64,000 nucleotides of DNA, from the NCBI GenBank assembly GCA_037479115.1, contig JBBFLK010000002.1, forward strand, positions 1 through 64,000. The letters run 5' to 3'. The position numbers and the translations under genes are program-made. Positions 1 through 64,000 of this stretch are shown here, piece after piece; the first letter of the stretch is position 1; every line of letters begins with the position of its first letter. Below the pieces are notes generated by a model. That model was not told where the DNA came from. It saw only the letters and a list, made by a program, of their open reading frames with translations, and did not search any database. This DNA is from Anaerohalosphaeraceae bacterium. Lineage in GTDB: Bacteria; Planctomycetota; Phycisphaerae; Sedimentisphaerales; Anaerohalosphaeraceae.

Positions 1-581
1 GAATGCATAACCGCATAAACAGATGTGCTAAGACGGCCGACAATCCCTACGGCTTCACAGGCGAAAGCCAGCTCACCGAGGCGGACAACCTGATTTTCCT
101 CCTCGCCCGCTATTACGCCCCCGCCCTCGGCCGATTCCTCTCCCGCGACCCGATTCTGACCCCGGTCCGGCTTCAGGGTTATGTCGGCTGGCTGCTGCCC
201 TATCTGAATCTGGATGAATCTCCCCAAGCCCTCCATCCGTATTTGTACGGAAGAAACAATCCGGTAAACAACGTTGACCCACCCGGCTTGAAAACGAAAA
301 AATCAGAATGCGATAAATGGCGGCAAACACCCAAGCCGAAGGGGCTATGCGGTACGACAGACTTGATTGCTCAATGCATGAAATGCTGTGCCGAGACCTT
401 CTCAAAAAGAATACTCGGCAGATCGTGGCCTAATACTTGGCCGGGTTGGTTTGCATGGTATGGAGCGTGTCGAAATACTTGTGCATCATCAGAGGGAAAA
501 CTTGGCCCCAGCCTCCCGGGGCCGGGGAAAACAATTCCGCAAAAACCTCGACTCGAAAAGGAGCAAAGCAAGGAGATATGA
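1..581 (+). CDS. RHS repeat-associated core protein, C-terminal end (5' truncated by window)
   Basis: The reading frame is open from the window edge, so this is the tail of a longer protein. The first 95 or so visible residues carry the RHS core: NPYGFTGE, then ARYYAPALGRFLSRDPI, then LYGRNNPVNNVDPPG, which marks the end of the conserved barrel. The last ~95 residues are a variable tip, rich in Cys (CDKW, LCGT, CMKCC, ACRNTC) and Trp. In RHS/polymorphic toxin proteins this position holds the delivered effector; no toxin family is recognised here, so effector activity is inference. The TGA stop overlaps the ATG of the next small membrane protein gene. That arrangement suits a toxin-immunity pair but proves nothing. 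Confidence 0.85.
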   Translation, partial: MHNRINRCAKTADNPYGFTGESQLTEADNLIFLLARYYAPALGRFLSRDPILTPVRLQGYVGWLLPYLNLDESPQALHPYLYGRNNPVNNVDPPGLKTKKSECDKWRQTPKPKGLCGTTDLIAQCMKCCAETFSKRILGRSWPNTWPGWFAWYGACRNTCASSEGKLGPSLPGPGKTIPQKPRLEKEQSKEI

Positions 582-988
582 ATCACCTTAGGAGAATTGG
601 AATGTCCTGCCTGATAGCAGGCATAATCGGCGGAATAACCGTTTTTCTTCTCATCCCGTTGTTTTTAGCAATCACTTTGCCTCTTCTGGTTCGACTTGAA
701 GGTCAGGCTTATTTATGGGCTGTCTCGATTTTAGAGATAGTCATTATAATAATTGTTTACTCATCGGGATTGTTCATCCTTTTGAAATCTCTTAAAAACA
801 ACAAACAGCTGACAGTCTTCTTTTTGGCGTTATTTGTAAATACGGCTTTGATAGTGCAAAAATATCAGCAGGGGTTGCACATTCAGTTTATGCTGGAACT
901 CATTATCGAAGTATTGCTGATATGCATCCTCTCCCTGATTTGCTGTTTTCAATACCGGGCAAAAACAGAAATGACGCCGAAACAATAA
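578..988 (+). CDS. Small multi-pass membrane protein, possible immunity partner of the RHS tip
   Basis: This 136-residue protein is almost entirely hydrophobic. About four membrane segments can be seen, near residues 8-38, 45-66, 76-93 and 105-124, and it ends in a short polar tail. The start ATG overlaps the RHS stop as ATGA, and an AGGAG ribosome site lies just before it at 572-576, so the two are translationally coupled. No family is recognised. Small membrane proteins directly behind RHS tips are often immunity proteins, particularly against membrane-active toxins; that role is inferred from position only. Confidence 0.7.
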   Translation: MNHLRRIGMSCLIAGIIGGITVFLLIPLFLAITLPLLVRLEGQAYLWAVSILEIVIIIIVYSSGLFILLKSLKNNKQLTVFFLALFVNTALIVQKYQQGLHIQFMLELIIEVLLICILSLICCFQYRAKTEMTPKQ

Positions 989-1006
989 AGCCGGCTTATC
1001 ACCGGT

Positions 1007-1150
1007 TTCATTTTTGCAGAAACGGATAATGCAGACAGAATAGAGGCGGTTTATACCTACGGAAATGGCCTGATTTCGATGAATCGCTCGGGCGTCAATG
1101 CGTATTATCACTATGACGGGCTGGGGGTCGGTGCGGCAGCTGACGGATAA
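1007..1150 (+). pseudogene. Frameshifted remnant of an RHS/YD-repeat coding region
   Basis: Frame 2 reads VYTYGNGLISMNRSGVNAYYHYDGLG, a textbook RHS/YD-repeat stretch. The following GSVRQLTD motif is only found in the neighbouring frame. The break falls at a run of five G at 1123-1127; removing one G would restore YHYDGLGSVRQLTD in a single frame. No start codon or upstream core exists in the 18 bases after the preceding gene, so this is a detached fragment. Such orphan fragments are common downstream of RHS genes, where tips are replaced by recombination. A weak echo of the next core motif (caatccct-cgg) occurs at 1617-1627, beyond the intervening gene. Confidence 0.7.
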
Positions 1151-1164
1151 GAAAAGGACAAAAA

Positions 1165-1584
1165 ATGTCGCAGTCAAAGCTGCTCTCCATTGGGTTCGGA
1201 CTGCTGGTGTTGATTGGGGCGGGTGCGATTCTGTATCCCCTAATGCAGGCGGAGCAAATTCTTCGCTGGGAGAAAGAGTGCGTCAAACTGCTGTACGATA
1301 TCCATAGAGCTTTGCTGAAATATTCATCAGACAACGACGGAAAATTGCCTCCGCTGCTTTCGCATCTCTATTCTCAGTATATAGATGACAGGCGTGTTCA
1401 GGAGCAAGTGCTGTTTTTCTCGGAACAGCAAGCGGCTATGATTTATTGGTATCCGGAAAAGCTGGGCAATCCGGAAGCTCCTGTTGTACAAATTATCTTT
1501 AAACCGGGCCGCGAAGCTTCCTATGCGCGGAAAGATTTCATTCTGTGGAGCGATGGGACAGTCAGCTTACGCCGCAGAAAATAA
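1165..1584 (+). CDS. Membrane-anchored pseudopilin-like hypothetical protein
   Basis: The protein has 139 residues. One N-terminal membrane segment lies at about residues 6-27, followed by a small soluble domain. The middle part (ALLKYSSDNDGKLPP, then LYSQYIDD) and the tail (ILWSDGTVSL) match the pattern of planctomycete type II secretion-like pseudopilins, which read roughly A-x-D-N-D-G-x-x-P and end with a DG-T motif. The usual N-terminal GFTLIE methylation motif is absent, so it is an anchored relative rather than a processed pilin. The ATG is preceded by AAGGA with a 6-base spacer. It sits between RHS debris and the tRNA; its role is unknown. Confidence 0.65.
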   Translation: MSQSKLLSIGFGLLVLIGAGAILYPLMQAEQILRWEKECVKLLYDIHRALLKYSSDNDGKLPPLLSHLYSQYIDDRRVQEQVLFFSEQQAAMIYWYPEKLGNPEAPVVQIIFKPGREASYARKDFILWSDGTVSLRRRK

Positions 1585-1679
1585 GTTCGCAGACAACTTT
1601 TCTCCGGGGACGGCGGCAATCCCTGCGGTTCTTGCTGAAACGAAATAAAATAATTCGGGGATTTGTCGTCCTGAATTCA

Positions 1680-1750
1680 TGCGGGCGACCAGAATCGAAC
1701 TGGCGTATCCAGCTTGGGAAGCTGGTGTTCTGCCACTGAACTACGCCCGC
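1680..1750 (-). tRNA. tRNA-Gly (anticodon CCC)
   Basis: The reverse complement folds into a complete cloverleaf. The acceptor stem is GCGGGCG with CGCCCGC, the D-arm stem is GTTC with GAAC, the anticodon stem is CCAGC/GCTGG around loop TTCCCAA, and the T-arm contains TTCGATT. The anticodon is CCC, giving glycine. The discriminator base is A and no CCA end is encoded. RHS debris lies directly beside it. tRNA genes are common integration points, but no attachment repeat is visible. Confidence 0.95.
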
Positions 1751-1868
1751 TAAAACCTATGCTCAAAAGACTTTACAACCCTTACCGACTCTGAGCAGGA
1801 GTCGTTTTCGTTCCATCAGCCCTGACCTATAAGACAACCGAGAAATTTTGTCAAGAAAATTCCGGCCG

Positions 1869-2792
1869 CTAACTGAAAAGGGCCTCCACAAACTCCTGCG
1901 GGTCGAATTCGGCAATATCCTCCGGCGTTTCCCCCAGCCCGACAAACTTCACCGGAATATTCAGCATATCTTTGATGGCAATTACGATTCCCCCCCGAGC
2001 CGTTCCGTCCAGTTTCGCCAAAAAAATCCCCGTCACATCAATCGCCTGGGTAAACATCCTGGCCTGCTGAATGGCATTTTGCCCCGTCGTGGCATCCACC
2101 ACCAACAGCACCTCGTGCGGTGCACCGGGGATATGTTTGGAAACGACGTTTCGAATCTTGGTCAATTCCTCCATCAAATGCTTCTGCGTATGAAGTCGGC
2201 CCGCCGTATCTAAAATTAAAAAATCCGCCTGGCGAGCCAGTGCCGCCGACGCCGCATCATACGCCACCGCCGCCGGGTCCGCCCCCTGCTTGTGCTTGAC
2301 AATCTGAACCCCAATCCGCTCCGCCCAGATACTCAGCTGTTCAACCGCCGCCGCCCGGAACGTATCGCAGGCCGCCACAATCACTTTCTTCCCTCCACGG
2401 CTGAGCATGTACGCCAGTTTGGCGATGCTTGTCGTCTTGCCCGACCCATTCACTCCCGCCACCAGAATCACGGTTGGGCCGGCAGCTGCCGTCTTCAGCC
2501 GACGGTCCTCCGCAGGCCAGTAGTTTTTGATATGCTCCTTCAAAAACGGAATGACCTCATCGGTCTTGACAATCTCCTTCTTCTTGTAGGCATTCCGTAA
2601 ATCCTCAATCAGCCGCTGGGTTGTTTCCACCCCGATATCATCGCTGATGAGCGTCTCTTCCAGACGCTCGAGAATCTCTTCATCCAAATCCCGGCCCAAC
2701 CCGAGCACGGCGGCCAGCCCGGAGGCAATTTTGCTGCGCGTCTTGCTCAGATGTTCACGGAGATACTGAACCGTTTTTGTAAAGAAACCCAT
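1869..2792 (-). CDS. ftsY: Signal recognition particle receptor FtsY
   Basis: FtsY is the membrane-associated SRP-receptor GTPase that docks ribosome-SRP complexes for co-translational insertion into the inner membrane. An N-terminal helical bundle (about residues 1-95) precedes the G domain, with P-loop GVNGSGKTT near 113-121, DTFRAAA, DTAGR and the TKLDGTARGG-type motif (here AKLDGTARGG). The protein ends in the FVGLGE...DPQEFVEALF tail typical of the family. At 307 residues it lacks the long acidic A domain of enterobacterial FtsY. The internal ATG at 2792 is chosen over an ATG 12 bases upstream because GGAG sits just before it. It is divergent from dnaA. Confidence 0.96.
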   Translation of the reverse strand: MGFFTKTVQYLREHLSKTRSKIASGLAAVLGLGRDLDEEILERLEETLISDDIGVETTQRLIEDLRNAYKKKEIVKTDEVIPFLKEHIKNYWPAEDRRLKTAAAGPTVILVAGVNGSGKTTSIAKLAYMLSRGGKKVIVAACDTFRAAAVEQLSIWAERIGVQIVKHKQGADPAAVAYDAASAALARQADFLILDTAGRLHTQKHLMEELTKIRNVVSKHIPGAPHEVLLVVDATTGQNAIQQARMFTQAIDVTGIFLAKLDGTARGGIVIAIKDMLNIPVKFVGLGETPEDIAEFDPQEFVEALFS

Positions 2793-2908
2793 ATGGCTCC
2801 ACATTCGATTATTTTTTCGACACTGACACGGCCGTCAGTGTGCCAAAATCCCCCAGCTTTTTCAAGTCCAATCCTGATGATTTTCCCGCCGCCTCCGACA
2901 GTTTCACA

Positions 2909-2937
2909 TTGACAGAACCGCCGAAAAACGATACAGT
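2909..2937 (+). promoter_or_regulatory. Predicted sigma70-type promoter of dnaA
   Basis: TTGACA at 2909-2914 and TACAGT at 2932-2937 are separated by exactly 17 bases, a near-consensus -35/-10 pair. Transcription would begin near 2944, leaving a leader of about 68 bases before the GTG start of dnaA. No DnaA box (TTATNCACA) is evident between ftsY and dnaA. Confidence 0.65.
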
Positions 2938-3011
2938 ACCTTGTCTGGAAACAGCAAGGACAGGAGGGTTCTTACAAAAATCTTCTGCCCCGTCCTCTTG
3001 GAAACAGTATA

Positions 3012-4328
3012 GTGAAGCAGCAGGAAACGGCACACATTTTGGAGCAGATTCTTGAAGAAGTCCGCACGGCGGACCCCGTCAACGTCCGCACCTGGTTCAG
3101 CGACCTGACGGTGCTGTCCTTCAGCGGCGGCCATCTCGATATCGGCTGTCCCGACCAGACCAAAGCCGACTACCTGAATGACCATTGTCTGTCCGTTTTT
3201 ACCAAAGCCGCTCAAAAAATTACCGGATATCTGGTCTCCATCAGCTTCCGTTCGGCTCACCCTGTCGGGTCCGGTCCGGAAACGCCGGCGTCCTTCCCGG
3301 ATGGTCTGCGTCTGCATCCGGATTACACATTCGACAACTTTGTTGTCGGCCCCTGCAACCGACTGGCTCATGCCAGCTGCATTGCCGTCAGCCAGAATCC
3401 CGGCACGGTGTATAACCCCCTTTTTCTCTACGGCAGTGTCGGGCTGGGCAAAACCCATCTTCTTCATGCCGTCTGCCATGCCTCCCGCGAAAACAACGGC
3501 GGTCTGTCCATCCGCTTTCTGAGCTGTGAACAGTTCGTCAACGGATTTATCAGTGCAATTGAACAGGGTCGGCTGGCCGATTTTCAAAATCAGCATCGGA
3601 GCGTCGATGTCCTCATCATCGATGACATCCAGTTTCTTCGCGAACGCGAGCAGAGCCAGGAGGAGTTTTTTCATACTTTCAATGCCCTCTACAACAACCG
3701 CCGTCAAATCATTCTGACCGCCGACTGCCCGCCCGCTCAGCTTCCCTCTCTCGAAGAGCGTCTCATCAGCCGCTTTAAATGGGGTCTTGTCGCACGGCTG
3801 GACCCGCCCAGCTATGAAACCCGCATTGCCATTGTCAAAAAGAAGGCCGGACTGCGCGGCATCCATTTGCCGGAGGGCATCGCCGAACTGATTGCCGAGC
3901 ATGTCCAGTCCAATATTCGGGAAATCGAAGGGGCCCTGACCGTTCTTTACGCCACCGCCAGAACGCTCGGCCAGCCCATCACCCCCGAACTGACGCGGCA
4001 GGCCCTCGGCATTCAGCAGACGGCAGCCCAGCGTTCCATCACCATGGCCGATATTATCGAAGCTGTCAGCCGCGATTTTGATGTTCGAATCACTGACCTG
4101 CAAAGCAAAAAACGAAGTCAAAGCATCGCCCTGCCCCGGCAAATCTGTATGTATCTGGGCCGTCAGCTCACACGCCACAGCCTGGAAGAAATCGGCGGCC
4201 ACCTCGGCGGACGCGACCATTCCACCGTCCTGCATGCCTGCTCCAAAATTGAAGAAATTTTCAAACGCGATGAACAGATTCGTCTGCGGATTGAAAACCT
4301 TACACGCCAACTGGCCCAAAAACAATAA
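3012..4328 (+). CDS. dnaA: Chromosomal replication initiator protein DnaA
   Basis: DnaA is an AAA+ ATPase that binds origin DnaA boxes and melts the origin. Domain I covers about residues 1-80 and the linker is short. The AAA+ core has Walker A GSVGLGKT at 141-148, Walker B LIIDD at 201-205 and the sensor/arginine-finger region EERLISRF near 248-255. Domain IV ends with the DnaA signature GGRDHSTVLHA at 399-409. Length 438 residues is normal. The start is GTG with only a weak GGA upstream; no better in-frame start is seen. Unusually it is divergent from ftsY and not followed by dnaN, so the usual origin neighbourhood is absent. Confidence 0.97.
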   Translation: MKQQETAHILEQILEEVRTADPVNVRTWFSDLTVLSFSGGHLDIGCPDQTKADYLNDHCLSVFTKAAQKITGYLVSISFRSAHPVGSGPETPASFPDGLRLHPDYTFDNFVVGPCNRLAHASCIAVSQNPGTVYNPLFLYGSVGLGKTHLLHAVCHASRENNGGLSIRFLSCEQFVNGFISAIEQGRLADFQNQHRSVDVLIIDDIQFLREREQSQEEFFHTFNALYNNRRQIILTADCPPAQLPSLEERLISRFKWGLVARLDPPSYETRIAIVKKKAGLRGIHLPEGIAELIAEHVQSNIREIEGALTVLYATARTLGQPITPELTRQALGIQQTAAQRSITMADIIEAVSRDFDVRITDLQSKKRSQSIALPRQICMYLGRQLTRHSLEEIGGHLGGRDHSTVLHACSKIEEIFKRDEQIRLRIENLTRQLAQKQ

Positions 4329-4359
4329 AAAAGGCATCGAGCCGTCTGGCTCGATGCCT
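4327..4359 (-). terminator. Intrinsic terminator of the htrA gene
   Basis: A perfect 12-base-pair inverted repeat (arms 4332-4343 and 4348-4359, loop GTCT) is followed on the minus strand by six U. It lies between the converging dnaA and htrA genes. On the plus strand no U-tract follows, so it acts best for htrA, although the stem could also slow dnaA transcripts. Confidence 0.9.
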
Positions 4360-4387
4360 GGAACCATCCAAAGACGACCGCAGAGAT

Positions 4388-5776
4388 TTATTTCTTCAGC
4401 GGAAGCACAACATAATAGGTCATCCGGTCAGCCCGAACAGACAAAATCACTTTGTCCCTTCCTTCGGCCTTTCGAAGGGCTTCTTTAAAGTCTGCGACCG
4501 AATTGACTCGTTCCCGGTTGACGCTCAAAATCACCATACCGGACCGCAGTCCTACTCGTGCTGCGTTGCTGTCCCCTTTAACCTCCGTAATGACTACGCC
4601 GGTCCCGTCATCACTGTTCCTGACCTGAATGCCCAGCTGATCAATCATGTCCTCCGCGACGGGACGAGTTCCGACAGTCAAAACTATTTTTTTCTCATGC
4701 CCGTTTCGAAGCACTACAAAGGTTAGTTTTGTCCCCGGAGCCGAATAACCGACGACATTTCGCACATCCTGGCTGCTGTGAATCTCCCGGTTGTCAATCG
4801 AAATGATAATATCATCCGGCTGCAGACCAGCCTGTTCCGCCGGGGACCCTTCATACACCTGCGTAATAATCGCACCGCGGCGAACCCTTAAATCCAGACC
4901 CTGGGCAATATCCTCCGTCAAATCCTGCAGTCCGATTCCCGCATACCCGCGGACAAATTTGCCCGTCTGGATCATCTGCTCGGCCATCGACTTGGCCATA
5001 TTAATCGGCACCGCCAGTCCGATGCCCATATAACCCCGCACGCCTGTATCGCCTGTAACAATTGCCGCATTGATGCCCACCACTTCGCCGTCGATGTTCA
5101 AAAGGGGTCCCCCGGAATTGCCCGGATTAATCGCCGCATCCGTCTGAATAAAATCTTCATACACCCCGGTATCATCACCCCGAATTCGCCGGCCTTTGGC
5201 GCTGACTACTCCGACGGTGACTGTCTCGGTTAAACCGAACGGGTTGCCGACAGCAATGACCCATTCCCCGACTTCGAGCAAATCGGAATTGCCCATTTTC
5301 ACAGTCGGAAGGCCCTTTACATCCGGAATCTTCAGCAAAGCCAGGTCTGCCTTGTCATCCGAACCAACAATCTCTACGTTTTCAAAGCGCCGCCCGTCGT
5401 GAAGCAGAATTGTAATTTTGGAGGCATCCGCCACGACATGGTGATTGGTCAGAATATAACCGTCTTCGGAAATAATGAAGCCGGACCCCTGACCGATGCG
5501 CCGCTCCTCTCGCGGCATCGGCAGACGAAATCTCGGCCCGAAAAATCTCTCAAAAAAGTCGTCTTCAAACGGGGAACGGTATCTGATGGCCTGCACCGTA
5601 TATTCCGACTGTACCGCAACTACCGCAGGCAGGGCCTTTTTGACCGCCTCCGTAAAAGCCCTTGATGTTCGCTTCAGCTCCGCCAGTTCTTCCGACCCGG
5701 CCCGCACCGGCACACTCAGCATCCAAATTCCAGCAAGAACCGCTAAGACCGCTCGACTCCGGATGTTCGTAAACAT
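4388..5776 (-). CDS. degP: Periplasmic serine protease of the HtrA/DegP family
   Basis: This is a trypsin-fold protease/chaperone that degrades misfolded envelope proteins. An N-terminal signal peptide (hydrophobic residues about 9-25, ending VRA) precedes the protease domain. The catalytic triad is His113 (TNHHVV), Asp144 (KADLALLK) and Ser221 (NPGNSGGPL). Two PDZ domains follow at about 260-345 and 370-455, the DegP/DegQ arrangement. Length is 462 residues. The ATG at 5776 follows an AGGAAGGA ribosome site, so a TTG 18 bases upstream is not needed. The small heat-shock gene lies 90 bases upstream behind its own terminator, so the two are separate units with related stress roles. Confidence 0.96.
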
Positions 5777-5816
5777 TGCTTCCTTCCTTTCCAATCAAGT
5801 GTCCATTGTAAAAATA

Positions 5817-5853
5817 AAGAAAAAGAAAAAAGAGGGCCTTCCGGGCCCTCTTT
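5817..5853 (-). terminator. Intrinsic terminator of hsp20
   Basis: A GC-rich hairpin (agagggcc 5831-5838 with ggccctct 5844-5851, extended by A-T pairs) is followed on the minus strand by a long U-rich tract matching the A-rich 5817-5830. A second hairpin, aaagccgg/ccggcttt at 5857-5878, overlaps the hsp20 stop codon immediately before it, giving tandem stems. Confidence 0.85.
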
Positions 5854-5866
5854 GGGAAAGCCGGTT

Positions 5867-6376
5867 TTATCCGGCTTTGACCTCGATTTTCTTGGCACGA
5901 GCTTTCTGATTTTCGGTTTTGGGCAGGCGGATCTTCAAGACACCGTCCTTGTATGTGGCTTCCACCTTGTTTTCGTCCACCTCCACAGGCAGCGCCACCG
6001 ATCGGCTGAAGGCACCGAAGCTGCGCTCGGAATGATAGTAGCCCTCTTTCTTCTCTTCGGACGACTGCTTCTTTTCCCCTTTCAGGGTCAGAACGCCGTC
6101 CGTCAGAGAAATCTCGATGTCTTTCTGGTCAATCCCGGGCAGTTCGGCGGTGATCGTGATTTCCTTATCGGTTTCAGCCACATCCATCCGAGGATAGAAT
6201 CCGCCGTCAAACCCCGTCCACCCTTTCCAGGGCTGCAGACCGAAATCACTGAAGAAGTCATCAAAGAGTCGGCTCATCTGCCGCTGCAGCGCCACGAAAG
6301 GATTGTCAAGCTCGCTGCCACGTACCGAAAGATTTCTCCGTCCTGTTCTCCAAGGTACCAATTCCATCAGTGCCAT
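5867..6376 (-). CDS. Small heat-shock protein, Hsp20/alpha-crystallin family
   Basis: This is an ATP-independent holdase chaperone of about 169 residues. The N-terminal arm contains LQRQMSRLFDDFFSDF, typical of bacterial class A Hsp20. The alpha-crystallin domain runs from MDVAETDKEITITAELPG to about residue 155, with GVLTLKGEK and the conserved A-x-x-x-n-GVL motif (ATYKDGVLKIRLPK). The C-terminal tail is short and basic, and a canonical IXI motif is not obvious. A GTG nine bases upstream is possible, but the ATG at 6376 has GGGAGG at proper spacing. It is transcribed on its own, ahead of degP. Confidence 0.95.
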   Translation of the reverse strand: MALMELVPWRTGRRNLSVRGSELDNPFVALQRQMSRLFDDFFSDFGLQPWKGWTGFDGGFYPRMDVAETDKEITITAELPGIDQKDIEISLTDGVLTLKGEKKQSSEEKKEGYYHSERSFGAFSRSVALPVEVDENKVEATYKDGVLKIRLPKTENQKARAKKIEVKAG

Positions 6377-6441
6377 AGATCTCACCTCCCTTTCTTTCGA
6401 TTACGATTGATTTGTTTTTCTTGTTCAACCGTCATTTTTCT

Positions 6442-6471
6442 ATAATACAAAATCCGTGCCAGAAAAAACAA
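6442..6471 (-). promoter_or_regulatory. Possible promoter of hsp20
   Basis: On the minus strand TTGTTT (6466-6471) and TATTAT (6442-6447) are 18 bases apart, about 65 bases ahead of the hsp20 start. The -10 is good and the -35 modest. A TTTGTA-A-TACAAA inverted repeat lies just upstream at 6485-6497 and shares AATACAAAA with the -10 region. No CIRCE element was seen. Confidence 0.35.
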
Positions 6472-6591
6472 TCAACCGCAACTCTTTGTAATACAAAAAG
6501 ATATGAAATTTCCAATCTCCGATGTTTTTTAGGGAAATCCTGCCAAAATGACAAGACAACCCGTCAGGCCTTGAAAAGAAATGTTTCGACC

Positions 6592-8571
6592 TTACCACGG
6601 AATCCACGGCCGCGCTTCCCAGTCCGCTGACCATTTTTCAACCGGATTTCTCCAGACAAAACAGAGCGGCTCTGAACTTTTTTCCCACTCTGCTCCCTGT
6701 TGTGTCTCAACCGAATAGCAAATCAAACCGGCTGTCTTGTGTCTGTACTCAAACAAGGGAACGAGGGCACGACTTGAATTGGCCGTCCCTGTCGGCATGG
6801 CATAGAAAAGAGGTTTTCCCGTCCCGCCGCCCGATTCTTTGCTGAATCGGACTTGCCCGTCTTCCATCCTTTCTGCATAAATCGGAATCAGCCCTTGGAA
6901 GGCCCGTTTCGGACTGACGGCCCAGAATGCTATCCCTGCAATGCTTTTGTCCTTCTGTTCTGTTCGTACTTGTGTCCCAAACAGATACTCCGGCCCCTTA
7001 TCCCTGTGAATTTCATAAACCGGCTCCGGAAGCCGCAGCCGTTCCTCCGACAAATCCAGCCGATACATAATCTGATTGTAATCATAGCGCGGCACAGCCG
7101 TCTCCGCCGAACCGGAGAAGGTAAAACTGTACGTCCCCTCAAAATAAAAGATCCGCCCTCCCTGCTGGTCAAAATACGGATGATGCTTCGGATTGTAAAA
7201 GGAGTACCGCTCGTGCGAGACAATTTTCTGAGCATATCCCCACGGTCCAACAGGCGTGTCGGCCTCTGCATACCATACCTCCCCCAAATAGGAGGAGTCC
7301 CCGCCCTGCTGAACGGCAATCAGAATCCACTTCCGCCGGTAGTCGTTCCAATAGACCGAACCGCTGTGAGGAATCACGGAAGCACCGTTCCGGATGTCTG
7401 ACAAAACAGCGGTGCTTTGTATTTCTTTCTGCAGAGCTTTTTTCAGGTCATCCGCTGATTTCCACTGACGCTGCAATTCGCCCCAAGAAACCCAGCGTCC
7501 TGCCGGCCTTTTGCCTGAACGGGCCGAAGATTCATCCAGTGCCGTATAAATCTCATACCGTTCCGGACAAACCATATCCTCCCAACGGTTCGGAATCCGC
7601 ATTCGAACACCCAGGGGAAACGGCACAGCAAAATAAAAATAGTGTTTTTCGCCGCAGACCGCCCCTAACGGATGACCGACACCGTCAAACGGAAACGGAT
7701 TCTTTTCGCTTCGAAGCACCGGACGAAACTGACAGGACGCATCGTCATAATCCAACAGACCGTATTCCAGCGCCTCCGTCAGCCCTTTTCGGCGGGAAAA
7801 GAACGCCGTCATATGTTCCTTCCCCTCCGAATCCTTCACGGAACAGACCCCCTCAATCCAAACAACCCCCTCCTCCGGCATCGGCACCATCTTTTTGCAA
7901 AATCCCCTCTGGTCTGTAAAATAGTGCAGGTCCACACCGACAGCCGGGTCCAGCCCGCCCTGCCGCGGCAGCCGAGATACCGCCCCGGAGGTCGCGAAGT
8001 TTCCCAGCGGATAAAACGGACAGTTTGTATCCCCCCAAAACCAGTACAGTCTGTCTTTGTACCAGCAGGTCTGTACGGAATCCTGCCCCATCACCTGTCC
8101 GTTGGAGGCGGGATTTTTCACCGGCACCGGAAGACCTGCCAGCAGACTGTCTCGATAGATGCCCTGCCCTGTAATGCGGTATAGTCGTTCGGCAATGTTC
8201 ACGCGCCTGACCCGGACCTGGGCCGTTTTCCCCGCCTGCACACGCAGCTTTACCCCCCGATTCCCGAACCCGTCCGGGGGATACTCATATCCCGGCCCTT
8301 GTACAGAAAAGTACACCTCCTGCTCCATCAGGCCCGGCTCGAAAAAGGCAATAACCCCCTGACTGTCCGTCCAGAAGGAAATTCCGTTGATGGTCTTCAG
8401 CTCTATCAGCGGCACCCCCCGTCCCGTCTGCTCATCAACAACCCGAATCACAAAAAAAGAACCGACCCCGGCAGGCTCACTCACCGAGGAAGCTTTTCCG
8501 AACAGCGGGAAAAGCAAAACAAATAAAAGAGTATTGAAAACCCGCCGGCTTAACTTCGATGCAGCACCCAT
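6592..8571 (-). CDS. Large secreted protein of unknown function, propeller-like
   Basis: The protein has 659 residues. A clear N-terminal signal peptide (hydrophobic 12-27, ending GKAS) targets it to the periplasm or outside. Residues ~35-130 look like a small beta-rich accessory domain (VRVVDEQTGRGVPLIELKT...). The rest is a long beta-rich region with repeated aromatic/WGD-type strands, such as YKDRLYWFWGDTNCPFYPLGN and HSGSVYWNDYRRKWILIAVQ. These recall five-bladed glycosidase-like propellers, but catalytic residues cannot be assigned. Similar proteins are known to me as planctomycete hypotheticals. The start lies 43 bases downstream of the ftsH stop, so it may share the ftsH transcript. 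Confidence 0.75.
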   Translation of the reverse strand: MGAASKLSRRVFNTLLFVLLFPLFGKASSVSEPAGVGSFFVIRVVDEQTGRGVPLIELKTINGISFWTDSQGVIAFFEPGLMEQEVYFSVQGPGYEYPPDGFGNRGVKLRVQAGKTAQVRVRRVNIAERLYRITGQGIYRDSLLAGLPVPVKNPASNGQVMGQDSVQTCWYKDRLYWFWGDTNCPFYPLGNFATSGAVSRLPRQGGLDPAVGVDLHYFTDQRGFCKKMVPMPEEGVVWIEGVCSVKDSEGKEHMTAFFSRRKGLTEALEYGLLDYDDASCQFRPVLRSEKNPFPFDGVGHPLGAVCGEKHYFYFAVPFPLGVRMRIPNRWEDMVCPERYEIYTALDESSARSGKRPAGRWVSWGELQRQWKSADDLKKALQKEIQSTAVLSDIRNGASVIPHSGSVYWNDYRRKWILIAVQQGGDSSYLGEVWYAEADTPVGPWGYAQKIVSHERYSFYNPKHHPYFDQQGGRIFYFEGTYSFTFSGSAETAVPRYDYNQIMYRLDLSEERLRLPEPVYEIHRDKGPEYLFGTQVRTEQKDKSIAGIAFWAVSPKRAFQGLIPIYAERMEDGQVRFSKESGGGTGKPLFYAMPTGTANSSRALVPLFEYRHKTAGLICYSVETQQGAEWEKSSEPLCFVWRNPVEKWSADWEARPWIPW

Positions 8572-8614
8572 AAACGTCCCGCCCTGAACCGACTGCTCCG
8601 GCAGGCTGAAGAAT

Positions 8615-10558
8615 TCAGTCCTTCCAGTCCTCTTCCACCCGCCCGGATGACGATGAAAGCTTTTTCTGCTCCATATTCAGCAGGTCCGAGACCGTCGGCT
8701 TTTCCAGTTTGCCTCCGCTGATGATGAGTTTGACCTCCTCTGCATCGAGCGTTTCATACTTCAGCAGGGCTTCTGCGAGGGCATGGAGCTTATCCTGATG
8801 CTGTTTGAGCAGCTCTTCCGCCTTTGCATAGGCCGAATCGAGCAGATTCTTGATTTCCCGGTCAATTAATTCCGCCGTCTTCTGTGAGTAGTCCACCCCA
8901 ATCGGACCGTAAAAATAGGTATCGGACCCGTCCGCTCCGTAATAGACCGGCCCGACTTCTTCCCCCATCCCCCATTCCGTCACCATCTGGCGAGCCAGTG
9001 CCGTGGCCTGCCGGATGTCGGAATAAGCCCCGCTGTCAATGTCGTTGAAAACCATCTTGACGGCAATCCGCCCGGCAAAACAAATCTGCAGCTGCGCCAG
9101 ACAGAATCGTTTCGAATAATACAGCCGGTCCTTTTCCGGCAGTGCAAATGTCGCCCCGCCCATCGGCCCCCGCGGGATAATACTCACCTTGTGCAGCGGG
9201 TCGGCATCCGGCAGCAGCGACTGTACCAGGGCATGGCCGGCCTCATGATACGCCGTCAGCCGCTTGTCATACTCATCAATCACCCGGCTTCGCTTGGCAC
9301 GGCCCCACCGTACCTTATCCCGCGCCTCCTCCAAATCGCTCATCTCCACATAATCCTTGTTCTGCATGCTGGCACTGATGGCCGCCTCATTAATCAGCGC
9401 CTCCAGCTCCGCTCCGCTGAACATCGGCGTGCCGCGAGCCAGCCGCTCAAAATCCACATCCGGTCCGCATTTGACCCGCCGGGCATGAATCTGAAGAATC
9501 TTCATCCGCCCCTTCAAATCCGGCAGCGGCACCACCACCTGCCGGTCAAACCGTCCCGGACGCGTCAGCGCATGGTCCAGAATGTCCGCCCGGTTTGTCG
9601 CCGCAATCACAATCACCTGGTCATTCGTGTCAAAGCCGTCCATCTCGACCAGAATCGCATTGAGCGTCTGCTCCCGCTCATCGTGGCCCCCGCTGACAAA
9701 GCCCGGCCCTCTCTTGCGCCCGATGGCATCAATCTCATCGAGAAAAATAATGCACGGGGAGTTTTCCTTCGCCTGCCGAAACAAGTCCCGCACGCGGCTG
9801 GCTCCTACCCCGACAAACATCTCCACAAAATCGCTGCCGGCAATGCTGAAAAACGGCACATCCGCCTCACCCGCAATCGCCTTAGCCAGAAGCGTCTTGC
9901 CGCAGCCGGGAGGACCCACCAGCAAAACCCCGCGGGGAATTCGGCCGCCGATTTTCTGAAACTTCTTGGGATTCTTCAAAAATTCAATGATTTCCGCCAC
10001 CTCCTCTTTGGCCTCTTCAATCCCCGCCACATCATCAAAGGTCTTTTTGGTATTCTTGCCCTGAACCCGATGCTTGCTGCGGCCGAAATTCATCAGCATC
10101 CCGCCGCCCGTGCGGATGTTCCGGATAAAGAAAAAGTAAATCAGCGCAACCAGCAGGATAAACGGCAGCAAATTCCAAAGCAGCGGAGCCCACATATCGG
10201 GCTTCTGAATCTTCACCTCCACCCGCTGCGAAACCAGCAGCGGAAGCAGGGTCTCATCCTTCAGCACCTCCGACACAGACACCTCAAACCGGGCGGGCCT
10301 GCCGTCCGAAACAAATTTCGGGTCAAATTCTCCGAGAATTTTGCCCTTGCCCTCGTGAATCACGACGGACTTGACGTGCCCGGCACGCACATGGTCCAGA
10401 AATTCCGGAGAATACGTCAGCTCCTGGACCCGCTGCATCCGCATCAGCGTCGAAATCATCAGCATCAGCACAAGCCCAATCAAAAGCCAGCTCAAAGGAC
10501 CCCGCTGATAATTCGGAAGCGGAACTTTTGGTCCGCGTTTGGATTCTTTTTCTGTCAT
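8615..10558 (-). CDS. ftsH: ATP-dependent zinc metalloprotease FtsH
   Basis: FtsH is a hexameric inner-membrane AAA+ protease that extracts and degrades membrane and regulatory proteins. Two N-terminal membrane segments (about 20-38 and 124-145) flank a periplasmic domain of ~85 residues. The AAA core has Walker A GPPGCGKT, the pore motif MFVGVG, Walker [10 protein letters not shown] and the SRH arginines (TRPGRFDR). The protease domain carries the zinc motif HEAGH, and a distal GAYSDI supplies the third ligand Asp. Length 647 is standard. Upstream on the same strand are an LptE-like lipoprotein and a BamD-like protein, all envelope functions. Confidence 0.97.
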
Positions 10559-10634
10559 AGATATTTGTCTTTTCCCTGCCGGTTCTGAACCGTAATTATT
10601 TGGTTAATAAGAGACTTTCTTTTGTTTTCGCCGG

Positions 10635-11144
10635 TTACCAGCCCGATTCCATCCGCTCTACGAGACGCTGCGCCGCCTTGTTCACAGCCCGGGCGGCCGA
10701 GTATTCAAAATCCTGACTTAAGAAACCCGAATAGGGCTCCGAAGCCGCCACCGTCTCCTGATTAATCAGAACCTCCCCTGTCCGCAGATCTTTCCACGTA
10801 AATGTCACACGCACCAGGGCCTCCTGCTCCAGGGGCTTGCCGGTATGACGGTCCACCGCCAAAACCCCCTGCCCGGTCCGGATTGTCCCGCTCAGAATTG
10901 AATCCGCCGCCTTCCGGTCCGATACAATCTTGTAAGGCGTCTGGGCCTCAATCTGCTTGCACACCGCATCCGTCAACAGATACTCATACCCCCGCCGAAA
11001 GTCTGATGTGTCAAACATCTCTACATACACCGTCCGTATCTGTTCCGGATACGGCCAGCGGTTGGTATATCCGGAACATCCGAACGTCATCAGAAGTCCG
11101 CACACCGCCGCCGGCAGAATCCATTCGTGCCGTCCCTTACGCAT
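10635..11144 (-). CDS. lptE: LptE-like outer-membrane lipoprotein
   Basis: This is a 169-residue lipoprotein precursor with a lipobox ending at Cys23 (TFGC). The mature part fits the LptE fold family: an early beta strand (RTVYVEMFDTSDF), then a helix (GYEYLLTDAVCKQIE), then SDRKAADSILSGTI and a closing helix (AARAVNKAAQRLVERM). LptE plugs the LptD barrel that inserts lipopolysaccharide into the outer membrane. The family is very divergent, so the name rests on pattern and genomic company. It starts three bases after the stop of the BamD-like gene. Confidence 0.7.
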   Translation of the reverse strand: MRKGRHEWILPAAVCGLLMTFGCSGYTNRWPYPEQIRTVYVEMFDTSDFRRGYEYLLTDAVCKQIEAQTPYKIVSDRKAADSILSGTIRTGQGVLAVDRHTGKPLEQEALVRVTFTWKDLRTGEVLINQETVAASEPYSGFLSQDFEYSAARAVNKAAQRLVERMESGW

Positions 11145-11147
11145 AGG

Positions 11148-12245
11148 TCAGACGCCCTCCATAGGATTCGTTTCTTTCGGTTCTTTTCCCGTCGGCAAAT
11201 CCAAAACGTACCCCAATCCAAACCAATGGTCCAGGAAATTCGCTCCGGCATCGGCCAGCTTCCGCCGCAGACTTTTCGGCGGCAGCAGACTGCGGCCCTC
11301 TTCCAAAGCGGAGGTATGCTCCCGGGCCATTCGGGCCGCTCGAGTCTGAGGATACTGGTCCAGGGCCTTTCGATAATACATCAGGGCCGCTCCGGTCTGT
11401 TCCGCCCGCTCATAATAAAGCCCCACAAAAAAGAGCTTGTAGGCCTGCTGTTCTGCAATCATTTCCAGAGTCTGCTCGATTCCCAGTTCCGCCGCGCTGG
11501 CCTCATACCGTTTCCGATAATCCTCAAAATAACTCGAGGCTCCCCGCAGCACCGTCGCATCATAATGCGGACTTCGGTACGACGCATGCAGCGTCTGGGC
11601 CATCCGCAGCAGGGCAATCCGTCCGCTCTCACCCGTCGGCCAGCGGTCTGCAATCTCCGCCCAGGTCTGATAGGCATCCAGATACTGCTCCCGCCGCTCC
11701 TGATTTTCCGCAATGGTAATCAGCGACCGATAGGCCAGCGGCGCCCGGCCCCAACGGTCGGCCAAGTCCCGCAGGATTTTTTCTCCCTCTTCATAAGCCG
11801 GCAGACGAAAAATCTTCAGAAACGGGCGCTTCTGGCCCCCCATATAGGCCGCCCCGATCGAATAGAGCCGTTCGGCCGCCGCCGCCTGAAGCGGGCTGTC
11901 CGGATAATCCGTCAGACATTTCTTATACTGCTTAGCCGCCTTAGACCAGTTATTTCGAATATACTGCTTTTCCCCTTGAATATAAAGAGTTAAATCCGGA
12001 CCCGAAAATACCGGAAAATCTGTTTCCAAACTATCCAGCGCCCGTTCGGCCGCCGCCCGGTCGCCCTGCTCGATCTGCTGCTTGATTTCCGAAATTTTCA
12101 GCAGAAACTGCCCTTCGGGACTGCCGGAAACCTCCTGCCAGCCTGAATCAGGCGTTAATCGAAACGTCTGTCCGCAAAAGCCGGGCACAGAGAGAACGCA
12201 AACCGCCCACAATCCAAAAAACGCTAATCTCTTGCCTTTAAGCAT
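11148..12245 (-). CDS. BamD-like TPR outer-membrane assembly protein
   Basis: This 365-residue exported protein has an N-terminal signal peptide (hydrophobic 8-22) followed by TPR-like helical repeats, seen in AAKQYKKCLTDYPDSPLQAAAAERLYSIG, AYQTWAEIADRWPTGESGRIALLRMAQ and ALMYYRKALDQYPQTRAARMARE. BamD scaffolds the beta-barrel assembly complex at the outer membrane. The usual lipoprotein Cys is doubtful: a Cys occurs in VPGFCG but lacks a proper lipobox, so it may be soluble periplasmic. The ATG at 12245 has AAGGA seven bases upstream. The frame stays open far upstream by chance. It is followed closely by the lptE-like gene. Confidence 0.75.
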   Translation of the reverse strand: MLKGKRLAFFGLWAVCVLSVPGFCGQTFRLTPDSGWQEVSGSPEGQFLLKISEIKQQIEQGDRAAAERALDSLETDFPVFSGPDLTLYIQGEKQYIRNNWSKAAKQYKKCLTDYPDSPLQAAAAERLYSIGAAYMGGQKRPFLKIFRLPAYEEGEKILRDLADRWGRAPLAYRSLITIAENQERREQYLDAYQTWAEIADRWPTGESGRIALLRMAQTLHASYRSPHYDATVLRGASSYFEDYRKRYEASAAELGIEQTLEMIAEQQAYKLFFVGLYYERAEQTGAALMYYRKALDQYPQTRAARMAREHTSALEEGRSLLPPKSLRRKLADAGANFLDHWFGLGYVLDLPTGKEPKETNPMEGV

Positions 12246-12360
12246 CTTACAATCCTTCCAACCGCAGGATATCTTCCCGGACCTGTCCAGATACTCGACA
12301 TTATATCGCCGAAATCGCCGCTTGCAATCGAACTTTGGACAGCTTTTTGACGAAAAGTGT

Positions 12361-12388
12361 TTGACTGAACCCGAAAAAAAGATATAGT
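12361..12388 (+). promoter_or_regulatory. Predicted sigma70-type promoter of the ilvBN operon
   Basis: TTGACT (12361-12366) and TATAGT (12383-12388) lie 16 bases apart. The start would be near 12395, giving an unusually long leader of about 340 bases before ilvB. Confidence 0.6.
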
Positions 12389-12394
12389 TAGAGG

Positions 12395-12585
12395 TCGGTT
12401 CTTTCGCATAAGGCGAACAGGACATCCTGAAACACAACAAAGAGTTGTGGTGACGATGTTGCGGCGGGCTTAAAAACCCGTTTGCATCAGCCGGACAGAC
12501 TTGGGGTTTGCCGGCGGAAGCAAATGGCGGAAGCCTCCAAAACCGCAGCAATCGGTATAACAATATGTTTATCAGGAGAAAAACT
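12395..12585 (+). ncRNA. Structured 5' leader of ilvB upstream of the leader peptide
   Basis: This non-coding stretch contains several short potential stems: CACAAC/GTTGTG near 12434-12450, CGGG/CCCG near 12468-12481 and GCCGG/CCGGC near 12489-12513. The whole is bracketed by GATG...CATC. I do not recognise a known riboswitch consensus (no cobalamin, SAM or T-box core). The 12246-12360 part before the promoter shows no gene. Confidence 0.35.
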
Positions 12586-12678
12586 ATGAACACTCAATCG
12601 TCTCACTTCGGCACAGCCGCATCCCCCACGGTCTTTCAAAGTCCAATCCTTCTCTGTTTCGTATCCTGCGCTCAATAG
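12586..12678 (+). CDS. Candidate ilv leader peptide (30 residues)
   Basis: A short frame with an AGGAG ribosome site and seven-base spacer encodes a 30-residue peptide. Its second half (PTVFQSPILLCFV) holds five Val/Ile/Leu codons in twelve positions. It lies in the ilvB leader and its last codons form the 5' arm of a terminator-like hairpin, the layout of transcription attenuation by branched-chain amino acid supply. The enrichment is modest, so translation is an inference. Confidence 0.5.
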   Translation: MNTQSSHFGTAASPTVFQSPILLCFVSCAQ

Positions 12679-12704
12679 TCCTTTGGCCGCAGGAAACATT
12701 TTTT
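12664..12704 (+). terminator. Candidate attenuator hairpin before ilvB
   Basis: TCCTGCG (12664-12670) pairs with CGCAGGA (12688-12694), loop 17 bases, followed after AACA by six T (12699-12704). The 5' arm overlaps the last codons of the putative leader peptide and the loop contains its stop codon. The ilvB ribosome site lies ~25 bases downstream. CGCAG at 12544-12548 could compete for the 5' arm. Confidence 0.5.
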
Positions 12705-12737
12705 CATCTGATAATCTTCTCATTACAGGAGTTTCCA

Positions 12738-14453
12738 ATGACAGCCAATACGACCGAAAAAACAGCCGTTCAGACAAAACCCGGCAGTCAGATTATTGTC
12801 GATACCCTGCTGGAGCACGGTGTGGAAGTGCTTTTCGGATATCTCGGCGGTGTCGTGCTGCCGCTGTTTGACAAACTGTACGACTCTCCCATTCGGGTCG
12901 TCATCCCCCGGCATGAACAAGGCGGCTGCCATATGGCCGACGCCTACGCCCGCTCCACAGGAAAAGTCGGCGTCGTGATTGCCACATCCGGCCCGGGCGC
13001 CACCAATCTGACTACCGGCCTGGCCACCGCCATGATGGACTCCGTTCCTCTGGTGGCCTTAACCGGACAGGTCCGTACCGAATTAATCGGCAATGACGCC
13101 TTCCAGGAGGCCGACACAACCGGCATCACGCGGCCGATTACCAAACACAATGTAATTGTCAAAAATCCCAATGAACTGGCCCAGACTATTCGCGAGGCCT
13201 TCTTTATCGCCTCGACCGGCAGACCGGGCCCGGTCCTGATTGACATTCCCGTCGATATGCAAATCGCCCAGGTGCCGGTTACCCCGCCTCAGCCGATTGA
13301 ACTGCCGGGCTACCGCATTCGCGAGCGGGGGCATGCCCGCCAAATTACGGCAGCCGCTGAAGCAATCAACAGCTCCCAGAGACCGGTCCTGTACGTCGGC
13401 GGCGGCGTCATCAGCGGCAACGCCTCCGAACCCTTGCGGAAACTGGCCAAAAAGGCCAATATCCCCGTCACAATGACCCTGATGGGACTGGGGGCCTTTG
13501 ACCAGAATGACCCTCTGTCGCTCAATATGCTCGGCATGCACGGCGCGGCTTATGCCAATTTTGCCGTGCAGAACTGCGACCTGCTGATCTGCGTGGGAGC
13601 CCGCTTCGATGACCGCGTCACAGGAAAACTGAAAGCCTTTGCTCCGCACGCCCGGGTTATCCATATCGACCTGGACCCGTCCAGCATCTCCAAGAACGTT
13701 CCGGCGGATATTCCCGTCGTCGGCAGCGCCCGTCATGTTTTGACGGAACTGCTCGAACTGGTCGAGTACAGAGAGCGGAAAGAATGGTTCGACCAAATCG
13801 CCGAATGGAAAAAACGCCACCCGCTCCGATACGATCAGAATGCCAAAACCATCAAACCCCAGTACGTCATCGAAGAGCTCTGGAAACAGACCCAGGGCCA
13901 GGCGATTATCACCACCGGCGTCGGACAGCATCAGATGTGGACGGCCCAGTTTTACCGTTTCAACCGGCCGCGTCAGTTTATCACCTCCGGCGGCCTGGGC
14001 ACCATGGGCTTCGGCCTGCCGGCCGCCATCGGCGCCCAGATTGCCAACCCCGACGCCCTCGTCATTGACATCGACGGAGACAGCAGCTTCAATATGACCC
14101 TCACCGAACTGTCCACCGCCGTGATGTATGAACTGCCCGTCAAAGTCTGCCTCATCAACAACGGCTACATGGGGATGGTTCGTCAGTGGCAGGAACTTTT
14201 CTACGGCAAACGCTACTCCTGCAGCTCCCTCAAGAGCCCGGATTTCGCCCGGCTCGCCGAGGCCTTCGGAGCCGTCGGACTCCGCGCCGAAAAGAAAGAA
14301 GAAGTCCCGGCCGTCATCAAAGCCATGCTCGCAGAAAAAAGACCTTGTGTGGCTGATTTCCGCGTGGACCCGGAGGAAAACGTCTGGCCTATGGTTCCGG
14401 CCGGAAAATCTCTGCACGAAATGGACGGTCTGGATATCTTCGAAATGGCCTGA
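12738..14453 (+). CDS. ilvB: Acetolactate synthase large (catalytic) subunit
   Basis: This thiamine-diphosphate and FAD enzyme condenses two pyruvates, or pyruvate with 2-ketobutyrate, in the first common step of Val/Leu/Ile synthesis. The catalytic Glu is in RHEQGG near residue 60, and SGPGATNL follows. The central FAD domain contains GVGARFDDRVTGK. The C-terminal ThDP motif runs GDSSFNMTLTEL to INN. Length 571 is typical. ATG has AGGAG six bases upstream. The small subunit follows after 40 bases, so the two form an operon under the candidate attenuator. Confidence 0.97.
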   Translation: MTANTTEKTAVQTKPGSQIIVDTLLEHGVEVLFGYLGGVVLPLFDKLYDSPIRVVIPRHEQGGCHMADAYARSTGKVGVVIATSGPGATNLTTGLATAMMDSVPLVALTGQVRTELIGNDAFQEADTTGITRPITKHNVIVKNPNELAQTIREAFFIASTGRPGPVLIDIPVDMQIAQVPVTPPQPIELPGYRIRERGHARQITAAAEAINSSQRPVLYVGGGVISGNASEPLRKLAKKANIPVTMTLMGLGAFDQNDPLSLNMLGMHGAAYANFAVQNCDLLICVGARFDDRVTGKLKAFAPHARVIHIDLDPSSISKNVPADIPVVGSARHVLTELLELVEYRERKEWFDQIAEWKKRHPLRYDQNAKTIKPQYVIEELWKQTQGQAIITTGVGQHQMWTAQFYRFNRPRQFITSGGLGTMGFGLPAAIGAQIANPDALVIDIDGDSSFNMTLTELSTAVMYELPVKVCLINNGYMGMVRQWQELFYGKRYSCSSLKSPDFARLAEAFGAVGLRAEKKEEVPAVIKAMLAEKRPCVADFRVDPEENVWPMVPAGKSLHEMDGLDIFEMA

Positions 14454-14493
14454 AAACCGAACGAAACCATCTTTTCACGGGAAAGGATGAACA

Positions 14494-15003
14494 ATGAAAC
14501 ATATTCTTAGTGCTTTAGTCCAGAATAAACCCGGCGTCCTGGCCCACGTGGCGGGAATGTTCGCCGCACGGGCTTTCAACATCGATTCCCTCGCCGTCGG
14601 CCGAACCGACGACCCCTCCCTGTCACGAATGACCATCGTCGTCATCGGCGATGACCGCGTCGTCGAACAGGTTCGCAAACAGCTGGCCAAAATCGTCACC
14701 GTCGTCAAAGTCCAGGACTTTGCCGGCATGGATGTCGTCGCCAGAGACCTGATGCTCATCAGCGTCGCCTGTCCCCCGGAAAAACGTCCCGAAATCCTCG
14801 CTCTGGTGGAGATGTTCCAGGGAAAGGTCGTGGACATCGGCTCCAAATTCGTCATGGTTGAAGTCGCCGGCCCCGAAAATAAAATCGAGGCCTTTATCGA
14901 GGCCTGCCGTCCCTACGGCATCAAAAATCTCGTCCGTACCGGCACGGTCGCCATGGCTCGGCAGCCCCGCTTTGCGCCTCCGGAAAACGAAGAGGCAAAA
15001 TAA
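14494..15003 (+). CDS. ilvN: Acetolactate synthase small (regulatory) subunit
   Basis: At 169 residues, this subunit stimulates IlvB and mediates valine feedback. The N-terminal ACT domain begins HILSALVQNKPGVLAHVAGMFAARAFNIDSL, with the conserved NKPGVL effector loop. The C-terminal domain resembles the second half of IlvH/IlvN (MFQGKVVDIG, then EVAGPENKIEAFIEACRPYGIKNLVRTGTVAMAR). A GAAAGGA ribosome site precedes the ATG. ilvC is not next; a class I aminotransferase follows after a 208-base gap with its own promoter. Confidence 0.96.
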   Translation: MKHILSALVQNKPGVLAHVAGMFAARAFNIDSLAVGRTDDPSLSRMTIVVIGDDRVVEQVRKQLAKIVTVVKVQDFAGMDVVARDLMLISVACPPEKRPEILALVEMFQGKVVDIGSKFVMVEVAGPENKIEAFIEACRPYGIKNLVRTGTVAMARQPRFAPPENEEAK

Positions 15004-15130
15004 AATTCAGCGGCTTGCCTATTGAGACGCCCAAAATGGTTTTAGATTTATTTCAGACATAATATGCCTATTTCTGCCTGATATTTTTTGAATGCCATTC
15101 CAAATGGACATTCGGGCACTCCGGTTTTTC

Positions 15131-15159
15131 TTGACCTGTTTGCTGTTTGTCGTTTTAAT
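15131..15159 (+). promoter_or_regulatory. Possible promoter of the aminotransferase-alr gene run
   Basis: TTGACC (15131-15136) and TTTAAT (15154-15159) are 17 bases apart in the AT-rich gap after ilvN, about 50 bases ahead of the next ATG. Confidence 0.45.
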
Positions 15160-15211
15160 ACCTCCTGTTTTGCATCTAATCTCATAAGATAAAAATGAAA
15201 GGATTATTCAT

Positions 15212-16396
15212 ATGAAAATCTCATTGCGGGCACAGGCTGTTGCCCCCTCAGCCACGCTTGCCGTCACCTCGCGGGCCAAAGAAATGAAAGCACAAGGTTT
15301 GGACGTCCTCAGTTTCGGTGCCGGGGAACCGGATTTTGACACCCCTCAATTTATCAAAGACGCCGCTGTCGAATCCCTCAAAAAAGGACAGACCAAATAT
15401 ACCCCCGCCGCAGGCATTTTGGAGCTGCGAAAAGCCATCGCAGAAAAACTTCTCAAAGAAAACAACCTCCAGTATGCACCCGAACAAATCATCGTCAATC
15501 TCGGAGCCAAACACTCCGTCTATATGGCGATGCAGGCCGTTTTAGACCCCGGCGATGAAGTGCTCCTGCCGGCTCCCTATTGGGTAACGTATCCGGAAGC
15601 GATTCAGCTGGCCGGTGCCAAACCCGTCATCCTCGAAACCACTGCAAAAACCGAATACAAAATCACCCCCACCCAGCTGAAATCCGCCATTACCCCAAAG
15701 ACCGCCATGCTGGTCCTCAATTCTCCAAACAATCCCGGCGGATTTTGCTATACCCCGGATGAACTGAAAGCCCTTGCCAAAGTCCTCGAGGGAACAAATG
15801 TAATCGTCTTGTCCGATGAGATTTATGAACGTTTGGTCTATGGAAATATGCGTTTTGTCAGTTTCGCATCTCTCAGTCAGGACGCATACAACAGAACCCT
15901 GACCATCAACGGGTTGAGCAAATCCTACTCGATGACCGGCTGGCGTCTGGGCTATACGGCAGGCCCGCTGGACGTCATCAAGGCTATGTCGCGTCTTCAG
16001 GACCATATGACTTCCAACGCCGTTACCTTCACGCAGTATGCCGCCATCGCCGCCCTCAAAGACACCTCCGGAGTTGTGGAAAAAATGCGGCAGGAGTTTG
16101 AAAAGCGGGGAAAACTGATGACCGAACGGCTCAACGCCATCCCCGGTGTGCACTGCGTGCCGGCTCAGGGGGCCTTTTACTGCTTTCCGGACGTCTCGGC
16201 GCATTATGGTCGAACCATCGGCGGAGTGCGCATCAGCGACAGCATGGATTTCGCCAAGGCGCTTCTCGAACAAAAATTAGTTGCCGTTGTTCCGGGAGGT
16301 CCCTTCGGGGCACCCAAAAATGTTCGGCTCAGCTTTGCCTGTTCCCTCGAACAGATTGAAAAAGGAATTGACCGGATTCGGGAATGGCTTTCATAA
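15212..16396 (+). CDS. Class I/II PLP-dependent aminotransferase, aspartate aminotransferase type
   Basis: The enzyme has 394 residues and the fold-type I aminotransferase layout of subgroup I-gamma AspATs (Thermus/Bacillus type). SFGAGEPDFDTP lies near the N-terminus, NSPNNPGG binds substrate/PLP, and LSDEIYERLVYG holds the PLP-facing Asp/Tyr. The Schiff-base Lys is near residue 237 in GLSKSYSMTGWRLGY. The carboxylate-binding Arg is in VRLSFACS near the end. It likely transaminates oxaloacetate/glutamate, though substrate range cannot be read reliably and it could serve aromatic or branched acids. The next gene starts 13 bases inside its 3' end. Confidence 0.92.
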   Translation: MKISLRAQAVAPSATLAVTSRAKEMKAQGLDVLSFGAGEPDFDTPQFIKDAAVESLKKGQTKYTPAAGILELRKAIAEKLLKENNLQYAPEQIIVNLGAKHSVYMAMQAVLDPGDEVLLPAPYWVTYPEAIQLAGAKPVILETTAKTEYKITPTQLKSAITPKTAMLVLNSPNNPGGFCYTPDELKALAKVLEGTNVIVLSDEIYERLVYGNMRFVSFASLSQDAYNRTLTINGLSKSYSMTGWRLGYTAGPLDVIKAMSRLQDHMTSNAVTFTQYAAIAALKDTSGVVEKMRQEFEKRGKLMTERLNAIPGVHCVPAQGAFYCFPDVSAHYGRTIGGVRISDSMDFAKALLEQKLVAVVPGGPFGAPKNVRLSFACSLEQIEKGIDRIREWLS

Positions 16397-19143
16397 AGGA
16401 AACCCGTCCCATTCATGCAGAACAGACAAAACTGCTCACAGAGGCAAAAACCCCCGTCTGGATGCGCCTCTGGATAGCCGCCGTTGTGGGGCTGGGGCTG
16501 ATTGTTTTCGGCATTTACAGTGCCACGCACATGGTCGCCGCAGGCGACACGTGGGTTGCTTTGGCCTGCGGAAGACACTTCGCCGAACACGGTGTCGATA
16601 CCGTCGAACCGTTCAGTTTCAACTCCCATCCGGCCGGTCCGACGGCGGAGGACATTCAAAAATGGCCGCGATGGGCGCAAATGCTCTGCAAACCTTTTTC
16701 TCTCGAAACCATTCAAAAATGGCACCCCACCGGCTGGATTAACCAGAACTGGCTTACCCATCTGCTTTTTTATAAATTGGTAACCTTTACCGCCCCCCCC
16801 GGAACGTACGAATACAACTGGCTGGTGTACTGGAAATTCGCCTTGTACATCCTGACAGCCTTTGCCGTGTACGGTGCTGCTCGGGTTTTGGGGGTCGGCC
16901 CCTTTTTGTCCCTTTCGGCCGCCTGCTTCGGTTTGGTCGTCGGACGCTCCTTCTTTGACATCCGTCCGGCGGGCTTTTCAAATTTTCTCACCCCGGTCTT
17001 CTTTCTCATTCTGGCACTGGCCGTCTATCGCAATATTCATTACATTTGGCTGCTGGTTCCCTTGGTGGTTTTCTGGGCCAATGTTCACGGCGGATATATC
17101 TACGTCTATGTGATGCTCGTGCCGTTCCTTGCCATTCACTTGCTGGGAGCCCTCCCGAAAAAGTGGAGTTTCGCACTCGGCTTCATCGGCCTCTGGTGGG
17201 TTCTTTACCTGCTCAGCCACAAGTTCCTGACCCACGAAGACTATGCACTCATCGCCGGCGCCAACCGCCAGACTGTTCAGACACCCTCCTTTCTCCTGAA
17301 TGGTTATGTCGCCTTTCTGCTGATTCTGTCCATCCTCGCAATCAGCTCGCTTTTTCTGCCTCCCGCCCTCAAGGGGGCTTTTTATCTGTTTTTCACCCTC
17401 AGCACACTGACGGTCTTTTTTGTCCTGTTTCTGCGGCTGCAGATTCTGATTCCTTACGACCGAATCACACCCGTTTACCATGAACGGTTTCGGTTCTTTG
17501 TCCAATCCTCTCAGTTGCAGTACCTCTTTGTCTTCCTTGTGGGTATCCTGTTTGTCTGGCTGACCGCCTGGAAAAAAAATCTTCTGGTTCTTTTGCCTGT
17601 CCCGAAAATTGCCGAAACCGCCGCGGCCTCTGCCGTCTCCTTCCTCGCCATGCTGCTGCTGAATCCATTCCGGTTAACCAATCTTACCCACACCTTTGAA
17701 ATCAGCATCAGCAAGCATGCCGAATCGTGGCGGCAGGTCAACGAATGGCGTCCGGCTTTCGACTGGCTGGACAAAACCCGCACCACCCCCAATCCGGTCG
17801 GCGATGAAGAGGCTTTCGCCGTTCTGTGTATTCTGACGGCTGTTCTTTTCCTCCTCTGGCTGGCTGTGTATGTTTCTCGTCCTCATCAGCCCGCTCCTTC
17901 AAAATCCCGTTTCAAAACCTCTCCAACACCGGAACCGGAACCTCTTCAGATTGACCTGGCCCTCTGGACACTGGCGGCGCTGACGCTGTATATGGCCGTT
18001 CAGTCCCGCCGCTTTATTGCCGTAGCAGGCCCGGGCGTTTGCCCCTTTGTCGCCCAGCTGCTTTCTCAAATCGGGAAAAAAATGAACCATCTTTTCCGGG
18101 AAAAGACATTTTGGACGGCCTTGCAGCAGCCGAAAATTCGCACGGCAGGATGGGCGGCCGTCACCATTGTCCTTGCTGGACTGACGCTTTATTGGGGGCT
18201 CGTGTACAAACGCATCTACCTGGACCCCTGGCCCAACGACCCTGTCCGCGATTCTCTGTTCATGCGGATGACGGCCTCCAACCTCAAACCCTTCGAAGTC
18301 TGCGACTTCATCAACGGCAATCACCTGCAGGGGCGAATGTTCAACTACTGGACCGAAGGCGGAGCCCTCGCTTTCGGGCAAAAACCCGATGAAAAAACCG
18401 GACGCATTCCTCTGCAGCTCTTTATGGACGGCCGGGCTCAGGCGGCTTACAACCACGACAAATACGAATACTGGCAGCTGATTTTTTCCGGCGGTCCGGA
18501 CGCCATCAGAAGCGGCGGTCAAAACCTCAACTACGCCTCCATCGGCGAATGGATCAGCCGGGAACTGCGGAAAAACGACGTCTGGATTATCTCCATGCCG
18601 ACCCATCAGGCCCCCACAGTTTTTATGCAGGCTATCCTTCGTTCGCCCGACTGGAAAACGGTTTATCTGGACACCTGCCAGCAGCTCGTGGCGGATATTC
18701 AAAGCCCGCAGGGAAAAGAACTGGCCGAAGCCATCCTTTCTCAAAAGGCCTTCTTCCCTGATGAGCTGTCCAGACACTTAAGCACCGCCATGCTGATTTT
18801 AGAGACCCAAAATACCCCTTATCTGCCGCAAATGGCCGAACACGCCGCACGAGGATTCCGGCTGCGTCCCTGCGCCTCCTCGTATATGGTCCTCCAAAAT
18901 GCTATGCAGTGGCCCCCTTTCCGTGAACAGGGCCGACAAATCATCAAAGAGTTTTTCGAAGATGTCTGCCGCCGCCAAAATGAATTAAGACGACAGGCCG
19001 GCTTTGCCGAGATTCTCACCGTCGCCGGGTTTGCCGCGGACTATCTGGCCAGGACTGAACCCGAACATCGAACCCGCTACCAGCAGTTCCTCCAGGAATT
19101 CCGGAAAGAAGCCGACCGATTCATGAAACAGGCAGTCTGGTAA
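16384..19143 (+). CDS. Large polytopic membrane protein, possible GT-C glycosyltransferase-like
   Basis: The protein has 919 residues. About ten to twelve hydrophobic segments fill residues ~28-610, and a soluble region of ~300 residues follows. The early outside loop contains GDTWVALACGRHFAEHGVDTVEPFSF and, later, NQNWLTHLLFY, resembling the first loop of GT-C/mannosyltransferase-like planctomycete proteins, where an acidic pair sits after helix 1. No clear DxD-type motif is recognised. The start overlaps the aminotransferase stop region and lacks a clear ribosome site; an in-frame ATG at 16462 is an alternative. The next gene is a GT2 glycosyltransferase one base downstream, so a polyprenyl-phosphate-sugar/transfer pair is plausible but unproven. 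Confidence 0.7.
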   Translation: MAFIKETRPIHAEQTKLLTEAKTPVWMRLWIAAVVGLGLIVFGIYSATHMVAAGDTWVALACGRHFAEHGVDTVEPFSFNSHPAGPTAEDIQKWPRWAQMLCKPFSLETIQKWHPTGWINQNWLTHLLFYKLVTFTAPPGTYEYNWLVYWKFALYILTAFAVYGAARVLGVGPFLSLSAACFGLVVGRSFFDIRPAGFSNFLTPVFFLILALAVYRNIHYIWLLVPLVVFWANVHGGYIYVYVMLVPFLAIHLLGALPKKWSFALGFIGLWWVLYLLSHKFLTHEDYALIAGANRQTVQTPSFLLNGYVAFLLILSILAISSLFLPPALKGAFYLFFTLSTLTVFFVLFLRLQILIPYDRITPVYHERFRFFVQSSQLQYLFVFLVGILFVWLTAWKKNLLVLLPVPKIAETAAASAVSFLAMLLLNPFRLTNLTHTFEISISKHAESWRQVNEWRPAFDWLDKTRTTPNPVGDEEAFAVLCILTAVLFLLWLAVYVSRPHQPAPSKSRFKTSPTPEPEPLQIDLALWTLAALTLYMAVQSRRFIAVAGPGVCPFVAQLLSQIGKKMNHLFREKTFWTALQQPKIRTAGWAAVTIVLAGLTLYWGLVYKRIYLDPWPNDPVRDSLFMRMTASNLKPFEVCDFINGNHLQGRMFNYWTEGGALAFGQKPDEKTGRIPLQLFMDGRAQAAYNHDKYEYWQLIFSGGPDAIRSGGQNLNYASIGEWISRELRKNDVWIISMPTHQAPTVFMQAILRSPDWKTVYLDTCQQLVADIQSPQGKELAEAILSQKAFFPDELSRHLSTAMLILETQNTPYLPQMAEHAARGFRLRPCASSYMVLQNAMQWPPFREQGRQIIKEFFEDVCRRQNELRRQAGFAEILTVAGFAADYLARTEPEHRTRYQQFLQEFRKEADRFMKQAVW

Positions 19144-19144
19144 T

Positions 19145-19882
19145 ATGAGCACGAAACCCACTCCATCCTCCGCCGTCTCTTCGTTCCGCTCCATCAGCGT
19201 CTTTTTCCCCTGCTTCAATGAGCGGGAAAATCTTGAGCCGCTGGTTCACCAGGCCGTTCAGGTGCTGGACAAAATGGGCCTGGATTATGAGATTATCATT
19301 GTCGACGACGGCAGCACAGACGGCACCGGAGCCCTGGCGGATGCCTTAGCCGCCGGCAATTCCCGCATCAGAGTCATTCATCATCCCGTCAACAAAGGAT
19401 ACGGCGCCGCCCTTCAAAGCGGCTTTCGCGCCGCCTCCAAAGAGCTGGTCTTTTATACCGACGGCGACCGCCAGTTCGACCTGAATGAACTGCCTCCGCT
19501 TTTGCCCCTTATCGAACAATACGACATCGTCAGCTGCTATCGGCTGAACCGCCAGGAAGGCTGGATTCGCCGCTTTAACGGCTTTGCATGGACCCGTCTG
19601 GTCTGCCTGCTCTTCCATCTGAACCTGAAGGACATTGACTGTTCATTTAAGCTTTACAAACGCAAAATCTTTGACGGAATGCCCCTGGTCAGTACCGGCG
19701 CCCTGATAGACACGGAAGTGCTTGCCAGGGCCGTCCGAAAGGGATATACCATCAGACAGGTGGGCGTACACCACTACCCCCGGCGGGCCGGAAAAGCCAC
19801 CGGGGCGAAACTGCGGGTCATTGCCAGGGCCTTTTATGAATTATTCAAACTTCGAAAAACCATCTTAAAACAACAGCCATGA
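19145..19882 (+). CDS. Family 2 glycosyltransferase, DPM1/polyprenyl-phosphate sugar synthase-like
   Basis: The protein has 245 residues. The GT-A fold is clear: FFPCFNERENLEPLV at the nucleotide-binding start, VDDGSTDGT, NKGYGAALQSGF, then the metal-binding TDGDRQFD (DxD-type). It resembles dolichyl/undecaprenyl-phosphate mannose or glucose synthases in lacking the large C-terminal membrane domain. It would charge a lipid carrier with a sugar, which the preceding membrane protein could then use. Its TGA overlaps the alr start as ATGA. Confidence 0.88.
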   Translation: MSTKPTPSSAVSSFRSISVFFPCFNERENLEPLVHQAVQVLDKMGLDYEIIIVDDGSTDGTGALADALAAGNSRIRVIHHPVNKGYGAALQSGFRAASKELVFYTDGDRQFDLNELPPLLPLIEQYDIVSCYRLNRQEGWIRRFNGFAWTRLVCLLFHLNLKDIDCSFKLYKRKIFDGMPLVSTGALIDTEVLARAVRKGYTIRQVGVHHYPRRAGKATGAKLRVIARAFYELFKLRKTILKQQP

Positions 19883-21030
19883 AGGTGTACCGAGACCAGT
19901 CGTTTATTCGTCCGGACCTGCAGGCCCATCTCTATTCCGAACGGCTGCTGGACAATGTCAGGGCCCTGCGGGGACTTTGTGCGCCGACAACCCGATTTTG
20001 TGCCGTCGTAAAGGCCAACGCCTACGGTCACGGCATCCGGGAAGTGGTCAACATTCTCAAAAACGGCCCGGTCGATTTCTTCGCCGTCGCCACCTTTTAT
20101 GAAGCCCTGCATATCCGCCCTCTGGTCCACCGCCAATCCATTCTGATTCTCGAACCGATTCATCCCGCCCAGCCCGCCGAGCAAATCCGCGCCTGTGCCG
20201 CCGCCGGATTTCACTGCGTCCTGGCCTCGCTCGAAGGACTCGACTGGGCGGGAAAAGCCCTGGCCGGTACAGACCGCATCCTTCCGGTCCACCTAAATAT
20301 CGAAACCGGTATGGGACGATGCGGAATGCCGCCGGAAGAAGCCGCCGTCCTCCTGGGTCGGCTGCGCAGCCAGACGATGCTTCGGCTGGCGGGAGTTTTC
20401 ACGCACTATGCAACCGCTGACGATGACGACATCAGCTTCGCCTGGGAGCAGCACAGACGGTTCGAAACGTTCCTGCAGGAACAGCAGCTCAAAGACCGAC
20501 CCGACTTGCTCATTCATTCCTGCAACAGCGCCGCCACGCTCAAAATGCCGCCGGCCCATTACACCATGGTTCGATGCGGCATCTCCATGTACGGATACTA
20601 TTCCAGACCGATGAGCCGTCCCCCAATTCCCCTCAAACCCGTCCTGAAACTGCAGGCCCCGCTGACCCTGATTAAGAAAATTAAAGCCGGAGAATCCGTC
20701 GGATACGGCAGGTCTTTTATGGCCAAACGCGACACCCTGGCGGCCATCGTCCCCCTCGGATACGCCGACGGATACCGCCGGGCTTTCTCCAATAAGGCCG
20801 TAATGAAACTGGGCGACCGTTTCATCCCCGTTATCGGCAGAGTCTGCATGGATCAGCTGATTGTGGACGTCACGGATGTCCCGAATGTCCAGACCGGCCA
20901 AATGGTCACTGTAATTGATGATGACCATCAGTCTCCCTGCGGAGTGTATGCCCTGGCGGAACTGGCGGATACCATCTGTTATGAAATCCTTACGATGATA
21001 CACGCACACGTAAACCGAATCGTCCATTAA
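19879..21030 (+). CDS. alr: Alanine racemase
   Basis: Alr interconverts L- and D-alanine for peptidoglycan. It has 383 residues. The N-terminal TIM barrel carries the PLP Lys45 in VVKANAYGHG. The beta domain contains ESVGYGRSF near residue 275, with the catalytic Tyr, and PLGYADGYRR. IGRVCMDQLIVDVT is another hallmark. It is translationally coupled to the glycosyltransferase upstream and the D-Ala product links the run to cell-wall synthesis. Confidence 0.97.
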   Translation: MKVYRDQSFIRPDLQAHLYSERLLDNVRALRGLCAPTTRFCAVVKANAYGHGIREVVNILKNGPVDFFAVATFYEALHIRPLVHRQSILILEPIHPAQPAEQIRACAAAGFHCVLASLEGLDWAGKALAGTDRILPVHLNIETGMGRCGMPPEEAAVLLGRLRSQTMLRLAGVFTHYATADDDDISFAWEQHRRFETFLQEQQLKDRPDLLIHSCNSAATLKMPPAHYTMVRCGISMYGYYSRPMSRPPIPLKPVLKLQAPLTLIKKIKAGESVGYGRSFMAKRDTLAAIVPLGYADGYRRAFSNKAVMKLGDRFIPVIGRVCMDQLIVDVTDVPNVQTGQMVTVIDDDHQSPCGVYALAELADTICYEILTMIHAHVNRIVH

Positions 21031-21041
21031 AGGCCTCCGCT

Positions 21042-23003
21042 ATGACTGTCTCCGAACAGCAAGGTTCCAATCTTTTCGTGTACGGCTCCCTCCGGGAACC
21101 TTCTATCTTTGAATCCGTCTGCGGCTTGAGTTTTACTCTCAAACCCTCCCGTGTTCAGCCCGGCCAGACCCTCTTTGCCGAACTGGCGATTCTGAACGGT
21201 TATCGGCGGGTCAGCCCCGACAATGTCTATTTCTATGCCATCCCTGAGCCGGCGGCCAAAATCGAAGGGTTTGTCATTTACAACCTGCCCGACGAGGCCC
21301 TGCGGGAAATCGACCGCTACGAAGGCAAACTCTACGAACGTGAAACCGTTACCGTCAATACCGCCAACGGCCCCGTCCAGGCCTTCGCCTACCTGGCCAG
21401 CCCGAAATCCATGAAGAAGAAGTTCGGCGACCGCTTCCATGTCAATCTCATTCACGAATTGTGGCTTCGAAGACGAATCGAACGGTTTTTTGAAACTCAT
21501 ACACGCCCAGGCGAAGAGTCGATGGACGCCGACATCGAGCGGCGGGCCCGTCGAGAACTGCTCGGTACAACGGAGCGGGACCTGGTCATCACCCATCTCG
21601 GGCGGGCCGCCGTCAGCGATTACGCCCTCGAACAGGAGCTCAGCCGTCCGATTCCTTCCATCCGGCATCTCTACAGCAATCCCGCTGTAAAACCCTATTT
21701 TGAAAACTACATCCACCTGGTCGTCAAACAAGTCCTGCTCAACCAATTCGAATGGCATCTCTACCATCGATTCCGGTTTGAACTGAACCGTCTCTGTCCC
21801 AATCGCCGCTACTATACCCGCATCCTGAGCATTTTGATTGCCCTCCGGATGATTAATACCAACGTCTCCGTCGTCAATCTTGTCCTGCGCCGCTGTCTGG
21901 AGACCCTGCCTGCCGACGGAACATATGATTTAATTGACTATGTGAAATACGGTGTACAGGCCGCGGACAACATCTTTGATGCCCGTGTCGCCCGAAGTGA
22001 AATCTCTCGAATCCGGCAGAATCTTCAGCCCGGACTGGTCCCGATGGGGGCAGAGATGGAATTAAGCAATCTCGGCTACCGCGCCGTAGCGGAGCACATC
22101 GAAAACGAAGACCCCGTTTTTGACGGCTTTCGCTATTTCTCCGATTTCGCACTCGATGTGCTTAGCTGGAAACTCGGCGGGTACATCGACAACCATTCCG
22201 GAGAACCTGAACCGGGCATTCGCGGTTTTCTCGAATTAGCCCCCGGGCGGCTCAACATCCTCGGAGAGGTCTCCAAACCTGCTACAGACGACCCATGGGT
22301 GCTCAATCAGCTGATTCGGGAGACCGCATCCTTCTATCCCGCCCGACCGCACAGTCTGCATCTGTCCTTTCAGCTGCGCCGCTATCAGCTTGGAAAACAG
22401 ACCGTCCTGCCGCTGGGGTTTGTCCAATGCCTGCTGGCCATGGGCGGAGGCGTTCGCAAAGAAGGAAACCGGATATGGATATCCCGAATGGAACACGACG
22501 AAATCATTCGGTATCGCCCCACCGAGGAACTCGTCTTTGCCCAGACCAGCAGAAGACGATGGCGGCTGGATGACCCCTATCTCGAAGACGGCCGCCTCGC
22601 CTCGGAACCCGCCTATGTCCAACAGTACAAGTTCATCCGTCTGGACCCCCAAAACAATTATGAACCCCTGATTCTCGCCCTAAAAGGAATTCAGTTGTCG
22701 ATAAACCCCGGAGACTATCTGACCGCTGAACAGATGGCCGCCAGTCCGAAACTCCGGCAGGAATATGCAGACCTTAAGGCGTGGGCAGCTCGGCCCGACC
22801 CCATCGACGAAAAAACCAAACAGGCCTTTCTGGGCGCTGTTTATGACGGCCTGATGCACGAACGCCACCGCCGCCCTTACCACAAGCAGCACTATATCGA
22901 ATGGGCTATGGAGGCAATCAATACCCAGATTCAGTGCTTTAACGAACTGGTCGAACAGACCCGCAGTAAAGCATCCGACGAGACTGCTACAAAACAGATT
23001 TAA
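21042..23003 (+). CDS. Fusion of gamma-glutamylcyclotransferase-like and putative amidoligase-like domains
   Basis: The protein has 653 residues. Residues ~10-125 match the GGCT/AIG2-like fold: LFVYGSLR at 11-18, a middle FAEL/GYRRV strand and the acidic helix EIDRYEGKLYERETV, whose Glu94 fits the catalytic Glu. Residues ~130-325 are helical and unrecognised. Residues ~333-600 show GAEMELS (336-342), ILGEVSKPATDDPW and a PHSLHLSFQL strand. This order (G-x-E-x-E, E-V-S-x-P, H-x-H-S-like) resembles glutamine-synthetase-fold carboxylate-amine ligases (GCS2/amidoligases). The second assignment is tentative. It sits 11 bases after alr and overlaps mdh tail-to-tail by 17 bases. Confidence 0.65.
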   Translation: MTVSEQQGSNLFVYGSLREPSIFESVCGLSFTLKPSRVQPGQTLFAELAILNGYRRVSPDNVYFYAIPEPAAKIEGFVIYNLPDEALREIDRYEGKLYERETVTVNTANGPVQAFAYLASPKSMKKKFGDRFHVNLIHELWLRRRIERFFETHTRPGEESMDADIERRARRELLGTTERDLVITHLGRAAVSDYALEQELSRPIPSIRHLYSNPAVKPYFENYIHLVVKQVLLNQFEWHLYHRFRFELNRLCPNRRYYTRILSILIALRMINTNVSVVNLVLRRCLETLPADGTYDLIDYVKYGVQAADNIFDARVARSEISRIRQNLQPGLVPMGAEMELSNLGYRAVAEHIENEDPVFDGFRYFSDFALDVLSWKLGGYIDNHSGEPEPGIRGFLELAPGRLNILGEVSKPATDDPWVLNQLIRETASFYPARPHSLHLSFQLRRYQLGKQTVLPLGFVQCLLAMGGGVRKEGNRIWISRMEHDEIIRYRPTEELVFAQTSRRRWRLDDPYLEDGRLASEPAYVQQYKFIRLDPQNNYEPLILALKGIQLSINPGDYLTAEQMAASPKLRQEYADLKAWAARPDPIDEKTKQAFLGAVYDGLMHERHRRPYHKQHYIEWAMEAINTQIQCFNELVEQTRSKASDETATKQI

Positions 23004-23916
23004 GCTTTTCAACAAGGGCTTTGACCCGCGCAACCGAGGCATCAAACGCCTTCTGCTCCTCTTCGGTCAGGTCAAACTCCATCACCTTTTCGACTCCCCT
23101 GGCTCCGAGCACCGCCGGCACACCGACAAACGCCCCGCCCACCCCATATTCCTTCTCACAATAGGCACAGCAGCACAGCAGCGCTTTCTCATCCCGAAGA
23201 ATGGCTTCCGCCATTCGGACAGCCCCCGCCGCAGGGGCATAATAGGCACTGGTTCCCAGAAGATTAACAATCTCAATCCCACCGTTCCGTGTCCGCTCAA
23301 CCAGTTTCTGAATCGTGGAGGCATCCATCAATTCCGTCAAAGGCACTCCCCCGACCGTTGTATAGCGCGGCAGCGGCACCATATCATCCCCGTGTCCGCC
23401 AAGCAGAATCCCGCAAACCTGACTGACGGAGACATTCAGCTGCTGGGCGATAAAAGCCGCAAAACGGGCCGAATCAAGAACCCCGGCCATCCCCATCACC
23501 CGCCTGTGTTCAAATCGGCTTACGGCAGCCGCCGCATACACCATTGCATCAAGCGGATTGCACACGACAATTATGAACGCATTCGGACTGGTGCGGACAA
23601 CCTGCTGCGTTACACTTCGGACAATCTCGGCATTTTTGAACAGAAGGTCGTCGCGGCTCATTCCCGGCTTGCGGGGCAGACCGCTGGTGATAATCACAAT
23701 ATCGCTTCCGGCCGCCGCATCCCAATCGGTTGTTCCGCGGATACGGCCCGTAAACGGATATACCCCCGCCGATTGGGCCATATCGAGGGCCTTCCCTTCC
23801 GCCAGCCCGGGAACAATGTCCACCAAAACAATATCTCCCAAATTACGGCCGGCCGCAATAAACGCCGCCGTCGCCCCCACATTTCCCGCACCGACAATCG
23901 TTATTTTCGCTCTCAC
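22987..23916 (-). CDS. mdh: Malate dehydrogenase (LDH-like type)
   Basis: Mdh is an NAD-dependent oxidoreductase of malate/oxaloacetate. It has 309 residues. The Rossmann start is ITIVGAGNVGATAAF and the NAD-specific Asp is in LVDIVPG. The substrate loop GLPRKPGMSRDDLL has Arg in the position that selects malate over lactate. VVCNPLDAM and the catalytic His in GGHGDDMVPL follow. The start is GTG with GAGGAAA upstream. CCCAYCEKEYG is an unusual Cys cluster near residue 250. Its 3' end overlaps the convergent fusion gene. Confidence 0.95.
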   Translation of the reverse strand: MRAKITIVGAGNVGATAAFIAAGRNLGDIVLVDIVPGLAEGKALDMAQSAGVYPFTGRIRGTTDWDAAAGSDIVIITSGLPRKPGMSRDDLLFKNAEIVRSVTQQVVRTSPNAFIIVVCNPLDAMVYAAAAVSRFEHRRVMGMAGVLDSARFAAFIAQQLNVSVSQVCGILLGGHGDDMVPLPRYTTVGGVPLTELMDASTIQKLVERTRNGGIEIVNLLGTSAYYAPAAGAVRMAEAILRDEKALLCCCAYCEKEYGVGGAFVGVPAVLGARGVEKVMEFDLTEEEQKAFDASVARVKALVEKLKSVL

Positions 23917-24037
23917 AATCTATTTCCTCTCTATAATGTTCTGTTTGACCAATCAATCGGCTCGTTATTATAAAGCACGAACAGAGGAATACAAGTTGTC
24001 CGTCCGGCGCTGCTCCCTTCACAACTTCCTTACGATT

Positions 24038-24079
24038 GATAACTGATAACTGATAACTGATAACTGACGACTGATAACT
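24038..24079 (+). repeat. Tandem 7-base repeat (GATAACT)
   Basis: Six adjacent units of GATAACT; the fifth is GACGACT, and the rest are identical. It lies in the 351-base gap between mdh and mltA, which otherwise holds only a terminator at 24167-24197. No gene is seen in the gap. The array is too short and unspaced for CRISPR. Confidence 0.9.
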
Positions 24080-24166
24080 GTTCTTTCTCCTGCTTTCCAG
24101 ACGTGGCTGCCGCTTACCGCCCGCTTCTGAGGGCTCAATAGCCGCTTCGGCGGCCGCTGTCCCCTC

Positions 24167-24197
24167 AAAAAAAAGCCCCGAGCCAAAAGCCCGGGGC
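24167..24197 (-). terminator. Intrinsic terminator of mltA
   Basis: GCCCCGAGC (24175-24183) pairs with GCCCGGGGC (24189-24197), one mismatch, loop CAAAA. On the minus strand it is followed by eight U (24167-24174), 70 bases beyond the mltA stop. Confidence 0.88.
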
Positions 24198-24267
24198 CAA
24201 AACATTCATTCTTTTTCCTCAGTTCCCTGACAACCGGCTGCAGAAAACCAGCAATGAAGCAGTCCTT

Positions 24268-25506
24268 TTAATTTTTCACAGGCAAAATAGGAGGCGTCGG
24301 CTGCGGAACAGATGTTTGCTTGACAAACAAATAATACAGCTGACCTTCCTCATAAACCTGTCCGGCCATCTGTCCGGCCTGATCGCCGACTCCCATATAC
24401 ACATCACACCGTCCGGGCGCCCGAATCGCACCGCCTGTGTCCTGGTCCAGAGCAAAACCGGTATAAGGGGCTTTGACTGTCCGTGTGCCTGCCGGACGCG
24501 GCAGAACCGTCTTCAAAAAGGCCAGACACCCGCGAGGATAAATCGACTTATCCGTCGCGATCGTCCGAAGCGGCGTCACCGGCTCATTGAGACTTCCGCG
24601 GGGGTTGCCCTGCTCTATCCGGAAAAAGATATACCGGGGATTGCGATAGATATATTTGTCTATCTGGTCCGGATTGGCCTTGAAATAATCAATCATCGCT
24701 TTCAGACTCATTCCGGACGCCGGCACCACGCCGTCCCGAATCATTTCCTGAGCCACACTGTTGTACTCATGCCCGTTGTTGGCCGCATAACCGAGCGTAA
24801 TCTGCTTGCCGTCCGGCAGCCGCAGAATGGCCGACCCCTGAACATGGGCAATATACACCTCAAACGGGTCCGCCAGCCAGGCAATCTCCTGCCCTTTCAG
24901 CATTCCGCTCTGCTCAATCTCACGCCGGGACGGATACGGAACAATCGCCCCGTTCGGCATCTTCCGCCCAAGAATTTCTCCGTTGGGCCCCTTCACCAAA
25001 TCCTCCGGCTGTTTGTAAAGCGGATAGCGATACCGCGAATCCGCTTTCAGCGAGCCCTCAAAAACCGGCGTGTAGTACCCTGTGAATAGCACCGTTCCCC
25101 TGTCGTCACATCCGACGGACTGGTAGAAATCAAACCGCTCCAGAATTGCCCTTTCCAGCGCTTTGCCTCGAAGCCCCTGGTCCAGCAGATTAGCCATCGT
25201 CCTTAAGGAATCCACCGCCATTTGGTGGGTAATCTCCCCCTGCGGGAAGAATTGCCGGCTGGAAGGCTTTGACAAATAGCTTAGACTGTGATCAATTGCC
25301 TTTCGCAAATCCGCCGTGTCATAGCAAGCCAGACTGATGTCCGGGATCATCGCCGGGTCCGTAATCTTCCGAAGAGCATACTGCCCGGGCGGCAGCTGCC
25401 GGTCATACTGGGGGGCCTCCAGTTCCCGTGCCGTTTTACATCCGCCTACTGCCAAAACCGCCCATAACACCCCAGATACCGCCAAAAGCCATCCGCGAAT
25501 CCTCAT
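24268..25506 (-). CDS. mltA: Membrane-bound lytic murein transglycosylase A, lipoprotein
   Basis: MltA cleaves peptidoglycan glycan strands, leaving 1,6-anhydro-MurNAc ends, at the inner face of the outer membrane. The signal peptide ends in lipobox VGGC at Cys23. The MltA barrel shows LFTGYYTPVFEGS, YPSRREIE, AWLADPFEVYIAHVQGSA and YAANNGHEYNSV. The C-terminal 3D domain DQDTGGAIRAPGRCDVYMG contains the catalytic Asp. Length 412 is usual. The ATG at 25506 has GGAG five bases upstream, preferred over a GTG six bases earlier. A strong promoter and a terminator make it a single-gene unit. Confidence 0.95.
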   Translation of the reverse strand: MRIRGWLLAVSGVLWAVLAVGGCKTARELEAPQYDRQLPPGQYALRKITDPAMIPDISLACYDTADLRKAIDHSLSYLSKPSSRQFFPQGEITHQMAVDSLRTMANLLDQGLRGKALERAILERFDFYQSVGCDDRGTVLFTGYYTPVFEGSLKADSRYRYPLYKQPEDLVKGPNGEILGRKMPNGAIVPYPSRREIEQSGMLKGQEIAWLADPFEVYIAHVQGSAILRLPDGKQITLGYAANNGHEYNSVAQEMIRDGVVPASGMSLKAMIDYFKANPDQIDKYIYRNPRYIFFRIEQGNPRGSLNEPVTPLRTIATDKSIYPRGCLAFLKTVLPRPAGTRTVKAPYTGFALDQDTGGAIRAPGRCDVYMGVGDQAGQMAGQVYEEGQLYYLFVKQTSVPQPTPPILPVKN

Positions 25507-25560
25507 AGTCACTCCGTTGATTTATCTTCCACTAACTTTCATTTTTCCAAAGGGTTAAAG

Positions 25561-25589
25561 ATAATAGTCGTCCCGGCTCATTTCGTCAA
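25561..25589 (-). promoter_or_regulatory. Predicted promoter of mltA
   Basis: On the minus strand TTGACG (25584-25589) and TATTAT (25561-25566) are 17 bases apart, about 55 bases ahead of the mltA ATG. Confidence 0.65.
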
Positions 25590-25640
25590 GTCTCCTTATA
25601 TAAATCGCCCTGCCGGCGGCAAAACCTTGAGAGAAAAAGA

Positions 25641-25668
25641 TTGACAAAAAGAGCGTTTTTCGGACAAT
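25641..25668 (+). promoter_or_regulatory. Predicted promoter of the glycine-zipper lipoprotein gene
   Basis: TTGACA (25641-25646) is followed after 16 bases by GACAAT (25663-25668), about 40 bases ahead of the ATG. It is divergent from the mltA promoter. Confidence 0.5.
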
Positions 25669-25709
25669 TCAGAGCAGAAACAACCTTCATTACGGAAAGG
25701 ATACTCACG

Positions 25710-26372
25710 ATGAAAAGGACTCTATGGGTCGGACTTTTCGCAGCGGGACTGTTTGTCAGCGGCTGCACAAGCGGAGAAGGACACTATCGAAAAGATTATG
25801 ACTATTCCACTATCCAAAAAATTGCCGTTGTGGATGTCATCGGACCGGTCGGCGGGGAAGCCGCCCGCAATCAGATTGCCGACTTTTTCGCAATGGAATT
25901 ACTGAAAAGGGGATATTCGCCGATTGAACGGGCCCAGGTCCACGTCATCCTGAAAGAACAGCAGTTTCAGGCCTCCGCCATCACCAGCGATGAGGATGCC
26001 GCCAAAGCCGGACGAATCCTGAATGTGCCGGCGGTTCTGATTGTCAACATTCCGAAATTCGGTGATGAAATCCAGATGACCGTCAAAATGGTCAACGTCG
26101 AAGACGGCAGCATCTTGTGGCTGTCCAGCGGCAAGGGCAAAGGCAGCAAAACCCTCGGGACCATTGTCGGTGCTGCCGCCGGTGCTCTGATTGGTTATGC
26201 TGTGACCGGTGAAGATGACAAAGTTATCGGGGCTGTAGCCGGGGGCGTGGCCGGCGGAGCAGCCGGAAACCTTCTGACACCCGACCAGACCGAAAAGATG
26301 CTCCAGATTATCCGAAAAGTCTGTGAAACGATGCCGCCCAGACAGGTCCGGTTTCAGTCTATAAAAAACTAA
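25710..26372 (+). CDS. Lipoprotein with glycine-zipper segment, CsgG/PPE-like fold suggested
   Basis: The precursor has 220 residues with lipobox VSGC at Cys19. The mature part begins STIQKIAVVDVIGPVGGEAARNQIADFFAMELLKRGYSPIERAQ, which resembles the start of CsgG-type or PF05643-type periplasmic lipoproteins. The helix-strand VPAVLIVNIPKFGDEIQMTVKMVNVEDGSILW and the closing LQIIRKVCETMP fit the same fold. Near residues 150-190 there is a glycine zipper (GAAAGALIGYAVTG, AVAGGVAGGAAG). Such proteins sit at the outer membrane, but the role here is unknown. An upstream start is rejected because GGAAAGGA precedes the ATG at 25710. Confidence 0.75.
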   Translation: MKRTLWVGLFAAGLFVSGCTSGEGHYRKDYDYSTIQKIAVVDVIGPVGGEAARNQIADFFAMELLKRGYSPIERAQVHVILKEQQFQASAITSDEDAAKAGRILNVPAVLIVNIPKFGDEIQMTVKMVNVEDGSILWLSSGKGKGSKTLGTIVGAAAGALIGYAVTGEDDKVIGAVAGGVAGGAAGNLLTPDQTEKMLQIIRKVCETMPPRQVRFQSIKN

Positions 26373-26426
26373 CGGCAAGCCGGCCGTCCCCGGCCCGCAG
26401 CTGAAACAGCCAACTAAGGATTGTCT

Positions 26427-27749
26427 ATGGAAGAAACCAAACTTCGAGTAGGACTCATCGGCTTCGGAACCGTGGGAACAGGGGTCGCCAAACTGATTCT
26501 CGAAGAAGCCGACGCCATTGCCGCCCGAACCGGGGTCCGGCTGGAACTGGCCTGCGTTATCGACAAGGACACAACCACGCCCCGGCGGGTTTCGCTGCCC
26601 GCAGGGCTTCTTACCGACAATCTGGACCGTCTTTTGAATGACCCGACTATTGACGTCGGCGTCGAACTGGTTGGAGGCACAACCGCCGCTCGGGAAATCC
26701 ACCATCGCCTGCTTAAGGCCGGCAAACATATCGTAACCGCCAACAAAGCCCTCCTGGCTGAATACGGCGAAGAACTGTACACCGCCGCCGTCCAGGCAAA
26801 CCGCTGCATCGGGTTTGAAGCCAGCTGCTGCGGGGGAATCCCGATTATTCTGGCTTTGCGGACCGGCCTGGCCGCCAACCGCATTCTGGGGCTGTACGGC
26901 ATCTTCAACGGAACCTGCAATTACATCCTCAGCAAAATGACCCAAAGCGGGTCCGATTTCAAAACGGTCCTGGCCGAAGCCCAGGCCAGGGGCTATGCAG
27001 AAGCCGATCCGACCCTCGACATCAACGGGACCGACACAGCCCATAAATTGGCCATTCTGGCCGGCCTGGCCTTCGAACGCAGAATCGCCATGACGGATAT
27101 TTACGTCGAAGGCATCGAGCGAATCGAAATCGAGGATATTCGAAACGCCCGTGAAATGGGCTATGTCATTAAGCTGCTGGCCATCGGTGAGCAGAACGGC
27201 GACGGCTCCCTGTCCCTCCGCGTGCATCCGTCGCTGATACACGAGGACACCCCTCTGGCGGCTGTTTCTGGCCCCTTCAACGCCGTCAGCATTCACGGAC
27301 ACGCCGTCGGGCGGACGATGTTCTATGGACGCGGGGCCGGAATGATGGCCACCGCCAGCGCCGTCGTCGCCGATTTAATCGAAATCGGCCTGGGCAGCAC
27401 CCAGCGACTCTTCCGGTCTATTCCCATGATATCCGGAAAACAGAAAAACATCCCCATCAAACCCATTGATGACATTGAATGCCGGTTTTACATCCGGCTG
27501 ATGGCCAAGGATGAGCCCGGCGTGGTAGCCAAATACGGACGGATTCTGGCCAACCACAAAATCAGCATCCGCGGCGCTATTCAGCACGAAGGACGAGGGC
27601 CCGACAATACCGTGCCGGTTGTCATCACCACCCATCCCACTCTCGAGCGAAATATGTTCAACGCACTGGATGAACTGAGCCGCCTGAAAGTCATCAGCGG
27701 ACGTCCCGTATGCATCCGCATTGTCGATATTCCGGAGGACTCGGAATGA
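26427..27749 (+). CDS. hom: Homoserine dehydrogenase
   Basis: Hom reduces aspartate semialdehyde to homoserine for Thr/Met synthesis. It has 440 residues. The NAD(P) fold starts GLIGFGTVGTGVAK. The catalytic domain has TANKALLAEYG, FEASCCGGIPII and IFNGTCNYILSKM, followed by AEADPTLDINGTDTAHKL. An ACT domain occupies about 355-435 (AKDEPGVVAKYGRILANHKISIRGAIQ), indicating feedback control by threonine or similar. ATG at 26427 has AAGGA six bases upstream. Its TGA overlaps the next ATG. Confidence 0.97.
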   Translation: MEETKLRVGLIGFGTVGTGVAKLILEEADAIAARTGVRLELACVIDKDTTTPRRVSLPAGLLTDNLDRLLNDPTIDVGVELVGGTTAAREIHHRLLKAGKHIVTANKALLAEYGEELYTAAVQANRCIGFEASCCGGIPIILALRTGLAANRILGLYGIFNGTCNYILSKMTQSGSDFKTVLAEAQARGYAEADPTLDINGTDTAHKLAILAGLAFERRIAMTDIYVEGIERIEIEDIRNAREMGYVIKLLAIGEQNGDGSLSLRVHPSLIHEDTPLAAVSGPFNAVSIHGHAVGRTMFYGRGAGMMATASAVVADLIEIGLGSTQRLFRSIPMISGKQKNIPIKPIDDIECRFYIRLMAKDEPGVVAKYGRILANHKISIRGAIQHEGRGPDNTVPVVITTHPTLERNMFNALDELSRLKVISGRPVCIRIVDIPEDSE

Positions 27750-28939
27750 CTGCCAAATACGCGATTATTGTTCCGGACGGGGCGGCGGACAACCCGCAGG
27801 AGGTTCTCGGAGGCAAAACGATTTTTGAAGCCGCCGACATCCCCAACATCAACAAAATTGCCCGACAAGGCAAACAGGGAATTGTCCACACTGTCCCCAA
27901 AGGAATGCAGCCCGGCAGCGATGTGGCGATGATGAGTCTGCTCGGATATGACCCGAAGACCAATTATACCGGGCGAGCTCCCATCGAAGCCGCCGCTCAG
28001 GAAATCCCGCTGGAGGAATCGGATTGGGTCTTTCGATGCAATCTGGTCACCACCGCGGACGAACGGATGGTGGACCACAGCGCCGGCCACATCACTACGA
28101 AAGAAGCAACCGCCCTGATTCAGGAATTTGCCAAACTGGTTGAAAATCCTGCCGTACGGTTCTATCCCGGTGTCAGTTATCGGCATTTGTGTGTCATCAG
28201 CGGACAGGATTTTACTAAGGTTACCACCTATCCCCCGCACGATTATCTGGGCCAGAAACTGAGCAAAATCATGCCCAAGGGAAAAGGGGCCGATTTGCTG
28301 AAGGAATTGATGGCCAAATCGCAGCAGTTTTTTGAAGACCATCCTATCAACAAGGTGCGGCGTGACCTGAAGGAAAACCCTGCTACAACCATCTGGCTGT
28401 GGGGTCAGGGACGGCGCGCTTATCTGGAAAAATTTCAGACAAAATACGGGAAGACGGGTGCTGTCATCACAGCCGTTGATTTGGTCCGCGGGCTGGCCAA
28501 ACTCGTTGGATTCGACCTGATTCATGTCCCCGGAGCCACCGGCTATCTGGATACCAACTATGCAGGGAAAGGGGAGGCCGCCATCGAAGCCCTCGATAAG
28601 TACGACCTTGTGCTGGTTCACATCGAGGCCACCGATGAAGCCGGGCACAACGGCAATCCGCTTCAAAAAAAGAAAGCCCTCGAAAATATCGACAAGTTCA
28701 TCGTCGGCCCTGTCTATGAAGCCATTCAGACTTTCGAACAGTGGCGCATCCTTGTAATGCCGGACCATCCGACCCCCTGCGACATCCGTTCGCACGTCGG
28801 AGAACCAGTCCCCTTCGCCATGGCCGGCACCGGTATTAAAAACATTCTCGATGCCCCGTTCAGCGAGCCGAACAGCTTTGAATCCGGCTTTGAAATCGCC
28901 TGCGGGGCGGACTTGATGGAATATTTTCTGAAGCTGTAG
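27746..28939 (+). CDS. aPGM-family putative homoserine kinase (phosphoglycerate mutase-like)
   Basis: The protein has 397 residues of the archaeal cofactor-independent phosphoglycerate mutase family (alkaline-phosphatase fold). Metal/catalytic motifs are visible: IIVPDGAADNPQ, the nucleophile region PGSDVAMMSLLGYDP, VHIEATDEAGHNGN and VMPDHPTP. The family includes a subgroup repeatedly found beside hom and proposed to act as a homoserine kinase when classic ThrB is missing. Start ATGA overlap with hom, with GGAGG upstream, fits that role. A glycolytic mutase activity remains possible. Confidence 0.85.
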   Translation: MTAKYAIIVPDGAADNPQEVLGGKTIFEAADIPNINKIARQGKQGIVHTVPKGMQPGSDVAMMSLLGYDPKTNYTGRAPIEAAAQEIPLEESDWVFRCNLVTTADERMVDHSAGHITTKEATALIQEFAKLVENPAVRFYPGVSYRHLCVISGQDFTKVTTYPPHDYLGQKLSKIMPKGKGADLLKELMAKSQQFFEDHPINKVRRDLKENPATTIWLWGQGRRAYLEKFQTKYGKTGAVITAVDLVRGLAKLVGFDLIHVPGATGYLDTNYAGKGEAAIEALDKYDLVLVHIEATDEAGHNGNPLQKKKALENIDKFIVGPVYEAIQTFEQWRILVMPDHPTPCDIRSHVGEPVPFAMAGTGIKNILDAPFSEPNSFESGFEIACGADLMEYFLKL

Positions 28940-28946
28940 CCGAACC

Positions 28947-29795
28947 ATGTTCAACTCTCTGCAAAAGCTGTTTCGGCGGCATCTTTCATCCGGACAGAAT
29001 GGACAAGAAAAATCCTGCTTTTCGGATTCTTCTTTCGGCAGCCCCGGAAAAGTCGACTTCGAGCGTTTGTGGGAAATGCCGCTGTCTCCGCTCGATGAGC
29101 CGAATCATCGGAAGGCAGGTTTCAGCCAGGCGTTTCTATGGAAAACAGAAGAGGGCAAATGGATTGTCAAAAGGCAATTCGACTATTTTTGCCGGACTTT
29201 CCTGCATCCTTTGACAGGCATTCCGACTCTTGAGAAGGAATTTCATAATCTGTTGCGTCTGCAGCAGGAAGGAATCGCAGTTCCCCGACCTCTTTATTTC
29301 GGCTGCCGCCGGCAAGACGGGCATACGCAGGCTGTCCTAATCACCGAATATGCAAACGGTTTTATCTCCCTGGATACCCTGCTGTCTCGGTGGGCCATCG
29401 AAAGACCGTCTCCGGCTCACCGAAAAGAAATAACGGCTGCCGTCGCATCTGCAATTCGGAACCTCCATCAGCATCGACTTTGCCATCGCCATTTGGTCCC
29501 CAAGCATATCCTTTTGAGACCGGACTGCAAACCCATTCAGGTCATTCTGATTGATTTGGAAGCAACGGAGCCCTTCCGCCCTTTTCGAAAAAATCGGCAG
29601 TCGGATTTAGCCTCTCTGAATTACCGCTGCAGACTGGCCAGTCAAACCGATAAACTACGGTTTTTATTTTCTTATTTGGGAATCTCCAGATGGACTCTCC
29701 CGGCCAAAATGTTTGCGCGAGACATCCTGCAGAAAAGCCATCGTAAGAGCCAAAAGGCACATCAAAGGCGCAAAAACAAAAGGTCCTGTGCCTAA
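28947..29795 (+). CDS. Kdo-kinase/WaaP-like lipopolysaccharide kinase
   Basis: The protein has 282 residues with a compact protein-kinase-like fold. An N-terminal Lys in GKWIVKRQF could bind ATP and FHNLLRLQQEGIAVPRPLYFG follows. The catalytic loop reads HQHRLCHRHLVPKHILL instead of the usual HGDLHPGNIL, with the second acidic site in VILIDLEAT. The HRHL substitution for H-x-D-L removes the usual catalytic Asp, a feature also seen in some WaaP/InaA members. It likely acts on LPS core. Only seven bases separate it from the preceding gene. A clear ribosome site is not seen. Confidence 0.75.
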   Translation: MFNSLQKLFRRHLSSGQNGQEKSCFSDSSFGSPGKVDFERLWEMPLSPLDEPNHRKAGFSQAFLWKTEEGKWIVKRQFDYFCRTFLHPLTGIPTLEKEFHNLLRLQQEGIAVPRPLYFGCRRQDGHTQAVLITEYANGFISLDTLLSRWAIERPSPAHRKEITAAVASAIRNLHQHRLCHRHLVPKHILLRPDCKPIQVILIDLEATEPFRPFRKNRQSDLASLNYRCRLASQTDKLRFLFSYLGISRWTLPAKMFARDILQKSHRKSQKAHQRRKNKRSCA

Positions 29796-29825
29796 ATTCT
29801 TTTGCGGCCTTTCTTCAAAGAAACA

Positions 29826-29855
29826 TTGGTTTTTCAACACCTATAAGGATACAAT
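29826..29855 (+). promoter_or_regulatory. Possible promoter of the exported protease pair
   Basis: TTGGTT (29826-29831) and TACAAT (29850-29855) are 18 bases apart in the gap after the kinase gene, 35 bases before the next start. Confidence 0.4.
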
Positions 29856-29889
29856 ATCCGTAGAATTTGATAAAATAAGGAGCCCTGTT

Positions 29890-31074
29890 ATGGGCGGAAA
29901 GCGGACATGGATATACCTGTTTTTGGCCTGCTATGGGATTCTTGCGGCCGACACGTTCAGACATTTGACCCAACCCAATATTCTCTATCACGGCTACGTG
30001 ATTGCCGCCGATGAGAGCGGCACGGCAGAAATCCACACTCTGGAAACCGGGCTTACGAAAATCAATCTGGCCGATTTTGAACTCCAGATAAACCCGGAGG
30101 GGAGAAATCGACTTGTTCCGGTGCTTTCTATCTCAGATGAAATCGCCTATGAGATAGAGACATCCGCTTTTGAGGAAGCCCTTCGGAAAGAAGCTCGACG
30201 GGGTCCGCTTTTTATTCTCATCGAAATTGACACGCCGGGCGGACGGGTGGACCTGACTCAGCGGCTTTGCGCCGCCGTTTCCGGACTGCGTTTCTGCCCG
30301 ACGGTTGCCTTTATCAAAGGCGAAAAGAACCTCGGGGCTTATTCGGCGGGCACTGCAGTGGCACTGGCGTGTGATAAGATTTATATGGCTCCCAATACAG
30401 CAATGGGGGCCGTAACGGCTGTCGTGGAAACCGACAAAGGGCTTAAGACGGAAAAAGAGGTGTATGGAGAAGCCATCGGTGAAAAATTCGGCTCCGCCTG
30501 GAGAGGATATCTGGCGGCCCTGGCCGAAAAAAATAAGCGCCCGGGTATTCTGGCCAAGGCGATGGAAAATATGGACATTGAAGTGCTGGAAATCCGACGG
30601 GGAAATCAAACCCTCTTCATCGAGGCCAAAAACAAACAGCCCGGCGACCAGGTTGTGGAAGTCTTCTGCAAAAAAGGGGAGCTGCTGACCCTCACACCCG
30701 AACGAGCCGTCCGCTGCGGAATGGCCGATGGTATCGCAGAAAGCCGAAGCCGCCTGCTGGCCTTGCTGAATGCATCGGATGCGCAAATCCAGGTCAATCA
30801 GGACATCCTGAAAGCCCGAGAAGAACTGGAATTGGTCATTAAACGCTTCAACAAACTGATGGAAACCCTCGACCTGCGGTTCAAAGAATTAACCGCCAAA
30901 CAAAACCCGAACCGCTCGGAAGTTCTCAAGGCCCTGCAGGATATTCTTCGGCAGACCGAATCCTTAATCCGCCTCAAACAGAAGTATCCGGATGTTCCGG
31001 TCAGTGAAGAAAAAGTTATCCGATTTCGAAATACCGTAAAAGCCGAGTATGAAAACTTCCGAACAATGCGGTAA
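29890..31074 (+). CDS. Exported ClpP/SppA-like serine protease (first paralog)
   Basis: The protein has 394 residues. A signal/anchor segment lies at 5-20. The crotonase-like protease core has FILIEIDTPGGRVDLTQRL near 108-126 and GAYSAGTAVALACDKIYMAP around the nucleophile Ser152. This is the ClpP/SppA/NfeD1b layout, with a Ser-Lys dyad possible (Lys144/163 candidates). The C-terminal third is a helical, coiled-coil-like region (residues ~290-390) instead of an NfeD soluble domain. The ATG has AAGGAG seven bases upstream; the frame remains open further upstream by chance. It is followed by a paralog. Confidence 0.8.
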   Translation: MGGKRTWIYLFLACYGILAADTFRHLTQPNILYHGYVIAADESGTAEIHTLETGLTKINLADFELQINPEGRNRLVPVLSISDEIAYEIETSAFEEALRKEARRGPLFILIEIDTPGGRVDLTQRLCAAVSGLRFCPTVAFIKGEKNLGAYSAGTAVALACDKIYMAPNTAMGAVTAVVETDKGLKTEKEVYGEAIGEKFGSAWRGYLAALAEKNKRPGILAKAMENMDIEVLEIRRGNQTLFIEAKNKQPGDQVVEVFCKKGELLTLTPERAVRCGMADGIAESRSRLLALLNASDAQIQVNQDILKAREELELVIKRFNKLMETLDLRFKELTAKQNPNRSEVLKALQDILRQTESLIRLKQKYPDVPVSEEKVIRFRNTVKAEYENFRTMR

Positions 31075-31118
31075 AAACAGTCGAAACACAAGATACATGA
31101 AATCATGGAGGTGATACT

Positions 31119-32660
31119 ATGAAATCGTGCAGCCGAATTCCGTTTGTGTTCCTTGCAATTCTGATTTCCATCCCGTCCTGGGCGGACACATTCAAACATC
31201 GCACGACAGGGGAGACCTTTACAGGGTTTCGAACCCACAGAAAATCCGCCGGAAGGGTCCTCGTTTTCAATGCCGAGAAAAATCAGTCCGTTCCGATGGA
31301 TTTGAGCGAATATGAAATTACCCGAGACAATCGGGGTCGACGGGATTCCGTTATGCTCATCCGGCTTGAACAGCCGGAAGTCCTGGTTTCGGAAGCCGTC
31401 GCTCAGGAAGCGGCTTCCATGATTCTCAAAGCCGCCGACCAGGGGCCTAAGGGGATTATCGTTCAGATAGACCTGCCCGGAGGCCAGGGAGGCCCGATGC
31501 GGCAGATTGCCGAGGCGATTACCACCGCCGTGGACAGTACGGGCACCCGTGTAGCAGCGTTTGTGTCGGGCGGCCAGTACGGCGGAGCATTTTCCGCCGC
31601 CGCCATTGTGGCACTGGCCTGCGAAAAAATTTACATCTCCCCTACCGCCGCCATCGGCGCTGTAGGACCGTTAGGAACAGCCGGCACAAAGACCAATGAT
31701 GAATATCTTCAGATGCTCGAAACCTATGCACCGGACAGCTTGTCTTCCTTCAGCGTCTATGCCGCCACATTGGCCCAGCGAAGCAATCGTCCCGAACTGC
31801 TGGCACAAGCTTTAATCGACAAACACTTAACAATTGCCGAAGTCAGAACACCTGACGGGAAAACGTCCATTGTGGAAATCTCCCGCCGCCAGGAAAACCA
31901 GTCCGTGGTGCGGATGATTGCGGAAGGAATGCCGGAAACCGTACCATCCGGCAGCTCTCCCCTTCGCTCCGTCGGCAAACTGCTTTCTCTGCCTTCCGCA
32001 GAGGCCGTTCGCTGGAGATTGGCCGACAAACAGGTCGCCTCTCTCAGCGAAGTGCTTTCCGATATGGGAGTCAGTGAGGTTCCGATTGTCAATGTCGCCG
32101 GTCTGTCCAGCACCATTCAACGATTCTCAACCGCCAAAAAGAATCTGGAGCAGCTCCTGGCCAAAATCCAGGCTCAGGAAGACCGGGTCAGCACACTCGA
32201 AAATCATCTGAATACACTGGAAGAGATAGCCGTCAAAAGCACTGTAACTCGAGAAGTCACGCGCGGCGGACAATACGAAAACTACCGTCGCGGAACGGTT
32301 CGGCTGGTGGATTCAAATCGGCTCTGGGAGCGTTATTATAACGAAAGAGACGCCGGAAACACCGACATTCCCCTTCAGGACCGTTACGGACGCGAAATTA
32401 CAACCCGAGATCGTTCCGGCCTGCGGGACCGGGAAAGAATAACAGAGCAGCAGCCGACCGGAAATATCCCCGAAATCCGGAGGCAGTTAATCGCCATTAC
32501 TTCCGAAATGATTGCCGATTATCAGCGGGCCATCGGCTTGGCTCGGCGCTGGCCTGGGGCGCTTCCCGCCGGAATTTCTCTCGAAACGCTCCAGAAAAAC
32601 CTGCTTTCCGCCCAAACCCTGCTTACGATTCAGCAGCGAAGACTGATGCAGGGATATTAA
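31119..32660 (+). CDS. Exported ClpP/SppA-like serine protease (second paralog)
   Basis: The protein has 513 residues with a cleavable signal peptide (PSWA at 22). After a beta-rich N-terminal part comes the protease-like core: IIVQIDLPGGQGGP at 113-126 and GGAFSAAAIVALACEKIYISP with Ser159, matching the first paralog. It carries A/A/A after the Ser instead of AGT, so activity is uncertain. A long helical C-terminal region (residues ~330-510) includes a coiled coil around 335-380. The ribosome site GGAGGTGAT is very strong. A rho-independent terminator follows. Confidence 0.75.
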   Translation: MKSCSRIPFVFLAILISIPSWADTFKHRTTGETFTGFRTHRKSAGRVLVFNAEKNQSVPMDLSEYEITRDNRGRRDSVMLIRLEQPEVLVSEAVAQEAASMILKAADQGPKGIIVQIDLPGGQGGPMRQIAEAITTAVDSTGTRVAAFVSGGQYGGAFSAAAIVALACEKIYISPTAAIGAVGPLGTAGTKTNDEYLQMLETYAPDSLSSFSVYAATLAQRSNRPELLAQALIDKHLTIAEVRTPDGKTSIVEISRRQENQSVVRMIAEGMPETVPSGSSPLRSVGKLLSLPSAEAVRWRLADKQVASLSEVLSDMGVSEVPIVNVAGLSSTIQRFSTAKKNLEQLLAKIQAQEDRVSTLENHLNTLEEIAVKSTVTREVTRGGQYENYRRGTVRLVDSNRLWERYYNERDAGNTDIPLQDRYGREITTRDRSGLRDRERITEQQPTGNIPEIRRQLIAITSEMIADYQRAIGLARRWPGALPAGISLETLQKNLLSAQTLLTIQQRRLMQGY

Positions 32661-32682
32661 GGGACATTAACCGAATCAGGGG

Positions 32683-32717
32683 CCGCAGGCCCTATCTGTC
32701 GTGCCTGCGGTCTTTTT
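32683..32717 (+). terminator. Intrinsic terminator after the protease pair
   Basis: CCGCAGGC (32683-32690) pairs with GCCTGCGG (32703-32710), loop 12, followed by TCTTTTT. It closes the two-protease transcript. Confidence 0.88.
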
Positions 32718-32835
32718 AAACAAATAGGGATTGTGCTTGACCATGCAAGGGCTTTCATCTATCCTATCTTACCATCCCAACAGAAACAAGAGATAAAAAG
32801 TCCTTTTCGGCCTTCTTTATCCGGGGAGTTTTTTT

Positions 32836-34488
32836 ATGCGAAAAGTTGAAATTTCTGCTCAAAGCAGACTGGTGTTCACGGCGGCTGTCATCCTTCTTTT
32901 CGGGTGCAGCCCCCAGCCGAAACCTGCTTTACCCCTGGAAGAGCCGGTTGACTTAAATACGACTATTGGGAATCTGGCGGATATTTACCAGTTTAATGCC
33001 ATTGAGGTTCGCGGATTCGGCATTGCAGCAGGGCTCAACGGCACGGGCTCTTCTGAATGTCCTCCGGCCTTGCGAAATGAACTGGAAAAATACATTCGCC
33101 AGCAGCTGCCCACAACAGGCGGCCTGAGTCCCCGTCAGTTTATCGACAGCCCCAATACTGCCGTTGTGGAAATCACCGGCACCATCCCGCCTCTGGCTGA
33201 AAAGAAAGAGACATTCGACCTTCTGGTTTTTCCAATCGACCGAAGCCCCACAACCTCTCTGGACGGCGGGTATGTTTACACAGCCCCGCTGAAAGAACGC
33301 AGCACTTTTGTTCGATACGACCAGTATGCCAAAACGTTTGCCACTGCTCACGGACAGCTGTTTCGAAACAAACTGGATGAGGAAAATGCTTCCAACTGGT
33401 ATCTTTTGGGAGGCGGAGTTGTTGAAAATGATGCGGCCGTGTCTCTGGTGCTTCGCAAACCCTCCTTTACAGCTGTGAATGCCATCCGAAACCGACTCAA
33501 TGAACGATTCGGGGCCAATACAGCAGCCGCTGTCTCGTCCTCCGAAATCTCCCTGACAATCCCGCTTCGTTATCGAGACCAGAAAGAACGCTTCCTTTCC
33601 ATCGTTCAAAATCTGTATCTGCCGGAGGATGAAGCCGCCGCGGATCGGCACATCGAAGGGCTCCTGAATAAGTTCAAAAATGAGACCGAAAAATTCAATA
33701 CAGAAACAGCCCTCGAGGCCGCCGGAAGAAAAGTCCTGAGCCGATTGGCCCCTCTGCTGGCCTCCGAAGACCCAGCCATCCGTTTCCATGCCGCCCGATG
33801 CATGCTCAATCTGGGGGACGAACAGGCCCTGCCGGTGATGGAAGCCTTCTGCAAAGACACAAACAGTCCCTACTGTCTGGACGCCCTTGAAACCATAGGA
33901 CTGACCGTCCGTCCCCGCAAATCGGAACCAATTCTCCTCAGAGCCGCTTCCAGCGAGGTTCCGGCCGTCCGCTTAGCAGCTTATAGACAGTTAGAGCGGA
34001 TTCAAAGCCCCTCTATTTCCCGCAACCTTGTCGCCGACAGTTTCGTTGTGGACAGGGTCTTCTGCGGCGGACGCCCGCTCATTTACATCTTTCGCTCAGA
34101 AAAACCCAAAATCGTTCTTTTCGGAAGTCCTATTCACTGCAAACCGGATATTTTCCTTCAATCTGACCAGACAGGTGTTCTTTTGAATGCTACACCATCG
34201 GACCGGATGATTGCGGTGTCGCGAAGGCATCCGGCACGTCCTCGACTGATTGGACCGATTTATTCCAACCGTGAACTGTCCGCCTTGATTCGTACACTTG
34301 GAGAAAGCGCTGACACCAGCAGCAATCCGAAAAAACAGCCGGGGCTGGCCATTCCTTATCAGGACATTATCCTTCTGCTCAAACAGTTGACAGAAAACAA
34401 AATGGTGGATGCAGACTTTTTGGCCGGCCCTATGACTCAGGCGGGTACTTTCCTGCAGAAAGCCGAGCAAAAGACCGATAATAAATAA
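32836..34488 (+). CDS. Lipoprotein with FlgI-like and HEAT-like regions
   Basis: The precursor has 550 residues with lipobox LFGC at Cys24. Residues ~40-300 match the flagellar P-ring protein FlgI pattern, most clearly RGFGIAAGLNGTGSSECPPALR and the downstream NTAVVEITGTIPP and VVENDAAVSLVLRKPSF. FlgI normally forms the P-ring in peptidoglycan. Residues ~300-400 show HEAT-like alpha repeats (DPAIRFHAARCMLNLGDEQALPVMEAF, EVPAVRLAAYRQLERI). No flagellar genes occur nearby, so a non-flagellar envelope role is likely. The start has GGGGAG about ten bases upstream. Confidence 0.7.
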   Translation: MRKVEISAQSRLVFTAAVILLFGCSPQPKPALPLEEPVDLNTTIGNLADIYQFNAIEVRGFGIAAGLNGTGSSECPPALRNELEKYIRQQLPTTGGLSPRQFIDSPNTAVVEITGTIPPLAEKKETFDLLVFPIDRSPTTSLDGGYVYTAPLKERSTFVRYDQYAKTFATAHGQLFRNKLDEENASNWYLLGGGVVENDAAVSLVLRKPSFTAVNAIRNRLNERFGANTAAAVSSSEISLTIPLRYRDQKERFLSIVQNLYLPEDEAAADRHIEGLLNKFKNETEKFNTETALEAAGRKVLSRLAPLLASEDPAIRFHAARCMLNLGDEQALPVMEAFCKDTNSPYCLDALETIGLTVRPRKSEPILLRAASSEVPAVRLAAYRQLERIQSPSISRNLVADSFVVDRVFCGGRPLIYIFRSEKPKIVLFGSPIHCKPDIFLQSDQTGVLLNATPSDRMIAVSRRHPARPRLIGPIYSNRELSALIRTLGESADTSSNPKKQPGLAIPYQDIILLLKQLTENKMVDADFLAGPMTQAGTFLQKAEQKTDNK

Positions 34489-34565
34489 GAGAAGGACACC
34501 GTTAGACGATATAAAGGACATAAATTGTCGCACAACAAGGCTCCTACAAAAAGGTTCAGACAAGA

Positions 34566-37500
34566 ATGAGATTAGAAAAGGTTGTTATCAACGGCTTTAA
34601 AAGCTTTGCCGACAAAACAGAACTCCAATTTACCCAGCCGATAACGGCCATTGTCGGTCCGAACGGATGCGGAAAAAGCAATGTTGTCGATGCCATAAAA
34701 TGGGTTCTGGGCAGCCAGAGTCCAAAAAGTTTGCGAAGCGGCCAGATGGCCGATGTGATTTTCAGCGGCTCCAGCAGTCGAAAACCATGCGGAATGGCGG
34801 AAGTATCCCTGCATTTTTCACAGGGGCAAACCCTCGGACTGGAACAAGATGAACTGACCGTCACTCGACGGCTTTTTCGAAGCGGAGAAAGCGAATACCT
34901 TCTGAACGGCAAACCCTGCCGGCTTCGGGATATCCGCAACCTTTTCCTGGACACAGGGGTCGGCGTCAGCGCTTATTCCATCATCGAACAGGGCCAAATC
35001 GACCAGCTGCTTCAGGCCTCCAAAGTGGACCGGCGGATTATCTTCGAGGAGGCGGCGGGCATCAGCCGGTTTAAGGTGCACAAAAAAGAAGCGGAACGCA
35101 AACTCGAACGCGCCGAGCAGAACCTGCTTCGCCTGGCCGACATCATCAACGAAGTGCAGCGGCAGCTCCGCAGCATCAAACTGCAGGCCGGCAAGGCACG
35201 CAATTTTCTGGAATACTCCAACCGTCTCAAAGAGCTCCGAGTGCGTTTTTCTCTCGCCGAGTTCCATAAATTCAAAACCCAGCAGCAAGAGAAAGAACGT
35301 ATCCTGGCGCAGTGGCAGGAACGCTTTGCGCAGAATACCGCAGAGATGTCCCGGCGGGAGGCAGCCGACAGCGCCCTGCACAGCCAAATCAGCCAAATGG
35401 AAGCGGAAATCAGCCGCTGGGACAATACCCTGATTGCCGCCCGCAGCCGAATCGAACAGCAGATTGAGCGAATCCGGTTTTTGAAAGACCGATTCACCGA
35501 GCTCCAAAAAAGAAAAAGCCGCGCCGACGAACAAATCCGAAACGCCGGCCGTCAATGCTCGCAATTTCTGGACAATATCCAGGCCCTTCGGCAGGATGTA
35601 CAGACCGGGCAGGACCGCCTGAACGAACTCAACCGTCAGATGCAGCAACAGGAAGAGCAGATACGCCAGGTCGGCCGAATCTGTGCGGAAATCCAGGCGC
35701 AGCTCGATGACGAAAAATCCGGCATTCTGGACATCGTGCGCCGAACGGCCCAGCTCCACAACGAAATCCAGAGTCTGAATCATTACCGAAATAATCTGAC
35801 CGGACAAAAAACCCGTTTGAGCGGAAAAGCCGCTCAGGCCCAGGAACAGACGGCCCTCTGGCTTACTGAAAAAGCACGACTGCAGACACGCCTGGAAGAA
35901 ATCCAAAACGTCCTGCAGAAACTCAACCAGACCCTCTCCGAGCAAAAAGCGGCGATGGAAGCCGTAGGACAGGAAGAAACGCTTCTGAGAAAAAAACTCG
36001 AACAGCTTAAGGAACAGCGAAGCGGACTGACGGCGGAATGGAAAGTCCTGCGTGAAATGGAGAATCGACGGGAGGGATTGAGCGAAACGGTCAAAACCAT
36101 TCTCAATCAGCACCGTCGAAACGGACAATCCGGACTGCTGGACGGCGTGCTGGCGGATATCCTCCGCACGGACGTGGAGTATGCACCGGCGGTGGAAGCC
36201 GCACTTGGCCCTGCCCTGCAGGCCCTTTTGGTCAACGACACCCGACGGTTTCTCGAAGACCCCTCCATTCACTCCGCCCTGAAAAACCGCCTTCAGGCAA
36301 TCTGCCTGGACCGCTGCGAGCCCTTCCAGGATTGTCTGGACATTCGGGAGCTGAACGGCGTGAAGGGCCGGCTCATTGAATTCATCCGCTTTGAAGAACG
36401 CTATGCTCCGGTCTGCTGGGCACTGCTCGGAAAAGTCCTGCTGGTCGATTCTCCGGAAACAGCCCTGGATTTGGCCGCCCGGCTCGGAAGAGACTATCAG
36501 TTTGTGACCCTTCAGGGGCATCTTGTGGCCAACGGAATGCTTCTTTCCGTCGGCCCTGTGAGCCAGTCGGCAGGTCTGCTGTCCCGAAAAAGCAGAATTG
36601 AACAGATCGAATCAAAACTTCAGGAGCTTCAGGAGCAAATCCGCCTGCAGGAAGAGCATCTCCAGCAGGCCGACCAGAAATATCTGCATCTGTCCAAAGT
36701 CTGTCAGGACCTCCGCACAAGCATCTACGAGGCCTCCACGGAACGCGTGGATGCCGAATCGCAGCTGCGGGTGATGGAACAAAATCTCAAACGGCTGACG
36801 GATGAACAGCCGCTGATTCTCGAAGAAATGAAGCAGCTGGAAGAAGAAATTCAGCAGTCCGTCCGGCGGGAACATGAATCGCAGGGCAAACTGAAGGAGC
36901 TGGAAGAGCTCAACCGTCAGCGCACGGAGCAAATCTCCGCCCTTCAGAAATCGCTGGAGACCAAAAAAGCGGAGATGGAAAAACTGACCGCCGCCCTGAC
37001 GGATTTGAAAATCCGGCACGGACAGGCCGCCGAACAGCAAAAGTCCATCCATCAGCAGATTGCCTCGCTGCAGAGCCAGCTTCAGCACAGCCGAATGGTT
37101 CTGGAGACCGCCCGAACAGAGCGGCACAGCAGCCAGGAACAGGCCGTTCAGACCGAGCGGATGATTTTGCAGACCGAGTCCGAGCTGAATTGTCTTTATC
37201 TGGAAAAAGAAACCGCCCAAAAACAAAGCCGCTCTCTCCACAAAGAAATCAAAATCCTTCAGGCCCAGCAGAAGGAAAATGAGCAGCATCTGCGTCAGAG
37301 CCGGCGCCTGCAGCAGGAAATCGAAGAGGCCATTCACCAGATTCAGATGGATTTGGGACAGATTCAGGTTCGGCAGGAAGACCTGATTCAGCGGGTTCGG
37401 GAGGAACTCCAGATGGACCTCCAGGCCCAATACGAAACCTTCCGGGAAGAGCAGACCGACTGGGAGGCGGTTCAGGAGGAAATCCGTGTCCTGCGGGAAA

Positions 37501-38138
37501 AAATCGAACGGCTGGGCCATGTGAACGTGGAAGCCATCGACCAGCAGGAAGAGCTGGAAAAACGGGCGGCCTTCCTCGAAACCCAGGCGGAAGACCTCCG
37601 CCAGAGCAAAACACAGCTCCAGCAGCTCATCGAGCGGATTAACCGGGAAAGCCGGGAAAAATTTGCCGCCACGTTTGAACAGGTTCGGATGCACTTCCAG
37701 CAGATTTTCCGAAAACTGTTCGGCGGCGGCAAAGCCGATATCTTCCTGGAAAACCCGGAGGACCTGCTCGAAAGCGGCATCGAGATTGTGGCTCGCCCCC
37801 CCGGAAAGGAAACGCGAACCATCAGCCTGCTCAGCGGCGGCGAAAAAACCATGACCGCCATCGCCCTGCTTTTCGCTGTCTTTCAAAGCAAACCGTCGCC
37901 GTTCTGTGTACTGGACGAGGTCGATGCGGCGCTGGATGAAGCCAACAATGAACGCTTTAACCTCATTGTTCAGGAGTTCAAACAGCACAGTCAGTTTATC
38001 ATTATTACGCACTCCAAAAGAACCATGAGCATCGCCGATATTCTGTACGGCATTACCATGCAGACGCAGGGAGTCAGCAAAAAAATCAGTGTCCAGTTTG
38101 AAAGCATCGAAAACGCTGCAGATACGGCGGTTGCCTGA
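34566..38138 (+). CDS. smc: Chromosome segregation protein SMC
   Basis: SMC dimers with ScpAB condense and segregate the chromosome by ATP-driven loop extrusion. The protein has 1190 residues, full length. The N-terminal head has INGFKSFADKT and Walker A GPNGCGKSN near 31-39; SIIEQGQIDQLL and FEEAAGISRF follow. Two long coiled-coil arms flank a hinge at about 515-680. The C-terminal head has the signature LLSGGEKTMTAIALLF near 1085 and Walker B FCVLDEVDAALD. The C-loop Asp and D-loop are intact. Only a weak AAGG ribosome site lies upstream. The M16 peptidase pair follows. Confidence 0.97.
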   Translation: MRLEKVVINGFKSFADKTELQFTQPITAIVGPNGCGKSNVVDAIKWVLGSQSPKSLRSGQMADVIFSGSSSRKPCGMAEVSLHFSQGQTLGLEQDELTVTRRLFRSGESEYLLNGKPCRLRDIRNLFLDTGVGVSAYSIIEQGQIDQLLQASKVDRRIIFEEAAGISRFKVHKKEAERKLERAEQNLLRLADIINEVQRQLRSIKLQAGKARNFLEYSNRLKELRVRFSLAEFHKFKTQQQEKERILAQWQERFAQNTAEMSRREAADSALHSQISQMEAEISRWDNTLIAARSRIEQQIERIRFLKDRFTELQKRKSRADEQIRNAGRQCSQFLDNIQALRQDVQTGQDRLNELNRQMQQQEEQIRQVGRICAEIQAQLDDEKSGILDIVRRTAQLHNEIQSLNHYRNNLTGQKTRLSGKAAQAQEQTALWLTEKARLQTRLEEIQNVLQKLNQTLSEQKAAMEAVGQEETLLRKKLEQLKEQRSGLTAEWKVLREMENRREGLSETVKTILNQHRRNGQSGLLDGVLADILRTDVEYAPAVEAALGPALQALLVNDTRRFLEDPSIHSALKNRLQAICLDRCEPFQDCLDIRELNGVKGRLIEFIRFEERYAPVCWALLGKVLLVDSPETALDLAARLGRDYQFVTLQGHLVANGMLLSVGPVSQSAGLLSRKSRIEQIESKLQELQEQIRLQEEHLQQADQKYLHLSKVCQDLRTSIYEASTERVDAESQLRVMEQNLKRLTDEQPLILEEMKQLEEEIQQSVRREHESQGKLKELEELNRQRTEQISALQKSLETKKAEMEKLTAALTDLKIRHGQAAEQQKSIHQQIASLQSQLQHSRMVLETARTERHSSQEQAVQTERMILQTESELNCLYLEKETAQKQSRSLHKEIKILQAQQKENEQHLRQSRRLQQEIEEAIHQIQMDLGQIQVRQEDLIQRVREELQMDLQAQYETFREEQTDWEAVQEEIRVLREKIERLGHVNVEAIDQQEELEKRAAFLETQAEDLRQSKTQLQQLIERINRESREKFAATFEQVRMHFQQIFRKLFGGGKADIFLENPEDLLESGIEIVARPPGKETRTISLLSGGEKTMTAIALLFAVFQSKPSPFCVLDEVDAALDEANNERFNLIVQEFKQHSQFIIITHSKRTMSIADILYGITMQTQGVSKKISVQFESIENAADTAVA

Positions 38139-38185
38139 ACGGATGCCGAACCAAAGAGTCTCCAACTGACAATGAAAGAACCAAA

Positions 38186-39433
38186 ATGGAACCCGTAGAA
38201 CAAATAATTCTGCCCGGCGGTCTGACCGTTCTGGTCCAGCCCGTCGGCGGCGTGGAATCCGCTTCCTTTGCTTTTCTGCTGCCCGGCGGCAGTGCTGCTC
38301 TTCCGGACGGCTGCTGCGGGGCTGCTGCGGTCTTGAATGACTGGCTCTTCCGCGGTGCCGGACCTTACAACAGCCGTCAGCTGGTGGAAGAACTGGACCG
38401 CATCGGCCTTCACCGTCAAAGCAGCGTCAGCCCGGAATATCTCTTCTACGGCGGCTCCCTCCAATCCGAAAACCTCTTCAGAGCCCTCGAGCTGTATGCC
38501 GACATTCTCCTGCATCCGCACCTGAAAGAGGACCTGTTTGAGCCCAGCCGGCAGCTGGCCCTTCAGGAACTGGAAGCCCTCGACGACGACCCGCGCCAAA
38601 AGGTCAGTGTCTGCCTGTATGAACGATTCTATCCGGACCCGCTCGGGCGCCCGTGCGTCGGAAAAGAAGAGGACCTTCGACAGCTGACGCCGCCGCAAAC
38701 CCGAGCCCTCAAAGAGCGGCTGTTTGCCTGGTCCGGGGCCGTTCTGTCGGCGACGGGGAAAATTGATACACACGCACTTCTCAAACACATCGAAAAATTG
38801 TTCGGCTGTACCCCCGCCTGTCAGGAATGCCCTCCGGTCCCGCGGGCGGCTGCCGACGGCTATCACCACATCCCGAATCCCGGTGCCCAGGTGCATATCG
38901 GTTTTATGACAAAAGTCCCGCCCTGTGACTCGCCGCTTTATTACTCCGTGATGGCGGCCTGTGCAGTACTGGGCGGAGGGATGAGCAGCCGTCTTTTTAC
39001 GGAAGTCCGGGAAAAAAGAGGACTCTGCTATGCTGTAGGAACCCGCTATCATTCCCTTCGTTCCTTCGCCGGCATTTCCGGTTACGCCGGAACTACGCCG
39101 GAGAAAGCGGAAGAAACCCTGTCCGTCATCCTTTCAGAATTCCGCCGGCTTCGGAACGGAATCAGCGAAGACGAACTGCTTCGTGCCAAGACAGGCCTGA
39201 AAAGCTCGCTGATTATGCAGAACGAATCCACCTCCGCCCGCGCTTCCCGGCTGGCGGCGGACTGGTTTTATCTGAAACGGGTTCGGCCTCTGGAAGAAAT
39301 CCGCCGGGCCGTTGAATCCCTCACAACACAGGCTGTTCAGGAATTCCTGGACGGCCCTTTCATCCGGGAATTTACGTTTGTTTCACTCGGCCCGCAGCCG
39401 CTTCAGTCGCTTCAGAACAAACAGGAGTCTTGA
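38186..39433 (+). CDS. M16 peptidase-like protein, catalytically dead partner
   Basis: This 415-residue protein has the M16 (pitrilysin/insulinase) fold. Where active members have HFLEH, this one reads AVLND at residues 48-52, so the zinc His residues and the catalytic Glu are all replaced. The C-terminal half keeps the Arg/Tyr substrate-binding motif in FTEVREKRGLCYAVG. M16 enzymes often work as an inactive/active heterodimer, with the dead subunit closing the chamber. The next gene starts on its last stop base and carries the intact motif, so the two proteins probably pair. Confidence 0.88.
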   Translation: MEPVEQIILPGGLTVLVQPVGGVESASFAFLLPGGSAALPDGCCGAAAVLNDWLFRGAGPYNSRQLVEELDRIGLHRQSSVSPEYLFYGGSLQSENLFRALELYADILLHPHLKEDLFEPSRQLALQELEALDDDPRQKVSVCLYERFYPDPLGRPCVGKEEDLRQLTPPQTRALKERLFAWSGAVLSATGKIDTHALLKHIEKLFGCTPACQECPPVPRAAADGYHHIPNPGAQVHIGFMTKVPPCDSPLYYSVMAACAVLGGGMSSRLFTEVREKRGLCYAVGTRYHSLRSFAGISGYAGTTPEKAEETLSVILSEFRRLRNGISEDELLRAKTGLKSSLIMQNESTSARASRLAADWFYLKRVRPLEEIRRAVESLTTQAVQEFLDGPFIREFTFVSLGPQPLQSLQNKQES

Positions 39434-40656
39434 TGCAGTTCCAACACGTCCAGCTGAAAAACGGATTAACTGTCATCGGAGAAATCAATCCCAGCGCCCA
39501 GTCTGCCGCCGTCGGTTTTTTTGTTCGAACCGGCTCCAGAGATGAAAGCCCTTCCATCAGCGGCGTATCCCACTTTCTCGAACATATGCTCTTTAAGGGT
39601 ACGCAGGACCTTTCATCGGTGGAAGTCAACGAGGCCTTTGACCGGCTCGGAGCCAAATTCAACGCATTTACCAGTGAAGAAAACACCGTGTATTATGCCG
39701 CCGTCCTGCCGGAATATTTTTCGGCAGCGGTGGAGCTGTGGTGTCGTCTCATGCGGCCGGCTCTTCGAACCGATGACTTCAATGTCGAGAAGAAGGTCAT
39801 CCTCGAAGAGATTGCCATGTACAAAGACCTGCCGGACTTTCAGGTGATTGATCAGGCCCGACAGCTTCACTTCGGTTCCCATCCCTGTGCCAACAGCGTT
39901 CTTGGAACCGAGGAAACCATCGGAAATCTGACAGCGGAACAAATGCGGGACTATTTCAGCCGACGGTACGCCCCGAATAATCTGGTGGCGGCCTGCTGCG
40001 GGCGATTTGATTTTGACCAGACGTGTCGGCTGATTGAGCGCCTCTGCAGTGCCTGGGAACCGATGGAAGCCGGACGAAATCTTTCCTATTTTGGCGGAAC
40101 GGGGCTTCAGAAGCGGCAAACCAAAGCTGGGCTAACCTGTGAACATATTTGTCTGATGAGTCCTTCCGTCTCTATGCAGGACCCCCGCCGGTTCGTGGCC
40201 TCTCTTTTATCCGTCATCATCGGGGATTCCTCCGGTTCACGCTTTTTCTGGGCGCTGGTGGACCCGGCTGTCGCCGACACTGCCGTGATGCACTGTGAAG
40301 CAATGGACGGAGTTGGGATTTTATCCAGTTATATTCGCTGCCCAGCTGAAAACCGACAGAAAGCGCTCCAGATTGTCCGGAATATTTTTGATGAATTGAA
40401 GCAGAACGGGGTTTCGCAAAACGAGCTGACAGCTGCAAAAAACAAAGTGCTCAGTGCAATTACTCTCGAAGCCGAACGACCGATGGGGAGACTTGTAAGT
40501 CTTGGTTTTAACTGGATTTATCTGAAATCGTACCGTCCGGTATCCGAGGACGTTCAAGCCGTAAAATCCGTCACCGTTGACCAAATTAACCAGTTCATTC
40601 GGGACTATCCTCTCGACAAGTTTACACAAGTGAGCATAGGCCCCGAAGATTCATGA
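39433..40656 (+). CDS. M16 zinc metallopeptidase, catalytic subunit
   Basis: The 407-residue peptidase has HFLEH at residues 47-51; the third zinc Glu lies in KKVILEEIAMYKD about 75 residues later, the M16B spacing. The second M16 domain contains SVIIGDSSGSRFFWALVDPAVADTA, a weak version of the R/Y region. No signal peptide is seen, so it is probably cytoplasmic. It starts with AGGAG at five bases and overlaps the upstream stop by one base. It likely degrades small unfolded peptides with its dead partner. Confidence 0.92.
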   Translation: MQFQHVQLKNGLTVIGEINPSAQSAAVGFFVRTGSRDESPSISGVSHFLEHMLFKGTQDLSSVEVNEAFDRLGAKFNAFTSEENTVYYAAVLPEYFSAAVELWCRLMRPALRTDDFNVEKKVILEEIAMYKDLPDFQVIDQARQLHFGSHPCANSVLGTEETIGNLTAEQMRDYFSRRYAPNNLVAACCGRFDFDQTCRLIERLCSAWEPMEAGRNLSYFGGTGLQKRQTKAGLTCEHICLMSPSVSMQDPRRFVASLLSVIIGDSSGSRFFWALVDPAVADTAVMHCEAMDGVGILSSYIRCPAENRQKALQIVRNIFDELKQNGVSQNELTAAKNKVLSAITLEAERPMGRLVSLGFNWIYLKSYRPVSEDVQAVKSVTVDQINQFIRDYPLDKFTQVSIGPEDS

Positions 40657-40673
40657 AGAACGACTGAAAACGA

Positions 40674-40702
40674 TTGAAAAACCTGCCTTGCTTTGCTATA
40701 TT
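40674..40702 (+). promoter_or_regulatory. Predicted promoter of the coiled-coil/ParA-like pair
   Basis: TTGAAA (40674-40679) and TATATT (40697-40702) are exactly 17 bases apart, about 37 bases ahead of the ATG. A near-direct repeat, CGACTGAAAA/CGATTGAAAA, covers the -35. Confidence 0.65.
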
Positions 40703-40738
40703 TCCTATTTTGGCAAGTAATTATAGGGAGACGGCAAG

Positions 40739-42199
40739 ATGATACCAGAGGATAATCTGGATGAGGATATTCTTCAGTGCAGGGCGGAAATTCTTCGAGC
40801 GCTCGGGAAAGAAGAGAAGGAGGAGGGAGAACCGGAGTCTATCGACCCAGATACACCTCTTGCTGCCTCTCAATCTTACCAAACTGAACCGAATGCTTCT
40901 GAAAATCAGAATCCTTCGATTGAAACCGAGCCCGATTTAATGGAAGAGTCCGAAACCATCAGCGAAGATGGGCTTCAAGACTCCTCGTCCGAATCCGATG
41001 TGTTGTCCGGCACCGCGGTACGGATGGATTCTCCGGAAACACCCCTGACAAATGCCAACCCGGAAGCTCCCCCCCTCCCGCAAGAGGTTGAAACGCTCAA
41101 AAGAGCCCTTCGTGTGCTCAGGGAGCAAAAAGAAAATCTCTCCCAGACGTGCCAGGAACAGGAAAACCATATCCGGCAGCTGACAGAAGAGATTGACCGT
41201 CTTCAGAAGACGCTTCAGCAAACGCAGGAAACCTGCTCCATTTTGACGGAAGAAAACAGCCGGTCTAAAACACTTCAGCAGGAAACGGAAACCCTCAGAA
41301 CCCGCCTTGAGCAGGCACAAGACCAGATCGAAAACCTGAACCTTCTCCTTTCGGCCCTGAAAGAAGAAAACGAACACCTCCGCGAAGAAAAAATACAGAT
41401 TTCCGAGCGTCTGACCGCAGAACAGCAAATCCGACAATCCCTGCAAAACCGTGAAGCGTCTTTGCAGGAGGAGATACACACGCTTCAGGACAAAACGGAA
41501 GCCCTTCAAAAAACTATCAATACCTTCCATCAGGAAATCGAGCGTCTCCGACAGCAGAATGCCTCTCTGGAACAGCAGATTCAGCGGCTGGAGCAAAATC
41601 TTCTCTGCCAGCAGGCTGATTCGATGAAGACCGAGACTGCACTTCGGGAAGAGCTGCAGAAAAAAACCAAAGAAGCGGAAAACTGGAAAACGGAATACGA
41701 GCGGGTTTGTGAACAGCTTGCAGCCGAGCAGGAAGACTTTGACGCAGCCGTTTCGGAGGCAGACATACAGCCCGATTCGTCTGTTTTCGAGGCGGAAACA
41801 CACAAAACAGGTTCGTCTTCGAGGCCGCAGGAGACTGTTTGGAAAGAAGACAACGAAGACTTTGCCATCCCCCGCTTTGACCTGTCTGAACAGATTCTTT
41901 CCGCCCAGCGAAAAGAGAGCAGCGCCCGCCGTCAGCCGCCGACAGGCACCAGAATTGACCCCAATGAATCCGTTCGCAGCGTGGTGCATCAGTTCCTCAG
42001 CACTTCGCCTGCCGAAAAGGCCGACAAATCGGCTCACAGGCCGCAGACCCCTCATTCCGTTTTTGAGCCCGCAGGTCCCGCCGTCAGAACAGACCGGCCG
42101 GCCAACGGCGATTCCCTGATTGCCGAAATCGTTCGTCGAGATATTGAACAGTTCTGCCGAAACCATCCCGGCGTTTATATTGAGTTTCCAAGCGGATAA
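40739..42199 (+). CDS. Acidic coiled-coil protein of unknown function
   Basis: The protein has 486 residues. The first ~120 are acidic and Ser/Pro-rich. Residues ~120-335 form an almost unbroken coiled coil of Gln/Glu/Leu heptads (RLEQAQDQIENLNLLL, IERLRQQNASLEQQIQRLEQN). A low-complexity linker leads to a C-terminal segment (~430-486) ending EIVRRDIEQFCRNHPGVYIEFPSG. No signal peptide or membrane segment is seen, so it is likely cytoplasmic scaffolding. GGGAG precedes the ATG. The next gene follows six bases later, and the pair is probably functionally linked. Confidence 0.7.
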   Translation: MIPEDNLDEDILQCRAEILRALGKEEKEEGEPESIDPDTPLAASQSYQTEPNASENQNPSIETEPDLMEESETISEDGLQDSSSESDVLSGTAVRMDSPETPLTNANPEAPPLPQEVETLKRALRVLREQKENLSQTCQEQENHIRQLTEEIDRLQKTLQQTQETCSILTEENSRSKTLQQETETLRTRLEQAQDQIENLNLLLSALKEENEHLREEKIQISERLTAEQQIRQSLQNREASLQEEIHTLQDKTEALQKTINTFHQEIERLRQQNASLEQQIQRLEQNLLCQQADSMKTETALREELQKKTKEAENWKTEYERVCEQLAAEQEDFDAAVSEADIQPDSSVFEAETHKTGSSSRPQETVWKEDNEDFAIPRFDLSEQILSAQRKESSARRQPPTGTRIDPNESVRSVVHQFLSTSPAEKADKSAHRPQTPHSVFEPAGPAVRTDRPANGDSLIAEIVRRDIEQFCRNHPGVYIEFPSG

Positions 42200-42205
42200 A
42201 CGCTT

Positions 42206-42997
42206 ATGTTCGAGGCAATCCAGGCCAGCGGATTCCAGGGATGGTTCAATACAATTTTCGGAACAGTCTGGACCTATCTGCTCCTCGTTCTTTTTTTTGC
42301 CTCTGTTTTGGTCGCTGTGCTCATTCGCTCCCTTCGTCCTTTTCGTTCCCGAAAAAACATTTCGCAAACCTCCCATCAGACGTTCGGGACATTTCTGCAC
42401 AGTGAAACGCAGCTTTTTGAAATCCTCAAGAAAGAGCCCTCAAAGCCGAAAACTGTTCTTTTGGCGGCAGCGGGCCTGGAGTGTCTGCCGGTTACCATTC
42501 CCATCCGGCTGGCCCTGCTTTCCAGTCAGGCCAAACGCCGCTGTCTGCTGATTGATTTGGACACCAAACGCAACGCCGTCTGGAAGGTATTTGCAAAAAC
42601 CTCCTCCAACGGCTCCGCCGCTCTGCCGGCGGAATCCGGCATAGACAATCTGTTCCTGATTCCGGCACATTATTTTGACCAAACCCGACAGATGAATCTG
42701 GCCCCCCTTCTTCGGCAGGTGAAGAAACAATACGAACTGATTCTGATTAACGCCCCGTATTTGGACGGTCATCCGGACCGCAACATGATTGTTTCGTCGG
42801 CGGAACAGGCCTTTCTTTTTGTAAAAGAAGACAGCCAGGCCCAGCGGCTCATTAACCTGTGTCAAAGCCGCAAATGCAAAATCCTTGGTTGTTATAAGCC
42901 GCTCGAAGCCCCGCTCTCCGGACGCTCCCCCAGCAGAGAAGCCGCCGCCGCATCCGCAACCCAAACCGTTTTGGAAAGAACCGACCAGAGGCAGTGA
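42206..42997 (+). CDS. Membrane-anchored ParA/BY-kinase-like protein lacking a P-loop
   Basis: The protein has 263 residues. One membrane segment at 22-42 is followed by a cytoplasmic domain resembling the CpsD/ParA-MinD ATPase fold. CLLIDLDTKRNAVWKVF corresponds to the Walker A-prime strand and YELILINAPYL to Walker B. The expected deviant Walker A (GxGKT) is replaced by AAAGLECLPVT near 87-97, without the key Lys. The C-terminal tail has no Tyr cluster, so it is unlikely to be a tyrosine kinase. A scaffold or membrane-recruitment role with the coiled-coil protein is inference. Its 3' end overlaps the convergent gene by 106 bases. Confidence 0.65.
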   Translation: MFEAIQASGFQGWFNTIFGTVWTYLLLVLFFASVLVAVLIRSLRPFRSRKNISQTSHQTFGTFLHSETQLFEILKKEPSKPKTVLLAAAGLECLPVTIPIRLALLSSQAKRRCLLIDLDTKRNAVWKVFAKTSSNGSAALPAESGIDNLFLIPAHYFDQTRQMNLAPLLRQVKKQYELILINAPYLDGHPDRNMIVSSAEQAFLFVKEDSQAQRLINLCQSRKCKILGCYKPLEAPLSGRSPSREAAAASATQTVLERTDQRQ

Positions 42998-44079
42998 GCC
43001 GGATAAACTGCCGGAGCCGGCGGATGAGTCAGCAAGGTACAGAGAATCGGCGCCTTTTCTCTTCCGCTGAGCACAACCAGAATTGACCCGGCATTCTGAA
43101 TAACCGGAACTGTCAGGGTCAGACGGTTTAATCCGTCAGGTCCGCGGACCGCCCGAACGAGGGATTGCCTGTCTGAAAGCACATCGGTTCCGGGAAAAAG
43201 AGAAGCAATATGGCCGTCGGCGCCGACTCCCAGCAGAACCAAATCCAGGACCGGAATTTGCCCGGGCTGCAAACCGAAAACCTCCCGCAATTTTTTTTCA
43301 TAGCCGGCTGCCGCTTCCTGCAAATCGGGTGCCTCCCCCTCCATCCGATAAACTCGTTCTCGTGGAATCCGCAGGGTTTTCAAAAAGGTTTCCGCAGCCA
43401 GCCGATAATTGCTGGCCGCATCGGAAGGACTTACGGCACGCTCGTCAGTCCAGAACCAATACACGTTTTTCCAGTCCATCTTTTGGGCGTCGGACGATTG
43501 GCTCAGATACTCAAAAAAACGGCGAGGGGTTCGCCCGCCGCAGACAGCGACGGCAAAACGGCCTTTCTCTCTGAGTGTCCGTTCTGCACAGAAAAGAAAC
43601 TCCGACAGCACCTCCCGGGCCAGCGTTTCTTCATCTGAAGTTCGGACAAACCGTCCGGAAAATTCCGCCAACGCCTGTTTTCGGGCCTCCAGAAATCCCT
43701 CCAGAATCGCCGCCGCCGCCACGGCATCCAACCGTTTCTTGCGTTTTTTTCGCGTAAGCTCCATAGCGGCCAGTTTCTCCTGCGCCTCAAAACTGCTCAG
43801 CCGCTCGTCAAAGAAAAGAATCGGCAGCGGAAGAGTTTTTTTCAGTTCCTCCGCAAATCGGCGCACCTTCGCCGCGCGCGGTCCTTCCGTTCCGTCCATA
43901 TTGCAAGGCAGCCCGATGACAATCGCATCAAGTCGATAGGATTCAAGAGCCCTGCGAATCCCGGCCGGGGAGTTTTCAGCTCCTTCCAGTACCGTCAGAG
44001 GAGAAACAACCCGTTCAGAGGCGTCACAAACGGCCAGCCCCGTCCTTTTGTCTCCGTGATCAATCGCCAAAAACCGCAT
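42892..44079 (-). CDS. Fusion of RuvX-type nuclease and 6-phosphogluconolactonase
   Basis: A single 395-residue frame holds two full domains. Residues 1-~135 match RuvX/YqgF: Asp7 in LAIDHGDKRTG, GLPCNMDGTEGPRA at 56-69, FFDERLSS at 89-96 and Asp118 in LDAVAAAAIL, all expected catalytic positions. Residues ~143-383 match 6-phosphogluconolactonase (DevB/Pgl): CGGRTP at 180-185, TDER at 211-214 and LLGVGADGHIASLFPG at 282-297. RuvX acts on rRNA/Holliday-like substrates; Pgl opens 6-phosphogluconolactone in the pentose phosphate pathway. No stop or restart lies at the junction, so this is a real fusion unless the sequence has an error. It follows manC by 17 bases. Confidence 0.88.
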   Translation of the reverse strand: MRFLAIDHGDKRTGLAVCDASERVVSPLTVLEGAENSPAGIRRALESYRLDAIVIGLPCNMDGTEGPRAAKVRRFAEELKKTLPLPILFFDERLSSFEAQEKLAAMELTRKKRKKRLDAVAAAAILEGFLEARKQALAEFSGRFVRTSDEETLAREVLSEFLFCAERTLREKGRFAVAVCGGRTPRRFFEYLSQSSDAQKMDWKNVYWFWTDERAVSPSDAASNYRLAAETFLKTLRIPRERVYRMEGEAPDLQEAAAGYEKKLREVFGLQPGQIPVLDLVLLGVGADGHIASLFPGTDVLSDRQSLVRAVRGPDGLNRLTLTVPVIQNAGSILVVLSGREKAPILCTLLTHPPAPAVYPAHCLWSVLSKTVWVADAAAASLLGERPESGASSGL

Positions 44080-44096
44080 TGGAGGGCCTTTGCCGA

Positions 44097-45173
44097 TTAC
44101 AGATAGTTTGTTTTGCCTTCGCTTTCAAGCCGGCGGAGGAGTTCTTTGAGTCGATGGGCCTGATGAAGCGGACAAATCAGGGTCGCATCCGGGCTGTGGG
44201 CTACGATGACATCTTCCATCCCAATCATCGCAATCAAATGGTCTGGCGATTCCGTAGCCACAATCGTATTTCGGCAATCCAGCAAACAATGCTGACCGGC
44301 AATCACTGTATTCTGATTGGAATCCGAGGAGATAATGTCGGCCAGGGCTGCAAAAGACCCCATATCCAGCCAGCGGCACGACAGCGGAATCCCGTAAATC
44401 TGAGGGGCCTTTTCCAAAACGGCATAATCAATGCTGATTTTCGGAAGGCGGGGAAACCATTCCTCCAAAGCCGAGTCCTGCTCCGGCCCTCCCCAGGCAG
44501 AACGAATTTTTTCCAGCGGCTCGCTCGACTCGGGCAGAAACGTCTTCAGATGCTTCAAAATCGTTTTGGCCTTCCAGACAAACATCCCCGAATTCCAGAA
44601 ATACCCCCCTTGAGCCAAAAATCGTTCCGCGGTTTCCTGATCGGGTTTTTCCCGAAATTCGGCAACTGGAAAAATCCGGCTTTGCCCTTCCTGAATCTGA
44701 AGACGAATATAGCCGTACTGTGTTGCTGGAAAAGTGGGTTTGATTCCAAACGTCAGCAGGGCCTCGGGGTGTTCTTTCACGAAACGAATGGCAGTCTGCA
44801 GAGCGTCTAAAAAAGGTTCCGCCGGCTGGAGAATATGGTCCGAAGTCACCACCGCCATGACCGCTTCCGGGTCCGCTTTTTGAAGGACCGCCGCCGCCAG
44901 ACCGATGGCTCCCGCCGTATCACGAACGCACGGCTCCGGTATGATATTGTCTTTCGGCAGTTCACTTAAGTTTTCAGAAACCTGCTCGGCATACTCCGCA
45001 TTCGTTAAAACCAGGATATTACGGAGGTCAAAAAGCCGATTCAGCCGTTCGAAGCTGTCCCGCAAAAGCGTTCGACCATTCAGGAGTTTGAGTATCTGCT
45101 TCGGTCGAGACTGACGGCTCAACGGCCACAGCCGCTGCCCGGAACCGCCCGCCATAATGACGGCAAAATCCAT
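44097..45173 (-). CDS. manC: Mannose-1-phosphate guanylyltransferase
   Basis: The enzyme makes GDP-mannose from Man-1-P and GTP for polysaccharide synthesis. It has 358 residues. The nucleotidyltransferase fold has VIMAGGSGQRLWPLSRQSRPKQ, TSDHIL near residue 110, EFREKPD and GYFWNSGMFVWKA. The first ATG with AAGGAG is at 45173; the TTG seven codons upstream is not needed. It lacks the C-terminal isomerase domain of bifunctional ManC/AlgA. It sits in one unit with a PfkB kinase and the RuvX-Pgl fusion, all sugar-phosphate functions. Confidence 0.95.
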   Translation of the reverse strand: MDFAVIMAGGSGQRLWPLSRQSRPKQILKLLNGRTLLRDSFERLNRLFDLRNILVLTNAEYAEQVSENLSELPKDNIIPEPCVRDTAGAIGLAAAVLQKADPEAVMAVVTSDHILQPAEPFLDALQTAIRFVKEHPEALLTFGIKPTFPATQYGYIRLQIQEGQSRIFPVAEFREKPDQETAERFLAQGGYFWNSGMFVWKAKTILKHLKTFLPESSEPLEKIRSAWGGPEQDSALEEWFPRLPKISIDYAVLEKAPQIYGIPLSCRWLDMGSFAALADIISSDSNQNTVIAGQHCLLDCRNTIVATESPDHLIAMIGMEDVIVAHSPDATLICPLHQAHRLKELLRRLESEGKTNYL

Positions 45174-45222
45174 TCGACCTGTCTCCTTTTCCAACCAGCC
45201 GACTGAGCGGCTGCCTGGTGTT

Positions 45223-46302
45223 TTAGCGTTTTACGCGGGCGTTGCCTTCCCAGATGCTCCAAATCTGCTCTTCATCGGCCGGCTGTGCATAATCCGTCAG
45301 AAGGGTTGTCGCCAGGGCTCCGGCCGCCCAGCCGAATTGAACCCACTTGGCCGGTTCCCAGCCCTTTAAAATCGCATACAGCAGACCGCCGACAAACCCA
45401 TCTCCCCCGCCGATGCGGTCCAGCACGGTGATTTCGCGGGGCTCAATCACATACCAGTCATTCCCCTCCGCCATAATCGCTCCCCACAAATGACGCTCGG
45501 TGCTGAGCACCTGCCGCAGCGTTGTGGCGAAAACGGATGCGTTCGGGAAGGTCTTCTTGACATTGGAAATCATCCCCTTGAAACTGTCAATCTTGGCGGC
45601 AATATCTTTGCCCCCTGCTTCCGGCCCTTCGATGCCGAGTGCCAGCTGGAAATCCTCTTCATTGCCGACCAGGATATCCGAAACCGATGCAATTTCCGTA
45701 AAGATGGCTCGCAATTCCTTTTCCCGATTCTTCCAGAATGAGGCCCGATAGTTCAGGTCAAAAGAAATCTTGGTCCCATACCGTTTGGCGGCGCGAGCAA
45801 GTTCCAGACAAAACTGCCCCGTCTCCGGCGAAAGCGCCCCAATCAGACCGGACATATGGATAATCTGCACCCCTTCTTTGCCGAACAGACGCTCCAAATC
45901 AAAATCCTTCACATTCAGCGTCCGCCCTACCTCGCCGGCCCGGTCATTGTGCACGCGAGGTCCGCGGCTGCCGTATCCGCTGTCGGCCAGATTGAACTGA
46001 TGCCGGTACCCCCACGGCCCGCCCTGCGGGACTTCCTTGCCTTCATATTCCATATGACGAGAGGCCAGGTCATCTTTGATAAATTGGGCAATCGGGCTGT
46101 CTTTGACAAAGGTTGTCAAAACTTTGACGCGGAGTCCCAGGTAGGAGGAAACACTGGCAACATTCGTCTCGGCGCTGGTGGCCTGCATCATCAGCAGACG
46201 CGCACAATGCATCGGCTGACCGTTCAGCGGCGTCAAACGAACCCCCATACTGGTTGGAACAACGAGATGATACTGACAACCTTTTTTCAATTCGAGGCCC
46301 AT
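45223..46302 (-). CDS. PfkB-family sugar kinase, KDG-kinase-like
   Basis: The protein has 359 residues with a ribokinase fold. The N-terminal substrate motif is present, and MSGLIGALSPETGQ and FDLNYRASFW resemble 2-keto-3-deoxygluconate kinases. The anion-hole/catalytic motif GGGDGFVGGLLYAI near 315-328 carries the base Asp. It would phosphorylate 2-dehydro-3-deoxygluconate or a similar sugar acid, but the substrate is not decided. AAGGAAAGGG precedes the ATG. A predicted promoter lies at 46361-46389, so it starts the manC and RuvX-Pgl unit. Confidence 0.85.
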   Translation of the reverse strand: MGLELKKGCQYHLVVPTSMGVRLTPLNGQPMHCARLLMMQATSAETNVASVSSYLGLRVKVLTTFVKDSPIAQFIKDDLASRHMEYEGKEVPQGGPWGYRHQFNLADSGYGSRGPRVHNDRAGEVGRTLNVKDFDLERLFGKEGVQIIHMSGLIGALSPETGQFCLELARAAKRYGTKISFDLNYRASFWKNREKELRAIFTEIASVSDILVGNEEDFQLALGIEGPEAGGKDIAAKIDSFKGMISNVKKTFPNASVFATTLRQVLSTERHLWGAIMAEGNDWYVIEPREITVLDRIGGGDGFVGGLLYAILKGWEPAKWVQFGWAAGALATTLLTDYAQPADEEQIWSIWEGNARVKR

Positions 46303-46360
46303 GAAAATACCCTTTCCTTACCTAAAACACAGACAATTTTCTACGCCGATGTCTGGTCAG

Positions 46361-46389
46361 TTTGTACCGCAAAAAGACAGATTCATCAA
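46361..46389 (-). promoter_or_regulatory. Predicted promoter of the sugar-kinase unit
   Basis: On the minus strand TTGATG (46384-46389) and TACAAA (46361-46366) are 17 bases apart, about 60 bases ahead of the kinase start. Confidence 0.5.
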
Positions 46390-46427
46390 GTCTTTTTTGA
46401 CGGGAGAATCGGAAACAGGGACAATCG

Positions 46428-47591
46428 TTAAGCTGTCTTAACGAAAGGACTTAACTGGCGAAGGCGATGAATAATCGGCCCGATTTTCTCGCCGACAAAA
46501 TCGACCTCCTGCTGGGTATTGAAACGGCTCAGACTGAACCGCACGGAGCCGTGAGCCGCCGTAAAGGGGACTCCCATCGCCCGCATTACATGAGAGGGCT
46601 CCAGAGAACCGGAGGTACAGGCCGAGCCGGAACTGGCACAAATGCCGTACTGATTGAGCATCATCAAAATCGATTCGCCTTCTACATATTCGAAGCTGAC
46701 ATTCAGGGTGTTCGGAAGCCGATTTTGACGGTCGCCGTTGACCATCGTATCCGGGCATGTCGCCAGAATTTTGGCCTCCAAACGGTCCCGAAGGGCCCGA
46801 ACGCGCGTATTTTCATCCTCCATATATTCGCGAGCTAATTCGGCGGCTTTGCCCAAACCGATAATGCCCGGTACATTTTCCGTCCCTCCCCGCCGGCCCG
46901 CTTCCTGATGCCCTCCCAGAATAAAAGGCACCAGACGAACGCCGCGGCGGATATAAAGGACGCCGATTCCCTTGGGAGCGTGAAGTTTATGCCCGGACAG
47001 ACTGAGCATGTCGATTGTGCTGTCTTTGAGATTCAGCGGAATTTTCCCGACGGCCTGCACCGCATCGGTATGAAATGGTACACCGCGAGCCCGGCAGAGA
47101 GCCCCGATTTCCTCAATCGGGAAAATCACACCGGTTTCATTGTTGGCATACATAATTGTCACCAGGGCCGTGTTGTCATCGAGCACCTCGGCCAGCTCAT
47201 CCAGACTCAGCCGTCCCTGACGGTCAACAGATAATTCATAGATTTCATAACCGTGCTGCTCAAGATGACGGCAGGGACTTAAAATCGCCGGATGCTCAAC
47301 GCGCGTTGTAATGATTTTTCGCTTGCGCGGATAGGCCGCCAGCGTGCCGTGTATCGCCGTATTGTCGCTTTCGGTGCCGCCGCTGGTAAACAGAATCTCA
47401 TCGGGCTGGCAGCCGAGCAGCGCGGCAATCCGTTCACGGGCCTGCTGAATCTTCTTGGCTACACGGCCTCCGAAACTATGCATGCTGGAGGGATTGCCGT
47501 ACCATTGCTCAAAATACGGCAGCATCTCTTCGACAACCGCCGGGTCCACCTTCGTAGTGGCATTGTTGTCCATATAAATGACCGAGTCCAT
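46428..47591 (-). CDS. nifS: Cysteine desulfurase NifS
   Basis: NifS draws sulfur from cysteine to build Fe-S clusters on NifU. It has 387 residues. The N-terminal strand VIYMDNNATTKVDP, the PLP region NNETGVIFP, the Lys in SLSGHKLHAPKGIG and the catalytic Cys in SSGSACTSGSLEPSHV are all present. The ATG at 47591 has GGAG seven bases upstream and lies one base after the nifU stop. It is the last gene of the rrf2-cysK-cysE-nadA-nifU-nifS operon. No other nif genes are in the window, so general Fe-S assembly is the likely job. Confidence 0.96.
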   Translation of the reverse strand: MDSVIYMDNNATTKVDPAVVEEMLPYFEQWYGNPSSMHSFGGRVAKKIQQARERIAALLGCQPDEILFTSGGTESDNTAIHGTLAAYPRKRKIITTRVEHPAILSPCRHLEQHGYEIYELSVDRQGRLSLDELAEVLDDNTALVTIMYANNETGVIFPIEEIGALCRARGVPFHTDAVQAVGKIPLNLKDSTIDMLSLSGHKLHAPKGIGVLYIRRGVRLVPFILGGHQEAGRRGGTENVPGIIGLGKAAELAREYMEDENTRVRALRDRLEAKILATCPDTMVNGDRQNRLPNTLNVSFEYVEGESILMMLNQYGICASSGSACTSGSLEPSHVMRAMGVPFTAAHGSVRFSLSRFNTQQEVDFVGEKIGPIIHRLRQLSPFVKTA

Positions 47592-47592
47592 C

Positions 47593-48483
47593 TTAACTCT
47601 CCTGATGGCTGTGAGGCCGCTGAGCGGCATCTGCCTCTTCTTCGACAATCAAATCCGGACTGACATATTCGTGAAGTTTGGCCTCGACGATTTCCTTCAT
47701 CGTATAGTCGGCCAGTTTGCAGCTGGCACACATTCCGCGAAACGCCACAATCACACGGTTGCCGACCACATCAATCAATTCAATATCGCCGCCGTGAGCC
47801 CGCATGGCAGGCCGGACCTGTTCCCCGAGCACTTCCTGAATCAGCGCAATTTTCTGGATATTGGTCAGTTTCCGGGGCGGCGGCTCCGGAGCGGCGCGCA
47901 GCTGGCGTACCTTGTCCCCCTGAACTTCCTCAATCAGTTTCTCAATCTGTCCCCTGCATCCGCCGCATCCGCCTCCGGCTTTGCAGTAGTTCGTCACCTG
48001 TTCCACTGTGGTCAGATTGTTGTCTCGGACGACCCGGCGGATTTCCTCATCCGTAACACCGAAGCAGGTACAGACAATCTTCCCGCTCTTGACGGCGGGC
48101 GGAGCCCCTTTTCCTTTTGAGCGGTAGTAGGCAATGGCAGCCATCAGCGCCTCGTGGCCCATCACCGAGCAGTGCATCTTCTGTTCCGGAAGGCCGCCCA
48201 GCCGCTCGACAATATCCTTGTTGGTGATTTTTTCCGCTTCTTCAAGCGTCAGCCCCTTGACCATTTCCGTCAAAACAGACGAAGAGGCAATCGCACTGGC
48301 ACAACCGAATGTCTGAAACTTGGCATCGGCAATCCGTCCGTCCGGGCCGAGCTTGAATGTAAACGTCAAGGCATCGCCGCAGGCCAGCGAACCGACCTCG
48401 CCGATGCCGTCCGGATTCTCAATCCGGCCGACATTTTTCGGATTCAGAAAATGTTCCATCACTTTATCGGTATAATCCCACAT
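47593..48483 (-). CDS. nifU: Fe-S cluster scaffold NifU
   Basis: NifU has 296 residues with the full three-domain architecture. The IscU-like N-terminal part carries Cys35, Cys61 and Cys105. The central Bfd-type [2Fe-2S] part has Cys138, Cys140, Cys173 and Cys176 (VCTCFGV, GGCGGC). The C-terminal Nfu part has Cys252 and Cys255 (GMCASCK). It assembles clusters with sulfur from NifS and delivers them to apo-proteins, possibly to NadA, encoded just upstream. GGAG sits eight bases ahead of the ATG. Confidence 0.96.
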   Translation of the reverse strand: MWDYTDKVMEHFLNPKNVGRIENPDGIGEVGSLACGDALTFTFKLGPDGRIADAKFQTFGCASAIASSSVLTEMVKGLTLEEAEKITNKDIVERLGGLPEQKMHCSVMGHEALMAAIAYYRSKGKGAPPAVKSGKIVCTCFGVTDEEIRRVVRDNNLTTVEQVTNYCKAGGGCGGCRGQIEKLIEEVQGDKVRQLRAAPEPPPRKLTNIQKIALIQEVLGEQVRPAMRAHGGDIELIDVVGNRVIVAFRGMCASCKLADYTMKEIVEAKLHEYVSPDLIVEEEADAAQRPHSHQES

Positions 48484-48519
48484 GGCTTATACTCCGCTTT
48501 TGAACGGATTAACCGTCTT

Positions 48520-49434
48520 TTACCCTTCCGGCAAAATTTCCATCATTCGCTCAAGGGCTTTTCGAGCCCTGTTTGCTACTGCTTCCGGCACCTCAACGCG
48601 GTACTGCATATCCTGCAGTGACCAGAGCAGTTTTTCCAGCGTGATTTTCTTCATATTCGGGCAAACGGCAAACTCGCTGATCGGCACAAATGTTTTCTCC
48701 GGATACTTTTTCCGAAGAGTATGCACAATACCTTCCTCGGTGGCAATGATAAACACGTTGGCTTTGCTCTGCCCGGCAAACCGAATCATTCCGCCGGTAC
48801 TGAGCAGCTCGTCAGCCATTCGGCGGATTTCCGGGCCGCATTCCGGATGGGCCAGTACAAGGGCGTTCGGATACCGCTGCCGGGCTTTTTCAATATCTTC
48901 CGGGCTGATTTTTAAATGAGTCGGGCAATAGCCGGGCCACAGAATCAGCGAGCGTCCGGTTCGGTCCGCGACAAATTGTCCCAAATGCCGGTCCGGAACA
49001 AAAATAACCGGCCGGTCCTGCGGAAGCCGACTGACCAGCTGAACGGCGTTGCTGCTGGTACAGCAGTAATCACTGAGGGCCTTTACATCCGCCGGAGAGT
49101 TGACATAGCAAACTACGAGCGCATCCGGATGCTTCTGCTTAAGCAGTTCCAGCTGCTGGACCGTAATCATATCCGCCATCGGACAGCCGGCCGTAATATC
49201 CGGCAGAAGCACCGTCTTTTTCGGCGACAGAATGGCGGCTGTTTCCGCCATAAACAAAACACCGCAGAAGACAATCACATCGGCCTGGGTCTTGGAGGCC
49301 TGAATGCTCAGACCCAGGGAATCCCCGACGAAATCCGCAATATCCTGTATCGGTCCCGGCTGGTAATTATGAGCCAGAATCACCGCATTTCGCTTCTTTT
49401 TAAGGGTCTGAATGTGTTCTTCAAGTGTGCTCAT
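48520..49434 (-). CDS. nadA: Quinolinate synthase NadA
   Basis: NadA condenses iminoaspartate with dihydroxyacetone phosphate to quinolinate in NAD synthesis, using a [4Fe-4S] cluster. It has 304 residues, the short form. Cluster Cys residues fit Cys84 (TAGCPMAD), Cys170 (WPGYCPTH) and Cys258 (FAVCPNMKKIT). AHNYQPGPIQDIADFVGDSL is the start hallmark. It overlaps the end of cysE by 14 bases and so is coupled to it. nadB and nadC are not nearby. Confidence 0.96.
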   Translation of the reverse strand: MSTLEEHIQTLKKKRNAVILAHNYQPGPIQDIADFVGDSLGLSIQASKTQADVIVFCGVLFMAETAAILSPKKTVLLPDITAGCPMADMITVQQLELLKQKHPDALVVCYVNSPADVKALSDYCCTSSNAVQLVSRLPQDRPVIFVPDRHLGQFVADRTGRSLILWPGYCPTHLKISPEDIEKARQRYPNALVLAHPECGPEIRRMADELLSTGGMIRFAGQSKANVFIIATEEGIVHTLRKKYPEKTFVPISEFAVCPNMKKITLEKLLWSLQDMQYRVEVPEAVANRARKALERMMEILPEG

Positions 49435-50374
49435 CTTTTTTGCCCGTCTCAGACCTGGAACGGTTTCGGTTCCGCGTTACATACATGGATTCCGGCTTGG
49501 CCACCATCACGACCGCCCCCGGAGGCACCGATTCACGAATCCAGACATTTCCCCCGATCACAGCTCCTCGTCCGATGGTGATATCGCCGAGAATGGTGGC
49601 CTCTGCATACACCGTCACATCGTCTTCGAGCGTCGGATGACGCTTGCAGCCTCGAATCAGACGTCCTCGTTCATCCTTCGGAAAACTCAGGGCCCCGAGG
49701 GTAACGCCCTGATACAGTTTGACATTTTCCCCGATAATCGACGTCTCTCCAATGACAACCCCCGTGCCGTGGTCGATAAAAAAGCGTTTTCCAATTGTGG
49801 CACCGGGATGAATATCAATGCCTGTCTGGCTGTGGGCCCATTCGGAAATAATGCGGGGAATCAGCGGCACCTGCATCCGATACAGTTCATGCGCAATCCG
49901 ATGGGCGGCTATTGCCGTAATAAACGGATAGCTGATGACGATTTCCTCCAGAGATTGAGCAGCCGGGTCCCCGTCATAGGCGGCCTGGACATCGGTCTTC
50001 AGGATGTTTCGAATCTCCGGAAGCCGTATCAAAAGCCGGTCCGTGCATTCCAGCGCCAGACGCGGACAATCGCAGGTCGGGCAGTCCGTCAGACGGCAGT
50101 TGTGACGCAGGGCCCGCTCGATTTGTTCCGACAGTTCGCGCCGAACGGCCAGCAGCAATTCATGCACCACAGAAAAGACGGTGGGACGCTTGACGGTTCG
50201 TTTGCCGGTATAGCCGGGGAAAAGAATCTCAAACAGGAGGTCAACCACATGGATAATACGCTCCCGGACCGGCAGGTTTTTTATGTCGATAAAGTTAATA
50301 CCGGAATCGTCTTCATAGGTCTTGACGATTTGTTCGGCAACGGCGTCATAGTTGAATACAGGTTCAGAGTCCAT
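49421..50374 (-). CDS. cysE: Serine acetyltransferase (EpsC-type)
   Basis: CysE makes O-acetylserine, the precursor used by CysK. It has 317 residues. The C-terminal left-handed beta-helix is clear: HPGATIGKRFFIDHGTGVVIGETSIIGENVKLYQGVTLGAL, with catalytic His and Asp. A long N-terminal helical domain of about 170 residues is typical of the EpsC form and contains a Cys-rich CRLTDCPTCDCPRL stretch. ATG 50374 lies eight bases after the cysK stop and lacks a clear ribosome site, so coupling is likely. Confidence 0.93.
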   Translation of the reverse strand: MDSEPVFNYDAVAEQIVKTYEDDSGINFIDIKNLPVRERIIHVVDLLFEILFPGYTGKRTVKRPTVFSVVHELLLAVRRELSEQIERALRHNCRLTDCPTCDCPRLALECTDRLLIRLPEIRNILKTDVQAAYDGDPAAQSLEEIVISYPFITAIAAHRIAHELYRMQVPLIPRIISEWAHSQTGIDIHPGATIGKRFFIDHGTGVVIGETSIIGENVKLYQGVTLGALSFPKDERGRLIRGCKRHPTLEDDVTVYAEATILGDITIGRGAVIGGNVWIRESVPPGAVVMVAKPESMYVTRNRNRSRSETGKKDEHT

Positions 50375-50382
50375 GAGAAATT

Positions 50383-51309
50383 TCAAAGCTGAGCATATAA
50401 ATCCGTGGACAGATACCGTTCTCCGGTATCGCACATAATGAAAACGATTGTCTTGCCGTCATTTTCCTTTTGTTTGGACAACTCTACGGCAACATGGCAG
50501 GCCGCTCCGGCACTGATGCCGGCCAAAATTCCCTCCATACGGGCCAGCAGACGTGAGGCGGCAAAGGCCTGCTCATTGGTAACAGTTATCACCTGATCAT
50601 AGATTTTTGTATTCAGGACATCCGGAACAAACCCGGCCCCAATTCCCTGAATCTTATGGGGCCCCGGCTTTCCGCCGGAAAGAACGGGGGAATCGGCCGG
50701 TTCTACGGCTATCACTTTCAAATTCGGATTTCTCTTTTTGAGCACTTCGCCGCATCCGGTAATCGTCCCGCCGGTCCCGACACCGGACACCAGAATATCG
50801 ACTTTGCCGCCGGTATCCTCCCAAATTTCCTCAGCCGTCGTCCGGCGGTGAATCTCCGGATTGGCCGGATTCTGGAACTGCTGGAGAATCAGAGAATTCG
50901 GAATCGTCTCCTTCAGCCGTTTGGCTTCCTGGATGGCGCCGGACATACCCAGAGAAGCCGGGGTCAGAACAATCTGCGCCCCCAGCATTGCCAACAGTTT
51001 CCGCCGCTCGATGCTCATCGATTCCGGCATAGTCAGAATCAGTTTATATCCCCGAGCTGCACAGACGAACGCCAAGCCGATACCGGTATTTCCGCTTGTG
51101 GGCTCAATCAGAGTCGTATCCTGATTCAGGAGTCCTTTTTCCTCCGCCGCCTGAATCATCGATACGGCAATTCTGTCTTTGACACTGTGGCAGGGGTTGA
51201 AGGACTCCATCTTGGCCAGGACAGTTCCATACGGTCCGACCATTCGATTCAACCGGACAAGAGGAGTGCGACCGACTGTTTTTGTAATATCTTCATAAAT
51301 TCGGCCCAT
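50383..51309 (-). CDS. cysK: Cysteine synthase A (O-acetylserine sulfhydrylase)
   Basis: CysK is a PLP enzyme making cysteine from O-acetylserine and sulfide. It has 308 residues. The start motif [14 protein letters not shown] is present. The Schiff-base Lys is in [11 protein letters not shown], the substrate loop is TSGNTG, and [10 protein letters not shown] binds the phosphate. [11 protein letters not shown] and GISAGAA complete the family pattern. An AAGGTG site precedes the ATG at 51309; the frame is open further upstream by chance. It feeds NifS with cysteine within the same operon. Confidence 0.97.
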
Positions 51310-51331
51310 AAAGCACCTTATCTGCAGAGGA

Positions 51332-51769
51332 TTAGATTTGGAAATTTTTTGCGTCCTTGTCTTGATTCGTCTGGTCAATCAAATCTTTCAGAGTGCGGGA
51401 CGATAAAACTTTGCTGATGGCACTTTGAATCTCATTCCAGATTTGCCGTGTCGCACAATCCGTACAGTAGGGAGTAAATTGAGAATGTTCCAGACAGTCC
51501 ACCGAAGAAATCGGGCCCTCCAGCGTAACAAAAATATCCTTTAGAAGAATTTCCTGCGGCGGTTTGGCCAGCATATAGCCGCCTCTGGGACCTCGTACAC
51601 TCCGCACCAGGCCGGCGCTCTTGAGCATCGCAATCAGCTGCTCGAGATATTTGTTCGAAATGTCTTCTCGGTCTGCAATCGACTTAATCTGCAGGGGTCT
51701 TTTGCCGTACTCGAGAGCCAATTCGAGCATCGCCCGAATCCCATACCTTGTCCGCGACGACAGTTTCAT
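51332..51769 (-). CDS. Rrf2-family transcriptional regulator (IscR/CymR-like)
   Basis: The regulator has 145 residues. The N-terminal winged helix shows [34 protein letters not shown] and [15 protein letters not shown]. Three Cys in [19 protein letters not shown] match the Fe-S-binding spacing of IscR-type members, although the cluster is inferred. It is the first gene of the operon, 22 bases ahead of cysK, and probably senses Fe-S or cysteine status and represses its own operon at the palindrome overlapping the promoter. Confidence 0.93.
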
Positions 51770-51792
51770 AACATTCTCCTCTATTTTACAGT

Positions 51793-51828
51793 ATTATAGT
51801 AGTTTTTCTCTATATACTTGAAAAAACT
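51793..51828 (-). promoter_or_regulatory. Promoter and candidate Rrf2 operator of the cys-nif operon
   Basis: The minus-strand -10 is TATAAT (51793-51798). Upstream, an imperfect palindrome AGTTTTTC (51801-51808) with GAAAAAACT (51820-51828) covers the spacer and -35 zone, which has no good -35. Start is ~25 bases before the rrf2 ATG, whose ribosome site is GAGGAG. A bound repressor here would block the operon. Confidence 0.55.
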
Positions 51829-51989
51829 TTATTTGTGCGGTTAAAAATACAATATTCTGAATTGCATATCAAGAATACGGCCAATAACCGGAATTACCGG
51901 ACACATTTATACTTATTTCCCCGATTTTGCTTGACAACGGAAGTGTTGTTTTGAAGATTGGAAGGAAGAAACGCTCCGAAAGACAGATT

Positions 51990-52763
51990 ATGAAAATCGC
52001 CACATACAACGTCAATTCCATCCGAAGCCGAATCCAGTTAGTGAAAGACTGGCTCAAAAAACACAAACCGGATGTTCTCTGCATCCAGGAAACCAAAGTA
52101 CAGGATGAGGAATTTCCCCTCCAAGAGTTCAAAGATTTCCGATATGAAATCATAATTCGCGGGCAAAAGAAGTACAACGGTGTCGCCATTTTCAGCCGAT
52201 TTCCTTTAGAGGACATTGAACAGGAGCTGCCGGGCGACCCGCTCGGCGAGGCCCGTTTTTTGAAAGTCAGAATCGGCAAAATCGTGATTTTGAACACCTA
52301 TATCCCTCAAGGCCAGGAAGTCGGAACAGAAAAGTTTCATTATAAATTAAAGTATTTTCATCTCCTGAAATCGTATTTTTCCTCCCATTTTCATCCCCAA
52401 AAAGATTTCGTCGTCTGGTGCGGCGATATGAATGCCGCCCTTGAACCCATAGACGTTTACGACCCAAAAGGGCTTTGGGGGCATGTTTGTTACTGCCGAG
52501 AGGTCAAAGAGGCGTTTGAAGACACCTTAAATTGGGGCTTTATAGACCTGTTTCGTCGCCATCATCCCGAACCCGGACATTATACATTTTGGGACTATCG
52601 GATACCGAATGCATTCAAACGGAATTTAGGATGGCGTCTCGATTACATTTTGGCAACCGAACCCCTTGCTAAAACCTGTACAGATTGCTGGATTGATTTG
52701 GAAGCGAGGAAGGCAGAAAAACCGAGTGATCATACGGTCCTGGCTGCCGAATTTGCCTTGTAA
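51990..52763 (+). CDS. xth: Exodeoxyribonuclease III (AP endonuclease)
   Basis: This base-excision-repair nuclease cuts abasic sites and degrades 3' ends. It has 257 residues. The endonuclease/exonuclease/phosphatase fold has ATYNVNSIRSR at the start with metal Asn, CIQETK with metal Glu, and NTYIPQG. WCGDMNAA holds the catalytic Asp and Asn, and LDYIL and KPSDHTVL the final catalytic His. The frame opens 63 bases earlier, but the ATG at 51990 matches the family start. A TTGACA at 51931 may be the promoter -35. Confidence 0.96.
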   Translation: MKIATYNVNSIRSRIQLVKDWLKKHKPDVLCIQETKVQDEEFPLQEFKDFRYEIIIRGQKKYNGVAIFSRFPLEDIEQELPGDPLGEARFLKVRIGKIVILNTYIPQGQEVGTEKFHYKLKYFHLLKSYFSSHFHPQKDFVVWCGDMNAALEPIDVYDPKGLWGHVCYCREVKEAFEDTLNWGFIDLFRRHHPEPGHYTFWDYRIPNAFKRNLGWRLDYILATEPLAKTCTDCWIDLEARKAEKPSDHTVLAAEFAL

Positions 52764-52846
52764 AAATAAACAAAGTCCTTTCTTGAAAAACTGTTAAAAA
52801 AGGATATCTTGTCTAATCTTTGTAAACCTGAAAACCAGAAAGACGA

Positions 52847-52916
52847 TATAATTACCATAGGGAAACCAACAAACGATGGAACGAGACATTATTTGTCTTG
52901 AATAAGGTTGGTTTTT
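52847..52916 (+). promoter_or_regulatory. Promoter followed at once by a terminator-like leader hairpin
   Basis: A perfect -10, TATAAT (52847-52852), predicts a start near 52859. AAACCAAC (52863-52870) pairs with GTTGGTTT (52907-52914) and encloses an inner stem (AGACA/TGTCT), followed by a U-rich tract (TTTTTCTTTTT). The coding region begins within 5-25 bases. The -35 is not well defined. It could also act as the xth terminator. Confidence 0.5.
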
Positions 52917-52938
52917 CTTTTTGAGAGCCTTGAAAAAT

Positions 52939-54483
52939 ATGGTACCTCCCACAATCTCCTATGAAGATTTTCATCATTTGATTGCTCGCCGCTCTGGAGC
53001 ATTGTTTCGCGCCTCCGGCTTTTTAGTCGCCCACGGCCAGCATCCGAAAATTCTCACCCGGCCCCTGCTGGGCGAACTGCTGTTTCAATCGACCCAGCTG
53101 GAGGAGCTTCTGGATGCCTATGGGGCTCGAAACAATTCCAAATGGGAACGTTTCCGTTCTCTGATAGCTGCTATCAAATTGTTCTCTTACGTCAGCTACG
53201 AACTCCTTCATATCCAGCACAGTATCCCCGCCTACCGTCTGCTGGACATTGGAGAGGATTTTGAAAAGCATACCGTTGATGCCATCGCGTTTACGGAATC
53301 GATTCTGGTCGAAGCAACCCGTCGCCTCCTCGAAGAAGCCAGAAATCTTCACCTGCCGGTACCGGAGGTGGATTTGCCGGAAGAGTACTACAGCGAGAAA
53401 CTGCCGCCCGGGCGGCTGCCGCATGATTTAGGAGCCCGGAAAATCGATGCCGTCTCTCAAACGATTTCGATGCTGGCGACATCTTTTCTGAACCTCTCGG
53501 CGGAATGCAAACAGTCTCTGCCGAAGGAATCCATGAAAGGCGATATGCAGCTGTGCGATTTTATTGGCCCGCTTCGGGAGGACAAGCTGCGCTCTTTTGA
53601 ACTGCGTTTTCACAATCTTCAATCCCTTTACGACACCTACGTTTCCACCACGGAAACAGAAGGCGTGGACCCGGAAATTCCCGTGCTGCGGGGACATATC
53701 AGCGTAGTTCTTCATCTGCTCCGAACGGCCCGGGACTTCGCCCATTACATCGAACGGCATGCCGGTCCTTTCCGGGTTCATCTGCCGCCGGGGCGAAAGC
53801 GGCTGGTCGAACCGGAAGTGCTCCTGCAGGTGATGCTGAATTATTCAATTCATTTCGTCGTTCAGTACCTCAGCAGTGCCGAGAATCTGTGCCGGATGAT
53901 GCTTCAGCGTTATACGGAAATCGGCAGCATTGAAGTACCGGTCCCGCCCTACCGCGGTTTTCACGTTCGCCCCTCCACCCTGATTGCCAACATCGTCCTC
54001 CATTACGGCAGTGAAGTGACAATGGAACTGGACGGCAAAAGCTATGACGCCAAGGCCCCCCTGCATTTGTTCCGCGCCAACGAGGAAATCAACGCACACA
54101 AGCGGCGCGATATCGCCAACGAAATCATCCGCATGAACCTCGTTCCGGAAACGACAGACGAGGATATCCCTTCGCTGATTCGCTCCATCCTGATGACCTT
54201 ATCCGAATACAACAAACTGATTATCTATGAAAAGCCGCTTCACATTGAATCGCCGAAAACGACTCAGAATATCCCCCTGCTGAAACTGGTAATGGATGAA
54301 ATTATCCGGCTGCAGGCGGCCGGCAAAATCGACATTTTTACCGATACAAAAGTCCGCTTTGTCGGAGACAAACGGGTTCTGGCCGACATTGAACTGCTGG
54401 CCAAACACGGGTACGGAGAGGACCTCTTCGGCAACAATATCCCCCTTCCGGAAGGGCTGGAATATCTCCGCTACTGCCGATAA
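52939..54483 (+). CDS. Large protein with an internal HPr-like phosphocarrier domain
   Basis: The protein has 514 residues from the ATG at 52939. A TTG at 52921 is also possible, and neither has a clear ribosome site. The N-terminal ~325 residues are helical and match no family I know. Residues ~330-395 resemble HPr: YRGFHVRPSTLIANIVLHYG aligns with the HPr active-site helix start, with the phosphorylatable His at 342, and MELDGKSYDAKAPLHLF follows as in HPr strands. HPr normally accepts phosphate from PTS enzyme I; no PTS genes are in the window. The last ~110 residues are unrecognised. It converges on the Gld-type operon with a two-base gap. Confidence 0.6.
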   Translation: MVPPTISYEDFHHLIARRSGALFRASGFLVAHGQHPKILTRPLLGELLFQSTQLEELLDAYGARNNSKWERFRSLIAAIKLFSYVSYELLHIQHSIPAYRLLDIGEDFEKHTVDAIAFTESILVEATRRLLEEARNLHLPVPEVDLPEEYYSEKLPPGRLPHDLGARKIDAVSQTISMLATSFLNLSAECKQSLPKESMKGDMQLCDFIGPLREDKLRSFELRFHNLQSLYDTYVSTTETEGVDPEIPVLRGHISVVLHLLRTARDFAHYIERHAGPFRVHLPPGRKRLVEPEVLLQVMLNYSIHFVVQYLSSAENLCRMMLQRYTEIGSIEVPVPPYRGFHVRPSTLIANIVLHYGSEVTMELDGKSYDAKAPLHLFRANEEINAHKRRDIANEIIRMNLVPETTDEDIPSLIRSILMTLSEYNKLIIYEKPLHIESPKTTQNIPLLKLVMDEIIRLQAAGKIDIFTDTKVRFVGDKRVLADIELLAKHGYGEDLFGNNIPLPEGLEYLRYCR

Positions 54484-54485
54484 AA

Positions 54486-55628
54486 CTACACTTCAGACTC
54501 CGGAGATGATTCCTGCGGAGCTGTCTGTGCAGGTGTTTCAGCGGCGGCGGGTTCCTTCGGCTTGTCTTCAACCAGTTCCTCCAGCGGACGGAGCATTTCC
54601 TGCGCTTTGTAGGAAGGAATGATATAAATCCAGCCGTCATGTCTGGCGGTAAATGATTCGGCAGCATCCCGTGCCAGAAAGAGGGCTTCGCGCTCTTTGA
54701 GTTTTTCTTCAGATTCCGCCTGCTGCTGAACCTGCGGTTCCGGTCCCGTATAACGGGCCGACAGCCGTATATAATATTTGCCGTCCTGTTCCGCCAGACG
54801 AACTGTGTATACCAGATAATTTTTCACTTCACAAACATACGTGTTCAGAAATTTCAGCTCCGGCATTTTGGAGGCGGCGGCCACATCATCCGCCCGCAAA
54901 TAGGTCAGAGCGGAAAAGGTCGTTTTGGCATTAACCTGCCGAACCTGTTTGCCTTCCGGCAGCGGTTCGAGAAGCAAATCATACGAATCCGTCTGGGGCT
55001 TCAGGGTATAACTGTGCTGATTGGGGTCAGTCACAGTCACACGAACAATTTTCTCCCGCTCCAGCTGGAGAATCTGGGCCTCGATATAATCCATCGCCCG
55101 TGTGGGAATATACGGTTCATCCGTCAGCCGATAGACATTCGGACTGTTAGTCGTTCGAACGGCGCTCACAGGGCGTGTCTGCTCACTGTTTGACTTGGAT
55201 TCCGAAACCAGCAGACCGGTTATCGGCTTCTGGTCCGCCCCCAGGAACTCCACCCGCCAGCGGGCTGTGTCCTCTGTGACTCCAATCTGGGCATGATTAG
55301 CAGGATTGGAAGTAATCAGGGCGTCGGATGTTATGCGGATATCCAGACAGTTCGAAATCAGCGAATTGACCTTGCTCACATGGGCCGGATAACCGTCCTT
55401 TTCCCGAATCGTAAAACTGTTTCCGCTGCGGTCCAGGTGAATCGGACCGTCTGCAGTCTTGGATGCCACAACAATCGTCTGAATCCGGTCGAGGTCCAAC
55501 CCTTCAATCAGCGGAAAAATCGTGACTTTCGGCGGGGTGTAATTGCGACTCAATCGAGAGGAGAGGATTGCACCCGCCGCCGCCAAAACCGCTGCTATCG
55601 CCAAAATCGCTACTTTCCGATCGTTCAT
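54486..55628 (-). CDS. DUF4340-type membrane-anchored protein of a Gld-like ABC system
   Basis: The protein has 380 residues. An N-terminal membrane segment (about 5-25) anchors a periplasmic region. The pattern LDLDRIQTIVVAS, GNSFTIREKDGYPAHVSKVNSLISN and the W-R-V-E-F strand match DUF4340 proteins, which are usually encoded at the end of ABC export clusters resembling Gld. The C-terminal ~45 residues are Pro/Glu/Ala-rich. The ATG has GGGAG nine bases upstream and lies 37 bases after the preceding gene. Function in the complex is not known. Confidence 0.8.
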   Translation of the reverse strand: MNDRKVAILAIAAVLAAAGAILSSRLSRNYTPPKVTIFPLIEGLDLDRIQTIVVASKTADGPIHLDRSGNSFTIREKDGYPAHVSKVNSLISNCLDIRITSDALITSNPANHAQIGVTEDTARWRVEFLGADQKPITGLLVSESKSNSEQTRPVSAVRTTNSPNVYRLTDEPYIPTRAMDYIEAQILQLEREKIVRVTVTDPNQHSYTLKPQTDSYDLLLEPLPEGKQVRQVNAKTTFSALTYLRADDVAAASKMPELKFLNTYVCEVKNYLVYTVRLAEQDGKYYIRLSARYTGPEPQVQQQAESEEKLKEREALFLARDAAESFTARHDGWIYIIPSYKAQEMLRPLEELVEDKPKEPAAAETPAQTAPQESSPESEV

Positions 55629-55665
55629 CGCCGTTGACTCCCTGTCCAACTGGTTTTAAGAACGG

Positions 55666-57654
55666 TTAGGGTTCTCTCATATGCTGAATGGAATATCTGC
55701 GCTTCAGGGACCGATAAACCGCCAGCACCACCGCCGCCGTCAGCACCGCCAGCGGACCAGGCAGCGTGCAGAAATTCCGGATGCGGTTTTTGAGGGCTTC
55801 CTTATCGGCCACCTTTTTCATCTTGACGTCGCGCAGCCGCATTTCCGCCTGATGCAGTTTCAGTTCGATTTCCTTCTTCTCTTCGAGAATGGTTTTATTA
55901 ATCAGCTCCCGTTCTTTGGATTCAAGCGCCCGCAGTTTTTCATTCAGCTGGGTCTCAAACCCCTTGATTTCCGCCATAATCCGGGCCTCTTCCTCCGCTG
56001 TCTTTTCCTCAGCGGCCCGTTCAATCCGGTCGACCCGTGTAAAGGGACGCTTATAGCCGCCGCGTGAACGCAGCCGAATTAAATCCGTAGAACCGGACAG
56101 CTCTTCCAAAGCATTCAGCACAAACGCCGCATTATTCCCCACGACGGCCAGCCCGAAAATCGTCTCCTGATAAGCCAGCACATCACTGAGAAAGTCCACG
56201 TCGGCCACCACGACAACCGCCGTCGGCTGACGGGCTTCGGACAGATGCTCTGAAGCCGGCTTGGTTTCTTCAGACGCAGATTCCTGCTTTTCTTCTTCTC
56301 CATTTTTCTCTTGATTGTCTTCCTTCGGAGGCCCATCCGGAAAAGCTGAGCGGAGGGTCCCCGTCACCCGATAGGCCAGAACCTGTTCTTCCGTACCGTC
56401 ACGGAACCTCCGGAGAATATCCGCATAGTCCGGGTTTCGCAGTTCAAACGGATGCGATATCGTCCAGCTGTTTCCCTGTTTGGTGGTCATCATCAGAGGA
56501 ACCAGCTCCAAATCCGCCGGCAGATTGGATGAATCCGTCTTTTTCTTCAAAACCCCCGGAAACCAGAACGTCACCTCATTCAGAGCCGCCGTCATCGGCA
56601 CATTCTTGTTAAAACATCCGTAGGCCGCCGTCAGTTTCTGATACGGAATGATCTTAATCGGGCGTTCATTCGGCGACGGAGACCCGACTCCGGCCAGCAT
56701 GCGGTCGCCGGCAAACGTATTGGCGGGCATCTCCAGCCCCCAGGCCGCCAGCAAATCATCCAGCGAGGAGGCGGCTTTGTGCTCCATTCCGTACTGCATC
56801 ATCGCCGGGTCCGGCCGGTCCACCACGGAAAACGGGTCCAATGCAATGACGGCCCGCCCGCCTTTGAGAATATACTGGTCAATGGCATACCGGGTTTTCG
56901 CGGAAAGGTCCTTGGGGTGAATCACCAGCAGCAGGTCCACATCTCGGATTTCTTCCGTATCCGTCGGAATGGACCGCACTTCCGCATACAACTCCCGCAG
57001 CTGCCGGACCAGGCCCCAGGGCCCGCGCGGCCGCTGTCCCTGCATCCGCATCATCGCCGCCATATACCCGGACACATCATCCCCCATCACGGGCAGCGAG
57101 CTGAGAATGCCCACACGTGTCTTCGGCGGGTTGACGGCCGTATCAATCAGATAGGTGATATCATATTCGATAAAATTCTCCCGTTCGGGACTGAAAAACG
57201 GGATCGTCTTGGTCACTCCCAGTTCCGTTTGGGCTACCAGACCGAAGAAGAAGCTTTCCTCTTCGGTAATCGAAAACCGCTTCAGTCCGTAGCGGATAGC
57301 CGCCAGCTCTTCCTGGGAATAGGGACGGGGATCAATAATTTCCAGCTTAATTTTCCCGTTGGAATAGCGAACATATTCCTCCAGAAGAGCCCGGACATAT
57401 TCATAATAAGCATTGAAAAAGCGAATCTGGTCCGGAGCGCTGAGGGTGGCTGTTTTGGTGTAATAAAGCCGAAGGGTCAGCGGCTGCTGCAGGGCCTGCA
57501 GGATATTTTTCGTGCCTTCCGAAAGGGTGTACAGTTTTTCCTGGGTCACATCAATCCGCCAGCTCCCGAAGAGCCGCTGGACAATCTGAACAGCCGACAC
57601 GGCAATGACCAGAATCAACAATACGACGACAATCAGACGTATGGTTCGATTCAT
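55666..57654 (-). CDS. GldG-like ABC auxiliary membrane protein
   Basis: The protein has 662 residues. A membrane segment near 7-27 and another near 630-648 flank a large periplasmic part. It matches GldG-type auxiliary proteins: ITQEKLYTLSEGTKNILQALQQPLTLRLYYTKT, a DPRPYSQEE stretch, and DVDLLLVIHPKDLSAKTRYAIDQYILKGGRAVIALDPFS. Near 560-615 a highly charged coiled coil precedes the last helix. The start overlaps the permease stop by one base. It likely supports the transporter; gliding is not implied. Confidence 0.88.
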   Translation of the reverse strand: MNRTIRLIVVVLLILVIAVSAVQIVQRLFGSWRIDVTQEKLYTLSEGTKNILQALQQPLTLRLYYTKTATLSAPDQIRFFNAYYEYVRALLEEYVRYSNGKIKLEIIDPRPYSQEELAAIRYGLKRFSITEEESFFFGLVAQTELGVTKTIPFFSPERENFIEYDITYLIDTAVNPPKTRVGILSSLPVMGDDVSGYMAAMMRMQGQRPRGPWGLVRQLRELYAEVRSIPTDTEEIRDVDLLLVIHPKDLSAKTRYAIDQYILKGGRAVIALDPFSVVDRPDPAMMQYGMEHKAASSLDDLLAAWGLEMPANTFAGDRMLAGVGSPSPNERPIKIIPYQKLTAAYGCFNKNVPMTAALNEVTFWFPGVLKKKTDSSNLPADLELVPLMMTTKQGNSWTISHPFELRNPDYADILRRFRDGTEEQVLAYRVTGTLRSAFPDGPPKEDNQEKNGEEEKQESASEETKPASEHLSEARQPTAVVVVADVDFLSDVLAYQETIFGLAVVGNNAAFVLNALEELSGSTDLIRLRSRGGYKRPFTRVDRIERAAEEKTAEEEARIMAEIKGFETQLNEKLRALESKERELINKTILEEKKEIELKLHQAEMRLRDVKMKKVADKEALKNRIRNFCTLPGPLAVLTAAVVLAVYRSLKRRYSIQHMREP

Positions 57655-58385
57655 CAGTTCGCCTTCCTTTCTTCCAGAACATACATCGAGGCATACACCC
57701 AGGCCGCAATCAGAATCACAAAGTACGCGACATCCTTCACGGAAATAATGCCCCGCTGGATGGCATCAAACCGGATTTGAAAACTGAGGGATTCAATCAA
57801 AGAAAGCAGCGGCGCCGGCAGGGTTCCCGACAGATACTCGAGCGTGGAAGGCATGCCGGCATAGACAAGAATTCCGCAGGCCGCCACGGACAGGATAAAG
57901 CTGATGACCTGGTTCTTGGTAAGCGCGGAAAAAAACGCCCCGACGGCCAAAAACCCGCCGGCCATCAAAAAGGCCCCCAGATACCCGGCGGCAATCAGAC
58001 CCGGGTCCGGCTCCCCCAGATAAAAGACCGCCGCGGGCATCGGAAATGTCAGCAGCAGGGCAATCGCCAGGAAAGTCCATGCGGCAAAAAACTTGCCCAA
58101 AACCGCCTGCGGAACCGTAATCGGCAGGGTCAGAAGCAGCTCAATCGAACCGGTCCGACGCTCCTCCGCCCACAGCCGCATCGCCGTCGAAGGAACCATG
58201 AAAACAAACAGCAGCGGAAGCATCTTGAAAAAGAGATTTAAATCCGCCTGCCGCACTTCAAAAAAACCTTCCCGAAACGGAAGATACCCCGCAAAAAACA
58301 GAAACACCACCAGAAAGACGTATGCAACGGGAGTGGAAAAGTATCCTTTTAATTCTCGTTTGAAGACTGCCCAAAAGCCGTTCAT
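57654..58385 (-). CDS. ABC-2 type permease, GldF-like
   Basis: The permease has 243 residues and about six membrane segments. The N-terminal FKRELKGYFSTPVAYVFLVVFL and the ABC-2 motif TAMRLWAEERRTGSIELLLTLPIT are typical of GldF/NosY permeases. The ATG at 58385 has AAGGAG seven bases upstream, so the earlier in-frame start is not used. It is coupled to the GldG-like gene and paired with the ATPase upstream. Confidence 0.92.
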   Translation of the reverse strand: MNGFWAVFKRELKGYFSTPVAYVFLVVFLFFAGYLPFREGFFEVRQADLNLFFKMLPLLFVFMVPSTAMRLWAEERRTGSIELLLTLPITVPQAVLGKFFAAWTFLAIALLLTFPMPAAVFYLGEPDPGLIAAGYLGAFLMAGGFLAVGAFFSALTKNQVISFILSVAACGILVYAGMPSTLEYLSGTLPAPLLSLIESLSFQIRFDAIQRGIISVKDVAYFVILIAAWVYASMYVLEERKAN

Positions 58386-58425
58386 GGTCAGACTCCTTGC
58401 CTGTGCGGTTGACAATCTTCGGCCG

Positions 58426-59148
58426 TTAAGCCGTCTTTTTGCCCAGTGTAATCTTCCGGAAGACTTCTTCCAGCGTTCCGTGATAATCCGCCTGAAGTTT
58501 CTGCGGAGTTGAATCGGCCAGAATCCGTCCGCGTGCGATAATAATTGCCCGCGTGCAGATTTGCTCGACTTCTTCCAAAATATGGGTTGAAATGATGATG
58601 GCCTTCTCTTTGGCCATTTTTAAAATCAGGTCGCGCACCTCATGTTTCTGATTGGGGTCCAGACCGTCCGTGGGTTCATCCAGGATTAACACAGGGGGAT
58701 TGTGAATCAGGGCCTGCGCCAGGCCGACGCGCCGCTTGTATCCTTTGGAGAGCGTATCAATGGTCTGATGATAAACCGTGCCGATGGAACACAGCGGGAC
58801 AATTCGGTCGAGGGCCTCCCGGCGGGCTGCTCCTTTGAGCCCCCGTGCATCACAGACAAAATTCAGAAAGCCCGCTACCGTCATTTCCGGATAGGCCGGC
58901 GCATTTTCCGCCAGATATCCTATCGAACGGCGCACCTGCAGAGGCTGCTGGACAATATCATATCCGCAGACTTTGGCCGTACCGCTGTCGGGCGGCAGAA
59001 AACAGGCCAGCATTTTCATCGCCGTGCTCTTGCCCGCGCCGTTGGGGCCCAAAAAGCCGAGAATATCCCCTTTCTGAACCTGAAATGAAATACCGTCCAC
59101 TGCTACAATCGGTCCGAATCTGCGGGTCAATTGCTGAACCTCAATCAT
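58426..59148 (-). CDS. ABC transporter ATP-binding protein, GldA-like
   Basis: The ATPase has 240 residues. Walker A GPNGAGKST near 35-43, signature LSKGYKRRVGLAQAL, Walker B LILDEPTDGLD and the switch His in IIISTHILEE are all intact. It resembles CcmA/GldA-type ATPases of ABC-2 exporters. It heads the four-gene set with permease, GldG-like and DUF4340 proteins. GGGAG lies eight bases ahead of the start. The substrate is not known. Confidence 0.95.
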   Translation of the reverse strand: MIEVQQLTRRFGPIVAVDGISFQVQKGDILGFLGPNGAGKSTAMKMLACFLPPDSGTAKVCGYDIVQQPLQVRRSIGYLAENAPAYPEMTVAGFLNFVCDARGLKGAARREALDRIVPLCSIGTVYHQTIDTLSKGYKRRVGLAQALIHNPPVLILDEPTDGLDPNQKHEVRDLILKMAKEKAIIISTHILEEVEQICTRAIIIARGRILADSTPQKLQADYHGTLEEVFRKITLGKKTA

Positions 59149-59323
59149 CCCTTATACTCCCATTCATTCAGTTGATACAGAATTCACAGAATGGAGCCCG
59201 CCGCAGTCAAGCCCTCCAGGTATTCGGGCCCTGTTAACATGAGTCTTTCTTTTTTACATTCCTGAAAAGAAATGTCAACCCCGAAGAAGTTTTTTTAGGC
59301 ACAAATAGCGGACACTGCCTATC

Positions 59324-59356
59324 AAAAGGGCTGCCCGGCTCAACCGGACAGCCCTT
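59324..59356 (-). terminator. Intrinsic terminator of the giant beta-helix gene
   Basis: A 13-base stem with one mismatch (59326-59338 with 59344-59356, loop CTCAA) is followed on the minus strand by TTTTGAT. It lies just after the stop at 59380, in the 231-base gap before gldA. Confidence 0.75.
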
Positions 59357-59379
59357 GGGATTTTCAAATCGGCTATGCC

Positions 59380-62300
59380 TTACTGGATAGGTAGATTGGG
59401 GCAGGTAGCCGCATTTGTACCGGCCCGGCAGGTTGCACTGGGCTGCGTCTGATTCTGGTTCGGCGAGCGGTCGCGCACAAGGATGTAGTAATCATAGTAT
59501 GCCGTCGAGACATACACAGGCACCCAGTATTCATTCGGCAGCCGCGGCGTAAAGTCCGGATCCACGATACCGGCCACATTGTCCACATTCTGCCAGCCGC
59601 TGCTCAAGCTCGGGAAGGTCACACAGACAAATCTGTATTCCACACCGCTCGGGTCTTGAGCTTCCGCCGCCCGCATATAGTGATACCACGTATCATACTG
59701 CAGATGGCTGGGCCAGATTTCCCACTGCGCCGGATTCGGTGTCGGCGGGGTCAAATCGACCTCAATCGTGCCGGCCGCAAACACAGCCGACGGCTCGGTC
59801 AACGCCACTATCCGCACAGTACCGGTCGAGGTTTCCCGGAAGACCAATCGGGTAAAGACACGATAGTAATACGTCTGCCCCAACACCAGCCCCGTATCTG
59901 TAAACCGCCACGGCGTGGTCGTATAGATTTTGCCCGACGGCTGAGACGGGTCATAATCCTGCTGCACAATCGGGTTCGTCCCCGCCGGCAGATTCAGCGG
60001 ATTGCCCGCCGCATCCGTCTTGATGAAGCAGTACTCAACATGGAACGTTCCCTTTCCAACCAGCGGAGCCGGAACCGCCGGCACACCGGTCGCCTGAACA
60101 GCCGTCATCGTAATTGTGGTCGGCCCGGAACCGGCCGGCGGAATCTCGAACTGCGCCGGATTGGGTGCCAGCAGATTGTAGTTGCTGCCCGGCCTGACCG
60201 AAGCCGCTGCAGAAGGCAGGGTCACGTTCCCTTTCGGATCGCGGGCATACACCACAAACTCGTACGGCTCGCCCGGATACAGTCCGGTGAGAACCCTGGA
60301 CGGGTCCGTCGTCCAGACCAGCGGAGTTGTAACAGCAGGATGCGAAACACATTCCACCGCATATTCCAGATACTCATCCGGCCACCAGGCGTCGTGGGCC
60401 TGAATCGCTTTCATCGCGACCTTGTCAATCCGATAATCCGGATTCGGGGTCCCGCTCGCCGTTGTCAGCGGCAGCGGGGCCGGCAGTTCAGCCCACTGCA
60501 TCGGACTGGGCGTCGGCGGAAGCGTATCTTCCTCCAGCCAGCAGACCGCCAGCGAAGCCATATCCGACATATCGACAACCCGGTCGAAGTTCAGGTCCGC
60601 TCCGCCGCACCAGCCGGGGGAACCGCAGGGCTGGTTGAGCCACCGGACGCCGAGAATTGCCAAGTCACTCAAATCAATGCGGCCGCTCAAGGCCAGCGAG
60701 TTATCCACTTTGGCGCATTCGGTCCGTCGAACAACAAAGTAATGGTAGCCCAAATCCACTTCGCCGCGGTCCAGCACGCCGCTCAGCTGTGTGGTGTAGC
60801 CGTCCAAATCCAGATTCCGGGCCAAATCGCTGCCCGCATCAATGCACGGACTGGACGGATTCAGGTAATAGTACTCTTCCGGCAGGACTTCGCGGGTCGG
60901 ATCGACCGGGCCTTCAAACATCGGATTGGCACTGAAGACCCCAGCACCTCTATTCAGCGTGCTTCCGGGCCGCACATAAATGGAATTGCCGGAAGTGAGA
61001 ACATTCAGCACATTGGAGTACGACAGATTCATCACTGATGGATACGGCTCCGTATCAAAGCCGGAACCCACCGTGGCCTGCGCTCCCTGGAGAGCATAGT
61101 TCAGCCAGAAAATGCTGTCGATGACATCAACTGTACTGTTGTAGCCGACATACAACCCGCCGCCGGTACCCACCGGATAGTTCAGCCGTCCGGTCGCCTG
61201 GTTATCCGCAAAGGTGCAGTTTTGAATGACCGGATTGGCACCCCAGAAGACGGATGCACCGCCGCCGTCGCGGCCGGAACTGTTCTGAGCAAACAGACAG
61301 TTCTTAATCTTCGAGCTGACAGAGGATACACCGGTCATAAACAGTCCGCCGCCGGAGAAGTCCGCTGCATTCTGCACAAAGACCGTATCCCGCAGACTTA
61401 AACCGGTACTGCCGGTATAAATACCGCCGCCCTGCCCGAGGAAGACATTTTCCACCGGAGCCGCAAAGGACGGGCTGTGTGCCACATTGCGGCGGAACTG
61501 GCTGTTTTTCACAACCGCCTCATTATAAATCTGGAAGAAGCCGCCGCCCAGATACGCAGTGTTGTCGGCCACGTTGCAGTCCTGAATCAGCGTAGCAGAC
61601 GCGTTGGCATAGATAGCGCCGCCGTCGCTGGCCTCATTTCCAACCAGTGTGCAGTTGATGAACCTGGCCACGCAGTCGTACTGATAAGCCACCGCACCGC
61701 CGAAGGCCACGTGGATGGTATGCGGGTACTGCTGCACGTTCGTATCCGCCCGGTTGTTGGCCAGGACGCAGTTTTCAAACTCGAGCGTGCAGTCGTACAT
61801 CGCATACACCGCACCGCCGGCGTTGGGGATATCCAAAGCGCGGCTCGGTTCCGGCACATCGCCGAACGAATTGGAACCGCCGACGCCGCTGACGCCGCCG
61901 TTACTGCTGTTGCCTTCAAAGACACAGCCGACAAACCGGGCGCTGCTGCCGTAGGCACAGAATACCGCGCCGCCGTATCCGCCGTAGCGCCAATAGGACA
62001 GGTAAGCGTCATACGGGTCGTACTGGTAATAGCGATAGAAGTCCTTCCAGCTCTTGTACTTATTGGTATCCAGCTCAAACCACTTGGCGAATATCTCCCA
62101 ATCATACATCTCCAGGTAGGTGAGCGGGAAATCATACTTATGACCGTTCGTCCAGCCGTCCCAGCCGCGGTCAATCAGCCAGCCGATTTCGACCTGGTCG
62201 GAATAATTCCACCCGCCGCCCAGACCGCCGTAGCCGGGATTCGGAGGCGCTTTTCCGGCACCGCCGTTGCCGCCGTTGCCGCCCAGGACAAAGTTGTTGC

Positions 62301-64000
62301 GGAACGTACAATTCTCAAACACTGCATCGCTGCTGAACTGGCAGGAAACCGCGCCGCCGTAGGCCCAGCCCGGCCAGCCGCCGTCGCCGCCGTCCGGATG
62401 CGCATCGCAGCCGGCATTACCGTTGGTGCCGTTTCCGCCCGTCATCGAGTTGCCCTCGAACAGACAGCCGATAAAGCGGACGGAACTTTCTCGCATATCA
62501 ATCGCTCCGCCTTCCGCAATACCGCCGTTCACACCGTCTTGAGCGCACCCCTGCGGAGTCACACCTGTTCCGCCGTTCCAGTTGCAGCTGACAAAACGGC
62601 AGTTTCGAATCGTTGCGGAAGAACGCTGAATAATCAAATTGCTTTGACGGAAGGTAAGTCCTTCAATCAGCGAACCTTCCTTCAGACCAATCAGATAGAG
62701 ACCTTGCCTATCGAAAATGGTATTTTCCACCGTCTCCGGGTCATCCGGATTGGAACTGCGGATTGTCAGTCTCTTTCCGGCGAAGCTCGCAAAGGTCTCC
62801 AAATCCAAATTGGTATTGCTGGTCGTCTGATAAAGACCCGGATTGACAACGATTATGTCTCCGTCCTTGGCGTCATTCATGGCCTGAGACAGTGAATTGT
62901 AGGCGGCAGAACCACCCACATACAGCGTCTTCTGCGGACGGACCTTGACCAGCACAACCTTATTGCCGTCAATAACCGCTCGATTGGCCGTATCGGTACT
63001 GCTGTCATGAATTGTACCAGACCAGCCGGTAATCACATACCCTGTGTTCACCTGAGCAGTCAGTTCGACAATTTGTCCCTTGTAATAGAAGGGCTGAGCA
63101 GGTACTACGGTCACCGTACCGAGCCCGCCTTCCACATAGGCATTCAGCGTATACGTCGGCAGACCGGAGGCAAACGGATAGTGATAACCCAAATCCGCCA
63201 TTCCCGTATCCGCCGCGAGATCCGCCGGGTCTGTCGTAAACTGGTGCAGGCCGATCGAAGATGCCGTCACAAGACCGGCGTTGACGGCCGGGCTGAGCGT
63301 CTGATTCAGATAGCACTTGCCCAACGGTCCAGCTTCAAACCGCGGGTCCGCCCGCAGGGTATCTGCCGGCAGGGAAGCAGTGTAATCCGCTCCGATATGC
63401 CCGTAGAACAGACACCGCTGGAACTGGGAGTCCGCCGGGGCATCTTCGGCCACGGCCGTACCGTTGCTGCCGGCCACAATCGTGTGGCTGAAAACAGCCG
63501 CACCGTTCGGGCCGATGTAAACAGCGCCGCCGTTTCCGGACGCCCCCACCAGATTGCCCGAGAAGGTGCAGAACTCAATCACCGGACTGGAACCAACCTT
63601 GGCGGCAACCGCTCCGCCGGACTGTTGAGCCCAGTTATCCGTGAACAAACAGTTGCTCAGTCGGTGAGACAGAAGGACATCGCCGTTTGTAAAGTTCACA
63701 GCACCGCCCTGACCGGTCTGTCCCTCCGCCCGGTTCTCCGCAAACCGGCTGTTCCAGATGTCGGCCTTGGCGTTCATACAGGCGATAGCACCGCCCTGAC
63801 CTTCCCCGCTGGCCGTCTGGTAATACCGCTTGATGCCGGTCGCCGTGTTGAGCGTAAAGATGCTGTTGCCGATGTTCATCTCACCTTCGGTCACGTAAAT
63901 GCCGCCGCCGCTGCGGGCTTCATTGCGGACAAATGTTCCGTTCTCGACAGCCAGGTTCACCTTGCGGCCGAACACGGCGCCGCCCAGCAGGAAGGCATCA
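59380..64000 (-). CDS. Giant secreted beta-helix protein with dockerin-like repeat (5' end outside window)
   Basis: More than 1530 residues are visible and the frame stays open to the window edge. Many Gly-rich coils of the type GGAVY...NCTFxxN (for example GGAIDMRESSVRFIGCLFEGNS) mark right-handed parallel beta-helices. A PQP-x-Y-GQ-x-VELTAQ...GYVITGWSG segment is an InlB-type bacterial repeat. Near the middle-to-end, LSDLAILGVRWL and DLNFDRVVDMSDMASLAVCWL form two dockerin/EF-hand-like calcium loops, typical of this group. Fibronectin-like segments (EPYEFVVYARDPKGN, GQTYYYRVFTR) follow, with no membrane anchor seen. It is probably a surface or polysaccharide-binding protein. Confidence 0.9.
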   Translation of the reverse strand, partial: DAFLLGGAVFGRKVNLAVENGTFVRNEARSGGGIYVTEGEMNIGNSIFTLNTATGIKRYYQTASGEGQGGAIACMNAKADIWNSRFAENRAEGQTGQGGAVNFTNGDVLLSHRLSNCLFTDNWAQQSGGAVAAKVGSSPVIEFCTFSGNLVGASGNGGAVYIGPNGAAVFSHTIVAGSNGTAVAEDAPADSQFQRCLFYGHIGADYTASLPADTLRADPRFEAGPLGKCYLNQTLSPAVNAGLVTASSIGLHQFTTDPADLAADTGMADLGYHYPFASGLPTYTLNAYVEGGLGTVTVVPAQPFYYKGQIVELTAQVNTGYVITGWSGTIHDSSTDTANRAVIDGNKVVLVKVRPQKTLYVGGSAAYNSLSQAMNDAKDGDIIVVNPGLYQTTSNTNLDLETFASFAGKRLTIRSSNPDDPETVENTIFDRQGLYLIGLKEGSLIEGLTFRQSNLIIQRSSATIRNCRFVSCNWNGGTGVTPQGCAQDGVNGGIAEGGAIDMRESSVRFIGCLFEGNSMTGGNGTNGNAGCDAHPDGGDGGWPGWAYGGAVSCQFSSDAVFENCTFRNNFVLGGNGGNGGAGKAPPNPGYGGLGGGWNYSDQVEIGWLIDRGWDGWTNGHKYDFPLTYLEMYDWEIFAKWFELDTNKYKSWKDFYRYYQYDPYDAYLSYWRYGGYGGAVFCAYGSSARFVGCVFEGNSSNGGVSGVGGSNSFGDVPEPSRALDIPNAGGAVYAMYDCTLEFENCVLANNRADTNVQQYPHTIHVAFGGAVAYQYDCVARFINCTLVGNEASDGGAIYANASATLIQDCNVADNTAYLGGGFFQIYNEAVVKNSQFRRNVAHSPSFAAPVENVFLGQGGGIYTGSTGLSLRDTVFVQNAADFSGGGLFMTGVSSVSSKIKNCLFAQNSSGRDGGGASVFWGANPVIQNCTFADNQATGRLNYPVGTGGGLYVGYNSTVDVIDSIFWLNYALQGAQATVGSGFDTEPYPSVMNLSYSNVLNVLTSGNSIYVRPGSTLNRGAGVFSANPMFEGPVDPTREVLPEEYYYLNPSSPCIDAGSDLARNLDLDGYTTQLSGVLDRGEVDLGYHYFVVRRTECAKVDNSLALSGRIDLSDLAILGVRWLNQPCGSPGWCGGADLNFDRVVDMSDMASLAVCWLEEDTLPPTPSPMQWAELPAPLPLTTASGTPNPDYRIDKVAMKAIQAHDAWWPDEYLEYAVECVSHPAVTTPLVWTTDPSRVLTGLYPGEPYEFVVYARDPKGNVTLPSAAASVRPGSNYNLLAPNPAQFEIPPAGSGPTTITMTAVQATGVPAVPAPLVGKGTFHVEYCFIKTDAAGNPLNLPAGTNPIVQQDYDPSQPSGKIYTTTPWRFTDTGLVLGQTYYYRVFTRLVFRETSTGTVRIVALTEPSAVFAAGTIEVDLTPPTPNPAQWEIWPSHLQYDTWYHYMRAAEAQDPSGVEYRFVCVTFPSLSSGWQNVDNVAGIVDPDFTPRLPNEYWVPVYVSTAYYDYYILVRDRSPNQNQTQPSATCRAGTNAATCPNLPIQ

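Follow-up and report, generated by a model that had tools for sequence, protein, structure and literature searches.

A RuvX/YqgF domain joined in frame to a 6-phosphogluconolactonase domain in one planctomycete family

The active site of YqgF consists of three carboxylates, an Asp on strand 1, a Glu at the end of strand 5 and an Asp on helix 3 (PMC9601230), and the solved RuvX structures that were found are single-domain chains of 138–170 aa. 6-Phosphogluconolactonase (6PGL) has been fused independently several times to G6PD, in Plasmodium, in Giardia/Trichomonas and in the animal H6PD (PMC3148214). The gene described here likewise joins 6PGL to another protein; however, in those eukaryotic fusions 6PGL is joined to the enzyme that precedes it in the pathway, whereas here the partner is a nuclease, the host is a bacterium and 6PGL is C-terminal. 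With RuvX as the partner and zwf as a separate gene, the protein falls outside the G6PD::6PGL group. No report of a fusion or other link between RuvX and 6-phosphogluconolactonase was found in the literature searched, in agreement with the original prediction that the two activities have no known partnership.

The window, that is, the whole stretch of 64,000 nt that was analyzed, belongs to a 3.0 Mb genome that is 99.85% complete. The fusion gene, its parts and its nearest neighbors are as follows.

42892..44079, minus strand: ruvX::pgl fusion gene, 395 aa, a single open frame with full-length homologues in 12 other intact genomes
43687..44079, minus strand: RuvX/YqgF domain, residues 1–131 (PF03652, E 3.5e-39; TIGR00250 over its cut-off)
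43621..43689, minus strand: linker/junction of length 23, residues 131–153, made up of the RuvX C-terminal tail and the Pgl N-terminal leader
42961..43635, minus strand: 6-phosphogluconolactonase domain, residues 149–373 (PF01182, TIGR01198), GVGADGHIASLFPG with H290
44097..45194, minus strand: manC-like mannose-1-phosphate guanylyltransferase (PF00483, PF22640), 17 nt upstream of the fusion
45223..46302, minus strand: PfkB-family sugar kinase (PF00294), 28 nt upstream of manC
42206..42997, plus strand: membrane/BY-kinase-like gene (weak PF13614/TIGR01007), convergent, its 3′ end overlapping the fusion 3′ end by 106 nt

The frame has no stop codon at the junction. PF03652 (RuvX) aligned over profile positions 1–133 of 134 with 134.7 bits against a cut-off of 29.2, and PF01182 (6PGL/glucosamine isomerase) over positions 2–225 of 225 with an E value of 1.8e-61. 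Among the NCBIfam models, TIGR00250 (RuvX) scored 104.3 bits vs. a cut-off of 43.25 and TIGR01198 (pgl) 177.3 bits vs. an equivalog-domain cut-off of 124.45, while the nagB equivalog reached 57.3 on the Pgl half, far under its cut-off of 236.9. The RuvX carboxylates D7, E92, and D118 were identical in 13 of 13 intact fused proteins, as were the Pgl DER residues D212, E213, and R214 and those of the GxGxDGH motif at 284–290 (G284, G286, D288, G289, and H290). The prediction of one unbroken frame that carries a complete RuvX and a complete Pgl, each with the expected active residues, was therefore borne out by full-profile matches and by the invariance of these residues.

The three carboxylates of the RuvX half match the YqgF description (PMC9601230), and their strand and helix placement agrees with it in an AlphaFold model, although this model is poor (pLDDT 60, 6 sequences) and was left out of the fold searches. 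The fused protein resembles RuvX/YqgF in the full domain, the DxG motif, the three carboxylates and the single copy per genome, but its C-terminus runs on into a second enzyme. With the DevB/Pgl-type 6-phosphogluconolactonases it shares the full domain, the GxGxDGHxASLFPG signature and the presence of zwf and gnd in the genome; it differs from them in that RuvX precedes the N-terminus and that the Pgl half lacks a start codon of its own with a recognizable ribosome site.

Genome-wide, the only RuvX–Pgl match was the fusion gene itself, which was also the sole PF01182 match; with this single match, no other source of either function is visible in the genome. zwf lies on the same contig as the fusion (C2:110918–111814) and gnd on another (C16:30718–31587); together with the Pgl half they provide all three oxidative pentose phosphate steps, and the Pgl half would be the only 6-phosphogluconolactonase of the cell, acting between G6PDH and 6PGDH. 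A separate RuvC is encoded on contig C5, which makes the RuvX half likelier to be an rRNA-processing enzyme of the YqgF type than the main Holliday junction resolvase. Based on the presence of RuvC, on family knowledge and on the published account of YqgF (PMC9601230), pre-16S rRNA processing is its most likely role. Judged from sequence, the gene quite probably encodes a bifunctional housekeeping protein that arose by in-frame fusion of neighboring genes, the main consequence of which would be coupled expression and stoichiometry. Both activities would work within one polypeptide, and no substrate would be transferred between the halves.

A search for the fused architecture, which had been proposed together with the original prediction, found the fusion in 13 other genomes of the family, of which 12 are intact and one is cut by a contig end. 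Intact full-length fusions occur within the window's genus (G000, G001, G003, and G004), in four of the four g12 genomes and three of the three g16 genomes read, and in two g13 genomes. In G005, also of the window's genus, the RuvX start lies at the end of one contig and the RuvX C-terminus, running on into Pgl, at that of another; this was rejected as a split gene pair, being a fusion interrupted by assembly. Open frames of ~450 aa in the split genomes G010, G017, G018, and G031 were likewise considered as further fusions and rejected, since the DNA has a stop between the two genes.

The fused proteins share identities of 43–92%. Among close fused pairs, dN/dS was 0.04–0.11 for the RuvX half and 0.11–0.22 for the Pgl half, and both halves are under purifying selection. 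The linker is weakly constrained (over 12–14 codons, its dN/dS reaches 0.65 or is undefined), and its variable sequence holds no conserved interface motif. The original prediction had named two findings that would speak against a real fusion, a sequencing error or missed stop at the junction and an absence of the fusion from all close relatives, and neither was observed. The fusion is conserved in close relatives, and the same in-frame junction recurs in many separately assembled genomes that have diverged synonymously. Because the junction is open in 13 intact genomes and synonymous changes far exceed nonsynonymous ones in both flanking domains, an assembly or sequencing artefact that removed a stop codon is excluded, its probability being practically negligible, and the conservation of the junction already refutes it.

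A tree of manC, RuvX and Pgl and a tree of manC alone each required three state changes, and both rejected a single fused clade (AU p 1.1e-9 and 7.1e-6, respectively). A seven-marker tree of the clade required four changes, and in it the split G002 branches as the sister group of every fused member of the window's genus. The change counts are, however, similar for independent fusions and for one fusion followed by several re-splits, and by themselves they cannot separate gain from loss, so that a single early fusion, at the root of the g1/g12/g13/g16 clade, with several later re-splits and no repeated gain, would account for them too. Against such a history, the split ingroup (G002 and most of g13) has an outgroup-like arrangement, a Met-started Pgl leader of 20 residues and mostly a gap of 130–163 nt, which re-splitting would have to recreate, and the linker lengths differ among the fused lineages (21, 23, 24, and 21/26). 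A single old origin is thus considered unlikely. Separate fusions are preferred because the split ingroup shares the Pgl leader and a similar gap with the outgroups; the sequences point to three or four independent fusions, or to fewer with re-splits, the former being the better reading.

The split relatives also indicate how the join was made. In split genes, RuvX ends 3–9 residues past a conserved FL, except in one genome where it runs 19 residues beyond, and the Pgl leader has 17–22 residues, apart from two longer ones that depend on which start is taken. Linkers in the fusions, 21–26 aa long (23 in the window's gene), equal the RuvX tail plus the Pgl leader of these relatives, indicating that the stop, the gap and the start were lost cleanly and that no domain was truncated. 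Under separate fusions, the ancestral state would be the separate neighbors manC–ruvX–pgl, and in-frame gap deletions would have joined ruvX and pgl at least three times. A promoter-like motif, CGTAATA/CGTATAA, which was picked after viewing the gaps, was present in 8 of 19 ruvX–pgl gaps vs. 1.7 expected from simple base shuffles, and near the junction in none of the fused loci. This suggests that pgl may have had its own promoter in the gap and lost it upon fusing.

Separate products might still persist from a fused gene, by internal initiation of the Pgl half or by proteolysis of the linker. In G029 and G027, an ATG/GTG lies inside the frame close to the junction, preceded by a purine-rich stretch, and the weak constraint on the linker is consistent with such products. 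In the window's gene, however, the only start-like codon of the linker (GTC/CTG-type neighbors aside) is a TTG at residue 137, which has no well-placed Shine–Dalgarno sequence, and other lineages have no conserved internal start. This reading is therefore very unlikely, and production of the two halves as one bifunctional protein is preferred.

Loci from about 40 genomes were read for gene order. Most of the family has manC–ruvX–pgl on one strand, with a ruvX–pgl gap that is usually 130–390 nt; in G014, pgl is on a different contig. In G060 (L098 8177–9570), ruvX and pgl stand ~1.4 kb apart, apparently because of an insertion into the ancestral gap; by eye, this interval may hold an antisense gene. 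ruvX and pgl overlap by 8 nt in two f4 genomes, and in four f11 genomes (L121–L124: G263, G283, G338, and G334) manC–ruvX faces a convergent pgl, indicating that the ruvX/pgl neighborhood is older than the fusion family and existed in a different orientation. In each of the 37 loci for which both genes were read, manC and ruvX were adjacent. ruvX comes immediately after manC throughout the family and has manC as its fixed neighbor also in families f4 and f11, whereas pgl varies in position and orientation. manC–ruvX is an older and steadier pair than ruvX–pgl, and the view that the nuclease half is out of place in this neighborhood has to be given up. ruvX and pgl were long-standing neighbors before they fused, so that the pairing has an ordinary origin. 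Its parts are ordinary, and the fusion most likely stems from gene adjacency and shared expression, and not from a new mechanism.

No manC–ruvX fusion was found in the 37 loci, although the gap between these genes has a median of about 17 nt and is mostly under 35 nt. This bears on a functional explanation, in which ribosome maturation would be tied to pentose phosphate flux (ribose-5-phosphate, NADPH), for example by allostery or localisation, and the fusion would for that reason have been fixed repeatedly. In its favor, the same pair apparently fused three or four separate times in one family, while manC–ruvX, closer together and in every locus read, never did. However, manC–ruvX is one control pair only, and its fusion may be structurally barred; moreover, the variability of the linker and the silence of the literature searched on any partnership tell against coupling, and this explanation is quite unlikely. 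That RuvX and Pgl are physically and functionally coupled, with the pentose phosphate pathway signaling to or supplying rRNA maturation, is likewise decidedly improbable; if it were true, the repeated fusion would make visible an interaction that the separate proteins of relatives have as well. Adjacency with shared expression remains the preferred account. Either unrelated enzymes fuse through adjacency alone, or rRNA processing has an unsuspected link to NADPH/ribose supply; an undescribed domain pairing that one family appears to have fixed on three or four occasions is in this sense a natural experiment on the fusion of neighboring genes, and its split and fused relatives are ready-made pairs for comparison.

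The sample comprised 294 genomes of the phylum (at least 90% complete), along with 118 from the order and 39 from the family. Among the matches listed, where a full-length match would rank top, the fusion occurred solely in family f1, and none of the plasmid records covers both halves. Long pgl open frames in seven genomes of other planctomycete families (G290, G155, G117, G286, G266, G215, and G100) were rejected as fusions; by eye, their upstream part is Arg/Ala-rich, resembles an out-of-frame translation of GC-rich DNA and does not look like a domain.

Several observations were made on the surrounding genes. The best NCBIfam matches of the PfkB-family kinase are KDG-kinase/KDPG aldolase-kinase models, all under cut-off. 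The BY-kinase/ParA-like protein has one TM segment, and a coiled-coil protein is encoded beside it at 40739–42199 on the plus strand; both genes are convergent to the fusion. This pair adjoins ruvX/pgl in the clade of g1, g12, g13, and g16; the loci read from the other genera showed no sign of it. Further along the window, 47593–48483 on the minus strand encodes a NifU with N-terminal, BFD-like [2Fe-2S] and C-terminal domains, and its neighbors, a class V aminotransferase (nifS-like), nadA, a hexapeptide transferase and a PALP enzyme, form with it an iron–sulfur/NAD/cysteine gene cluster.
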